Below are positions 1 to 43,176 of a stretch of 43,176 bases of DNA, one piece after another. This DNA comes from Gammaproteobacteria bacterium. Its GTDB lineage: Bacteria; Pseudomonadota; Gammaproteobacteria; Pseudomonadales; Litorivicinaceae. How positions within the stretch are numbered: position 1 is the stretch's first letter; each line of letters begins with the position of its first letter. The stretch covers positions 2,316-45,491 of the forward strand of contig PBZS01000022.1 of the NCBI GenBank assembly GCA_002730235.1. Reading direction: 5' to 3'. The notes beneath the pieces were generated by a model. The model saw nothing but the letters and a program-made list of their open reading frames with translations, had not been told where the DNA came from and searched no databases. Both the position numbers and the translations under genes were made by a program.

Positions 1-338
1 CCTTTCTCAAAACCCGCCATCTGCAATATCTCAAGCTCTTCGTCATCCGAGGCACTCTCGAACCAATACTGCTCACCCCGCGGGATAAGGATTCCCTCAT
101 GCTTCCCGAACTCACCAATCACGACATTGGCGGGCCCGTAAAATCGGACTCGTCCTGCGAGCACCATCCAGAAGCCATCCATACCACGGTGAGAATGCAG
201 ATTATTCTCGCCTCCCTCGCGGACAACCTGCACCCTTCCCCGGATGATGTCGCTGCCTGCTAGCTGCACGATCGCCTTACTACCAGGCATATCACACGGT
301 TTCTCGTATTTGAAAACCTGATAGCTACCTTCGCTCAT
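1..338 (-). CDS. cupin domain protein, 3' end outside window
   Basis: The reading frame starts with ATG at 338 and stays open for 112 codons to the window edge, so the C-terminus is missing. It is a single small beta-barrel cupin. The first metal motif is visible as LHSH (His48, His50) followed by Asp54 where Glu is usual; the second motif reads GILIPRGEQYW, with Tyr91 where the fourth ligand His normally sits. The metal site is therefore atypical and catalysis is uncertain; a binding or isomerase-type role is possible. It lies 116 bp downstream of the CHR transporter pair on the same strand and may be cotranscribed with it. The fold is fairly certain, the function unknown. Confidence 0.75.
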   Translation of the reverse strand, partial: MSEGSYQVFKYEKPCDMPGSKAIVQLAGSDIIRGRVQVVREGGENNLHSHRGMDGFWMVLAGRVRFYGPANVVIGEFGKHEGILIPRGEQYWFESASDDEELEILQMAGFEK

Positions 339-454
339 AGTCCTCAGTCCTTCGGTCTAGTTTGTTATCCGTACTTAAAGATTAATCGAAACATTATGAG
401 GCGACCCATACCGTTCCCATCTCACTGCAAAAGTACAACTCCGACAAAAAAAGC

Positions 455-985
455 TCACCAAGACAGATGGATCAGGACTCCTAGCCCAGCAGAACATAGA
501 ACCACGATCCCAGGATCCCAACGCTTGAGCCATACTCCTAAAACGATGAAAGCCACAAGAAGATACTCAACGGGATCGATCGTAATGTTTAGCGCGAGCC
601 CTGTCCCCGCCGTTAACATCATCCCTGCAATCACGAAACCGGCCGCAGGCATAAAGAGAGCGACGTATCGCCTCAGATGATCGTGCCAATGCGCCGCCAA
701 AGACGCTCCGACGACGGTCGGTATGGAGATACCCACCAGGCAAGCGATCGCACCAGGGAATCCTGCCAAGAAGTAACCAATCCCCGCGACGAAGCTGCAC
801 TTTGGTCCCGGGACAAAGTTACCGATTGCGTAAGCCCACGCAAAAAGGGCAGGACTTAATATACCCAGATCTACCCAGTGATCCTGGATGATCGCAAGCT
901 GTCCATTCCCGCCGCCTAAGGAAAATAGGGTGCTAAATGCGATCACTGCCAGAATCTCAACCAGCGAGGAGGCGTTACTCGACAT
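455..985 (-). CDS. chrA: CHR family transporter, C-terminal-half protein
   Basis: This is the second member of a split (short-chain) CHR pair; CHR proteins export chromate or related anions across the inner membrane. It has several hydrophobic segments and the family hallmarks LGGGNG near the N-terminus and VPGPK in the next loop. I chose the ATG at 985 (176 aa), which overlaps the upstream half gene by 11 bp; a GTG at 1012 in the same frame is the alternative and would overlap by 38 bp. Overlap and matching size indicate translational coupling and a heterodimeric transporter. Chromate itself is only the family default substrate; nothing nearby points to chromate resistance. Confidence 0.8.
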   Translation of the reverse strand: MSSNASSLVEILAVIAFSTLFSLGGGNGQLAIIQDHWVDLGILSPALFAWAYAIGNFVPGPKCSFVAGIGYFLAGFPGAIACLVGISIPTVVGASLAAHWHDHLRRYVALFMPAAGFVIAGMMLTAGTGLALNITIDPVEYLLVAFIVLGVWLKRWDPGIVVLCSAGLGVLIHLSW

Positions 986-1568
986 CAGCTGGTCCAGTCC
1001 GTGTGTCGCCACGAATCGTTAACGAACCAAGTGCAATACCCGCGCAGGCTGCCATAATGAGCGACCCATCGTATAGGATCACATACACTGGAATTCCCAA
1101 ACTGATCAGCAAACCAAACAGAATTGAGTCCCTGTCAACCCTATCACCGACGAACATCCTCACCGCGTTACCGACTAACAGCCCTATGACACCCAGACCC
1201 ACATAACGCTGAACGGTAACCAATGCCGGATTTTCTGATACCGCGCCGGTTAAAACACATGCGGCAATCACGATCAAAGTACCGGGTAAAAGAATAAAAA
1301 CCGACGATCCAATTGCTCCCCATACCCCGCCAACCCGGTATCCGACCATTGCCGCGAATGCAAGAAACTTTGGAGCCGGAATCATCGCAGCCGCAAGCAT
1401 CAATGATTTCTGATCATCGATAGTTAACAGGTTTCTGCGTTCAACCAATTCTCGCTGTAACCGATCAATCGCAGCCCACATTCCACCAAAACAGGTACAC
1501 CCGAGAACAAGGAATAGCCAACAAATGCTCTGTATTGGTAACCTCGATTGTTTGTTAAGATTTTTCAA
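975..1568 (-). CDS. chrA: CHR family transporter, N-terminal-half protein
   Basis: 197 aa, the first half of the split CHR transporter, transcribed directly before its partner. The N-terminal signature CFGG and ERR are present and are followed by hydrophobic segments. The conserved PGP-type loop is changed here to IPAPK, while the partner keeps VPGPK. The start is a TTG at 1568 preceded by a purine-rich GAGAAG; no ATG in the first 28 codons would keep the first membrane segment. In well-studied short-chain CHR pairs both proteins are needed for chromate export; whether this pair moves chromate is unproven, given the changed loop and the catabolic neighbourhood. Confidence 0.8.
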   Translation of the reverse strand: MKNLNKQSRLPIQSICWLFLVLGCTCFGGMWAAIDRLQRELVERRNLLTIDDQKSLMLAAAMIPAPKFLAFAAMVGYRVGGVWGAIGSSVFILLPGTLIVIAACVLTGAVSENPALVTVQRYVGLGVIGLLVGNAVRMFVGDRVDRDSILFGLLISLGIPVYVILYDGSLIMAACAGIALGSLTIRGDTRTGPADVE

Positions 1569-1663
1569 TTACTTCTCAGTTACGTTTGAGAGTCGACGGT
1601 TATTGAAGTATAGACCTGTCAGTTACGTCGTGCATGAAATTAATGTATGAAATGAGCAAGAAC

Positions 1664-1969
1664 TCATTTTATAATGTCAGTATCGTCATACAAGGTCAGT
1701 CCCTCTACCCCGGAGAAATGCTTTTTGTGAGTCTTTGGTGGGGAGTCATCGACCCCATGCCCAAAGAGCTTAAAAATCGAGAAGAAGGTATCTCTATAGC
1801 CGCAAGCATCTTCATAATCTGAGGTCTGGGTTGAGATCTGGTAAACGCGTCTACCCTCGAACTCCGTAAAGTGCTGATGGGTTTTGGGTACTCGAAAATT
1901 CAGATACCAGTTCGGCGAACGGCGATTCTTGGTCAGATAATCTCGTCGGTTACGTCTTGTCATGTGCAT
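1664..1969 (-). pseudogene. tyrosine integrase N-terminal remnant
   Basis: A 101-residue frame that resembles the N-terminal domain found ahead of phage-type tyrosine recombinases (DUF6538-like): a basic start, then NWYLNFRVPKTHQ, then YQISTQTSDYEDA, matching the usual pattern of a WY..RVP stretch followed by a SLGT-like turn and an alanine-rich helix. It stops after about 100 residues, and the 95 bp between it and the CHR gene do not continue the protein in any frame I followed. The SAM-like core-binding and catalytic domains (R..HR..Y) are absent. It is most likely a decayed integrase left by a mobile element. No attachment site or flanking repeat was recognised. Confidence 0.5.
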
Positions 1970-2181
1970 AAGTATGAATTAAATATGAACCAATTTAAAC
2001 CCTGAGGAGATTAAAATTCTCCAAAATCCAACATACGGTCCGACAGGCTTGTGGCGAGGAATCACTTCCCGCAAAAAATATCGCGACTAAAGACGCGGCC
2101 CCCTACAACAAGATTTAGCTCGTGCGTTCGTTGTAAATAAAGTAACTGATCAAAAAACGATTCCAATTCGATCTTTGGTGA
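1970..2181. other. non-coding spacer
   Basis: AT-rich 212-bp stretch between the integrase remnant and the SDR gene. It contains a short inverted repeat GGAGA/TCTCC at 2006-2022 around an AT-rich centre. On the minus strand this could act as a weak hairpin downstream of the TRAP-SDR operon, but it lies about 160 bp beyond the SDR stop and is not followed by a clear T-run. No gene or tRNA is visible. Confidence 0.4.
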
Positions 2182-2904
2182 TCAGGTAACCGCCAGACCA
2201 CCATCAACAACAAATGATTGGCCGGTAATAAAACTCGCCTCATCAGAGCACAAAAAACCGACTAGTCCGGTCAGGTCTGATACTTCTTGCGGCCGTTTTA
2301 TACAACGGGCCTGGATCATCGCCTTCATTTGTTCAGGTGAGACAGTCTGTCTGGGCACCTCGGTCACAGTGGCTCCGGGTAAGATCGCATTGACCGTGAT
2401 ATTGAAGTCTCCGACCTCACGCGCCATTGCACGAGAAAGACCCTGAACCCCTGCCTTCGAGCTCACGTAATGTAAGTAGTTGGGTCTTCCCATTGGCACT
2501 ACGGCCGACGAAAAGTTAATGATTCGCCCCATGCTCGATTCTTTCAACCAGGGAAGAGCCGCTTTACAGGTGTTGAACGTACCCTTCAAGTTGACATTAA
2601 TGACCTTATCCCAATCACCTGATTCAATTTCCCAGAACGGCTTCATGGTCAAAGTTGAAAAAATTGAGGCACAGTTTATGAGCGCATCTATGCAGCCGTT
2701 ATCCTGCCCAATCTTGCCAAAAGCTGTATTGCAGGCGGCTTCATCCGTGATATCCACATGCAGACTCTTGAGGGACTCCGACGAATCTGGTGATGGCTTT
2801 ACATCAAGATTGAACACGCAATGCCCGAGCTCAGTAAAATAATCGGCTATCCCTCTACCAATTCCCTGTGAGGCTCCAGTGATGCAAATAATTGACGATG
2901 TCAT
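2182..2904 (-). CDS. SDR family NAD(P)-dependent oxidoreductase
   Basis: 240 aa, normal length for a classical short-chain dehydrogenase. The cofactor loop GASQGIGRG is near residue 10, NCAS replaces the usual NNAG, Ser is in NFSSA, and the catalytic Tyr-Lys pair is in YVSSK. The C-terminus ends FVVDGG, as in FabG-like members. It is the last gene of the TRAP operon, 13 bp after the large permease, with SD AAGGAAA before the ATG. It probably oxidises a hydroxyl group of the compound imported by the TRAP system. It shares the CIKR segment and overall C-terminal pattern with the SDR at 35289-36053, so the two look like paralogues. The substrate is unknown. Confidence 0.88.
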   Translation of the reverse strand: MTSSIICITGASQGIGRGIADYFTELGHCVFNLDVKPSPDSSESLKSLHVDITDEAACNTAFGKIGQDNGCIDALINCASIFSTLTMKPFWEIESGDWDKVINVNLKGTFNTCKAALPWLKESSMGRIINFSSAVVPMGRPNYLHYVSSKAGVQGLSRAMAREVGDFNITVNAILPGATVTEVPRQTVSPEQMKAMIQARCIKRPQEVSDLTGLVGFLCSDEASFITGQSFVVDGGLAVT

Positions 2905-2917
2905 CTAAGTTTCCTTG

Positions 2918-4192
2918 TCAAAGTAAGCTCGGTATAAGCGTGACGATCCAGGGGTTCAACACGATCAAGATGCAGAAGAAAAAGTAAATCATTACGAACG
3001 GTAAAACAGACCGGTAGATGTCTTGCATCGAGACAAGATTCGTCGCACCTTTCAATGCAAATAGCGTGTATCCGAACGGGGGTGTTATGCCACCAACCGT
3101 TATGTTGACCAAGAGTAAAAACCAGAAAACCAGTGGCTCGACAGGCATCAAGTCCATGAGTGATTTGTAAAGCGGGACAATGATCAATAGCAACGCGATC
3201 TGATCGATCAACATGCAGAGCACGAATGGGACAATCATCACAACAAACAGCAGCAGATACGGAGAATCAGAAAACATCGCAAGGAGAGATTGGAGACCTC
3301 CGGCGATCCCGCTCATAGCTAGCAGCTGTGAGAAAAACTTTGCACAGATCATGATCAGAATAATCATGCACCCGAGTTTTGCAGACTCAAATATCGACTC
3401 AATGAGGAGCTCTAGGTTCAGACTGTTATACAGACGAGCGACGCACAGTGATCCCAATACACCGACGGATGCCGCCTCTGTTGGCGTGGCAATACCCGTG
3501 AGTATTGCCCCCAACACCAATGCAATTAAAAACAGTAACGGCATCGTATCTTTGAAAGGTGAGGCATCGCCTTGGTCAATGTCTGTATCTTGATCAAAAC
3601 CGCGTGACCTAAATATGATAAAACCGGTAAAAATCACCGCGAGAAAAAAACCTGGAAGAATCCCCGCTACCAGCAGTTTCGCGATCGATTCCTCGGCCAA
3701 GGTACCGAGAATAATCACAAGCACAGAAGGCGGTACGATCGGCGCAAGACTCGCTCCAGCGAGAATAGTCCCGGCGCAAATTTTTCTGGGGTAACCTTGA
3801 TTTAACAGGGTGGGTAGAACCGTCCGACCGAGCATCGCTGCGACGGCCATACTGGCTCCTGATAGAGCACTTAAAACCGCCGCCAGCATCATCGTAACAA
3901 CGTTTTGTCTTCCTGGAATAAATCCCACAACGAGTTGTATACTTTTAAACAAACGCTGAACCGCGCCCGCACGAAAAATAATCTCACCCATCAGAATAAA
4001 TAATGGGATTGTGGCAAGCGCTTGCGTTGTGGCCGTATTTAACATGCTGTTCACAAACATGCCGTATCCCGATGGACCTATCTGGAACAACACGATAGCC
4101 GCGTTAACCGTCAGGAATACAAGGAATATCGGAAGACCGGAGACGAGCAAAAGAATCAATGCGATCGTCGCAACGATCATTAAATCAGCCAT
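2918..4192 (-). CDS. dctM: TRAP transporter large permease (DctM type)
   Basis: 424 aa, standard length for the DctM subunit, with about twelve hydrophobic segments spread over the whole protein. It forms the Na+-driven translocation channel of a tripartite ATP-independent periplasmic transporter in the inner membrane. Family features include LATIPLFILMGE, SGASMAVAAMLG and the second-half stretch NITVGGITPPFGY. It overlaps the small permease gene by 8 bp, indicating coupled translation, and is followed 13 bp later by an SDR gene. Together with the neighbouring small permease and binding protein it makes a complete importer, probably for an organic acid. Confidence 0.95.
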   Translation of the reverse strand: MADLMIVATIALILLLVSGLPIFLVFLTVNAAIVLFQIGPSGYGMFVNSMLNTATTQALATIPLFILMGEIIFRAGAVQRLFKSIQLVVGFIPGRQNVVTMMLAAVLSALSGASMAVAAMLGRTVLPTLLNQGYPRKICAGTILAGASLAPIVPPSVLVIILGTLAEESIAKLLVAGILPGFFLAVIFTGFIIFRSRGFDQDTDIDQGDASPFKDTMPLLFLIALVLGAILTGIATPTEAASVGVLGSLCVARLYNSLNLELLIESIFESAKLGCMIILIMICAKFFSQLLAMSGIAGGLQSLLAMFSDSPYLLLFVVMIVPFVLCMLIDQIALLLIIVPLYKSLMDLMPVEPLVFWFLLLVNITVGGITPPFGYTLFALKGATNLVSMQDIYRSVLPFVMIYFFFCILIVLNPWIVTLIPSLL

Positions 4193-4655
4193 CTTGTTCC
4201 GAGCCTGATCGAAGAATCTGTAAAAGAAACTCCAATGCAGCGATCGTGAGGCCCATGATCAGCCCAATATTCAACCAATATTTAGGTATAGGGGTCGCAC
4301 TTACCGTCTGAACACCGGTCGCCAGTTGAGCGAGAAAGACTTGGATTGATATGTAAACAGTCACGGCAACAACAAGAAAAGCAATCCCATTCATCACCCT
4401 CACCAAAATGAGCCGATTTGGAAGGTTATCGGTGAGAAACGTTATGGCGACATGGCCCTTAACACGTGTAACCTCGGGGAACGCAAAGAAAAGAGAAAAC
4501 GCTAAACCATAGCCAACAAAGTCATTAGCCCAAGAAGTGGGATTACCTGCATACCTGAGGATTATTTCCATAACGGTGATGCAGGCAATACCGAAGAGAC
4601 ACAGACCACTCGAGCACAACAGTGTCCGGGTGGCGCTGTGAATGACTGTTTCCAT
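4185..4655 (-). CDS. dctQ: TRAP transporter small permease (DctQ type)
   Basis: 156 aa with four predicted membrane segments, the usual architecture of the DctQ subunit that couples the large permease to the binding protein. Recognisable features are the early hydrophobic helix, the loop with ILRYAGNPTSWANDF (the RY..NP..W pattern common in DctQ) and GHVAITFL. Only 6 bp separate it from the binding-protein gene upstream, and it overlaps dctM by 8 bp. The order P-Q-M is the common one for such operons. Confidence 0.92.
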   Translation of the reverse strand: METVIHSATRTLLCSSGLCLFGIACITVMEIILRYAGNPTSWANDFVGYGLAFSLFFAFPEVTRVKGHVAITFLTDNLPNRLILVRVMNGIAFLVVAVTVYISIQVFLAQLATGVQTVSATPIPKYWLNIGLIMGLTIAALEFLLQILRSGSEQDG

Positions 4656-4661
4656 TCGGCC

Positions 4662-5624
4662 CTAAGGAGCTAACTTAGCGCTTCGCGCCAATTTCGCGAA
4701 CTCTTCTCCTCGAGACCCGTTTTTCTTTATCACCAAACCAAACAAGCCGTCCGAGAAAACTTTGGGGAGGTCGTTTGCGTACTTGGATCCCAGATTTGTT
4801 TCCTTCATTCCCAGCTTTTTCAATTCCACAACCTCTGTATCAGCAAGACCGTAGAATTGATTCCAGGTCTCTTTCTCCAAGTCGACACCGACTTTAGTGA
4901 GTGCTGATTGCTGTGCCGAAGAAAGATTGTTCCAAGCACCGAGATTCATGAGAATTAGGTGGGTTACATCACCAAAGCGTGGACGCATCATGTAACCCGC
5001 GGTCTCGTACCACTTGAATCCAAGCGCACCCAAAACAGGCCATGCCGCTCCATCAACCGTTCCCTTATCGAGAGCAGAGTAGATTTCTGCGGGCGGCAAC
5101 ACCACTAAAGAACCACCCAAGTGCTCAATCAAGGCCTTATAGACAGGCGTCCCTCTTACTTTCGCTCCATCGAGCCGACCTGAGGAACCGATTGGTTTCT
5201 TAAGCACCATGTGATACCCGTCACCAGACGTAGGCATCGCGATTAGCTTCAGACCAATCTCGTTGTAGCTATTGTCTACGAAGTCCCAAATCCCTGAGGC
5301 ACGACGCTTTTCAGGATCGCCATCAACGCCATCCATACCCATACCAATCCCAGTCGTACCGTAATGATAGCCTCCATGCGTGTACACAAATTGGTAAAGG
5401 CCAGCCTGAACCGGTTCTAATTGTTCAAAAGGCGAAACTGCTTCCGGACCCTTCACGTCCAGAGTTAGATCGGGGACCCTTTTTTTAACCATTTCGGCGA
5501 ACTTAGGGACCGTGTACTTGGCGCCTGCATAGTTGGTGTTCCAACTCGATAGCATATTCAGTTCTGCTGCCTGCGCAGAGACGACAAAAAGTGCCGCAGC
5601 GCAAGACGCAATATACTTGTTCAT
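4662..5624 (-). CDS. dctP: TRAP transporter substrate-binding protein (DctP type)
   Basis: 320 aa periplasmic binding protein with a clear signal peptide: MNK, hydrophobic core, then AQAA cleavage region near residue 20. The DctP fold is supported by the segment LDGAKVRGTPVYK, which carries the conserved Arg that binds the ligand carboxylate in this family, and by the EIYSALDKGTVDGA stretch. SD AGAGGA sits about 9 nt before ATG. It is the first gene of the TRAP-SDR operon and is divergent from an aldehyde dehydrogenase across a 394-bp regulatory region. The ligand is most likely a carboxylate; its identity cannot be read from sequence. Confidence 0.93.
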   Translation of the reverse strand: MNKYIASCAAALFVVSAQAAELNMLSSWNTNYAGAKYTVPKFAEMVKKRVPDLTLDVKGPEAVSPFEQLEPVQAGLYQFVYTHGGYHYGTTGIGMGMDGVDGDPEKRRASGIWDFVDNSYNEIGLKLIAMPTSGDGYHMVLKKPIGSSGRLDGAKVRGTPVYKALIEHLGGSLVVLPPAEIYSALDKGTVDGAAWPVLGALGFKWYETAGYMMRPRFGDVTHLILMNLGAWNNLSSAQQSALTKVGVDLEKETWNQFYGLADTEVVELKKLGMKETNLGSKYANDLPKVFSDGLFGLVIKKNGSRGEEFAKLARSAKLAP

Positions 5625-5740
5625 TTCTATTATCCTCTTATTTTTTTAAATTATTGAAACATTAAGATCGAGTAACAGTTACTCAAAACTGGCCAAAAAT
5701 CGCAACCCCCAATCCCTGTAAAGACAGGCGACACCGGGAA

Positions 5741-5753
5741 TTTGACAGTCAAA
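5741..5753. promoter_or_regulatory. palindromic operator candidate, copy 1
   Basis: TTTGACAGTCAAA is a perfect 13-bp palindrome around a central A. Its core is repeated exactly 73 bp to the right. It lies 117 bp before the dctP start codon, a normal distance for a repressor or activator site. Regulator identity is unknown; GntR/FCD-type regulators often bind short palindromes of this shape, but that is an inference. Confidence 0.55.
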
Positions 5754-5785
5754 AGACAAATTATTTGTGCATAAGTCCCAAATCA

Positions 5786-5805
5786 GATCGAACTCGTATT
5801 CGATC
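5786..5805. promoter_or_regulatory. inverted repeat between the two palindromes
   Basis: Perfect 7-bp arms GATCGAA and TTCGATC separated by 6 bp (CTCGTA). It sits between the two TTGACAGTCAA copies, inside the dctP / aldehyde dehydrogenase promoter region. It may be a second regulator site; chance is possible because GATCGA-like words are common in this sequence. Confidence 0.35.
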
Positions 5806-5814
5806 GGTGACTTC

Positions 5815-5825
5815 TTGACAGTCAA
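5815..5825. promoter_or_regulatory. palindromic operator candidate, copy 2
   Basis: TTGACAGTCAA, the second exact copy of the palindrome found at 5742-5752. The centre-to-centre distance of 73 bp is close to seven helical turns, so proteins bound to both would face the same side of the DNA. It lies about 194 bp before the aldehyde dehydrogenase ATG. The half TTGACA also looks like a -35 box, but no matching -10 follows at the right distance on the plus strand. Confidence 0.55.
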
Positions 5826-6018
5826 ATCGAAAAAAAATCTACGCGGAGATGGAAACCATCCGCTTGCTACCAGACCAGTTAAGCAAAATCGTTCGCCCTC
5901 TGAATTTATCGGCCTTCCCACGCGCTTAATTAGGGCTGGATATGTTCGTAGCCGAGTAGAGTATAATCCATCAAGCTACTTGACGTTCTGGCCTCTTTCG
6001 CAATTAGGATTAGTAAAA

Positions 6019-7470
6019 ATGACGGATTTATCTTGTCTCCCAGAAAATACGGGACTCTTTTTTAACGGGGAATTCCAAAACGGTAATAGCTTACTGACAT
6101 CAAAAAATCCTGCCACCGGCGAAATATTGCTGGAGGTCAGTGGAGCATCAGAGGAAACCGTAGATCGTGCGGTTACACAGGCATGGAACGCACAACCTGC
6201 TTGGGCAAAGACCGATATCAGAGAACGAGTCGCATGCGTCCGAAAATTTATAGATGCTATAGAAACAAATGCCAACAACTTGGCTACACTTGACGCGTTG
6301 GATACTGGTAATCCATATCGTGGCATGCAGATTGACGTGAAGATCAGCCTAGCTGTCATGGATCTATTCGCCGGTCTTGCTCCAGAAATTAAGGGAGAGT
6401 CTTTTCCTGGTCCTGGAGACCGAATCAATTTCTCTGTCCGCGAACCGCTGGGTGTCGTCGCCCGTATTGTTCCGTTCAATCATCCATTTATGTTCGCATG
6501 CATAAAAAGTGTTGCACCGCTGATTGCGGGAAATGCGGTGGTAATTAAGCCATCCGAACATACCCCTCTCAGTGCGTTACGGATCGCTGAGCTTGCGGGA
6601 AATCTTTTCCCTCCTGGGATTTTCAACGTCCTAAATGGTGGTCGGGAGACTGGAAGTGCGCTAGCTCAACACCCAAGAGTTCGCAACGTCAGTCTGGTTG
6701 GAAGCGTACCCACTGGAAAAGCTGTGCTGACCGACGCCTCGAGTACCATCAAGTCCGTTCTACTTGAGCTTGGTGGAAAAAACCCATTGGTTATTTGCCC
6801 GGATGTTGATATCGATTTTGCAGTAGCAACTGCTGTCAAAGGGATGAATCTGACCTGGACCGCGGGCCAGTCTTGTGGCTCAACCAGCAGACTTCTGGTG
6901 CATGACAGCATTTATAAAGACGTGGTGGAGGGTGTCACAGAATCTTTTCATGAATTGACCCTCGGGATTCCATCCGACCACCAGACAGAGATGGGCTGCC
7001 TCACGACGAAACCCCACTTCGAAAAGGTAAAAGAATACTTAGACATCGGTCAGTCAGAAGGGGCGAAAATGACCACGGGGGGCATACCTGAACACACGCC
7101 ACATCCAAACGGACTCTTTATTCGGCCGACCCTATTTTCCGATGTTAGTCCTGATATGAAGATAGCAAACGAAGAAATCTTTGGCCCAATCCTATCGGTA
7201 TTGTCCTGGTCGACGGATAATCAGGTTATCGATATCGCAAATTCTGTAGACTTCGGCCTAACGGCTGGAATTTTATCGAATGACATTAACCAAGCCTTAA
7301 AAATGTCTAAAGAAATTCAAGCGGGCTATGTGTGGATCAATAATTCAAGTGATCACTATCCTGGTGTCCCCTTCGGCGGCTTCAAAGACTCGGGGCTGGG
7401 CCGAGAGGAGTGTCTCGAGGAAATGCTGGCATATACCCAGCTGAAGGCCATCAATATTCATCTGCGTTAG
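6019..7470 (+). CDS. aldehyde dehydrogenase family protein
   Basis: 483 aa from the ATG at 6019, which has an upstream AGGA; the longer open frame back to 5767 is rejected because its first 84 residues do not resemble the family. NAD(P)-dependent oxidation of an aldehyde to its acid is expected. The catalytic Glu250 lies in ELGGKNP and the nucleophile Cys286 in GQSCGSTSR; the PFNHP and VIKPSE cofactor-binding motifs are also present. The end reads PFGGFKDSGLGREE. It is divergent from the TRAP operon and likely oxidises an intermediate derived from the imported compound. It is closely similar to the dehydrogenase at 27199-28695, sharing the rare GQSCGSTSR active site, so the two are paralogues. 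Confidence 0.93.
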   Translation: MTDLSCLPENTGLFFNGEFQNGNSLLTSKNPATGEILLEVSGASEETVDRAVTQAWNAQPAWAKTDIRERVACVRKFIDAIETNANNLATLDALDTGNPYRGMQIDVKISLAVMDLFAGLAPEIKGESFPGPGDRINFSVREPLGVVARIVPFNHPFMFACIKSVAPLIAGNAVVIKPSEHTPLSALRIAELAGNLFPPGIFNVLNGGRETGSALAQHPRVRNVSLVGSVPTGKAVLTDASSTIKSVLLELGGKNPLVICPDVDIDFAVATAVKGMNLTWTAGQSCGSTSRLLVHDSIYKDVVEGVTESFHELTLGIPSDHQTEMGCLTTKPHFEKVKEYLDIGQSEGAKMTTGGIPEHTPHPNGLFIRPTLFSDVSPDMKIANEEIFGPILSVLSWSTDNQVIDIANSVDFGLTAGILSNDINQALKMSKEIQAGYVWINNSSDHYPGVPFGGFKDSGLGREECLEEMLAYTQLKAINIHLR

Positions 7471-7588
7471 TGATTTTGTGCCTATCAGGCGAGGCTGCAT
7501 GTGGCGCCAGTGGCTTCAGTATCTCAAACACTATCGTCTCATCTAACCGACTTCACAAGACGCCTAGATAGACGGTCTAGAGCTCTAT

Positions 7589-9367
7589 TTACTGACCAAG
7601 GGTCAGATTCTCCTTGGATTTTTGTTGCGCGTCCCACAGAGATTTGAACAGCACACTCGATTCAATCAAGGCCGAGAAATGTCCTTGCTCGACGAGCTCG
7701 CCGTCCTTAATTACTAGTATCTTGTCTGCGTCCTTAATCGTGCTTAGTCGGTGCGCAATAACAATCGTCGTTCTATCAGTAGCTATCTGCTCCAGATTCT
7801 TCTGGACCTGTCGCTCAGTCACAGCATCCAACGATGACGTTGCCTCATCAAACAAAAGGATGGATGGATTTTTTAGAATTACTCTCGCGATTGCGATTCG
7901 TTGCTTCTCGCCGCCTGAGAGCTTGAGTCCACGCGCACCAACTTGAGTAGCTAATCCGTCAGGAAGGCTGGCAACAAACTCGCTTAGCCCCGACACTTCA
8001 AGGGCCTTGTTCACCTCTTGATCACTGGCATCGACCCGGCCATATCGGACGTTATTGGACAGGGTATCGTTGAATAGCACGGTGTCCTGAGGGACGACAC
8101 CCACAGCATCCCGAACGGCACCACGTGACAGTTCTTTGGTGTCTTTTCCGCCTATACATATCGATCCATGGTTCGGTTGGATGATCTTCAAGAGCAGTTT
8201 GCCGATTGTGGTCTTTCCTCCGCCAGTCTCACCGACAATCGCAACTGTCTGGCCCGATTCAACCGTAAATGAAATTCCTGAAAGAGTCGGACGACTTGGA
8301 TCATAAGAGAAATGTACGTCATCGAAAGTAATTGTAGAATCCTTAAGCTCATCCGTTGAGGTCGCTGGATCAGACTCACCAGACTCGTCCAATATACCGA
8401 AGAGACTCTCCATATCGATTAGAGACTGCCTGATCTGGCGATAGATCCATCCCAAGGAATTGAGAGGCTGGAAGGCCTGTAAAATATAAGTATTCAGGGT
8501 CACGAATCCACCAACCGTGAGTGCGTTGAGCTGCACATCGAAAGCGGCCAGCACCAAGAGAAGAATCACTCCAGACAGAACAATTATGGTCTGACTCAAA
8601 TTTAGATACATCAATGATAAACGACTCTGATTTGCCGCCCGCTCGTAATCAGCAAGACCGCGATCGACCTGACCTGTCTCATATCTTTCGTTATTGAATA
8701 GTCGAACGTTCTCCACATTGACGAAGCTATCGACCATGCGTCCGGCGACAGCATTATCGGCCTCGTTCATTTCACGTCGGAATCGTAACCGCCAGATGGT
8801 GACTCTCAGTGTAAAAAGAATATAAACGACGACGGTGCTAGTAATGATGAGGGCATAAACCCCTCCAAACGTAATCCAAACGATCACGCTAACCAGAGCC
8901 AACTCAATCAGGGTCGGACCAATATTAAAAAATACATACCGCAGAAGAAATTCGATCGCTTTCGTGCCTCGATCAATTAATCGATCGAGCGATCCGGTGT
9001 GCCGCGACAGATGAAAAGAAAGCGGTAACTGATGCAAATGCGCAAATGTTTTTAGGGTCAAAACACGAATCGCGTGCTGAGACACGTGGGTGAACAGCAC
9101 CTCCATCAACTCCGAAAAAATAAGTGAAAAGAGACGTGTAATCACATACACAACGACGAGACCAACAGCACCCAAGACCCAGACTGGAAGAACCTCGTCA
9201 CCGTTTAATCGGTCGATGGCTAAACCCAAAAACCATGGCGTAGCTAGATTACTCATTTTCGCTAAAACCAAACAACCAAGGGCAGCCATCAACCTGAGTC
9301 TCAGATCAGGTCGCTGGCGAGCCCAAAAGTAAGGCTTGATAGCTTGAGCTTGTTCTGAAAGCGTCAC
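7589..9367 (-). CDS. ABC exporter of the ATM1/ABCB7 type
   Basis: 592 aa half-transporter with an N-terminal six-helix membrane domain (about residues 20-320) and a C-terminal ATPase. Walker A is GETGGGKTT near 380, the signature is LSGGEKQR near 485, and Walker B ILLFDEATSSLD follows. The ATM1 family is indicated by the loop HLSRHTGSLDRLIDRGT and by the GEK form of the signature. Characterised ATM1 relatives export glutathione-linked sulfur or metal compounds and confer metal tolerance. The start is GTG at 9367. It is 28 bp downstream of an SDR gene on the same strand. The ligand here is unknown. Confidence 0.88.
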   Translation of the reverse strand: MTLSEQAQAIKPYFWARQRPDLRLRLMAALGCLVLAKMSNLATPWFLGLAIDRLNGDEVLPVWVLGAVGLVVVYVITRLFSLIFSELMEVLFTHVSQHAIRVLTLKTFAHLHQLPLSFHLSRHTGSLDRLIDRGTKAIEFLLRYVFFNIGPTLIELALVSVIVWITFGGVYALIITSTVVVYILFTLRVTIWRLRFRREMNEADNAVAGRMVDSFVNVENVRLFNNERYETGQVDRGLADYERAANQSRLSLMYLNLSQTIIVLSGVILLLVLAAFDVQLNALTVGGFVTLNTYILQAFQPLNSLGWIYRQIRQSLIDMESLFGILDESGESDPATSTDELKDSTITFDDVHFSYDPSRPTLSGISFTVESGQTVAIVGETGGGKTTIGKLLLKIIQPNHGSICIGGKDTKELSRGAVRDAVGVVPQDTVLFNDTLSNNVRYGRVDASDQEVNKALEVSGLSEFVASLPDGLATQVGARGLKLSGGEKQRIAIARVILKNPSILLFDEATSSLDAVTERQVQKNLEQIATDRTTIVIAHRLSTIKDADKILVIKDGELVEQGHFSALIESSVLFKSLWDAQQKSKENLTLGQ

Positions 9368-9395
9368 TAACTTTCCATTAAGTTAGCTGGGCTCA

Positions 9396-10151
9396 TCAAC
9401 CGCTGCCGCCAGGCATAATTACTGAACAACCACCGTCTACAAAGAGATCGGTTCCCACGATAAAGTCTGACTGATCGGATACAAGGAACGCCACCGCGTT
9501 GGCTAGATCCGACGGAGCACCAGCGCGGTTCCTCAGGTTGATGATTGGTCTGCTTGGATCAAATTCATCTTTACCGACCGGGGACCCGATCTTGTTAGGT
9601 ACTACGCTGTTCACACGAATATTATATTCCGCCAATTGAATAGCCATCGCTTTTGTAAGATTTACAACTCCACCTTTAGCGGCGGCGTATGCAATTGCTC
9701 TGCCGCGGCCAAAGTAGCCGGTCGTCGACGATACATTGACAATGTTACCGGGGATCCCCTGATCAACCATCTTGTGAGCTACACATTTCGCAAAATAAAA
9801 AGGGGCGGTCAAAGTGATATCGAGCGTTTTTTGCCATGTGGTCAAGTCGATATCCAATATGTTTTTGTTATCAGAAATAGCGACATTATTCACCAAAATA
9901 TCGATCCGCTTGAACTCGTGTTGGATCGCGTCTACGACATTCAGAATCTGTTCCGGCTTAGATACATCACAGACGAATGACGCAGCGGAAACGCCTTTTT
10001 TAATCAGATCTTCGACTACCTTATCTGCACGTCCCTGATCAAGATCAACAACCGCTATCGAGGCACCCTCCTCAGCAAGGCGGTGGGCAATAGCCTCCCC
10101 GATATTTCGACCAGCACCAGTAATGATTGCGAGCTTTCCCTCATGACTCAT
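9396..10151 (-). CDS. SDR family oxidoreductase
   Basis: 251 aa classical SDR. Cofactor loop GAGRNIGEA near residue 12, Asp in VVDLDQ suggesting NAD preference, NNVA motif, Ser in NVSSTTG and Tyr-Lys in YAAAK. SD AGGGGAAA precedes the ATG. It begins a two-gene minus-strand unit with the ATM1-type exporter and is divergent from the decarboxylase-like gene at 10411 across 259 bp. It probably oxidises a secondary alcohol or dihydrodiol, a common task of SDRs beside aromatic decarboxylases, but no substrate can be assigned. Confidence 0.88.
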   Translation of the reverse strand: MSHEGKLAIITGAGRNIGEAIAHRLAEEGASIAVVDLDQGRADKVVEDLIKKGVSAASFVCDVSKPEQILNVVDAIQHEFKRIDILVNNVAISDNKNILDIDLTTWQKTLDITLTAPFYFAKCVAHKMVDQGIPGNIVNVSSTTGYFGRGRAIAYAAAKGGVVNLTKAMAIQLAEYNIRVNSVVPNKIGSPVGKDEFDPSRPIINLRNRAGAPSDLANAVAFLVSDQSDFIVGTDLFVDGGCSVIMPGGSG

Positions 10152-10410
10152 CCCAGATTTCCCCTAATGTCAGATGCCCCACGTAATTAACGGTCGACTA
10201 TCCCACACAAACCAAAGGTTAGACAAAGATAGTAGCGGTCTCGGTGGCCCAAAATGATCGTATGATCTCAAAAGTCTATGGTTCAAGCGTGTAATATTTT
10301 CTTGTCAGGTCACTCTTAAAATAATTTAGTTAAATGTTCCGACAAGCTGGAATCGAAGTTTCACGGTCGTTATGGTTGAAACAAGAATAAATATACAAGG
10401 TATTCTGTGT

Positions 10411-11397
10411 GTGTCCCGACTCAATCTGTCCGTTGCTACCAATGACTATGACCAATTCAGGGACGTCAGAATTCGCAAGTCAAACTCTGAGGGGATTGAC
10501 CTTAACTGGTTCAGTTTCACCTACCACGAGTGTTTCGTCAGATTTACTGCTGATCTGGAGTTCAATATTTCAGAGCTGTCATTCGCTAAGTTCAGCACCC
10601 AAATCACACGAGATAGACCAGACAACATCAGACTCCCCATATTTTACTCAAAGTTGTTCCGATTCAGTTCGTTTTATTAAGAAAATAGCGACATCAAAAT
10701 GATCAAAGATCTCAGGGGAAAACATGTCGGATCGCCGGAGTGGACTCACTCAGTGGCAGTATGGCTGAGGGGCTGGATGCAAAATGATAGGGGAATCGAT
10801 CTCACGGACATCAACTGGGCTCAAGCTGGAGCAGACGCCCCGGGGCGGGGAGAGAAGGTAGAACTGAACTTACCCGAGGGCATAGACCCAGAACGGATTA
10901 AAGATAAATCACTGAGTCAGCTTTTAGCGGGCAGTGAAACTGATTGTGCAATCGTTGCCCGTCCTCCGACATGCTTCCTGGTAAACCGTTTGGATATCGT
11001 CCGCTTGTTCCCTGAGTACATCAAAATGGAAGAGGCATACTTTAAAGAGACCGGCGCCTGGCCAATCGTATATATTGTGGCGATGAAAAGATCTATATAT
11101 GACGAGCATCCTTGGGTCGCTCGTAACCTTTACAATGTGCTCCTTGAGTCGAAAGACCAAGGTGTCTCAAGGCTCCTTGATCCGGCGATCTCGCGATACC
11201 CACTGCCGTGGGTGGCGACCTATGCCAACCACATGCGGAAATTCATGAATGGCGACCCGTTCCCTTACGATATCGAAGAAAACAGAAAAACATGGAAACA
11301 AATGGCGCTCTACTCTTACCGGCAAGACATAGCCCACAGACAGTTCACGCCCGAAGTGATTTTCCCTCCAACTGTCTCGACGAAAGTCATAACATAA
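10411..11397 (+). pseudogene. 4,5-dihydroxyphthalate decarboxylase-like gene with in-frame stop
   Basis: Read through, this frame encodes about 328 aa, the normal length of Pht5-type 4,5-dihydroxyphthalate decarboxylases, which share the fold of NMT1/SsuA binding proteins. The first part (SRLNLSVATNDYD, EGIDLNWF, FNISELSFAKF) and the second part (DLRGKHVGSPEW, WAQAGAD, HPWVARNLYN, YPLPWVATYA) both match the family and are in the same frame, but a TAA at 10678-10680 (codon 90) separates them. The start is probably GTG at 10411, giving the family-typical MSRL opening; an ATG at 10372 is possible. The C-terminal part could restart at ATG 10699 (232 aa) but has no SD and lacks the N-lobe. Nonsense mutation or sequence error are the likely causes; readthrough is unsupported. 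Confidence 0.78.
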
Positions 11398-11414
11398 AAC
11401 GGAGCGACATCGAA

Positions 11415-12164
11415 ATGGCTCACAAGCATCCACCATCAGCCGGTAAAGTAGATCCAGCCATCATCGCCGATCTAGCAGCGGCCGCACGAATCTTGGCTGC
11501 ACGGGGAGTAGTGGATGGTTTCGGGCACGTGTCCATGAGACATCCCTCTGCACCAGATCGCTATTTAATGGCTAAATCTCTGGCTCCGGCGCTTGTCAAA
11601 CCCGCAGATATCATCGAGTACACACTTGACAGTGACCCCTGTGAGGATCGCGGACGGGCTTCGTTCTTGGAGCGATTTATACACGGCGAGATTTACAAGA
11701 TGCGGCCAGATATCAATGCGATCGTGCACTCCCACTCACCCTCCGTTATCCCATTTGGCGTAGTTAAAAACCAGATGAAAGCCATGTTCCATAACGCAGC
11801 ATTCCTGGCGATGGGGGTGCCCATTTTTGATATTCGCCAGTCGTTTGGGATGACGGACATGCTGGTCTGTAATTGCGCCAAGGGTCTGGCTCTCGCCGAG
11901 ACACTTGAAGATAAGCATGTTGCCTTGATGAGGGCCCATGGCTCGGTCGCCACAGGCGACTCGCTGCAGAATGCCGTCTTTCGGGCTGTATACACTGAGG
12001 TAAATGCGCGGATCCAGTTGTCGGCGATCTCGATCGCTCAAGATGGCGGGATAGAAGCGCTTGAGCCAGAAGAAGGCGTCCTCGCCGATGAAATTAATAA
12101 GACCGCAGGCATGCGAGCCTGGAATCTCTGGCGGATGGAAATCCGATCACAAAACAACTGGTAA
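11415..12164 (+). CDS. class II aldolase/adducin family protein
   Basis: 249 aa from ATG 11415, preceded by GGAG about 10 nt upstream; the frame is open further upstream but only as a shadow of the previous gene. Zinc ligands of the family are visible: His105 and His107 in IVHSHS and His175 in RAHGS, with Glu86 and His90 in the preceding FLERFIHGEIY helix. The fold covers sugar-phosphate aldolases and also decarboxylases of hydroxylated aromatics such as 3,4-dihydroxyphthalate 2-decarboxylase. The neighbouring dihydroxyphthalate-decarboxylase-like gene favours a decarboxylase or hydratase role over sugar metabolism, but this is inference. Confidence 0.9.
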   Translation: MAHKHPPSAGKVDPAIIADLAAAARILAARGVVDGFGHVSMRHPSAPDRYLMAKSLAPALVKPADIIEYTLDSDPCEDRGRASFLERFIHGEIYKMRPDINAIVHSHSPSVIPFGVVKNQMKAMFHNAAFLAMGVPIFDIRQSFGMTDMLVCNCAKGLALAETLEDKHVALMRAHGSVATGDSLQNAVFRAVYTEVNARIQLSAISIAQDGGIEALEPEEGVLADEINKTAGMRAWNLWRMEIRSQNNW

Positions 12165-12169
12165 AAATT

Positions 12170-12847
12170 ATGGAATCTTTAAAGCAAGATCTTGTCGATT
12201 GCATCCGAATGCTCGAGTGCTCCGGTATCATCGACTACAACGGACACGCAAGCACCAAACTCGACGACAACCGGCTGCTCATCAATATCGGCTCATGCCA
12301 GAGAAGCACGCTCACCACCGCCGACATTTGTGAGATTGATTTTGAAGGTAACGTAATCTCGGGTAAAGACAAGCCACCACTGGAGTTTCATCTACATGTC
12401 GGAATTTACAAAGTTCGACCAGACGCTAAGGCAATCGTTCATTCGCACCCCAAATGGTCCACATTCCTGACAATGACCGGTAGCGAATATCGACCAGTCT
12501 ACGCGCAAGGCACACTAGTCTATCCGTTACCACTTCTCGATTCCCCTGACTCGATCAACAATCCGGTCATGGCGGAAAGGCTGGCAGACACGCTTGGTGA
12601 TCGCCCTGCAGCGCTCATGAAAGCTCACGGTGCGGTGACTGTCGGCAAGACTATCCAAGATGCGTTCGTTTTAGCAAATTATTTGGAAGAGAACAGCCAC
12701 CGTCAGTATATGGCGATGCAGATCGGTACCCCTTACTTATTTTCCGCTGCGGAAATTGAAAAATATCGAGAAAAACTCTGGAACCCCAATCTTTTCGAGC
12801 GAACCTGGAACCACTTCAAAGCAAAACTCCCTCCCACTCGATTGTAG
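12170..12847 (+). CDS. class II aldolase/adducin family protein (second copy)
   Basis: 225 aa with the complete class II metal site: Glu72 in PPLEFHLH, His91 and His93 in IVHSHPK, and His153 in KAHGAV. It starts 5 bp after the stop of the preceding aldolase-fold gene, so the two are translationally coupled; no strong SD is visible. The two proteins are only distantly alike, so they probably catalyse different steps or form distinct enzymes rather than a recent tandem duplication. Role in the pathway: decarboxylation or retro-aldol cleavage of a carboxylated hydroxy compound, by family and context. Confidence 0.9.
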   Translation: MESLKQDLVDCIRMLECSGIIDYNGHASTKLDDNRLLINIGSCQRSTLTTADICEIDFEGNVISGKDKPPLEFHLHVGIYKVRPDAKAIVHSHPKWSTFLTMTGSEYRPVYAQGTLVYPLPLLDSPDSINNPVMAERLADTLGDRPAALMKAHGAVTVGKTIQDAFVLANYLEENSHRQYMAMQIGTPYLFSAAEIEKYREKLWNPNLFERTWNHFKAKLPPTRL

Positions 12848-12856
12848 GCGTTTGTG

Positions 12857-13723
12857 ATGATAAAGCTAACCGACGACAGCGAGATTAATTTGGTGGGCGT
12901 AATGGGCTTCCCTATCACACACTCGCGAAGCCCACTGATGCACAACACGCTGATGCAGGAGAATGGTATTCGCGGCACCTACATCCCAATCGAAATTAAA
13001 CCAGGAAAGTTAGCCCCAGCCCTAGAGTCCTTGCCTAAACTCGGATTTAAAGGCGTCAATCTGACCATGCCCCTCAAACAAGAAGCCATCGCTACGGTCG
13101 ATGAACTTGACCCCGCAGGGAAGCTTATCGGAGCGGTGAGTTGCGTCGTTGTGCGGAAAGACAACTCACTTCTGGGTATTAATAACGATTGGATCGGTTT
13201 TAAAGATAACCTCAAAGCTAGATATCCTAACTGGAAATCAAACACTAAAACGGCGCTGGTATTAGGAGCTGGTGGTGGTGGATTAGCGATTATTTACGCA
13301 CTCATCCAAGAGGGGATACACAATATTATCTTGACCAATCGAACAAAAGTAGGGGCGGAGAAAATAGCAAATATCTTCAATAACCAAAATATACAAGTGA
13401 GACCCTGGGCAGAGCGTCACTCGTTAGTCGAAGAGTGCGAGCTAATCGTTAACACAACCAACCAGGGAATGGCCGGCCAGCCGCCCTTAGATCTATCCCT
13501 TGATCTGGCGATGCCTGACACACTCGTCACGGACATTATCTACGTCCCTCTCGAGACAAAACTTATAACAGATGCAAAATCCAGAGGGCTGCGAACGCTT
13601 GGTGGTCTGGGGATGTTACTGCAGCAATCTCGGCCAGCGTGGCAAGTCTGGTTCGGTGTCGATCCAAAAATTACCAACAATCTGCGATCCTTAATGGAAC
13701 AAGATATCCTTCAGAGCACTTGA
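12857..13723 (+). CDS. aroE: shikimate/quinate dehydrogenase-like protein
   Basis: 288 aa from ATG 12857 (a GTG directly before it is an alternative). The AroE substrate motif THSRSPLMHN is intact, with the two serines that hold shikimate; the catalytic Lys74 is in NLTMPLK and the catalytic Asp111 in NNDWIGF. The nucleotide loop GAGGGG and the C-terminal GLGMLLQQS are present. It is the last gene of a four-gene operon with decarboxylase- and aldolase-type enzymes, which points to a catabolic paralogue acting on a hydroaromatic acid rather than the housekeeping shikimate enzyme. NNDW replaces the more usual NTDxxG, so specificity may differ. Confidence 0.88.
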   Translation: MIKLTDDSEINLVGVMGFPITHSRSPLMHNTLMQENGIRGTYIPIEIKPGKLAPALESLPKLGFKGVNLTMPLKQEAIATVDELDPAGKLIGAVSCVVVRKDNSLLGINNDWIGFKDNLKARYPNWKSNTKTALVLGAGGGGLAIIYALIQEGIHNIILTNRTKVGAEKIANIFNNQNIQVRPWAERHSLVEECELIVNTTNQGMAGQPPLDLSLDLAMPDTLVTDIIYVPLETKLITDAKSRGLRTLGGLGMLLQQSRPAWQVWFGVDPKITNNLRSLMEQDILQST

Positions 13724-13767
13724 TAACCGTTTCGAGAGGGGGTTAAAGAAATCGCAACACGCAGAAC

Positions 13768-14229
13768 TTAAGCGAATCCTTCGATAAAGACGCCCTTATA
13801 CAGCTCTTTTTCCAATATAAATTCGAACAAGCCAAATAGAATCAGACCGAGAATCATACTCGTTCCCGCTGCCATTAGAAGCTTCTTCCCACCAAAGAAA
13901 TACATCGAGCAGAACGTATAAACCACAGCCGCAAGAATCAGACCCAGAAAATAAGCAAGCGCGACAAATGCCGTGATCCATAACATCGCGACCAGTACGC
14001 TCTGGTTACTTGCTTGGCCAGATGTTTGGCTCGAATTATCGTCGTCCACATTCGAACCATCCAAACCAGTCAATACGACCAAACAAGTGAGCACCATAAA
14101 GATCGAAGCCCAGAACGGAATAAAAGCAGAGACCGGTCCGTAACTTGATCCAACATAGAGTGTGCCAACAGCGAATACCGTTAAGGGTATCAGCAGCCAT
14201 ACATTGCTATGGTTTATTTTAATCTTCAC
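13768..14229 (-). CDS. tctB: tripartite tricarboxylate transporter small permease (TctB)
   Basis: 153 aa with about four membrane segments and a polar, low-complexity loop (SNVDDDNSSQTSGQ) in the middle, as is common in TctB. It overlaps the end of tctA by 4 bp (ATGA), showing translational coupling. It converges with the aroE-like gene; only 44 bp lie between the two stops. It is the accessory membrane subunit of the secondary importer formed with TctA and TctC. Confidence 0.88.
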   Translation of the reverse strand: MKIKINHSNVWLLIPLTVFAVGTLYVGSSYGPVSAFIPFWASIFMVLTCLVVLTGLDGSNVDDDNSSQTSGQASNQSVLVAMLWITAFVALAYFLGLILAAVVYTFCSMYFFGGKKLLMAAGTSMILGLILFGLFEFILEKELYKGVFIEGFA

Positions 14230-15749
14230 GCTGCGGTTTCCTTGGAGTCGGACTTACTAAAAAATCCCTTAAGGTAATAGGCTATGCAAGCGACTATGAG
14301 GAGCATGATGACTATTGACTGGGGTCGAGTGAACAAAATACTCAACGTTCCATCGCCTATCCTAAGTGTTTGGAAGTAGCTTGTTTCCATTAGCGGCCCG
14401 AGGACAATAGCCAGAGGGAATGCTATCCGAGGGAATCCGAATCTCATAAATAAAAAACCAACGAAACCAAATACTAACGTCGTGACTACATCGTAAATTT
14501 CGTTATCGAGCGAATAAGAACCAATCATTGCAAACGCCAAAACGATTGGGACAAGAGTTCGGGAGTCTACAAACGTTAGTTTAGCGATAGAGCTCGCTGC
14601 CGATATTGTGATAATGGAGGCAATCACCCCAGAAGTTGCCGCCGCAGCGATCAGGATCCAGATAATATCAAGGCTTTCTGTCATGATAGTCGGTCCTGGG
14701 ACCATGCCATGGAGGATTAGTACGCTCAGGAAAACCGCCATCTCTGCGCTTCCTGGGATACCGAACGCCAAAGTCGGTACAAGTGCCCCACCCTCCTTGG
14801 CATTATTAGCCGACTCAGGCGCAATGACGCCAATAATATTCCCCTTACCAAATGAGTCTCTTTCGCTCGGTTTAGCCGTGGTGACCGCTATCGTATATGC
14901 CATAAATGCGGCCACAGTACCGCCGACGCCAGGTAATGCGCCCACACCGGTACCGATGGCGCTGCCGCGTAACAATACCTTCCATCGTTTGATTGGCTCG
15001 AGACAGCCCTGCAAGACCTGTCGAAAGTTGATGGCCTCCATTTCACCGGACCCAGCGACTGAGCCCCGTTTCGCCCACAGATTGATCATTTCACTGACAG
15101 CAAAGAACCCGATCATGACAGGAACAAGCTTGAACCCATCCCAAAGATAATCGATTCCAAATGTGAACCGCTCTTCACCAGTCACCTCATGGTAACCAAC
15201 CGAAGCGATAATCAAACCGAATAATCCCACGATCAAGCTCTTAACGAATTTTTTACCAGTCGACAGGGAAACAGTTACGAGTCCTAGAACAGCTAATAAA
15301 AGGAACTCGGTTGGCGCGAACATCAGGACGATCTCTCGTGTGATCGGGACCATCGCGATCAAAAAAATAATTCCGATGATACCACCCAGACCCGATGCAG
15401 CTGCCGCTGCACCGATCGCCAGGCCAGCCTTTCCTTGCTGAGACAACGGGTACCCATCGAGCGTCGTGGCTGCGTTGGGCGCGGTCCCTGGTGTGTTAAG
15501 AAGGATAGCGGTGACAGCTCCACTGGTGGGGGCCACACCCATGACGCCGGCCATCAGAATAATCGCATCACCGGGTTCCATGTTCATCGAAAAGGGAATC
15601 AATATTGCCAACGCGGTGGTACCGCCCAGCCCGGGGAGTACGCCGAAGACAAGCCCAATTAGGGTCCCGAGAACGAGATAGAACAAGGAGTCCAATTCAA
15701 ACAGTCGGACCCAGGCCTCAGAAATCACTGCTAAATCAAGAGCTTCCAT
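14226..15749 (-). CDS. tctA: tripartite tricarboxylate transporter large permease (TctA)
   Basis: 507 aa, the standard length for TctA, with about twelve hydrophobic segments. Two family-specific glycine/proline-rich loops are present: GVLPGLGGTTALAI near residue 40 and ALPGVGGTVAAFMAY near 260, and also the segment NNAKEGGALVPTLAFGIPG. It forms the cation-driven translocation channel. It lies 96 bp downstream of the binding-protein gene, separated by a strong hairpin, and overlaps tctB. Confidence 0.95.
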   Translation of the reverse strand: MEALDLAVISEAWVRLFELDSLFYLVLGTLIGLVFGVLPGLGGTTALAILIPFSMNMEPGDAIILMAGVMGVAPTSGAVTAILLNTPGTAPNAATTLDGYPLSQQGKAGLAIGAAAAASGLGGIIGIIFLIAMVPITREIVLMFAPTEFLLLAVLGLVTVSLSTGKKFVKSLIVGLFGLIIASVGYHEVTGEERFTFGIDYLWDGFKLVPVMIGFFAVSEMINLWAKRGSVAGSGEMEAINFRQVLQGCLEPIKRWKVLLRGSAIGTGVGALPGVGGTVAAFMAYTIAVTTAKPSERDSFGKGNIIGVIAPESANNAKEGGALVPTLAFGIPGSAEMAVFLSVLILHGMVPGPTIMTESLDIIWILIAAAATSGVIASIITISAASSIAKLTFVDSRTLVPIVLAFAMIGSYSLDNEIYDVVTTLVFGFVGFLFMRFGFPRIAFPLAIVLGPLMETSYFQTLRIGDGTLSILFTRPQSIVIMLLIVACIAYYLKGFFSKSDSKETAA

Positions 15750-15790
15750 TCAACCAAGACCTGTCAGATTTAAAAAAGAATAGTGGTACT

Positions 15791-15835
15791 GTTAGCCCAG
15801 CCTCCCACCAAGGCAAGGTGGAAGGCAGGACTAAC
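15791..15835 (-). promoter_or_regulatory. intercistronic stem-loop between tctC and tctA
   Basis: Two 19-nt arms (15791-15809 and 15817-15835) pair at 16 of 19 positions around a 7-nt loop. It lies 11 bp after the tctC stop in the direction of transcription and is followed by a T-run (TTTTTT) about 13 nt further on, upstream of tctA. This is the typical place for an mRNA-stabilising or partially terminating hairpin that keeps the binding protein more abundant than the permease. Whether it terminates or protects is not decidable from sequence. Confidence 0.65.
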
Positions 15836-15845
15836 GATAAAGCAA

Positions 15846-16811
15846 TCAGAATACGTCTCTAAACTTCTTGAAGTAGTCCAGTGTATCCATCAGCGCTTTC
15901 TTCGTTTCCGCAGTTGTGTCGTAGGCCTTGACAGGGTTACCCGTCTTAGCAGACCACGCCTGAATATCAGGATGATTTACGGCATACGATAGCGCATCGT
16001 TCCACTCATCCATTATCTCCTTAGACATACCAGCAGGACCGGCAATGATCCTCAGTAGGCCTAGACTATGCAGCTCTGGGTGACCGATATCTTTCCCGTT
16101 AACTGCCCCGGAGAATGCCGGATCGACGTTATCAGCAAAGTGAGCGAGGATGTTGTAGTCGCCGCCTTTGTTGTATCGCTTGGCCGAACCAGACGCGAGC
16201 ATGGTGACATCACCGTCGCCACGAAGAACGGCTGTGGTGTAGTCTCTGGATGACTTGTATCCATAGATATACTCACCACCTTTTCCGAGAGTTGACCACG
16301 TAATCCTGTTCGCCATGTTTGAGGTTGATCCAGGCCCCTGCTCAGGAATCTTTAGATCACCTGATTTGTTCACCAGATCATCGAGTTTTTTGTACGGGCC
16401 TTCTTTAGAAACCACTACCACGTAGCTATCACCTCCGACCCGATTTAACCAGCTGTAGCCCTGGATATCATACCCCGGATTCTCACCTTTAATGTACGGA
16501 AGTCCGTGGCCAGGGATATTGAAGATCTGAACAGTGTACCCGTCAGGCTTCTGCTTTGAAGTGTATACCGCTGCCTTTTTACCAGAGGCGCCCGGCATGT
16601 TCTTTGGAACTACTTTAATCTTGTTATAGCTCTTACCTGTTTTTTCTCTGAAATATTCCTCGATGTACGGTGAGAGCTTACGTGTGAGGGTGTCGAACCC
16701 GCCACCTGGGCCGTAAGGAATCACAATCGTAATATCTTTTTCAGGGAATGCTGCTTGTGCAGGCGCTGATGCAATCAGACCTAAAGCGACGAGTGCAGTG
16801 AGAAAACGCAT
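15846..16811 (-). CDS. tctC: tripartite tricarboxylate transporter binding protein (TctC/Bug family)
   Basis: 321 aa with a signal peptide (MRFLTALVALGLIASAPAQA, cleavage near residue 20). The Bug-family signature IVIPYGPGGGFDTL follows directly. SD AAAGGAGA precedes the ATG. It captures a substrate in the periplasm for TctAB. Known family ligands include citrate and other carboxylates and, for TphC, terephthalate. Given the convergent decarboxylase/AroE operon an aromatic or hydroaromatic acid is plausible, but this is an inference from location. The protein is first in the tctCAB order. Confidence 0.92.
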   Translation of the reverse strand: MRFLTALVALGLIASAPAQAAFPEKDITIVIPYGPGGGFDTLTRKLSPYIEEYFREKTGKSYNKIKVVPKNMPGASGKKAAVYTSKQKPDGYTVQIFNIPGHGLPYIKGENPGYDIQGYSWLNRVGGDSYVVVVSKEGPYKKLDDLVNKSGDLKIPEQGPGSTSNMANRITWSTLGKGGEYIYGYKSSRDYTTAVLRGDGDVTMLASGSAKRYNKGGDYNILAHFADNVDPAFSGAVNGKDIGHPELHSLGLLRIIAGPAGMSKEIMDEWNDALSYAVNHPDIQAWSAKTGNPVKAYDTTAETKKALMDTLDYFKKFRDVF

Positions 16812-16952
16812 TCTTACTCTCCTTTAGATTTATAGTTATAAGCCATCAACTAGTTTGATGATATAAGCACCGTACACTCCATGGATTATTACAGTCCAGC
16901 AATCGGCTATCTGATTTTGTTATTGGCTCGATATAGCCTGTGTATGGAGTAA
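16812..16952. other. spacer with nested inverted repeats upstream of tctC
   Basis: 141 bp between the MFS stop and the tctC start. It contains nested short inverted repeats, an outer ACTCCAT/ATGGAGT (16875-16881 and 16943-16949) and an inner GGCTAT/ATAGCC. They could form a branched RNA structure or mark a promoter region for tctC. The SD of tctC lies at its left end. Evidence for function is weak. Confidence 0.3.
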
Positions 16953-18110
16953 CTACAGACGATCCTTGGCCATCCATAGGGTAACGAGCATCAGGACCAA
17001 GAGCACCGTTCCGACGATCAGGAATGTCCACTGAATAGTGACAATGCTTCCAATTAAACCAGCAAACAAAGGAATCAGAAATGTCGCGCAACGATTCAAA
17101 CTGGTCCGCAAACCAACAATTAAGCCCTGAATATCCTTTGATATCTTAGCGCCAAGGACCGAGAACATTGCGGGCTGAGTAACCCCTACAGCTAGTCCCA
17201 TGGTTATGTTCAAAACGGCAAGGACCGCGTACGAATCTGTTAGTGACATCGCAGATACAGCAATTAAGGCTAGCACGATAAATACACCGAGGACCTTTTC
17301 AGAGCTCCAACTCTTGGAAAGTATGGTGTGAAGGAACGCAGAGCAAGCAGAGGATATTGCACTTACACCGATCAAGACGCCGATTTGGGTTGCGCTAAAC
17401 TCGAGCTCCGCGAGATACACCGGCACAAAGCTGGTCTGCAACGAAACTGCTCCCAGCCGGATAGAAGAGCAAGCAACAATGTAGACTACGATTGGATCTC
17501 TGAGGAGCTGGACGGCCTGCCTATAATCACCCTTCATCGCCTGTCGTTTGGATGCGGCTCTTTCACTGCCACTGACTTCCTGAGATAACTGTAATGCAAG
17601 GACACTCATTACAGCACACCAAAGAGCGGTCGCTACAAAGGTCGAATCCGCCCCGAAGTAATCCCAAATGAAACCGATAATGAAGGGTCCAAAAAACGTT
17701 CCACCCATGCTCCAAAAGCCTAGATGACTTGTAACAATTGGATCGCCACGATACGTCTTCCCGATACCAGTCTGAACACCGATCCAACAGAATGACTGGC
17801 AGACACCGAAAATAAGCTGCAGAAGAACTAGATGAAAAACACTCGTTGCAAACGGGTACGCTAGCGAAAGGGCCGAACAGGCCAGGGCCAGTCGGGTGAC
17901 CATAAATCGGACACCGTAACGATCGACCATTGCACCACCAGGGATCGCCAGAAGGAACGGTAGCAGTGATCGCATGGCCATAATTATTCCAATCTCAGCC
18001 GGACTGGCTCCGATCCCTAGCGCATAAAGCGGCACGATTACCGCGGTCAGAGGAACAAGACCTAGCGCCATAAAGCCCGACGCGAAGTAGAAAATTTTTT
18101 CCTTATCCAC
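16953..18110 (-). CDS. MFS transporter
   Basis: 385 aa, about twelve hydrophobic segments, the expected size for a major facilitator. The conserved loop between helices 2 and 3 reads GGAMVDRYGVRF, matching the MFS GxxaDRxGrr motif. The start is GTG at 18110 and overlaps the AbrB-family gene by 8 bp, so the two are made together. Direction and substrate are unknown; location next to TctABC suggests transport of a pathway substrate or efflux of a by-product. Confidence 0.87.
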   Translation of the reverse strand: MDKEKIFYFASGFMALGLVPLTAVIVPLYALGIGASPAEIGIIMAMRSLLPFLLAIPGGAMVDRYGVRFMVTRLALACSALSLAYPFATSVFHLVLLQLIFGVCQSFCWIGVQTGIGKTYRGDPIVTSHLGFWSMGGTFFGPFIIGFIWDYFGADSTFVATALWCAVMSVLALQLSQEVSGSERAASKRQAMKGDYRQAVQLLRDPIVVYIVACSSIRLGAVSLQTSFVPVYLAELEFSATQIGVLIGVSAISSACSAFLHTILSKSWSSEKVLGVFIVLALIAVSAMSLTDSYAVLAVLNITMGLAVGVTQPAMFSVLGAKISKDIQGLIVGLRTSLNRCATFLIPLFAGLIGSIVTIQWTFLIVGTVLLVLMLVTLWMAKDRL

Positions 18111-19134
18111 GGGTCTGACTCAGGCGTTTCAGGCCTGCCAATAAAAGAGGAAGTGAGAGCATAATCAACGCAATCCGAAAAATTTGGTGCGTAACAACAA
18201 ATGTCAGATCCAGCTTCAGTGCAAAAGCCAGCAGAGCAAGCTCTGTCTGCCCACCAGGCATGAACGCAAGCACGATCTGAATCCAGGGAATATTTGAGAC
18301 GGTAGCGTACACCAAGAGTGCGCAAAAGCAGAGGCAACAAAACATAATCACGACACTACAGATACCTGCTACAAAGGCCCGTCCCATGGAGCTGATCGAG
18401 ACTCCGTAAAATGCTCGCGCGATATCAATTCCGATTGCGACTTGTGCGAGTATCAGTAGCGGCGTGAAGAGCTCCAACTGGAGGACACCAAACCCTTGTA
18501 AGGCCGCTACCAGAACCATTGGTCCCAACAAGGGCGCGCTAGGAATTTTGAGAGATGCACAGATTTTCCAGCCAATAAATCCCAACACCAGATGGATCGG
18601 TATGTATTCAGCATGGTCAAAAGACGGGGTCTGCATCCGCAAGTCCTGGATACCGACATAAAGACCCAATAGGGACGCCCCTATTACAATAATGACGACA
18701 CGCATCAGATGAATAATAGTTAGAGTCTTCACATCAGCACCCACGTCACGACCAGTTGTTACCATCTCTACCATCCCACCAGGGAGTGCCGAAAACATAG
18801 CTGTGAATGCATCGAAGCGAAATATTCGCGTCAGCGCATTGAAGTTAAGTGAGGTCGCGAGAATTAGAAAAAGTGGGACGATAATCAGGGTATTCCAGTA
18901 GGAAAAGAACTCACTCGGTGTTACGGCATCAAAGCCAGTACCCACCATTGCGCCTAACACACAACGCGCCCATGGTGTCAGCGAAGTATAAGTCTGAACC
19001 CGAAGCCCAGTCATAGCGGCTGCGGATGCCGCAACCATGGAGCCAAGCAACCACGCCAGGGGTATTTGTTCGTAATAAAGACAAAACCCACCAGCAAAAC
19101 CGATAAGCCAGCTATATAACGTGAAACGAGTCAT
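18103..19134 (-). CDS. AbrB family membrane protein (putative transporter)
   Basis: 343 aa, almost entirely hydrophobic, with two similar halves as in the AbrB membrane-protein family (PF05145, once misnamed ammonia monooxygenase). Each half shows the family pattern: IPLAWLLGSMVAA and MVGTGFD in the first, IPSAPLLGPMVLVA and VAIGIDIAR in the second. FSALPGGMVEM and FMPGGQTELALLA are the repeated PGG motifs. It is the first gene of the minus-strand block and is divergent from the cupin pair. Members are often found near catabolic and TctABC genes; biochemical function is not established. Confidence 0.85.
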   Translation of the reverse strand: MTRFTLYSWLIGFAGGFCLYYEQIPLAWLLGSMVAASAAAMTGLRVQTYTSLTPWARCVLGAMVGTGFDAVTPSEFFSYWNTLIIVPLFLILATSLNFNALTRIFRFDAFTAMFSALPGGMVEMVTTGRDVGADVKTLTIIHLMRVVIIVIGASLLGLYVGIQDLRMQTPSFDHAEYIPIHLVLGFIGWKICASLKIPSAPLLGPMVLVAALQGFGVLQLELFTPLLILAQVAIGIDIARAFYGVSISSMGRAFVAGICSVVIMFCCLCFCALLVYATVSNIPWIQIVLAFMPGGQTELALLAFALKLDLTFVVTHQIFRIALIMLSLPLLLAGLKRLSQTRG

Positions 19135-19305
19135 CTGTAATATTTATTCCGAAAACGCAGAATCGTACAGGATGTTTGGGACCAGTCATGATTAAAACCG
19201 TCCTAATCCGATACGGTTTTAATCTTTCAGTCCCCAACGAGTGTTGACTAGATTATAGCTTAAGCAAAAAGTTCCCAAAAGTTCGCAAGAAATTGGAGAT
19301 ACAAG
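19135..19305. promoter_or_regulatory. divergent promoter region of AbrB and cupin operons
   Basis: 171-bp region serving two divergent operons. It carries a 12-bp perfect inverted repeat (separate entry), a TTGACT hexamer at 19244-19249 without a clear -10 at 17 bp, and the cupin SD GGAGA just before 19306. Confidence 0.6.
19190..19224. promoter_or_regulatory. 12-bp perfect inverted repeat, operator candidate
   Basis: GATTAAAACCGT at 19190-19201 and ACGGTTTTAATC at 19213-19224 are perfect reverse complements separated by 11 bp. The site is inside a divergent promoter region, so it is not a terminator of either flanking gene. The centre-to-centre distance of the half-sites is 23 bp, about two helical turns, which fits a dimeric regulator. 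No copy elsewhere in the window was noticed. Confidence 0.6.
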
Positions 19306-19860
19306 ATGACTCGATACCACGACCAAACCGACCGGATTTTCGTTCGCGGCGTTCAGGGTGCGTATAATTTGCAGCAAGAGCTGGAGCGACTGAGATCGCA
19401 ACCACGTGTACGAAAGGCAAAGGACCTTAAGATGGTTGATGGTCCCCAAGCTTACTCTAGGCACTACGTCGAGCCCAAAGACGGAATAACACAGACGTTC
19501 CACTTACACCTAGAGGAATACAGCCCGGGTGGAAAATCACAGAAACACGGACACGTGAACGAGGCTGCTTTTTATATCCTTGATGGCCAGGGCTACGAAA
19601 TCCACGACAACATTCGGTATGACTGGAGCGCGGGGGATATCGCGATCGTCCACAACAACTGTGTCCACCAGCACTTCAACGCTAGTGAGACGGAACCGGC
19701 TAGGGCTCTGGTGATAAAAACCAAACCGATGTACTTGTTCCTTAATATGCTTTTCCAGCAGACAGTAGAGGCGCGGCTTAAGGATCCGGCACCAGGACAA
19801 GAAGGATTTGAGCCCCGCGAAGAAGAGATCGACTATAACCACCTAGAAGGAGGTTACTAA
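19306..19860 (+). CDS. single-domain cupin protein
   Basis: 184 aa with one complete cupin. Motif 1 is KHGHVNE (His81, His83, Glu86) and motif 2 ends in HQHFN (His121), so all four metal ligands are in place. N-terminal about 60 residues are helical and polar. SD GGAGA precedes the ATG. It is followed 2 bp later by a second cupin gene whose perfect SD lies inside its last codons. The pair shares HQHFN with the C-terminal domain of the two-domain cupin at 31314-32507, suggesting that the two proteins together correspond to one bicupin. A ring- or C-C-cleaving dioxygenase is plausible; substrate unknown. Confidence 0.85.
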   Translation: MTRYHDQTDRIFVRGVQGAYNLQQELERLRSQPRVRKAKDLKMVDGPQAYSRHYVEPKDGITQTFHLHLEEYSPGGKSQKHGHVNEAAFYILDGQGYEIHDNIRYDWSAGDIAIVHNNCVHQHFNASETEPARALVIKTKPMYLFLNMLFQQTVEARLKDPAPGQEGFEPREEEIDYNHLEGGY

Positions 19861-19862
19861 TA

Positions 19863-20471
19863 ATGGCATGGCAAGAATCCAATTTCTGGCTGGATGGCTC
19901 AGAAAATATGTTGAGATATCATGAAGTGCTTCATGAAGCCCTAACTGCTGACGAAAGGAATGCAAAACGAAAAAAAGTCGTTCATCCGAGCGACATGCCG
20001 TGGGAGTTGTCACCACAAGGGATTTTGAAGCACCTGATCAACGAGCAAATGAATACAAGAATGGAAACGGTGGACGCCTATATGCAGATAATTCCTCCAG
20101 GAAGCCGCTCCGGTAAGCACAGACACCTCGCCGAAGAGTGCCTCTATGTTCTTGAGGGTTTCGGCTACGACCTCCACCAGGATTGTGATGTGGAAATAAC
20201 AGATACCTATCACTGGAGGGCGCAAGATGAGGTCAAAAAATTTGAGTGGGAGGCTGGGGACGTTGTCTATATTCCGCCAAACACCATTCATCAGCATTTT
20301 AATGGCGATCCTGACCGTCCTGCGCGCCTAATCTCCGCAACCAATCGTGTCTACTCGATGTGTGGTCTTAATGATCTTGAGCAACTCGAGAATGCACCGG
20401 AATATGTGGCGGATACCAACATCAATGCGGACTGGGTAAGAAAACTGATCGTGGAGAACGTTAAGGCCTAA
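19863..20471 (+). CDS. single-domain cupin protein, partner of the preceding one
   Basis: 202 aa with a complete metal site: KHRHLAE (His86, His88, Glu91) and VVYIPPNTIHQHFN (His143). An insertion of about 15 residues lies between the two motifs compared with its neighbour. The SD AAGGAGG is the strongest in this operon. It starts 2 bp after the previous cupin and its stop overlaps the following DMT permease start by one base. Tight coupling with a related but different cupin suggests a heteromeric enzyme. Confidence 0.87.
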   Translation: MAWQESNFWLDGSENMLRYHEVLHEALTADERNAKRKKVVHPSDMPWELSPQGILKHLINEQMNTRMETVDAYMQIIPPGSRSGKHRHLAEECLYVLEGFGYDLHQDCDVEITDTYHWRAQDEVKKFEWEAGDVVYIPPNTIHQHFNGDPDRPARLISATNRVYSMCGLNDLEQLENAPEYVADTNINADWVRKLIVENVKA

Positions 20472-21409
20472 TGATAATACTAGGCTCGTTGCTGTCGTTT
20501 CTGAGCGCGGCATTTTTTGGATTCAACGCGGTTATGATGCGGCGGGGAGTGCTGACAGGCTCGGCACTCCAAGGCCTCAGTTTTACTCTCCCCCTCGGCG
20601 CACTGTTCTTTGGAATCGCGTCCCTCGCTCTGCTCACGCCTGAAGATGTCGAGACACTAGACTGGACGGGGGCCTGGTATTTCATCGGCGCGGGGATCGT
20701 GCACTTCTTAATCGGTCGATATACCAACTACAAGTGCACCAAGGCGGTCGGGGCCAACATAGGTGGGCCGATCCAACAGTTCACAGTCGTTGTATCGGTG
20801 GTGCTTGCTATTTGGGTACTCGGAGAGTCTATTAACTGGTTAGGGTGGATAGGTATCATTCTGTTGACTGTGGGCCCGCTGGCGGTGGCGAAGGAAAAGA
20901 AAAAGAGTAAGGTCGAGAAGCTTGAGTTTGAGTTCAAACTCCTTGAAGGATACGCCTACGGGATAACCAGCTCCATCTGCTATGGGGCAAGCCCGGTTCT
21001 GATCGCACTGGCCCTTGAGGTCAGCACCTGGCAACTGGCGCTTTACGGAGCATTTCTGGGCCACGTAGCCGCGTCACTAGTGCTTCTTGTGATTGTCCTC
21101 GCGTTCGGATTGACAGGCGAAATCAAGGCAACCGACAAGAAAAATATCCCGTTTTTCATGCTCTCGGCCGTGTTCGTATTTTTATCGCAGGGGCTCCGGT
21201 ACGTCGCACTCTCGCTTGCACCGGTCTACATCGTTTCTCCAATGCAGAGAACGTCGACCATTTTTAGGGTCATCTTCAGTAAGATATTCAATCCAACAAC
21301 CGAGCTATTTGGTGTTTGGATCTGGATTGGTATCGGCGTCTCACTATTAGGTGCCGTACTATTAACAGTCCCGGGAGATGTCGTAGCGACGCTCCTCGGC
21401 CAACAGTGA
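20471..21409 (+). CDS. DMT superfamily (EamA) permease
   Basis: 312 aa with about ten hydrophobic helices in two EamA repeats, joined by a charged cytosolic linker (KEKKKSKVEK) near residue 140. The start codon shares one base with the stop of the second cupin (TAATG). It is the third gene of the cupin operon and probably moves the cupin substrate or product across the inner membrane. Direction is unknown; most characterised EamA proteins export small metabolites. Confidence 0.88.
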   Translation: MIILGSLLSFLSAAFFGFNAVMMRRGVLTGSALQGLSFTLPLGALFFGIASLALLTPEDVETLDWTGAWYFIGAGIVHFLIGRYTNYKCTKAVGANIGGPIQQFTVVVSVVLAIWVLGESINWLGWIGIILLTVGPLAVAKEKKKSKVEKLEFEFKLLEGYAYGITSSICYGASPVLIALALEVSTWQLALYGAFLGHVAASLVLLVIVLAFGLTGEIKATDKKNIPFFMLSAVFVFLSQGLRYVALSLAPVYIVSPMQRTSTIFRVIFSKIFNPTTELFGVWIWIGIGVSLLGAVLLTVPGDVVATLLGQQ

Positions 21410-21456
21410 TATTTCAAAAGAATCCGTAATTTCAATACACCGTAAAGATCGCTCAA

Positions 21457-22662
21457 TTATACAGGGACCAGAGTAGGGAAGGTTTTAGGAAGCATTGAGG
21501 CGGCAATAAAAATTGCCAAAGCGCATGCCGCAAGAATGTAAAAAAGAATATTGAAACCATAGTCTTGGTGCACTAGTGATATTAATGGAACAACCACAGC
21601 CCAGACCGCGAAGCTTATGACAAAACGAACCCCATAAATTGACGCCCTAAATTCAGACTTCGCCATTTTTCCAATCATATAGTCATTAATTGGTATCTGC
21701 CCAAACGCACCGAGCATGAACAAAGTAGCGACCAACAAGGCCATCCAGCCAAATTGGTCCACGAACATGGTGAAAAATATCAATTGCATTAAAGAGACAG
21801 CTAGATAGACCTTCTTCGGCCCGACCCTATCCAGCATTTGCCCGACTACTAGTTGCGCAAATGAAGCAACAGCGAACACAAAAAGCGCCATGAATCCAAT
21901 CGCTGACGCTGAATCAGAGACCGTCCCAAGACGCTCAACAAAGACTTTAGGGAGGGCGAAAGTAGTACTCTGAAAAATAATTGCAGAGACAGCTGTAGTG
22001 AAAAAAATAATAAGCGAGACCCTAATCATGAGATGCCTCAGTTGTCGGTCATTGTCGCCCGTAAAACTCGCCACTGGCGTTACCAAAACGTTATCACTTT
22101 TCAGTTTGACTAAAATGTTTTCTCTATAATCTCTAAAGTAAAAGAGGCCGATGCCTATCGAGATCAGTCCGGGCAACCAGAACGCAGCCCGCCACCCCAC
22201 GTGATCGATCATCAGACCGGTAACAAATGCCGCGAAGCCGACCCCCATATTTCCCCACACACCGTTGACAGCGATATCTGTGCCCATTTTTGGGCCACCC
22301 TTAGCTATAAGGGCTAATCCAACCGGGTGGTATATCGAGGCAAATGTTCCAAGAATGAACAACCAGAATGCGATACCTAGTGGCGACTGCGCAGATGACG
22401 CTCCAATGCTTGCTAGACCGATACCAATAAAAAATATACAGATCATACCCTCACGGCTCCATCGGTCAGCCAACCAGCCTGATGGTAACGAGAATAATCC
22501 AAAAGCTATAAAGCCGGCTGTGGAATAAAGTATCAGTTGACCATAGGGCATTTGCCAGTCTTGGATCAGAACGAGCGCTGCCGCGGTAGCGAAGATTAAT
22601 AAAAAGAAGTGGTCTAGGAAATGACCAAGATTTAAATAAAAAAAGTGTTTTCTGTCTTCCAA
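21457..22662 (-). CDS. MFS transporter
   Basis: 401 aa, about twelve membrane segments. The start is a TTG at 22662; the reading frame after it begins with a charged stretch and then LGHFLDHFF, resembling the opening of fosmidomycin-resistance-type MFS exporters. The loop after helix 2 reads GWLADRWSREG, matching the MFS DRxGR signature. It follows the ABC importer genes on the same strand after a 139-bp gap and converges with the DMT permease. Substrate unknown. Confidence 0.83.
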   Translation of the reverse strand: MEDRKHFFYLNLGHFLDHFFLLIFATAAALVLIQDWQMPYGQLILYSTAGFIAFGLFSLPSGWLADRWSREGMICIFFIGIGLASIGASSAQSPLGIAFWLFILGTFASIYHPVGLALIAKGGPKMGTDIAVNGVWGNMGVGFAAFVTGLMIDHVGWRAAFWLPGLISIGIGLFYFRDYRENILVKLKSDNVLVTPVASFTGDNDRQLRHLMIRVSLIIFFTTAVSAIIFQSTTFALPKVFVERLGTVSDSASAIGFMALFVFAVASFAQLVVGQMLDRVGPKKVYLAVSLMQLIFFTMFVDQFGWMALLVATLFMLGAFGQIPINDYMIGKMAKSEFRASIYGVRFVISFAVWAVVVPLISLVHQDYGFNILFYILAACALAIFIAASMLPKTFPTLVPV

Positions 22663-22801
22663 CTCAGGCTCTTCTTATTCACCAATATCAAATCTAAGAT
22701 CGCAGATAATACTATCCCGGTCGCAAACGTACAGCTAAGAAAAATCACCCAACATACTCTAACTCAGATTTTTACTGTTACGAATCGTGTACGGACAAAG
22801 C

Positions 22802-23884
22802 TCACAGAATAGCTGATCCTGCATCATCAAATATCTTCAGTGATTTCGAACGAATTTCTACGTAAACAATGTCCTCGTAGTTAAAAGGAATCTCATCATT
22901 ATGTCGGATGGTAAGTACTTCGTCCGCTACCCGCACCTGATAATACCAATCAGCGCCTGTCGGCAACACGGTCAAGACCCGCCCCTCGACCATTCCCGGT
23001 CCGCAAGTCCTGCTCAAACCCAATTCTTCAGCCCTTAAACCTAGGCTCACACGCGGGCCGACATCCTTTTTCGCAGATTTAGGCAATTGAATCATCACAT
23101 CGCCCCAGCTCAACGAGTCCTGATCCAAGGTAGCATCGACAAAATTAATCCGCGGACTACCTAAGAAATCAGCGGCAAATCTATTAGCGGGCCGCTCGTA
23201 GATCTCCAGAGGAGCCGAGAATTGCTGAAGCACGCCAGACTTAAGAAGAGCGATATGTGACGACATCGTCAGCGCCTCCAGCTGATCATGTGTGACGTAA
23301 ATTATGGTCGCCCCTGTCTCACGATGCAGTCGCTTGAGTTCTGCCCGCATCTCCATTCGTAGCGTCGCATCAAGATTCGACAATGGCTCATCCAACAGAA
23401 GAACCGACGGTTCCATGATCAGAACTCGCGCGATAGCGACTCTTTGTTGTTGTCCGCCAGATAATTCGCTGGTGTAACGTTCCAGCAGGGAATCAAGCCT
23501 TAAAGCAGAAGCTATCTCATCAAGCCTCTTATTAATCTCTTTCTTCCCTACAGAATTAATTTCTAATCCAAACGTAATATTTTCGGCAACCGTAAAATGT
23601 GGCCACAGAGCGTAGCTCTGGAAGACTAAGCCCAGATCCCTTTTAGCAGGGGCAACAAAGGCACCAGTCTTCCCAGAAAACACTACTGAATCGCCTATGA
23701 TGATCTCGCCTGAGGTTGGCTGCTCCAAACCAGCAATCATTCGCAAGGTAGTCGTCTTCCCACAACCGGAAGGGCCCAATAAAGTCGTAAACGAACCGTC
23801 TGGGATCACAAGCGATAGATCTTCGACAGCATGCGTCTGTTTGGTAAACGATTTCGAAACTTTATCGAGCACTATATCTGGCAT
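22802..23884 (-). CDS. ABC importer ATP-binding protein (PotA/FbpC type)
   Basis: 360 aa. Walker A GPSGCGKTT at 37-45, Q-loop in VFQSYALWPH, signature LSGGQQQRVAIAR near 135, Walker B LLLDEPLSNLD, and a C-terminal TOBE-like domain from about 280. This is the architecture of ATPases serving polyamine, ferric iron and phosphonate importers. The ATG directly abuts the permease stop (TAA then ATG), with its SD GGGAGG inside the permease gene. It energises the permease encoded just upstream. Confidence 0.93.
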   Translation of the reverse strand: MPDIVLDKVSKSFTKQTHAVEDLSLVIPDGSFTTLLGPSGCGKTTTLRMIAGLEQPTSGEIIIGDSVVFSGKTGAFVAPAKRDLGLVFQSYALWPHFTVAENITFGLEINSVGKKEINKRLDEIASALRLDSLLERYTSELSGGQQQRVAIARVLIMEPSVLLLDEPLSNLDATLRMEMRAELKRLHRETGATIIYVTHDQLEALTMSSHIALLKSGVLQQFSAPLEIYERPANRFAADFLGSPRINFVDATLDQDSLSWGDVMIQLPKSAKKDVGPRVSLGLRAEELGLSRTCGPGMVEGRVLTVLPTGADWYYQVRVADEVLTIRHNDEIPFNYEDIVYVEIRSKSLKIFDDAGSAIL

Positions 23885-25681
23885 TTATCCTCCCAAACCT
23901 TTCGCTAAGCTGGTTCCCATCACGCGGCGGCTTAACACAGTGCAGCCCACCACGACCACGGTCAATATAAAGACAATCCCGTTTGTATACGGGTACCAAC
24001 CACGATCGGTGAACAATAAAGAGATCGTTGTGGCCAACTGGGTGGTCGGGGTAACCAGTAATATCACAAGTGACAGCTCCCTCGTGACTGATATAAATGG
24101 CAACAGCATCCCCGCGAAATAAGTCGACTTCTGGATCGGCACAATGATTTTCCGCATCCGTGTCCACCAACCCGCTCCAGCCATCAGGGCGGCTTCCTCG
24201 AGCTCCCCTCCGATCTGCCTCATCGCGCTGATACCAGCCTTAACGGCATAAGGTAGGGCACTGATCGAGCAAACAATCACCAACAATAAGAATGATCCAT
24301 GCAGGGACGGAATTGGTCCCCTCGGTACAGCAAACATCGCCAGAAGAGTAGCCCCCAGAGCAATCGATGGGATCAGATAGGGCAGGAACGATATCTGATC
24401 CAGACACTTTGATATGAACGTACCCCGTCGCTTAACGATCGCGTATCCGACCAAGATCCCCATCAAACAAGTAACGACAGCGACAACAAAGGCAAGACTG
24501 AAGGTGTTTTTAAGTGCAGAAAGTATTTGCGGGTTTTTAAGTATCCCGGCTTCTCCGGTGCCCAATCCGATCGAGTAACTCGCCTCCCCGATCCAGTAAT
24601 GGAGTGTTAAATTTTCCCACGAGTACACCCCGGGTATCAGCATCACGGTATCTATCGCAAGCGCTACTAGCGGCACGACGATCACTGAGAACAGGAAAAA
24701 TAAAATGAATCCAGCCAACGCCCAGCGCCACCTTCCGAGCTCGATCAGTCCCAGCCTTGCGCCCTTTCCCGCAACAGTCACAAAACTCTTCCTAGCCCCT
24801 ACCATCCTGTGATCCATGTAGAGGACAAGCATGCCTATAACTATCATCACTAACGCAGCCAAATACCCGAGCCCGGGTCGCTGACCAATGAGGTTTCCAT
24901 AAAGTGATGTAGACAATACAAATTCCCGGACCGGTCCGCCCAAGAATGCCGGCGTACCGAACGTTCCGAGCCCCCGAGCGAATGAAAGTAAGAACGCCGC
25001 CATGATCGATGGCACAATTAACGGAATCGTAATCCTTCGAATAATCGCTAGACGTCCCGCACCGACCAAACTGGCGGACTCCTCAAGTTGCGCATCAATG
25101 TTCCGTAACGCGCCGCCAATCAGCAAAAAGGCAAACGGGAAATAATGAAGAGCTAGCGTGATAGTTATTGGAAACAGGCCATAGGCGAACCAGTCCGGTG
25201 GTTCAAATCCAGTAAGCGCGGAAACAATACCCTTTTCGCCACCAATCCGATCGTTTTTAAACAGGGAAATCCAGGCCAGAGCCAAGGTCCAAGAAGGCAA
25301 AATATAAGGAACAACGGCCCAATTAGAAATCGTCTCTTTCAAGGGCATATCGGTGCGGACCACCAACCATGCCATTGCGCCACCGATAAGTAACGCCAAA
25401 AATGAGAGACCAAAAGAAATAATCAGAGTGTTCACTAACGGTCTATAAAAAAAGGTGTAAGCACTCTCACTGATGAAAAATCGATACCAATGAGCCAACG
25501 TGAAATCGTTGACCTTCGAGCCCGGAATTTGAAAGCGTTCGAGAGGATGGACAATAAAAGTTTCTTTGACCATCATGAACAAGGGCACAACGACCAAGTA
25601 CGCCAAAAGGACGATAAAGCAAACCGAGAGAACCCTCTCGGGTGTTACGTAGAACCGCCAGCGATTAAGCGTTAAGGACAT
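23885..25681 (-). CDS. ABC importer permease, two fused membrane domains (FbpB type)
   Basis: 598 aa with two tandem BPD_transp_1 domains, about residues 60-300 and 380-590, each with about six helices, as in FbpB-type ferric or phosphonate permeases. Each half carries an EAA loop for contact with the ATPase: EESASLVGAG in the first half and EEAALMAGAG in the second. The gap to the binding protein gene is 118 bp and contains a hairpin; translation is coupled to the ATPase gene downstream. Confidence 0.92.
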   Translation of the reverse strand: MSLTLNRWRFYVTPERVLSVCFIVLLAYLVVVPLFMMVKETFIVHPLERFQIPGSKVNDFTLAHWYRFFISESAYTFFYRPLVNTLIISFGLSFLALLIGGAMAWLVVRTDMPLKETISNWAVVPYILPSWTLALAWISLFKNDRIGGEKGIVSALTGFEPPDWFAYGLFPITITLALHYFPFAFLLIGGALRNIDAQLEESASLVGAGRLAIIRRITIPLIVPSIMAAFLLSFARGLGTFGTPAFLGGPVREFVLSTSLYGNLIGQRPGLGYLAALVMIVIGMLVLYMDHRMVGARKSFVTVAGKGARLGLIELGRWRWALAGFILFFLFSVIVVPLVALAIDTVMLIPGVYSWENLTLHYWIGEASYSIGLGTGEAGILKNPQILSALKNTFSLAFVVAVVTCLMGILVGYAIVKRRGTFISKCLDQISFLPYLIPSIALGATLLAMFAVPRGPIPSLHGSFLLLVIVCSISALPYAVKAGISAMRQIGGELEEAALMAGAGWWTRMRKIIVPIQKSTYFAGMLLPFISVTRELSLVILLVTPTTQLATTISLLFTDRGWYPYTNGIVFILTVVVVGCTVLSRRVMGTSLAKGLGG

Positions 25682-25715
25682 GGATATAACAACAGATTTT
25701 ATCTAAGTCGATGTC

Positions 25716-25747
25716 GGCCAGACCCAGAGCAGAGTTCTGGGCCGGCC
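25716..25747 (-). promoter_or_regulatory. stem-loop between binding-protein and permease genes
   Basis: CCCAGA at 25723-25728 pairs with TCTGGG at 25736-25741 and is extended by GGCC (25716-25719) pairing with GGCC (25744-25747) across a small internal loop. It lies about 52 bp after the binding-protein stop. No T-run follows directly, so stabilisation of the upstream mRNA end is more likely than termination. Confidence 0.5.
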
Positions 25748-25799
25748 AGACGTTGATAGCCAGATAACCTAAATAAGAAATCTGAAACCAAGCAGTATT

Positions 25800-26912
25800 T
25801 TAACGCTGGGCATACTTAAGCCACACATCGAGTACATTACCGCGATTGGCCGCCGCGTAGTCGAGGTCATAAAGCCACATCCGTTCTTCCCACCAGGCCA
25901 ATGGCATATCTCCATCGAAGGGTATCTGGTTCGGATTCGGTGTATAGACACCAGGAGACTTGGCCCAAGGAGCAAAGCCCTCAATGGTTCCAAGATACTC
26001 CATAAACATCTTGGCTGCATTTGGGTTTGGAGCATTTGCGGACAACTGAAGCACGATCGGATACATATACCCCAGTGTCGGATCAATTTGCCGGCTGTCG
26101 CTCAACGCTAGATCTTTCTTTTTGATGTCGCGATGCTTTGAGTAAACATAGAACATCCCATACGGTGGCTTCTCTTGACCTTTGGCCCCAACAGCAGCCG
26201 CAATTTTCGTGTCCGATGTCATTATGATGGCGTCATTTTGCAAGAGTCGTTTGATGAACTCGAGACCAGCATTGGCTTCGGTCATCTCCAGAGACTTCCC
26301 GAATCGTTTCTTGTACGCCGCTTCGAGATCACTACTTCTACGCACCCACTCTGTCAGCGCGTTCTGGTGCTCGCCCGTTATAGCGACGTCGCGAATCATT
26401 ACCCGGCCCTTATATTCATCTGTGGTGAGATCCCAAACACTCTTTAATGGATCTCCGTTTGGATGTTTCTCTGTGTTGTACCCAAACACCCGGTTGATGT
26501 AACCAAGAACTAAAGGATTTTGGTGTTTCTTAGCGAATAGTTTTTTTGCGGTGGGGGGAATATAGTTTACGAAATAGCCGGTATTATTCAGCAACTCTCG
26601 AGCGGCCGGCCAATCCTCGCCAACCACCATATCGACCTTATGAACCCCAGACTGCGCCTCCTGATACGAGCGAGTGATCAACTCCTGTTCTTTTAGCCTT
26701 ACGACCTCCACCGCGATGCCTGTTGATTTAGAGAACGCCTTGGCGGCCTTTGCTGTCCTACTCGTGGTGGAATAAACGAGCAACTTGCCTTCCTGCTTGG
26801 CCGCCGCCTCGATCTTCGACCAATCTTCAGCCCCTGAGTGTGTCGCAAATAGCATACAAACACTGGCCGCGAGGCATGTGGCCAGTCTAGATCTTATCTG
26901 TGTTAACTTCAT
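25800..26912 (-). CDS. ABC importer substrate-binding protein (COG1840/AfuA type)
   Basis: 370 aa with a signal peptide (basic MKLTQIRSRL, hydrophobic core, cleavage after about residue 28). The mature start EDWSKIEAAAKQEGKLLVYSTT is typical of the extracellular binding proteins for iron or 2-aminoethylphosphonate class importers; VWDLTTDEYKGRVMIRD is the matching middle motif. The twin tyrosines that bind ferric ion in FbpA are not evident, so the ligand is more likely an organic compound. SD GAGGAA precedes the ATG. First gene of the ABC operon. Confidence 0.88.
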   Translation of the reverse strand: MKLTQIRSRLATCLAASVCMLFATHSGAEDWSKIEAAAKQEGKLLVYSTTSRTAKAAKAFSKSTGIAVEVVRLKEQELITRSYQEAQSGVHKVDMVVGEDWPAARELLNNTGYFVNYIPPTAKKLFAKKHQNPLVLGYINRVFGYNTEKHPNGDPLKSVWDLTTDEYKGRVMIRDVAITGEHQNALTEWVRRSSDLEAAYKKRFGKSLEMTEANAGLEFIKRLLQNDAIIMTSDTKIAAAVGAKGQEKPPYGMFYVYSKHRDIKKKDLALSDSRQIDPTLGYMYPIVLQLSANAPNPNAAKMFMEYLGTIEGFAPWAKSPGVYTPNPNQIPFDGDMPLAWWEERMWLYDLDYAAANRGNVLDVWLKYAQR

Positions 26913-27198
26913 TACTGTTCCTCAGTTAGATTTTATTTTTCCAAAAGCTTTGGTGTTTGGTTCCTCGATGACTCGTTTAACAACTTGTTCATTGATTAAC
27001 ATATAGAACCAACGCCTCGTGTAGGCTTAACACGTCAGCTGAACAAGCGGAAACAAAAAAGGAGTTTATTAACCTAAGGTCTAGTTATCAGCCAAGTATT
27101 CGTGTACTGAAAGGATGTCATAACCCGTCGGTTGAGCTTGCTCTACCTTTTAGTCCCCATATGACTAACGATCAGGGGCCGCGCCTTACTGTGCGATG
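26913..27198. promoter_or_regulatory. region upstream of the ABC importer operon
   Basis: 286 bp between the ABC binding-protein start and the stop of the aldehyde dehydrogenase gene on the same strand. It should hold the ABC operon promoter. A perfect 11-bp palindrome AACAACTTGTT lies at 26979-26989, about 67 bp before the start codon, a possible operator. No clear terminator for the dehydrogenase operon and no coding frame were found. Confidence 0.4.
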
Positions 27199-28695
27199 TT
27201 AATTATTCTTGGCCCTCTCGCCCTCACCCATAGCGAAGTTCAGGGACTTGACCTCGGTATAACTGAGCATCTCGTCCAGGCCCTCCTCGCGACCAATTCC
27301 AGAGTTCTTGTAGCCCCCATAAGGCATCCCTCGGTAATGGTTTCCGACCCCGTTGATCCAGACATATCCTGCCTCGATACTGCGGGATAGTTCCATCGCC
27401 GTGAAGTAATTATTGGTCCAGACCGCAGCGGTGAGTCCATATGTCGTGGAGTTTGCAATCTCAATTGCCTCGTCTAGATCATCGTAAGGCATCAAGCTCA
27501 TGATTGGACCGAAGACCTCCTCCTGTGCGATCCGCATGTTAGAGGTAACGTTACCGAATACAGTTGGCTCTACAAAATAGCCTCCAGGACATCCGTCTAT
27601 ATCTATCGCGTTACCGCCCAGCAAAAGTTCTGCGCCTTCGTCCTGCGCTATCTGTATATAACTCAAGACCTTCTGGTACTGGGCCTCAGACACCACCGGG
27701 CCCATCTTGATCGATTTGTCCAACGGATGACCTACGTTCACCTGCTTGACCCGCTCCACCACTTTTTTGCTCAATTCGTCATACTGGGAGCGGTGGATGA
27801 TCAGCCGGCTTGTCGAGCCACAAGACTGACCCTGCCAGCCGAAGTTCATGCCATTGGTTGCTGCTTTTATCGCCTCATCGAGATTGGCGTCCTCACACAC
27901 GATAAATGGATTCTTACCACCGAGTTCGAGGCTTACATGTTTAACCGCAGACTCTGCGGCGGCTTTTTGGATCGCCATACCTGACGCTACAGAACCAATA
28001 AACGCTATCCGTTTCACTCGAGGATCTCTGACCAATGCCTCGCCCGTAGCACGGTCACCGGTTACAATATTGATCACACCTGGCGGCGTCACTTCCGCAC
28101 AAATCTCAGCTAGCAAGCTCGCCGACAACGGCGCCTGCTCTGAAGGCTTCACGACGATCGTATTCCCTGCGATCAATGCGGGGGCGATCCGAGATGCTGC
28201 GAACCCGATCGGGTGGTTGAATGGAATGATACGTCCGACAACTCCGTATGGCTCCCTGAGAGTTAGGTGGATATTTTCTGGTGTAGAGGGCACGGTCATG
28301 CCCTTAAGCTCGTAAGCAAGACCACAATAGAAACGCATCCGCTCGACGGCCTTATGGACATCGTTAGTCATCGGTCCCACGGTGTTCCCGGTATCCAGTG
28401 CTTCAATTTTCGCGAACTCATCTGCCCGATCCTCGAGCCGTTCCGCAATCTCTTCAATCAGAGCTACACGCTGTCTAGGGGTCGTCTTGCTCCAGGTCTT
28501 AGATGCGTCTTTAGCGGCGGTGATTGCTTCTGTCATCTCTTCAGCAGATGCGTTAGGGACACGCCCGATCAGTTCCTGGGTGGCTGGACAACGACTTCCT
28601 AACCACTGGTCACACCCCGACCCCCGGAGTTCTCCGTTGATCAACATTTTCCCATCGACTTGGTCAATAACCTTAAAACGAGCGTCTATTTCCAC
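27199..28695 (-). CDS. aldehyde dehydrogenase family protein (paralogue)
   Basis: 498 aa from a GTG at 28695 with SD GGAG. Catalytic Glu257 in ELGGKNP and Cys292 in GQSCGSTSR; PFNHP, VVKPSE and PYGGYKNSGIGREEG are present. It is close in sequence and motif detail to the dehydrogenase at 6019-7470, sharing GQSCGSTSR instead of the common GQ.C.A..R form. It ends the six-gene operon that contains the two-domain cupin and the EutA-like protein, and probably converts an aldehyde product to the acid. Betaine-aldehyde-type enzymes are the nearest well-known group, but the substrate is unknown. Confidence 0.93.
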   Translation of the reverse strand: MEIDARFKVIDQVDGKMLINGELRGSGCDQWLGSRCPATQELIGRVPNASAEEMTEAITAAKDASKTWSKTTPRQRVALIEEIAERLEDRADEFAKIEALDTGNTVGPMTNDVHKAVERMRFYCGLAYELKGMTVPSTPENIHLTLREPYGVVGRIIPFNHPIGFAASRIAPALIAGNTIVVKPSEQAPLSASLLAEICAEVTPPGVINIVTGDRATGEALVRDPRVKRIAFIGSVASGMAIQKAAAESAVKHVSLELGGKNPFIVCEDANLDEAIKAATNGMNFGWQGQSCGSTSRLIIHRSQYDELSKKVVERVKQVNVGHPLDKSIKMGPVVSEAQYQKVLSYIQIAQDEGAELLLGGNAIDIDGCPGGYFVEPTVFGNVTSNMRIAQEEVFGPIMSLMPYDDLDEAIEIANSTTYGLTAAVWTNNYFTAMELSRSIEAGYVWINGVGNHYRGMPYGGYKNSGIGREEGLDEMLSYTEVKSLNFAMGEGERAKNN

Positions 28696-28789
28696 GATAA
28701 AGACTCCAGTAAAATAAATTCCTCACCCAAGGATGCTACGAAATATCAAATCAGACCAATCCAGAATCATGTTTGGGGTGATTCATGAG

Positions 28790-29776
28790 TTATTTTGATC
28801 TCTCTGAATCAAGCTGCGCTAGCTTGGCTGGTGTATAACGTTCACCCTCGAAGCGGCGATTTTCAAATATACCCTCGAGCTCGGTTAACTGGTCTTCCAA
28901 GAGTGGATTCGTGGCTCCCTTATCATCACGCCAGTGGGATAAATTTGCGGTACCGGGAATGGCACCAACATGCTCGCCTCGAGACCATAGCCAATTCAAA
29001 CAGACCTGAGCTAGTGTCATTCCCCATCGAAGTCCAAGCAACTCAGCCTGCTCCAGAACCCTCAAGTTATTTTCGAAGGCATCACCCTGAAACCGCGGCA
29101 TACCGTGCCGGATATCACGTTTTGAGAGTTGACTCATCTTACGAACGCCGCCTGCTAGAAACCCCCTACCGACAGGACTATAGGCGACCAGCGCGATCCC
29201 ATGATCCCGACAGTAATTAAGTATATCGTCCTCTACCCTACGCGACCACAGAGAATACTCGGACTGTAATGCGTGAATCGGGGTCACCGACCTGGCCCTT
29301 TCTAGAGTTGTTTGACTAACCTCCGAGAGCCCAGTATATCTGACCTTACCCTGCGAAACGAGCTGATCAATTGCGCCTACGGATTCTTCAACCGGGACTC
29401 GGTGGTCGACCCGATGCAAGTAGAGCAGATCAATGACATCGGTCCCAAGTCGCGACAAACTTTCATTACAGCTTTTAATAATTCTGTCCGGGTCACCATC
29501 GATCTCACGAGATCCGTCTGGGTTCTTATACATCCCAGCTTTCGACGCCAGAAAAACATGATCCCGCGATGTCTTCAAAACGGAGCCCACTAGGATCTCG
29601 TTCTTCCCGCCACTATATGTCGCGGCGGTGTCTAACATCACCGGACCCTCATCGACGATTATCCGGAGCAGTGCCTGTGCCTTATCCAGCTGCACTGGCT
29701 GGTAGGCCTGAGTGAGTCCCATGCATCCATACCCAAGCCGAGGCACCTTATCCGAACCGATGGTTATTTGATTCAC
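28790..29776 (-). CDS. aldo/keto reductase
   Basis: 328 aa, start GTG at 29776 with a strong AGGAGG. The AKR tetrad is visible: Asp and Tyr in MLDTAATYSGGKNE, Lys in LASKAGMY and His in YLHRVD. GLSEVS and the C-terminal AIPGTANLSH segment complete the NADPH site. The YghZ/Tas-like subgroup fits length and motifs. It lies 11 bp after the EutA-like gene. It likely reduces an aldehyde or ketone formed in the same pathway. Confidence 0.9.
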   Translation of the reverse strand: MNQITIGSDKVPRLGYGCMGLTQAYQPVQLDKAQALLRIIVDEGPVMLDTAATYSGGKNEILVGSVLKTSRDHVFLASKAGMYKNPDGSREIDGDPDRIIKSCNESLSRLGTDVIDLLYLHRVDHRVPVEESVGAIDQLVSQGKVRYTGLSEVSQTTLERARSVTPIHALQSEYSLWSRRVEDDILNYCRDHGIALVAYSPVGRGFLAGGVRKMSQLSKRDIRHGMPRFQGDAFENNLRVLEQAELLGLRWGMTLAQVCLNWLWSRGEHVGAIPGTANLSHWRDDKGATNPLLEDQLTELEGIFENRRFEGERYTPAKLAQLDSERSK

Positions 29777-29787
29777 TGGTTGTCCTC

Positions 29788-31242
29788 CTAACCCAACTTT
29801 GAGCCGCTGTTAAACAGGATAGACTTCGCAACCACTGGGACCAATCCGGTCTGGTTGATGACCTCGCCGATATCGACAAAGTCGAAATCAACCTGATCTA
29901 ATCCATCGAGACAGATCACTGGCTTCGAGTAGTTCAACTCTTCTGCAAAGTGAATCCCGATTAATCCCGCGATGTCCTGCTTCAACAATAGGGTGATCGG
30001 CGTATTGAGACCCCTTAGGCCCTCGATTACTCCATTACAGAAGGCATCAGCTCGCGAGTAGGTCAGTGGTCCCAGCCAGTCGATACCGAGTACCCGAAGC
30101 CCGTGATCCCCATTAAAAAGCGCCTTGGACAAGGATTCCTGTACCAGCTCGGTGATTGTCTGTTGATCAAACTCCTCCGCCGGCACAGTGACGAGAGATA
30201 CTGGAGCGTTACGAATCGGTAACAGCCGCTCATCAGAGATAAACACAGTATTACCACTGACCTGCATCCGCTGCTGAGAGGCACCCAAAACAGTCGCCCG
30301 AATCGGGTCGTCGGCGATCCGGATCGTGTAACCCATTTCTTGAAGCAAAGCTCTCGTTTTTAACGCTAGCCACTCCCCTAAATCGTCGCAAGCATTTGCT
30401 GGCTTAGCTTCCGTGATCCATTGGCTTACCCCGCCACTCAAGACAATGGTCCCACTAATAGGAAACTCACCAATCGACGGAAGCCGTGACGCGTCACCCA
30501 ACTCCCGACCCCGAACCGCATCGAGGACCGTATTTGCCATCCGATCGATTATCTGCCCAAGGTCACGGCTATCTATAGCAGATCCATACTCAGGCATTTG
30601 TCCATCTTTAGTGTAGAGACCAAGGTTGGGTTCGGCGTGCCCGACCCGTCCATCATCAGTGAACTGGAGGATCCGTCCACCGACCTCTATTGCTGTCAGT
30701 TCAGTGATCCTTCCGTCGATACAGCGAGTGATCTTGGTTGTGCCGCCCCCGATATCGACGTTTAAACAATCGCTACCAAATGATCGTTGGACAGTACCTG
30801 AACCAAAAGCCGCCATAGTAGACTCGAGCCGATCACCGGCACTGATTGAAATAAACCTACCCGAAAATGATGCCAACAGGTCAGCGATTTGCCTGGCATT
30901 GTGTCTTCGTAAAGCGTTCCCGGTCAAGATGACGACCCCCGATTCAATATCGTCGCGGTCGATCTTGGCTTTCAGCAAGGACTCATCAATCATCGACTCC
31001 AACTCTGTCCGGATGATGAGCGTGCGCGCCTCACCACCAAACGGCGTCTTCATGACCGCACTCTGATAGACAACCTCCGTTTTAGAGACCGTGTAACGAT
31101 TATGCCCACGGACCATGGTCAATCGCGAGATAGAAACATGGGAAGTTGCCGAACCAATATCAAGCCCGAGCGTCAGTACTTCAATAATATCGGACTCGAC
31201 CAGAGCACGGTCCGCAGACGTAAATTTTAGGGAGTTGCTCAT
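29788..31242 (-). CDS. eutA: EutA-like ethanolamine ammonia-lyase reactivating factor
   Basis: 484 aa ASKHA-fold ATPase that matches EutA along its length: an N-terminal phosphate loop GLDIGSATSHV, ILTGNALRRHNAR, SAGDRLES, LNVDIGGGTTKI, VLSGGVSQW, ATVLGASQ and the C-terminal VVPVVAKSILF. EutA normally exchanges damaged coenzyme B12 in ethanolamine ammonia-lyase (EutBC). No EutB, EutC or other B12 enzyme is in the window, so here it either serves an enzyme encoded elsewhere or has another role. It is in the middle of an operon with a two-domain cupin, an aldo/keto reductase and an aldehyde dehydrogenase. Confidence 0.9.
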   Translation of the reverse strand: MSNSLKFTSADRALVESDIIEVLTLGLDIGSATSHVSISRLTMVRGHNRYTVSKTEVVYQSAVMKTPFGGEARTLIIRTELESMIDESLLKAKIDRDDIESGVVILTGNALRRHNARQIADLLASFSGRFISISAGDRLESTMAAFGSGTVQRSFGSDCLNVDIGGGTTKITRCIDGRITELTAIEVGGRILQFTDDGRVGHAEPNLGLYTKDGQMPEYGSAIDSRDLGQIIDRMANTVLDAVRGRELGDASRLPSIGEFPISGTIVLSGGVSQWITEAKPANACDDLGEWLALKTRALLQEMGYTIRIADDPIRATVLGASQQRMQVSGNTVFISDERLLPIRNAPVSLVTVPAEEFDQQTITELVQESLSKALFNGDHGLRVLGIDWLGPLTYSRADAFCNGVIEGLRGLNTPITLLLKQDIAGLIGIHFAEELNYSKPVICLDGLDQVDFDFVDIGEVINQTGLVPVVAKSILFNSGSKLG

Positions 31243-31313
31243 TAAGATAAGTCCACGCGATTCTCTTTAATCGAGTCTACCCACTCAACATTCATGGTCC
31301 TTCTCCGAATCAA

Positions 31314-32507
31314 TTATTTTATGTTGTCCGGCTTCTGGTATCTGTGTGGCTCCATTCGTGACACAGCACCATTGACCTCTAATTGCTTTTGAAACTCAGC
31401 TCTGATGAACTCATCTTCCATCCAGTAAGGAATCGACGTTCCCCCCTCGTGGATATCCATCGCCGTATAATCAGTCGTCTTCTGTCCGGGGGCGGCCCCA
31501 GGTAACATACTTGGGTGGTTGGGACCAAACCAAGCTGTTAGCCGGAACGGCTCATTCGATACATTAAAGTGTTGGTGATACCATCTTGAACCACCGGGCG
31601 CCGCACTCACGCAACCCCCATATTCATAGTCAACACGGACGACCTGATCACCGTGACCAGTCTTCCAAGGGTTTGTACCCAGATGCTCAGGCCATGTTAA
31701 TGTATAGCCCTTACCGGTCAGACAAAATAATATCGCCGCGGAGGTGTGAGCGTGTGCCTTCGAGTAGCGCCCGATCTCGTGCTGACCAATCCAAAGATAG
31801 AACTTGTTCTGAGTCATGTGCGGCTCGATACGCCGATAGCCCGGACTGCGTCGATTATCCAAAGGCAGGTCGGCATGCACTATGTCTGCCATAATATTGG
31901 TCCGACGCATCGCCAGACCGCGGATAGGATCTGGCTCAATCTGAGTCTTCTCCTCAAAGAAATCATTCAACGAATCATCAAAACGACCGCCAAATCTATA
32001 ATCACAATTGAAAATAAAGTCCTTGTCACCGACCAGGTTCATCAGATTCGGGGCAGTCGTGCCGGCAACGAAAATGACGCGCTGGCCTGACATATTAACC
32101 ATCCGATGGTACGCATTCACCGGGATCGAAAATAGAGATCCCGCCTGCCACTCAAATACCTGCTTATGTTTCTCGTCGTGCCATACTTCACAAACACCAC
32201 GACCCTCTAAAATCATGATATTTTTTTCGTAGATATGACGCTCGATGTTGAGCTCTTTACGGGGGGGAATCTCCACCACATACATGCCCCAAGTTCCCTC
32301 CGTACCGTACAGCTGTACGTAGGTCCCGTTACCGCCCAATCGGTCCCATGGTTTCATCGGGAGATCCTGGCAACGGAGTACACCGAAGTCTCGATACACC
32401 GGCACACCTTCAGACTCCATGAATAAATCATAATCAGTCTTCGGTCGACCAAAAGTTCCATGACCCGCACGCTTCTCGTCAGTTGGTTCTACCCACTCAT
32501 TACCCAT
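31314..32507 (-). CDS. two-domain cupin protein
   Basis: 397 aa with two cupin barrels. In the N-terminal domain motif 1 reads ERHIYE, so Glu89 replaces the first His; His91, Glu94 and His134 remain. In the C-terminal domain His252, His254 and His311 (in HQHFN) remain, while the Glu is replaced by Ala. A three-His site is what gentisate and salicylate 1,2-dioxygenases and cysteine dioxygenase use, so the C-terminal domain is a candidate non-heme iron dioxygenase site. SD GGAGAG. Neighbours are a DMT permease and the EutA-like gene. The length is close to gentisate dioxygenase, but the substrate cannot be deduced. Confidence 0.85.
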   Translation of the reverse strand: MGNEWVEPTDEKRAGHGTFGRPKTDYDLFMESEGVPVYRDFGVLRCQDLPMKPWDRLGGNGTYVQLYGTEGTWGMYVVEIPPRKELNIERHIYEKNIMILEGRGVCEVWHDEKHKQVFEWQAGSLFSIPVNAYHRMVNMSGQRVIFVAGTTAPNLMNLVGDKDFIFNCDYRFGGRFDDSLNDFFEEKTQIEPDPIRGLAMRRTNIMADIVHADLPLDNRRSPGYRRIEPHMTQNKFYLWIGQHEIGRYSKAHAHTSAAILFCLTGKGYTLTWPEHLGTNPWKTGHGDQVVRVDYEYGGCVSAAPGGSRWYHQHFNVSNEPFRLTAWFGPNHPSMLPGAAPGQKTTDYTAMDIHEGGTSIPYWMEDEFIRAEFQKQLEVNGAVSRMEPHRYQKPDNIK

Positions 32508-32531
32508 GGTCTTATCTCTCCTATTCTTAGT

Positions 32532-33464
32532 TTAATAAAATGTCACCAACGAGACGCCCGTCGAGGCCAGAATGGCCGCAATCAGTTGCTTAAATGATGG
32601 ACGAATCTCCAGTCTAAAAATTGCGACAGAAAAAAATATCGCTATGAATGTCTCGAGGGAACCGATCATGACGACGGTCGATAATTCCTCGTACGTCAGG
32701 GCGGTAAAAAATAGTACCTGCCCGACTGACATAGCGGCCCCAATGGCTAGCGTTATCGGGGCAATGTTACGGACCCCGTCCACAACAAACCGCCTGTATG
32801 AATCAAAAGGAATCGCAAGTATCAGGTAAAAAAATACGCCGGCCATGGCGCTGACGAGGGTTCCGAAAGCGGGTGTTCCCAGTGTAATGAGTCCGTTCTT
32901 TCTGGCGATGTAAGACACTGAGTATGCTAGGCATGAAAGAATGCCGGGTATGTAAAGTGGGGCGACAACCAACCAATCTTTTGGGGTATTTTCTTCTTCG
33001 TGCTCGTACTTACGGCTCTTATCCGAGATCAGTAAAAATATCGCAAAAGCGAGCGCCATCACCCCGAGCATCTCCTCTAATAACAATGACTCCCCAAGTA
33101 CAATTATCGCCAACAAAATTGAGAAAAACGGGTTCATCTTTTTGACGGTCGTACCACGGGTTACACCCAGCAAACCAATAGATCGAAAGACAAGTGTTCT
33201 CCCGAATACCATCGCAAAGAGACCAGCGAAACAAAACCACAGGACCCCCTCGGATAGCTTTGGATCATCTAGACTCGGCAGCGTCCCGCCCTCAAATACC
33301 AGGAATAAAAAAAATGAAAAAACTACCGTCATGATGACCGATAAAAAGGCACCATCGTTGGGAAGTCCCTGTCTCTTGTTTGAACTAATCGCAATACTCG
33401 CGAGTGCAAAACTTAGCGCAGACGCAAGGGCACATAGCTGGCCGAATACGCTATTTGCCAGCAT
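32532..33464 (-). CDS. DMT superfamily (EamA) permease
   Basis: 310 aa from the ATG at 33464; an ATG at 33506 would add 14 residues. The shorter form starts just before the first membrane helix, as is usual for EamA proteins, and overlaps the upstream dehydrogenase gene by 14 bp rather than 56. About ten hydrophobic helices in two EamA repeats; the second half begins after the charged linker KSRKYEHEEEN. It lies between the dehydrogenase and the two-domain cupin, and is probably the transporter of that pathway. Confidence 0.87.
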   Translation of the reverse strand: MLANSVFGQLCALASALSFALASIAISSNKRQGLPNDGAFLSVIMTVVFSFFLFLVFEGGTLPSLDDPKLSEGVLWFCFAGLFAMVFGRTLVFRSIGLLGVTRGTTVKKMNPFFSILLAIIVLGESLLLEEMLGVMALAFAIFLLISDKSRKYEHEEENTPKDWLVVAPLYIPGILSCLAYSVSYIARKNGLITLGTPAFGTLVSAMAGVFFYLILAIPFDSYRRFVVDGVRNIAPITLAIGAAMSVGQVLFFTALTYEELSTVVMIGSLETFIAIFFSVAIFRLEIRPSFKQLIAAILASTGVSLVTFY

Positions 33465-34290
33465 TGATCCAGTCTTTGCCTTCAGCGTGACGGGCCTCTC
33501 GTTCATTTTTCGCGGTCTGAGCCCTTTTGCCTAAAACTTTCAGTAGCTCCAGATCCAATTCATATCGATCAATGATCTGTTGCACGATCTGCATGTCCTT
33601 GGCTGCCCACGTGAACGTCATTTTTGACCAATCCTCCAAAGCAGCACTGCGTCCACTAGACAGCACCAAAACATCACGGAGGTACTCAAGATCTATCTGA
33701 TATGCTTCAGCGATTTGCGCACTCTCAAGCAAACCAACACCATTCAACCAGAGCAGCAAGTTATTAATTGCCTTAGTCACCTGTCCCCTCCCAATAGGGC
33801 CCATGAGCTTTATATCTGAGCAGAATGTACTAAGTGATGGTGTTATCCGATCCAACGCCGTTTGGTCGCCTCCAACCATGGCCAACAATGTCCCATTGTC
33901 AGCGGCCCAGCCCCCACGAGCGATCGGGATATCTAGAAACTGAATCCCTTTCGCAGCAAACTCCGCTCCCAACTCAATCATCAGCTCCGGGTCGCATGTA
34001 CTGTTGACCACAACGACCCCATCTTTTCGTTCACTGCTCAGTAACCCGTTCTCGCCACGACAAATCTGGATCACTTCGAGATCGAATCCCACGGCGATGT
34101 ATACGACCGAGGCCTCTGTAAATACGGCGGCCGGTGATTCTTGCAATACCGCGCCCAATGCTAACGCCTTAGTCTGTTGCGTATCGGCCTGCTCGCAACA
34201 GGACACCGCGAATCCAGCATTCGCTAGATGCTTGATTTGAGCCAGACCCATCCGACCCGCGCCAATCAAACCGATTGTTTCTCTCGTCAT
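33451..34290 (-). CDS. NAD(P)-binding beta-hydroxyacid dehydrogenase-like protein
   Basis: 279 aa from ATG 34290, chosen because the GLIGAGRMG cofactor loop (about residues 7-15) normally begins near the N-terminus; the frame is open to 34368. The family signature after the Rossmann domain is seen as DIPIARGGWAADNG, and the catalytic Lys173 with Asn176/177 lies in VTKAINN. Such enzymes oxidise 3-hydroxy acids (3-hydroxyisobutyrate, tartronate semialdehyde type). First gene of the six-gene EutA/cupin operon and divergent from the TauD gene. Confidence 0.88.
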   Translation of the reverse strand: MTRETIGLIGAGRMGLAQIKHLANAGFAVSCCEQADTQQTKALALGAVLQESPAAVFTEASVVYIAVGFDLEVIQICRGENGLLSSERKDGVVVVNSTCDPELMIELGAEFAAKGIQFLDIPIARGGWAADNGTLLAMVGGDQTALDRITPSLSTFCSDIKLMGPIGRGQVTKAINNLLLWLNGVGLLESAQIAEAYQIDLEYLRDVLVLSSGRSAALEDWSKMTFTWAAKDMQIVQQIIDRYELDLELLKVLGKRAQTAKNEREARHAEGKDWINAGK

Positions 34291-34437
34291 ACTACCCACC
34301 ATATACTTTCTTAAAATGAACACTACTGCAAAACGAAAACAATCAATCCAAGAGAATTGGTTGGACACCCAAACGAGACCGATATTTGTGACTTTTTTAC
34401 TTCAGTACATAATAGGAACATAACTAGGAGTAATTCG
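34291..34437. promoter_or_regulatory. divergent promoter region with sigma70-like promoter for the TauD gene
   Basis: 147 bp between divergent operons. A plus-strand promoter candidate is TTGTGA at 34386-34391 and CATAAT at 34408-34413 with a 16-bp spacer, followed by SD AGGAG about 7 nt before the ATG at 34438. No clear palindrome was found here, unlike the other two divergent regions of the window. Confidence 0.45.
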
Positions 34438-35277
34438 ATGAAAATCAGTGCACTTGCTCCCGCGATCGCCGGTCGTATCGACGGGTGTGATCTGACTCAG
34501 GCGCTAGAATCGACGCAAATTAAACAGATACAGGAGGCCTTCCTCGAGCACGCTGTTCTTCTCTTTCCTGGGCAAACTCTCGCCCATCAGGATCAACTGA
34601 ATGCTGCACAGATATTCGGAGAACCTGGAACCTTGCACCGACCCAGAGAGTTTCAGCCCAAGGCATACGATTCGCTGCCTGATGGAATCATGATGATTTC
34701 AAATATCCGTGAGGACGGGATCCCAATCGGATCACTACCTGATGGTGAGATGATGTTCCACCACGATATGATACACCGGGAAATCCCAGACAAAGAAACA
34801 CTCTTGTACGCCGTGGAGATCCCCTCAATTGGAGGAGACACCTGGTTTGCAAGCGGTTGCGCTGCCTACGATACACTTTCGGATAAATGGAAAAAACGGC
34901 TCGAGGCGCTCCAGGCCAGACACATTTACCACTACGGATCCACACAGAAAGGTGACGAAAAAGGGATCTCCGCGTTTGGTGAAGCGACCCACCCTATCGT
35001 ACGGACAAACCATGAAACAGGAAGAAAGTCGCTCTACGTCAATAGGCTGATGACAGTCTCTGTTGTGGGTCGAGAAACAACGGAAAGCGACGAAATACTA
35101 GACTTCTTATTTGACCACTGTGAAAAAGACGAGTTTGTGTACAAACATCAATGGACGATCGGCGACCTGATAGTTTGGGACAACCGTTGTTCGATGCATG
35201 CCCGAACAGATTTTCCAGGAGGAGAGCGGAGGCTACTCTTTCGCACCACCGTGAAAGACACGCAGGCCCCAGCCTAA
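34438..35277 (+). CDS. TauD/TfdA family 2-oxoglutarate-dependent dioxygenase
   Basis: 279 aa from ATG 34438 with SD AGGAG; the frame upstream is open but not family-like. The iron ligands are His108 and Asp110 in FHHDM and His254 in WDNRCSMHA; Arg269 near the C-terminus is the likely 2-oxoglutarate-binding residue. The length matches TauD and TfdA, which hydroxylate sulfonates or aryloxyacids and so trigger cleavage. Twelve bp downstream an SDR gene follows. The substrate is unknown; the pairing with an SDR suggests hydroxylation followed by oxidation. Confidence 0.92.
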   Translation: MKISALAPAIAGRIDGCDLTQALESTQIKQIQEAFLEHAVLLFPGQTLAHQDQLNAAQIFGEPGTLHRPREFQPKAYDSLPDGIMMISNIREDGIPIGSLPDGEMMFHHDMIHREIPDKETLLYAVEIPSIGGDTWFASGCAAYDTLSDKWKKRLEALQARHIYHYGSTQKGDEKGISAFGEATHPIVRTNHETGRKSLYVNRLMTVSVVGRETTESDEILDFLFDHCEKDEFVYKHQWTIGDLIVWDNRCSMHARTDFPGGERRLLFRTTVKDTQAPA

Positions 35278-35288
35278 AAGGAAGAATA

Positions 35289-36053
35289 ATGAGAAATCTT
35301 GAAAAAAGGGTGATCATTGTGACCGGTGGATCCGGTGGTATTGGGATTGTCGCATCAGAGCTTATGGCCGAACGGGGTGCTCACGTTATTCTGGCAGAGC
35401 TCGATGGCACCAGAGCCAAAACCGAAGTAGATCGATTGCGTAGTCAAGGTCTGGATGCAACAGCAATACAGACTGACGTATCAGATAAGGCTTCCGTGGA
35501 AGCCATGGTTAAAGAAGTCTCTACCCAACTCGGTCGGATTGATGGACTCGTAAATAATGCTGCTATGTTTTCCCGCGTACCCATGTCGCGAGTCGGTTCA
35601 CTTGAAATTTCAGAGTCGGAGTGGGACAAGATGATGGAAATCAATGTGAAGGGGGTGTGGCATGTCTGCAGCGCTGTTGTTCCTGTGATGCGAGCACAAA
35701 AATACGGAAAGATTGTAAATATTAGTTCTGGCACTGCGCTGAAAGGGTCTCCGTCAAGAATCCACTACGTCACCTCCAAAGCCGCCGTAATCGGATACAC
35801 CAAGTCGTTAGCGATGGAAGTCGGTGAGCATAATATCTACGTTAACTGTGTGGCTCCCGGAAGTACTCTTGCTGAAGAAAACCCGACCCCAGAAATTATT
35901 GCAGTCCGTGAAAAAGCAATCTCTACTCGTTGCATAAAACGTGTCCAGAAGCCCGAGGATCTTGCCGGTCCACTTGCATTTTTCATGGGGCCCGATAGCG
36001 ATTTCATCACAGGCCAGACACTGGTGGTCGATGGAGGAAGTTGTCTTCATTGA
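35289..36053 (+). CDS. SDR family oxidoreductase
   Basis: 254 aa from ATG 35289, SD AAGGAAG. Cofactor loop GGSGGIG near 12, NNAA, Ser in NISSGT and Tyr-Lys in YVTSKAA; ends TLVVDGG. It follows the TauD-type dioxygenase by 11 bp, so both are coexpressed. The C-terminal part with RCIKR and FITGQ resembles the SDR at 2182-2904. The 3' end overlaps the convergent 97-residue gene by 7 bp. Confidence 0.9.
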   Translation: MRNLEKRVIIVTGGSGGIGIVASELMAERGAHVILAELDGTRAKTEVDRLRSQGLDATAIQTDVSDKASVEAMVKEVSTQLGRIDGLVNNAAMFSRVPMSRVGSLEISESEWDKMMEINVKGVWHVCSAVVPVMRAQKYGKIVNISSGTALKGSPSRIHYVTSKAAVIGYTKSLAMEVGEHNIYVNCVAPGSTLAEENPTPEIIAVREKAISTRCIKRVQKPEDLAGPLAFFMGPDSDFITGQTLVVDGGSCLH

Positions 36054-36340
36054 CCGTTTTGTGTCCTTACAAAGTCACTAAGCCACCGTGATCCCTTCAG
36101 TCCCTGGATCCTCTCGACTTCTGACTTCAGATCATCAATCAGTGACTCAACTGGCGAATCGTGGTGGTCAGCAAACTCAACCATGTTACACAACTGAATA
36201 TGCATATTGACGAGCATATAATAGGCATTATTTTCGACCATGATAGCGCGGGCACGATCCGGTGATTTGCTCATCAGTTCGTTGGTTAATTCAGCAAACG
36301 CTTGTATATCGAAGATCGTATTACGCATCATTGTCTCCAT
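36047..36340 (-). CDS. hypothetical protein, 97 aa
   Basis: Unrecognised. The protein looks soluble and helical, with many Met and acidic residues (MSKSPDRARAIMVENNAYYM, FADHHDSPVESLIDDLKSEV). A start at the Met at 36328 is also possible. It converges with the SDR gene with a 7-bp overlap and is divergent from the VOC gene with only 25 bp between starts. The amino acid pattern and the codon choice look like a real gene, and the opposite frames hold nothing better. No function is proposed. Confidence 0.55.
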   Translation of the reverse strand: METMMRNTIFDIQAFAELTNELMSKSPDRARAIMVENNAYYMLVNMHIQLCNMVEFADHHDSPVESLIDDLKSEVERIQGLKGSRWLSDFVRTQNGQ

Positions 36341-36365
36341 AACAACTTAATATCACGAGGTAGAT

Positions 36366-36785
36366 ATGGCCCAGAATCCCTTCCATCTAGCTTTCCCTGT
36401 CTCGGATCTCGAGGCTACTAGAGATTTTTTCACCGGTGTTCTTGGATGCGAAACTGGTCGCAGTTCAGAACGTTGGATCGATTTTGATTTTTTTGGTCAT
36501 CAGGTGGTCGCTCATTTGGATGATAGGGAACATAAAACTGCGCCAACCAACCCGGTCGACGGTGAACAAGTTCCGGCGAGTCACTTCGGGGTGATTCTTG
36601 ATTGGAACGAGTGGCATACGCTCGCTGACAAGCTCAAGGCTGCTAACGTTGAATTTCTAATCAAACCCAATATCCGATTTGAAGGTGAAGTCGGAGAGCA
36701 GGCAACTATGTTCTTCACGGAGCCCTCTGGGAACGCACTTGAGTTCAAGTCATTCAAGGATATGTCTCAAATATTTGCAACCTGA
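36366..36785 (+). CDS. VOC (glyoxalase/dioxygenase superfamily) protein
   Basis: 139 aa single VOC module with the beta-alpha-beta-beta-beta pattern. Putative metal ligands are His7 ([10 protein letters not shown]), His73 (ASHFGV) and Glu126 (GNALEFK). SD GAGGT is 5 nt before the ATG. Small VOC proteins include glyoxalases, extradiol dioxygenases and isomerases; the sequence near PSGNALEFK is common to many uncharacterised members. It stands alone between divergent and convergent genes, near the TauD-SDR pair. Confidence 0.88.
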
Positions 36786-36866
36786 TAACTAGTCGAGGGG
36801 TCGTGCGCGCAACCGAAGGTAAGGCACGAAAACCAAAGCCAGTACTCATAGAAATACACTAAGAAC

Positions 36867-37517
36867 CTAGGCCTGACGGTTCAAAAGCAGGTCGTTGATG
36901 TCTTCAAGGATTTCCTCTGCTCCCCCATGTCGAATCGAAATCGGAAAAGCTTCACCCTTATGAATCAATAATAGGCTTGGATACCCTTCAACCTGCAGCC
37001 GCTTTACCAGACTTTGTTGTTCTTCATGAACGGACCGAACCACTTCGGATAACAAAGCCTCAGAATAACTCGAGCGATTAAAACCAAATTCCTCCGCTAA
37101 ATCACACAGGACCTCAGAATCCCAAACGTTCTTCGCCTCGCGATAGTAGGCATCTTGAATGCGTTCACTGAACGCATCCCCTCGACCTGCAATCCGCTCA
37201 GCAGCAATTACCGCTCGACAACTTATAAAAGTTGTCCTTGGCGGTGGTGGCGATTGTTCCCAATAGCTGTGATTAAAAGGAACCTTGCAGGTTGATTCAA
37301 TCCGGTCCCAAGTTCGCTTAAGATGGTCTACCATTTCAAGAGGCATCGGTATGTCGCTGTCATCGGCTAAACCTCCGAGCAAGGATACGACAGGTAAGCC
37401 CTCTGGCAATTGGCTTTTCAGGGTTTTCCAAGTCGGCCTGAATCCATAGCACCAACTACACATTGGGTCATGTGCGTAAATCAGAATGCTTTCTGGTCCA
37501 CCTTCAGCTATGGTCAT
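36867..37517 (-). CDS. DsbA family protein
   Basis: 216 aa thioredoxin-fold protein with the active-site CSWC at residues 20-23 in DPMCSWCYGF, as in the FrnE/2-hydroxychromene-2-carboxylate isomerase-like branch. No signal peptide, so cytoplasmic. The conserved cis-Pro loop is in VEGYPSLLL. Strong SD GAGGTGAT. Last gene of the minus-strand run. It could be a disulfide oxidoreductase or a glutathione-dependent isomerase of the catabolic pathway. Confidence 0.87.
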   Translation of the reverse strand: MTIAEGGPESILIYAHDPMCSWCYGFRPTWKTLKSQLPEGLPVVSLLGGLADDSDIPMPLEMVDHLKRTWDRIESTCKVPFNHSYWEQSPPPPRTTFISCRAVIAAERIAGRGDAFSERIQDAYYREAKNVWDSEVLCDLAEEFGFNRSSYSEALLSEVVRSVHEEQQSLVKRLQVEGYPSLLLIHKGEAFPISIRHGGAEEILEDINDLLLNRQA

Positions 37518-37526
37518 TGATCACCT

Positions 37527-37628
37527 CTATGACGTTTCGTAATTAGTCGATCCCTCTTGGGAATCCAAAACAAACAGTGGTTTGGCAACAAAGATCTTGG
37601 TTCCTTCAGGGTTGGTCCATTTGTTCAC
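37527..37628 (-). CDS. possible small protein, 33 aa
   Basis: An open frame from GTG at 37628 to TAG at 37527, between the semialdehyde dehydrogenase stop and the DsbA start. The residues (VNKWTNPEGTK, IFVAKPLFVLDS) have a strongly protein-like make-up for a spacer. No SD is obvious, and the frame is open upstream only to a TAG at about 37645. It may be a true small gene, or the 3' remnant of a lost one. Not recognised. Confidence 0.3.
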   Translation of the reverse strand: MNKWTNPEGTKIFVAKPLFVLDSQEGSTNYETS

Positions 37629-37653
37629 AATAAAACTAGCACCGCCCTACAAC

Positions 37654-39096
37654 TCATGGTTTGATTCCGATACAGCCATATTTCGTCTCTAAAAATTCTT
37701 CAATCCCATGTGGCCCACCCTCACGACCAAGACCAGATTCCTTGACTCCACCGAAGGGTGCGACCTCGGTAGAGATAATTCCCGTATTGATACCGATAAT
37801 TCCGTAGTCAAGGGCTTCATAGACACGGAATGTTCGCGAAAGATCCTCAGTGAAAAAATATGCGGCTAGACCGTATCGGGTGTCGTTCGCAAGCGCGATA
37901 GCCTCTTCATCATGATCAAATTTGTAAATCGGAGCGACCGGACCAAAAGTCTCTTCGGATGCCATGCGCATCTCTGTGTTCACGCCTGTAAGCACAGTGG
38001 GAGTGTAAAATAGAGGGCCCGCCTCATGTATGTGGCCGCCACAGATAGCTGTAGCACCCTTTGACAAAGCATCTTTAACGTGTTCCTCAACCTTAGCCCT
38101 ACCATCGGCATTGATGAGTGGTCCAATATCTGAACCCTTGGTTTTACCATCTGCAACCTTCATTGTTACCACACGTGCAGTAAATGCTTTAACAAACTGA
38201 TCATGGATCCCGCTCTGTACTAATATGCGGTTTGCACATACACAGGTTTGACCAGCATTTCGGAACTTACAAAGTATTGCGCCGTCAACAGCTGCGTCGA
38301 GATCCGCGTCATCAAATACTATAAAAGGTGCATTACCACCAAGCTCCAAGGAAATCTTTTTTACGCTCTCGGCAGACTGGCGGTAAAGAATTTTTCCGAC
38401 CTGAGTGGAGCCTGTGAATGTCACTTTGCGAACCCGTGTATCACTCGTCAGCACCCGGCCGATTGCCGGCGCATCCATCCCCGTCACGCAATTTATCACG
38501 CCTGCTGGGATCCCAGCCCGACTCGCAAGCTCACAAACCGCCAGGGCAGTCAGTGGAGTGTCTTCAGAGGGCTTGATCACTACCGTACAACCAGATGCCA
38601 GAGCGGGCGAAACCTTCCGAGTAATCATGGCAAGCGGAAAATTCCATGGGGTAATTGCTGCCACGACGCCAACTGGTTGCTTGATGGCTAGAATTCGCTT
38701 ATCGGCCATGTGAGGTGCGATTACATCACCATAGATACGACGTCCCTCCTCGGCAAACCAATCAACAAAACTCGCACCATATACCACCTCACCACGCGCC
38801 TCTGTGAGCGGTTTTCCCATCTCCTCGGTAATGAGGTGGGTCAACTCTTCTGCATGCTCGTGGATGAGATTGAACCAACAACGCAGAGCTACAGCTCTTT
38901 CCTTGGCGGTTAAGACCGCCCACTTTGGGAATGCCTCCTGAGCTGCATCGATGGCTTTGACGCATTCTGCAGCAGACAGATCTGCAACTTTTTCAATCAC
39001 ATCGCCTGTTGCTGGATTAATTACATCAAACGTTGCTCCGGATATGGCTCCTTCCCACTGTCCGTTGATAAATGAAACTGGTTGGTATAACGGCAT
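37654..39096 (-). CDS. gabD: succinate-semialdehyde dehydrogenase-type aldehyde dehydrogenase
   Basis: 480 aa from ATG 39096; the frame runs to 39120, but that would overlap the upstream gene. Catalytic Glu251 in ELGGNAP and Cys285 in GQTCVCANR, the form typical of GabD-like NAD(P)+ enzymes; PWNFP and VIKPSEDTPL are present, and the end is EFLETKYGC. It starts 7 bp after the zinc alcohol dehydrogenase stop, so alcohol to aldehyde to acid oxidation in sequence is likely. Succinate semialdehyde is the family's main substrate; related dicarboxylic semialdehydes are possible. Confidence 0.9.
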   Translation of the reverse strand: MPLYQPVSFINGQWEGAISGATFDVINPATGDVIEKVADLSAAECVKAIDAAQEAFPKWAVLTAKERAVALRCWFNLIHEHAEELTHLITEEMGKPLTEARGEVVYGASFVDWFAEEGRRIYGDVIAPHMADKRILAIKQPVGVVAAITPWNFPLAMITRKVSPALASGCTVVIKPSEDTPLTALAVCELASRAGIPAGVINCVTGMDAPAIGRVLTSDTRVRKVTFTGSTQVGKILYRQSAESVKKISLELGGNAPFIVFDDADLDAAVDGAILCKFRNAGQTCVCANRILVQSGIHDQFVKAFTARVVTMKVADGKTKGSDIGPLINADGRAKVEEHVKDALSKGATAICGGHIHEAGPLFYTPTVLTGVNTEMRMASEETFGPVAPIYKFDHDEEAIALANDTRYGLAAYFFTEDLSRTFRVYEALDYGIIGINTGIISTEVAPFGGVKESGLGREGGPHGIEEFLETKYGCIGIKP

Positions 39097-39103
39097 AGTT
39101 GAA

Positions 39104-40231
39104 TCACCCAAAACAAACAATCTGACGGACCGTGTTGCCTTCTGCGAGACGCTCCACGGCGGTATTGATTTCCGTTAATTCGAGCGTGTGCGAAATCATC
39201 CGCTCGACGGGTAGTAATCCCTTTTTGTGAAGCGCAATAAAATTTGGAATGTCTCGCGAGGGAACACAAGAGCCAACGTAAGAACCCATCAGGGTGCGTT
39301 CTTCGGTCACGAGCCTCGCAGCTGCAACGGACAGACGATCAGACGGGTTGGGTAACGCTGCGGTCACGGTCCGACCGCCACGACGAGTCACCTCGATCGC
39401 TAATTCGAGCGCTGGCATAACCCCTGCAAACTCTGCTGCTAAATGAACACCCTCAGCCGAAAGCATTTTTACCTGCTCCGCAGCATCGGGATCGCCTGCG
39501 TTGACAAAATTGTCAGCCCCTAACTCGCGCGCTAACGCCTCTTTCGCCGGATTCGCGTCAATAGCGATAATTTGACGAGCGCCACCAGCACGTGCACCTA
39601 ATAACGCGGACAGTCCGACCCCGCCCAATCCTATGATTGCAACACGCTCGCCTGCATGCAGTTTGGCCGTATTCAAAATCGCACCACATCCAGTCAGAAC
39701 AGCGCAACCAAAAACTGCCTGGACAGTCGGACTGAGATCATCCTCTATCGGGACCAAGCTGCGACGATGACAGACTGCATAATCTGAGAAACACGAAATC
39801 CCAAGATGGTGGTTTATGATCTCACCATTGATGGAGATTCGTTTAGCTCCTGACAGCAGACTGCCATTGGTATTGTGCTCAAGTCCGGGCTCACAGAGTG
39901 CAGGTCGTCCCTCTGCACAACAACCGCAGTGTCCACAACTTGGCACAAAAACCATCGATACACGCTGGCCTACTTTTAAATCGCTGGATCCCTGCCCAGT
40001 CTTTACTACCTCCCCGACAGCTTCATGGCCGAGAGCCACAGGGAGCGAACGCGGCCTGTCGCCATTGATTACTGATAAATCAGAGTGACACACGCCCGCA
40101 GCTAATATTTTGACAAGAATCTCATCAGATCCTGGTTCAGCCAGATCCGCTTCGACAACCTCAAGCGGTTTGGTCACAGTGTAGGGGCGCTTTATTCCCA
40201 TGCGGGACAGCAGTGAAATGCGGGTTTTCAA
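39104..40231 (-). CDS. zinc-dependent alcohol dehydrogenase (MDR superfamily)
   Basis: 375 aa from TTG 40231, chosen because GGGAGA lies 6 nt before it and because relatives open with MKTR-like residues; a TTG at 40246 and an ATG at 40201 are alternatives. Catalytic zinc ligands are in GVCHSD and GHEAVGE; the structural zinc site is the cysteine cluster CGHCGCC and LCEPG. The NAD loop is GLGGVGL. It is cotranscribed with the semialdehyde dehydrogenase and follows Nnr by about 75 bp. Confidence 0.9.
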   Translation of the reverse strand: MKTRISLLSRMGIKRPYTVTKPLEVVEADLAEPGSDEILVKILAAGVCHSDLSVINGDRPRSLPVALGHEAVGEVVKTGQGSSDLKVGQRVSMVFVPSCGHCGCCAEGRPALCEPGLEHNTNGSLLSGAKRISINGEIINHHLGISCFSDYAVCHRRSLVPIEDDLSPTVQAVFGCAVLTGCGAILNTAKLHAGERVAIIGLGGVGLSALLGARAGGARQIIAIDANPAKEALARELGADNFVNAGDPDAAEQVKMLSAEGVHLAAEFAGVMPALELAIEVTRRGGRTVTAALPNPSDRLSVAAARLVTEERTLMGSYVGSCVPSRDIPNFIALHKKGLLPVERMISHTLELTEINTAVERLAEGNTVRQIVCFG

Positions 40232-40305
40232 AGAAAGATCTCCCAATTATTGTGATATCGAACCGTCAATGGAAGCGACTACGTTAGGTCAGACATCGCT
40301 ATGGA

Positions 40306-41706
40306 TCAAGCGGTCCTCACGCTTCCTAGCTGATTCACTGCATCACTCGCGATTACATCGGACCCCCGGAGTTTCTTTGCGGCGAGAAATGCTTGTGCGT
40401 GCAGCCAGACACCTGTCGATGCCGGAGAGGTTGAGCCTTGTGCCCACAAACTTGCAACAATTCCGGCGAGCACATCGCCAGAGCCTGCGGTCCCAAGCGT
40501 CCAATCAGATACTGGATTGAGCCAAACCGGATTTCCGGAGACGAGGGTGCCAGCACCCTTCAAAATCCAAGTTGTTGAGTAGACATTTTCAAGACGGTCG
40601 AGTAAATGAAATCTGTCGGTCATTGGCGCACCCGTCAACCTAGATGCTTCTAAGGGGTGCGGTGTACCAATCCAAGGACCATCACGATTAGGAAACGAAT
40701 TCTCTGACAGCCAATTCAGTGCATCAGCGTCGACCACAAGTGGCTTCTTTAGCGCCCAGACTGCAGAAATCACATCACCTACATTATGTCCAAGTCCTGG
40801 CCCAATAACGATCGTAGATACTCTCTTTGCACAATCAAGGATCGTCTCGATACTCCACTCGATCCGAACCAATTCGGGGACTTCCAATAAAGATGAATCA
40901 GTTGCCCAAAACACCTTTCCAGACCCTGCCCTCAGAGACGCCAGGGCACTCAACTGTCCAGCACCCTCCATTCCGTTACGACCGCCGATAACTAAGACAC
41001 TGCCCCGTGTTCCTTTGTGTGCTGTTGGGCGGTGCTCTGGGACATCGATCGTGTCATACCCGATTAATCGCGTATGGTAGTCATACTCGCTTACATCCCA
41101 AGGTTTCAGACTCTCGCACTGAATCTGGCCACAGAGCGATGGCCCATCGCCGGTTAGCAAACCCGTTTTTGGGGCTAGGAAACTTACAGTTAAATCAGCC
41201 GCAACTGAAGGCTGGTAGGCTACTCCTGTTGATGCATTTAGGCCGGATGGGATATCGAGGGCCAGCACTGACGAACCGGTTACACGCCTGGCACAGATCC
41301 AAGAGATTGCAACTGAAATGTTCCCCTCGGGAGCGCGATCACAGCCAGTACCGAGCACACCATCAACGATCCAATCCGTACTCGAAACTTGATCGAGATC
41401 ACTACATAACGTACCCCCAAGATCTCGATAGAAGCCTTGCGCTTTTTGTGCGGCCCCTTTCGGTTCCGCTACGGCGACTACTAATGTGGGTATCCCGGAC
41501 AGAAGTAGATGAGCGGCAACACCATAAGCGTCGCCTCCATTATTCCCTGGACCCGCGAGACAAACCACGGATGTTGGTTCATTGCTTAGCAAATGATCTG
41601 CCGCAACCCTAGACGCACGCATCATTAAACAAAACTCTTCTATACCGGATTCAGTAATACGTTGATCCAGGGCACGGGCTCCCGCTGTGTCTAATGTCCA
41701 TTGCAT
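40306..41706 (-). CDS. nnr: bifunctional NAD(P)H-hydrate epimerase/dehydratase
   Basis: 466 aa from ATG 41706. The N-terminal YjeF_N epimerase (about 1-205) has GPGNNGGDAYG; the C-terminal ribokinase-like dehydratase (about 220-466) has KGTRGSVLVIGG, PHPLEASRL and GSGDVLAG. It repairs damaged NAD(P)H. The start shares one base with the DMT permease stop (TGATG). Length is a little shorter than the usual 490-510 residues, both domains appear complete. A housekeeping repair gene is unusual inside a catabolic run and may support the many dehydrogenases. Confidence 0.92.
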   Translation of the reverse strand: MQWTLDTAGARALDQRITESGIEEFCLMMRASRVAADHLLSNEPTSVVCLAGPGNNGGDAYGVAAHLLLSGIPTLVVAVAEPKGAAQKAQGFYRDLGGTLCSDLDQVSSTDWIVDGVLGTGCDRAPEGNISVAISWICARRVTGSSVLALDIPSGLNASTGVAYQPSVAADLTVSFLAPKTGLLTGDGPSLCGQIQCESLKPWDVSEYDYHTRLIGYDTIDVPEHRPTAHKGTRGSVLVIGGRNGMEGAGQLSALASLRAGSGKVFWATDSSLLEVPELVRIEWSIETILDCAKRVSTIVIGPGLGHNVGDVISAVWALKKPLVVDADALNWLSENSFPNRDGPWIGTPHPLEASRLTGAPMTDRFHLLDRLENVYSTTWILKGAGTLVSGNPVWLNPVSDWTLGTAGSGDVLAGIVASLWAQGSTSPASTGVWLHAQAFLAAKKLRGSDVIASDAVNQLGSVRTA

Positions 41707-42584
41707 CAAGCGAGTCTCCGTCCAAAGTAAACCGTGGCAGCAACCAAAATAGCGAATACCCAGACATCGATGGTCACAATCTCTCCAATGAGAATACTCC
41801 CCCAAATTAGCGTAAGGAAAAGCTGTAACAACTGAACTTGTCCGACCTCAGCGATCCCACCGAGAGCAAGTCCCGTATTCCAAGCAAACATTCCAAAAAA
41901 CATTGAGAACAGACCCAACGCAAGTAAAGCCAATAAGGAACTATCGGGACGGACCCAAAAAAAATCTGGCCAAACGAGTACGGTCGCGATTACAGAGATT
42001 GGAGATAATAGAATCAGTGACCAACAGATCACCCAGGGCCCTGGTCGCTGCTTTGCAAGGTTCCCAGCAATAACATAGCCAGAAGACGCCATTAGCGCCG
42101 CCAACACGAGCCACAAATCGGCCCAACTCATCGATCCACCTTGCTCTCGTAAGGTGAACGTCACCACAAGAATAGTTCCGATTACAGCGGAAACCCAAAA
42201 TCCTAATCGGGCACGGTATCCATAAACGATGACTGATAGTCCCGCAGTGACTAACGGAAGAATGCCAAGAACCACAGCACCATGGTAAGACGGCACGGAT
42301 TGTAATCCGATAGCCATCGCCAGCGGAAAGCCGAAAACCAACCCCAAACCACTTACGACAAGGGGTTTAATTTCGTCACGTCTTGGCTTACCTGAAGAAT
42401 TGAAAGTAACCCAGAGGCAGGCAGCAAGCCCAGCAATCACAGCGCGTATCACTGTAATAAAGGTCGGTGAAAAATCATTAAGCGCAATGGTCGTCAAAGG
42501 CAAGGTCGCGGCAAAACACAGCACACCAAGAAAGCCGAGTAAATATGCATAGATAATCCTATGCTGTTTCAACACGTTAAACAC
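41706..42584 (-). CDS. DMT superfamily (EamA) permease
   Basis: 292 aa, about ten hydrophobic helices in two EamA repeats. The second repeat shows the typical end helix pattern with LTLIWGSILIGE. It is the first gene of the run DMT-Nnr-ADH-GabD-DsbA and overlaps nnr by one base. It is the third EamA permease in the window and probably exports or imports a metabolite. Substrate unknown. Confidence 0.86.
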   Translation of the reverse strand: MFNVLKQHRIIYAYLLGFLGVLCFAATLPLTTIALNDFSPTFITVIRAVIAGLAACLWVTFNSSGKPRRDEIKPLVVSGLGLVFGFPLAMAIGLQSVPSYHGAVVLGILPLVTAGLSVIVYGYRARLGFWVSAVIGTILVVTFTLREQGGSMSWADLWLVLAALMASSGYVIAGNLAKQRPGPWVICWSLILLSPISVIATVLVWPDFFWVRPDSSLLALLALGLFSMFFGMFAWNTGLALGGIAEVGQVQLLQLFLTLIWGSILIGEIVTIDVWVFAILVAATVYFGRRLA

Positions 42585-43074
42585 TTGCCTAAGTTCCCAA
42601 TATCAAAGACCCTGTTCGAGAGTTTATATCGCTATATCGTCCCGTCTAGGAAACACTATGATCTCCAGATACAACTGTGTAAGCCATGGTGTCAGCCGTA
42701 ACAAGGTGCCGGCCTTCAGAACCACTTCGCTGGTTAAGCGTTCGAGCGTATCGCTTCTCTTTGATGGACTGAATTGTCGGTTAAGTCTACGGGCTTAGTG
42801 ATCAAAACAACACATTGGCCTTATTACCTGTTTTTCAAAGATTACAGCCTGGAATTACTAAGGCAGGCGATTGCGCTCACGGCGATGATCTATAGGTACA
42901 CAAGGAACCTCTTTGGTATTCATCCGGGCCTTCTTTTTTGAAAGTCACAGAAACTCATAAATAAAAGAACCGGAAGTGTTTTTTTATTGAGGCATATCGA
43001 GACTGACGCAACATTCCCGAACAAAATTCCCTACGCCGAAAATCTTTCATAAACAAGGTTAGGGACTACTTTCA
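42585..43074. other. mostly non-coding spacer
   Basis: 490 bp with no convincing complete gene. A minus-strand frame at 42734-42820 ends in protein-like residues (TDNSVHQREAIRSNA then TAA) but has a stop 28 codons upstream and no good start, so it may be the eroded end of a lost gene. Small imperfect inverted repeats and T-runs near 42930 and 42982 do not form a clear terminator. The DMT promoter must lie near 42585-42660. Confidence 0.4.
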
Positions 43075-43176
43075 TCACTCCACTCGATCAGTCATGTAAC
43101 TATCTACCTCAAACAATTGCCTGTCGGTATCAAAGTATGGCCGCATAGAATCATTCAGTCGGCGGACTTCATTACG
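43075..43176 (-). CDS. C-terminal end of an unrecognised protein, partial
   Basis: The last 33 codons of a minus-strand gene whose start lies outside the window. It closes with two tandem TGA codons at 43072-43077. The residues (RRLNDSMRPYFDTDRQ, FEVDSYMTDRVE) look like a genuine protein end. No family recognised. Confidence 0.45.
   Translation of the reverse strand, partial: RNEVRRLNDSMRPYFDTDRQLFEVDSYMTDRVE

Follow-up and report, generated by a model that had tools for sequence, protein, structure and literature searches.

A Pht5-like decarboxylase gene at the head of a four-gene operon in a Litorivicinaceae bacterium is probably a decaying pseudogene

The DNA analysed here, called the window, is a stretch of 43,176 nucleotides from contig PBZS01000022.1 of a Litorivicinaceae genome (GCA_002730235.1). 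It contains a pht5-like gene followed by two genes of the class II aldolase/adducin family and an aroE-like gene; the names aldA and aldB are labels coined for the present analysis (Table 1). The frame of the first gene (10411-11397, forward strand) is interrupted once, by a TAA at 10678-10680, and homology continues in that frame before and after it, which bears out what the preliminary description had reported for this position. The GTG start and the preceding AAGGT are common to the three relatives aligned upstream. The part before the stop is 70-81% and the part after it 72-79% identical to 8 orthologs in the genus, and because both parts match the same orthologs, they belong to one gene. 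The region before the stop is thus homologous to the decarboxylase, a point on which the earlier interpretation had been made to depend.

Table 1. Features of the pht5-like gene and of the operon that it heads
Feature	Coordinates	Strand	Observations
Putative pseudogene, N-terminal part, Pht5-like	10411..10677	+	89 codons, GTG start; 70-81% identity to 8 congeneric orthologs
In-frame TAA	10678..10680	+	Coincides with a net one-codon loss relative to aligned homologs
Putative pseudogene, C-terminal part	10681..11394	+	238 codons, open but decayed
Original terminal stop codon, TAA	11395..11397	+	C-terminal ends align in the 9-sequence alignment
aldA, class II aldolase/adducin family, intact	11415..12164	+	PF00596, E 1.2e-30; 0/60 invariant positions changed
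aldB, second class II aldolase/adducin family gene, intact	12170..12847	+	PF00596, E 7.7e-33; 0/67 invariant positions changed
aroE-like, shikimate dehydrogenase family, intact	12854..13723	+	PF08501/PF01488; NF001312, 300.4 bits (cut-off 295)

The intact orthologs provided the family assignment. One of them matched the solved 4,5-dihydroxyphthalate decarboxylase PDB 9jp7, an enzyme type that we take to be the one named Pht5, over residues 2-322 of 328 (E 8e-62). No NCBIfam model reached its cut-off with the intact orthologs, and the only Pfam match of an intact ortholog was NMT1/THI5-like at residues 85-141 (21.9 bits, cut-off 20.5); neither half of the broken gene matched Pfam or NCBIfam at E 0.001. 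Judged by homology, the intact orthologs would be Pht5-type decarboxylase-like proteins, to which we assign no particular substrate. Among the papers listed by literature searches, no title dealt with a pht5-like gene in Litoricola or Litorivicinus.

We searched 21 further genomes of the genus, several of them incomplete, and found orthologs in 8, all of which are open. Using these 8 orthologs and three paralogs as the query alignment, we scanned named genomes and kept the best 80 of at least 279 relatives among at least 596 pattern matches. All 80, the 8 congeners included, have an open frame that extends at least 85 codons upstream and at least 225 codons downstream of the start of the match. 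They were found through two conserved motifs, so that the motif columns are partly conserved by this selection; one of the 22 changed columns described below (N142) lies inside the motifs. The named-genome scan with the window's own C-terminal part yielded no relative among its 13 pattern matches. In the bacterium's own genome, an assembly of 109 contigs that is 88% complete, we detected no close replacement copy. This genome has four other family members, 26-34% identical over the matched stretch, of which two lie close together on contig 109 (L002, L003), one on contig 58 (L005) and one on contig 22 to the left of the window (L004).

The sole gap in the 9-sequence alignment of the pht5-like gene is one codon long and lies at the stop. 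In place of the relatives' Y-[V/I]-N-K-(N/K)-S it has Y-stop-E-N-S in the window, a net loss of 3 bases, and the total length, previously described as matching that of intact relatives, is one codon short at this point. A single point mutation as the origin of the stop was rejected on account of the gap; the stop may have arisen from one 3-base deletion with further changes or from two compensating small indels. In all 80 kept homologs the column aligned to the stop is a sense codon (N). The frame is thus disrupted relative to the intact orthologs, with one stop as the only disabling lesion seen and no net frameshift, and the TAA may or may not have been the first lesion.

We then examined the window at the columns where none of the 80 homologs varies. 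It departs at 23 of 128 such columns, or 22 of 127 without the stop column, and the substitutions fall in both parts of the gene (8/40 in the N-terminal and 14/87 in the C-terminal part). When each of the 80 homologs was left out in turn, no other sequence departed at more than 2 of 130 columns, and when all columns with at least 97.5% conservation were admitted, the window departed at 24 of 148 and the next sequence at 4. Among the 9 congeners alone, the window departed at 37 of 235 columns and the others at 1 to 11 of 236-246. From fully conserved to variable columns, the window differed from both sister genomes at 22/127, 4/35, 11/65, 20/75 and 7/24; these shares indicate that the difference is hardly tied to conservation. 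The window is also changed at 5 of the 27 positions common to six orthologs and at least 90% of 24 paralogs, including H221Y (codon 11071-11073). Reading the alignment to 9jp7 by eye, we found G74, R81, P194, M220, H221 and G287 to be common to that enzyme as well, and the window carries G74R, R81K, P194L, H221Y and G287D at such sites. The decay along the remainder of the gene had not figured in the preliminary description.

The same tests were applied to the downstream genes as controls. In aldA and aldB, no position invariant among the 45 homologs of each gene has changed, and the difference between 23/128 in the pht5-like gene and 0/127 in aldA and aldB together is significant (p 8e-8), showing that constraint at otherwise invariant sites has been lost in the former; the control homologs had been picked by identity to the window's own proteins, which favours low counts, and gapped cells were counted in the test of the pht5-like gene and left out in those of aldA and aldB. 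In a six-genome comparison free of such a choice, the window departed at 5/215 positions in aldA, 11/193 in aldB and 11/200 in the aroE-like gene, with 0 to 8 in the other genomes; the same type of comparison gave 10/72 and 36/195 for the two parts of the pht5-like gene, with 0 to 5 and 1 to 10 in the others. Outgroup-invariant columns were changed in the window at 35 of 247 in the pht5-like gene versus 10 of 432 in aldA, aldB and aroE together (p 6e-9). The ratio of window-specific to sister-specific changes, 35:9 in the pht5-like gene, did not differ significantly from the 10:5 of these three genes (p 0.32) and did differ from the 20:18 of six neighbour genes pooled (p 0.018).

The distribution of changes over codon positions gave a similar picture. 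Window-derived changes in the pht5-like gene were spread 25/26/32 over codon positions 1/2/3 (20/19/23 in the C-terminal part), compared with 12/13/39 in aldA and aldB (p 0.008), 21/18/70 once aroE was included (p 0.0005) and 38/23/150 across six neighbour genes (p 5e-7). The spread is compatible with a plain 2:1 expectation (p 0.35); however, saturated third positions escape the rule by which window-derived changes were called, which accounts for part of the evenness, and the comparison with neighbour genes, which were counted by the same rule, is sounder. On the stem of the sister clade the changes in this gene were 3/1/19 (p 0.0003), by a count that follows a slightly different rule. Transitions made up 67 of the 83 window-derived changes, as in real mutation.

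These codon counts and the codon models both excluded the stop codon and gapped codons. The models were less clear-cut. With 9 genomes, omega was 0.31 on the window branch and 0.023 on the remaining branches (p 7e-22). However, the window-branch value was raised in the other operon genes too (aldA 0.11, p 0.007; aldB 0.18, p 3e-8; aroE 0.26, p 0.0016), so a short-branch or saturation effect may contribute to this signal. With 6 genomes, omega for the pht5-like gene was 0.21 on the window branch versus 0.15 in the sister clade (p 0.48), and none of 7 other genes differed at 0.05 (fewer genomes for TctA, SDR and ABC). The omega comparison alone is not decisive, and our conclusion relies on the tests of invariant sites and of codon positions. 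For about 50 neutral missense changes, about 3 stops would be expected (nonsense:missense ratio about 0.058), so that finding just one is not surprising under neutral drift.

The rest of the operon is in a different state. All 8 relatives share the order pht5-like, aldA, aldB, aroE-like, and together with the unchanged invariant positions of aldA and aldB this agrees with the earlier view that the remaining operon is intact. Of the 22 genomes in the genus, 9 have a close aldA ortholog (at least 73% identity), and these are the very genomes with the pht5-like gene or its remnant. Among the 80 kept loci, whose flanks differ in length, 45 have a good aldA match and 51 a good aldB match. These sequence comparisons indicate that the downstream operon is still under selection. 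In three more distant congeners (L039, L040 and L041) the operon is kept, and the stretches compared (window 9396-21409) gave no match above 45% to the window's SDR and Tct neighbours; there the operon may lie in a different context. Elsewhere in the window, the GTG start of the aldehyde dehydrogenase ORF at 5767-7470 is possibly placed too far upstream: in three relatives a good alignment begins only near residue 47, 81 or 89, and the first 77 residues have a 54% match in G017, by coordinates in another frame.

Taken together, the stop and the gene-wide changes at invariant positions suggest, at a probability of about 0.93, that the pht5-like gene is a decaying pseudogene, the first gene of the four-gene operon. 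The preliminary description had offered a pseudogene as one reading, and this part of it stood. Its qualification as very recent did not: substitutions at invariant positions in both parts of the gene, together with the spread of changes over codon positions, argue that the inactivation is not very recent.

Three other explanations were weighed. There is only a very slim chance that the gene is functional and that the stop stems from a sequencing or assembly error, which the preliminary description had also offered. The fragmentation of the source assembly speaks for such an error, but the net 3-base loss, the substitutions over both parts and their codon-position spread are not accounted for by a local miscall, the changes are predominantly transitions, and neighbour genes on the same contig look normal. 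Just as improbable is that the gene works as two pieces, or that the C-terminal ORF (ATG 10699, 232 aa) has acquired a new function; this part is open for 238 codons with no frameshift, yet it has decayed like the rest, with changes at its invariant positions and an even spread of changes over its codon positions. Read-through of the stop to a full-length enzyme, which had earlier been considered the less likely cause, can practically be dismissed: the frame is open past the stop and the original terminus is kept, but the aligned column is a sense codon in every kept homolog, TAA terminates other genes of the window (ABC, TctB), and the product would keep the five substitutions at sites shared with 9jp7 and be altered at positions common to orthologs and most paralogs, H221Y belonging to both sets.

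If the pht5-like gene is a pseudogene, the enzyme would have become dispensable in the window's species after its split from the nearest sampled relatives, while the remainder of the operon would still be in use. The window branch has a length of 0.89 (9-genome model) or 1.31 (6-genome model) neutral substitutions per codon; if it is taken as about 1, the changes at 17% of the invariant codons would suggest that very roughly its final fifth to quarter may have been neutral. The lack of frameshifts could reflect chance, or selection for translation through the gene. A bolder proposal, which we consider rather unlikely, is that the pathway has been rewired, with the decarboxylase step dropped and the two aldolase-type enzymes and the dehydrogenase kept under selection, and with the frame spared frameshifts as ribosomes running through it protect or couple downstream translation. 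The set of relatives lets a sequencing slip be told from real gene decay, and one species that keeps the operon without its first enzyme would be a small natural test of a dispensable step in an uncharacterised pathway; otherwise the case would be one of routine gene loss.

The locus can be compared with three known systems. Like ordinary bacterial pseudogenes, the window gene has a premature stop, a small indel and lost constraint; unlike them, it carries only one disabling lesion and has otherwise kept its frame. The 4,5-dihydroxyphthalate decarboxylase 9jp7 shows near-full-length homology with the intact orthologs, whereas the gene in this genus stands first in an operon that also holds aldA, aldB and the aroE-like gene, and the window copy is broken. 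PhtC, a class II aldolase-type 3,4-dihydroxyphthalate decarboxylase (NF053537), is matched by aldA and aldB at 77.5 and 67.3 bits, far below the cut-off of 200 bits, and neither gene was therefore assigned to it.
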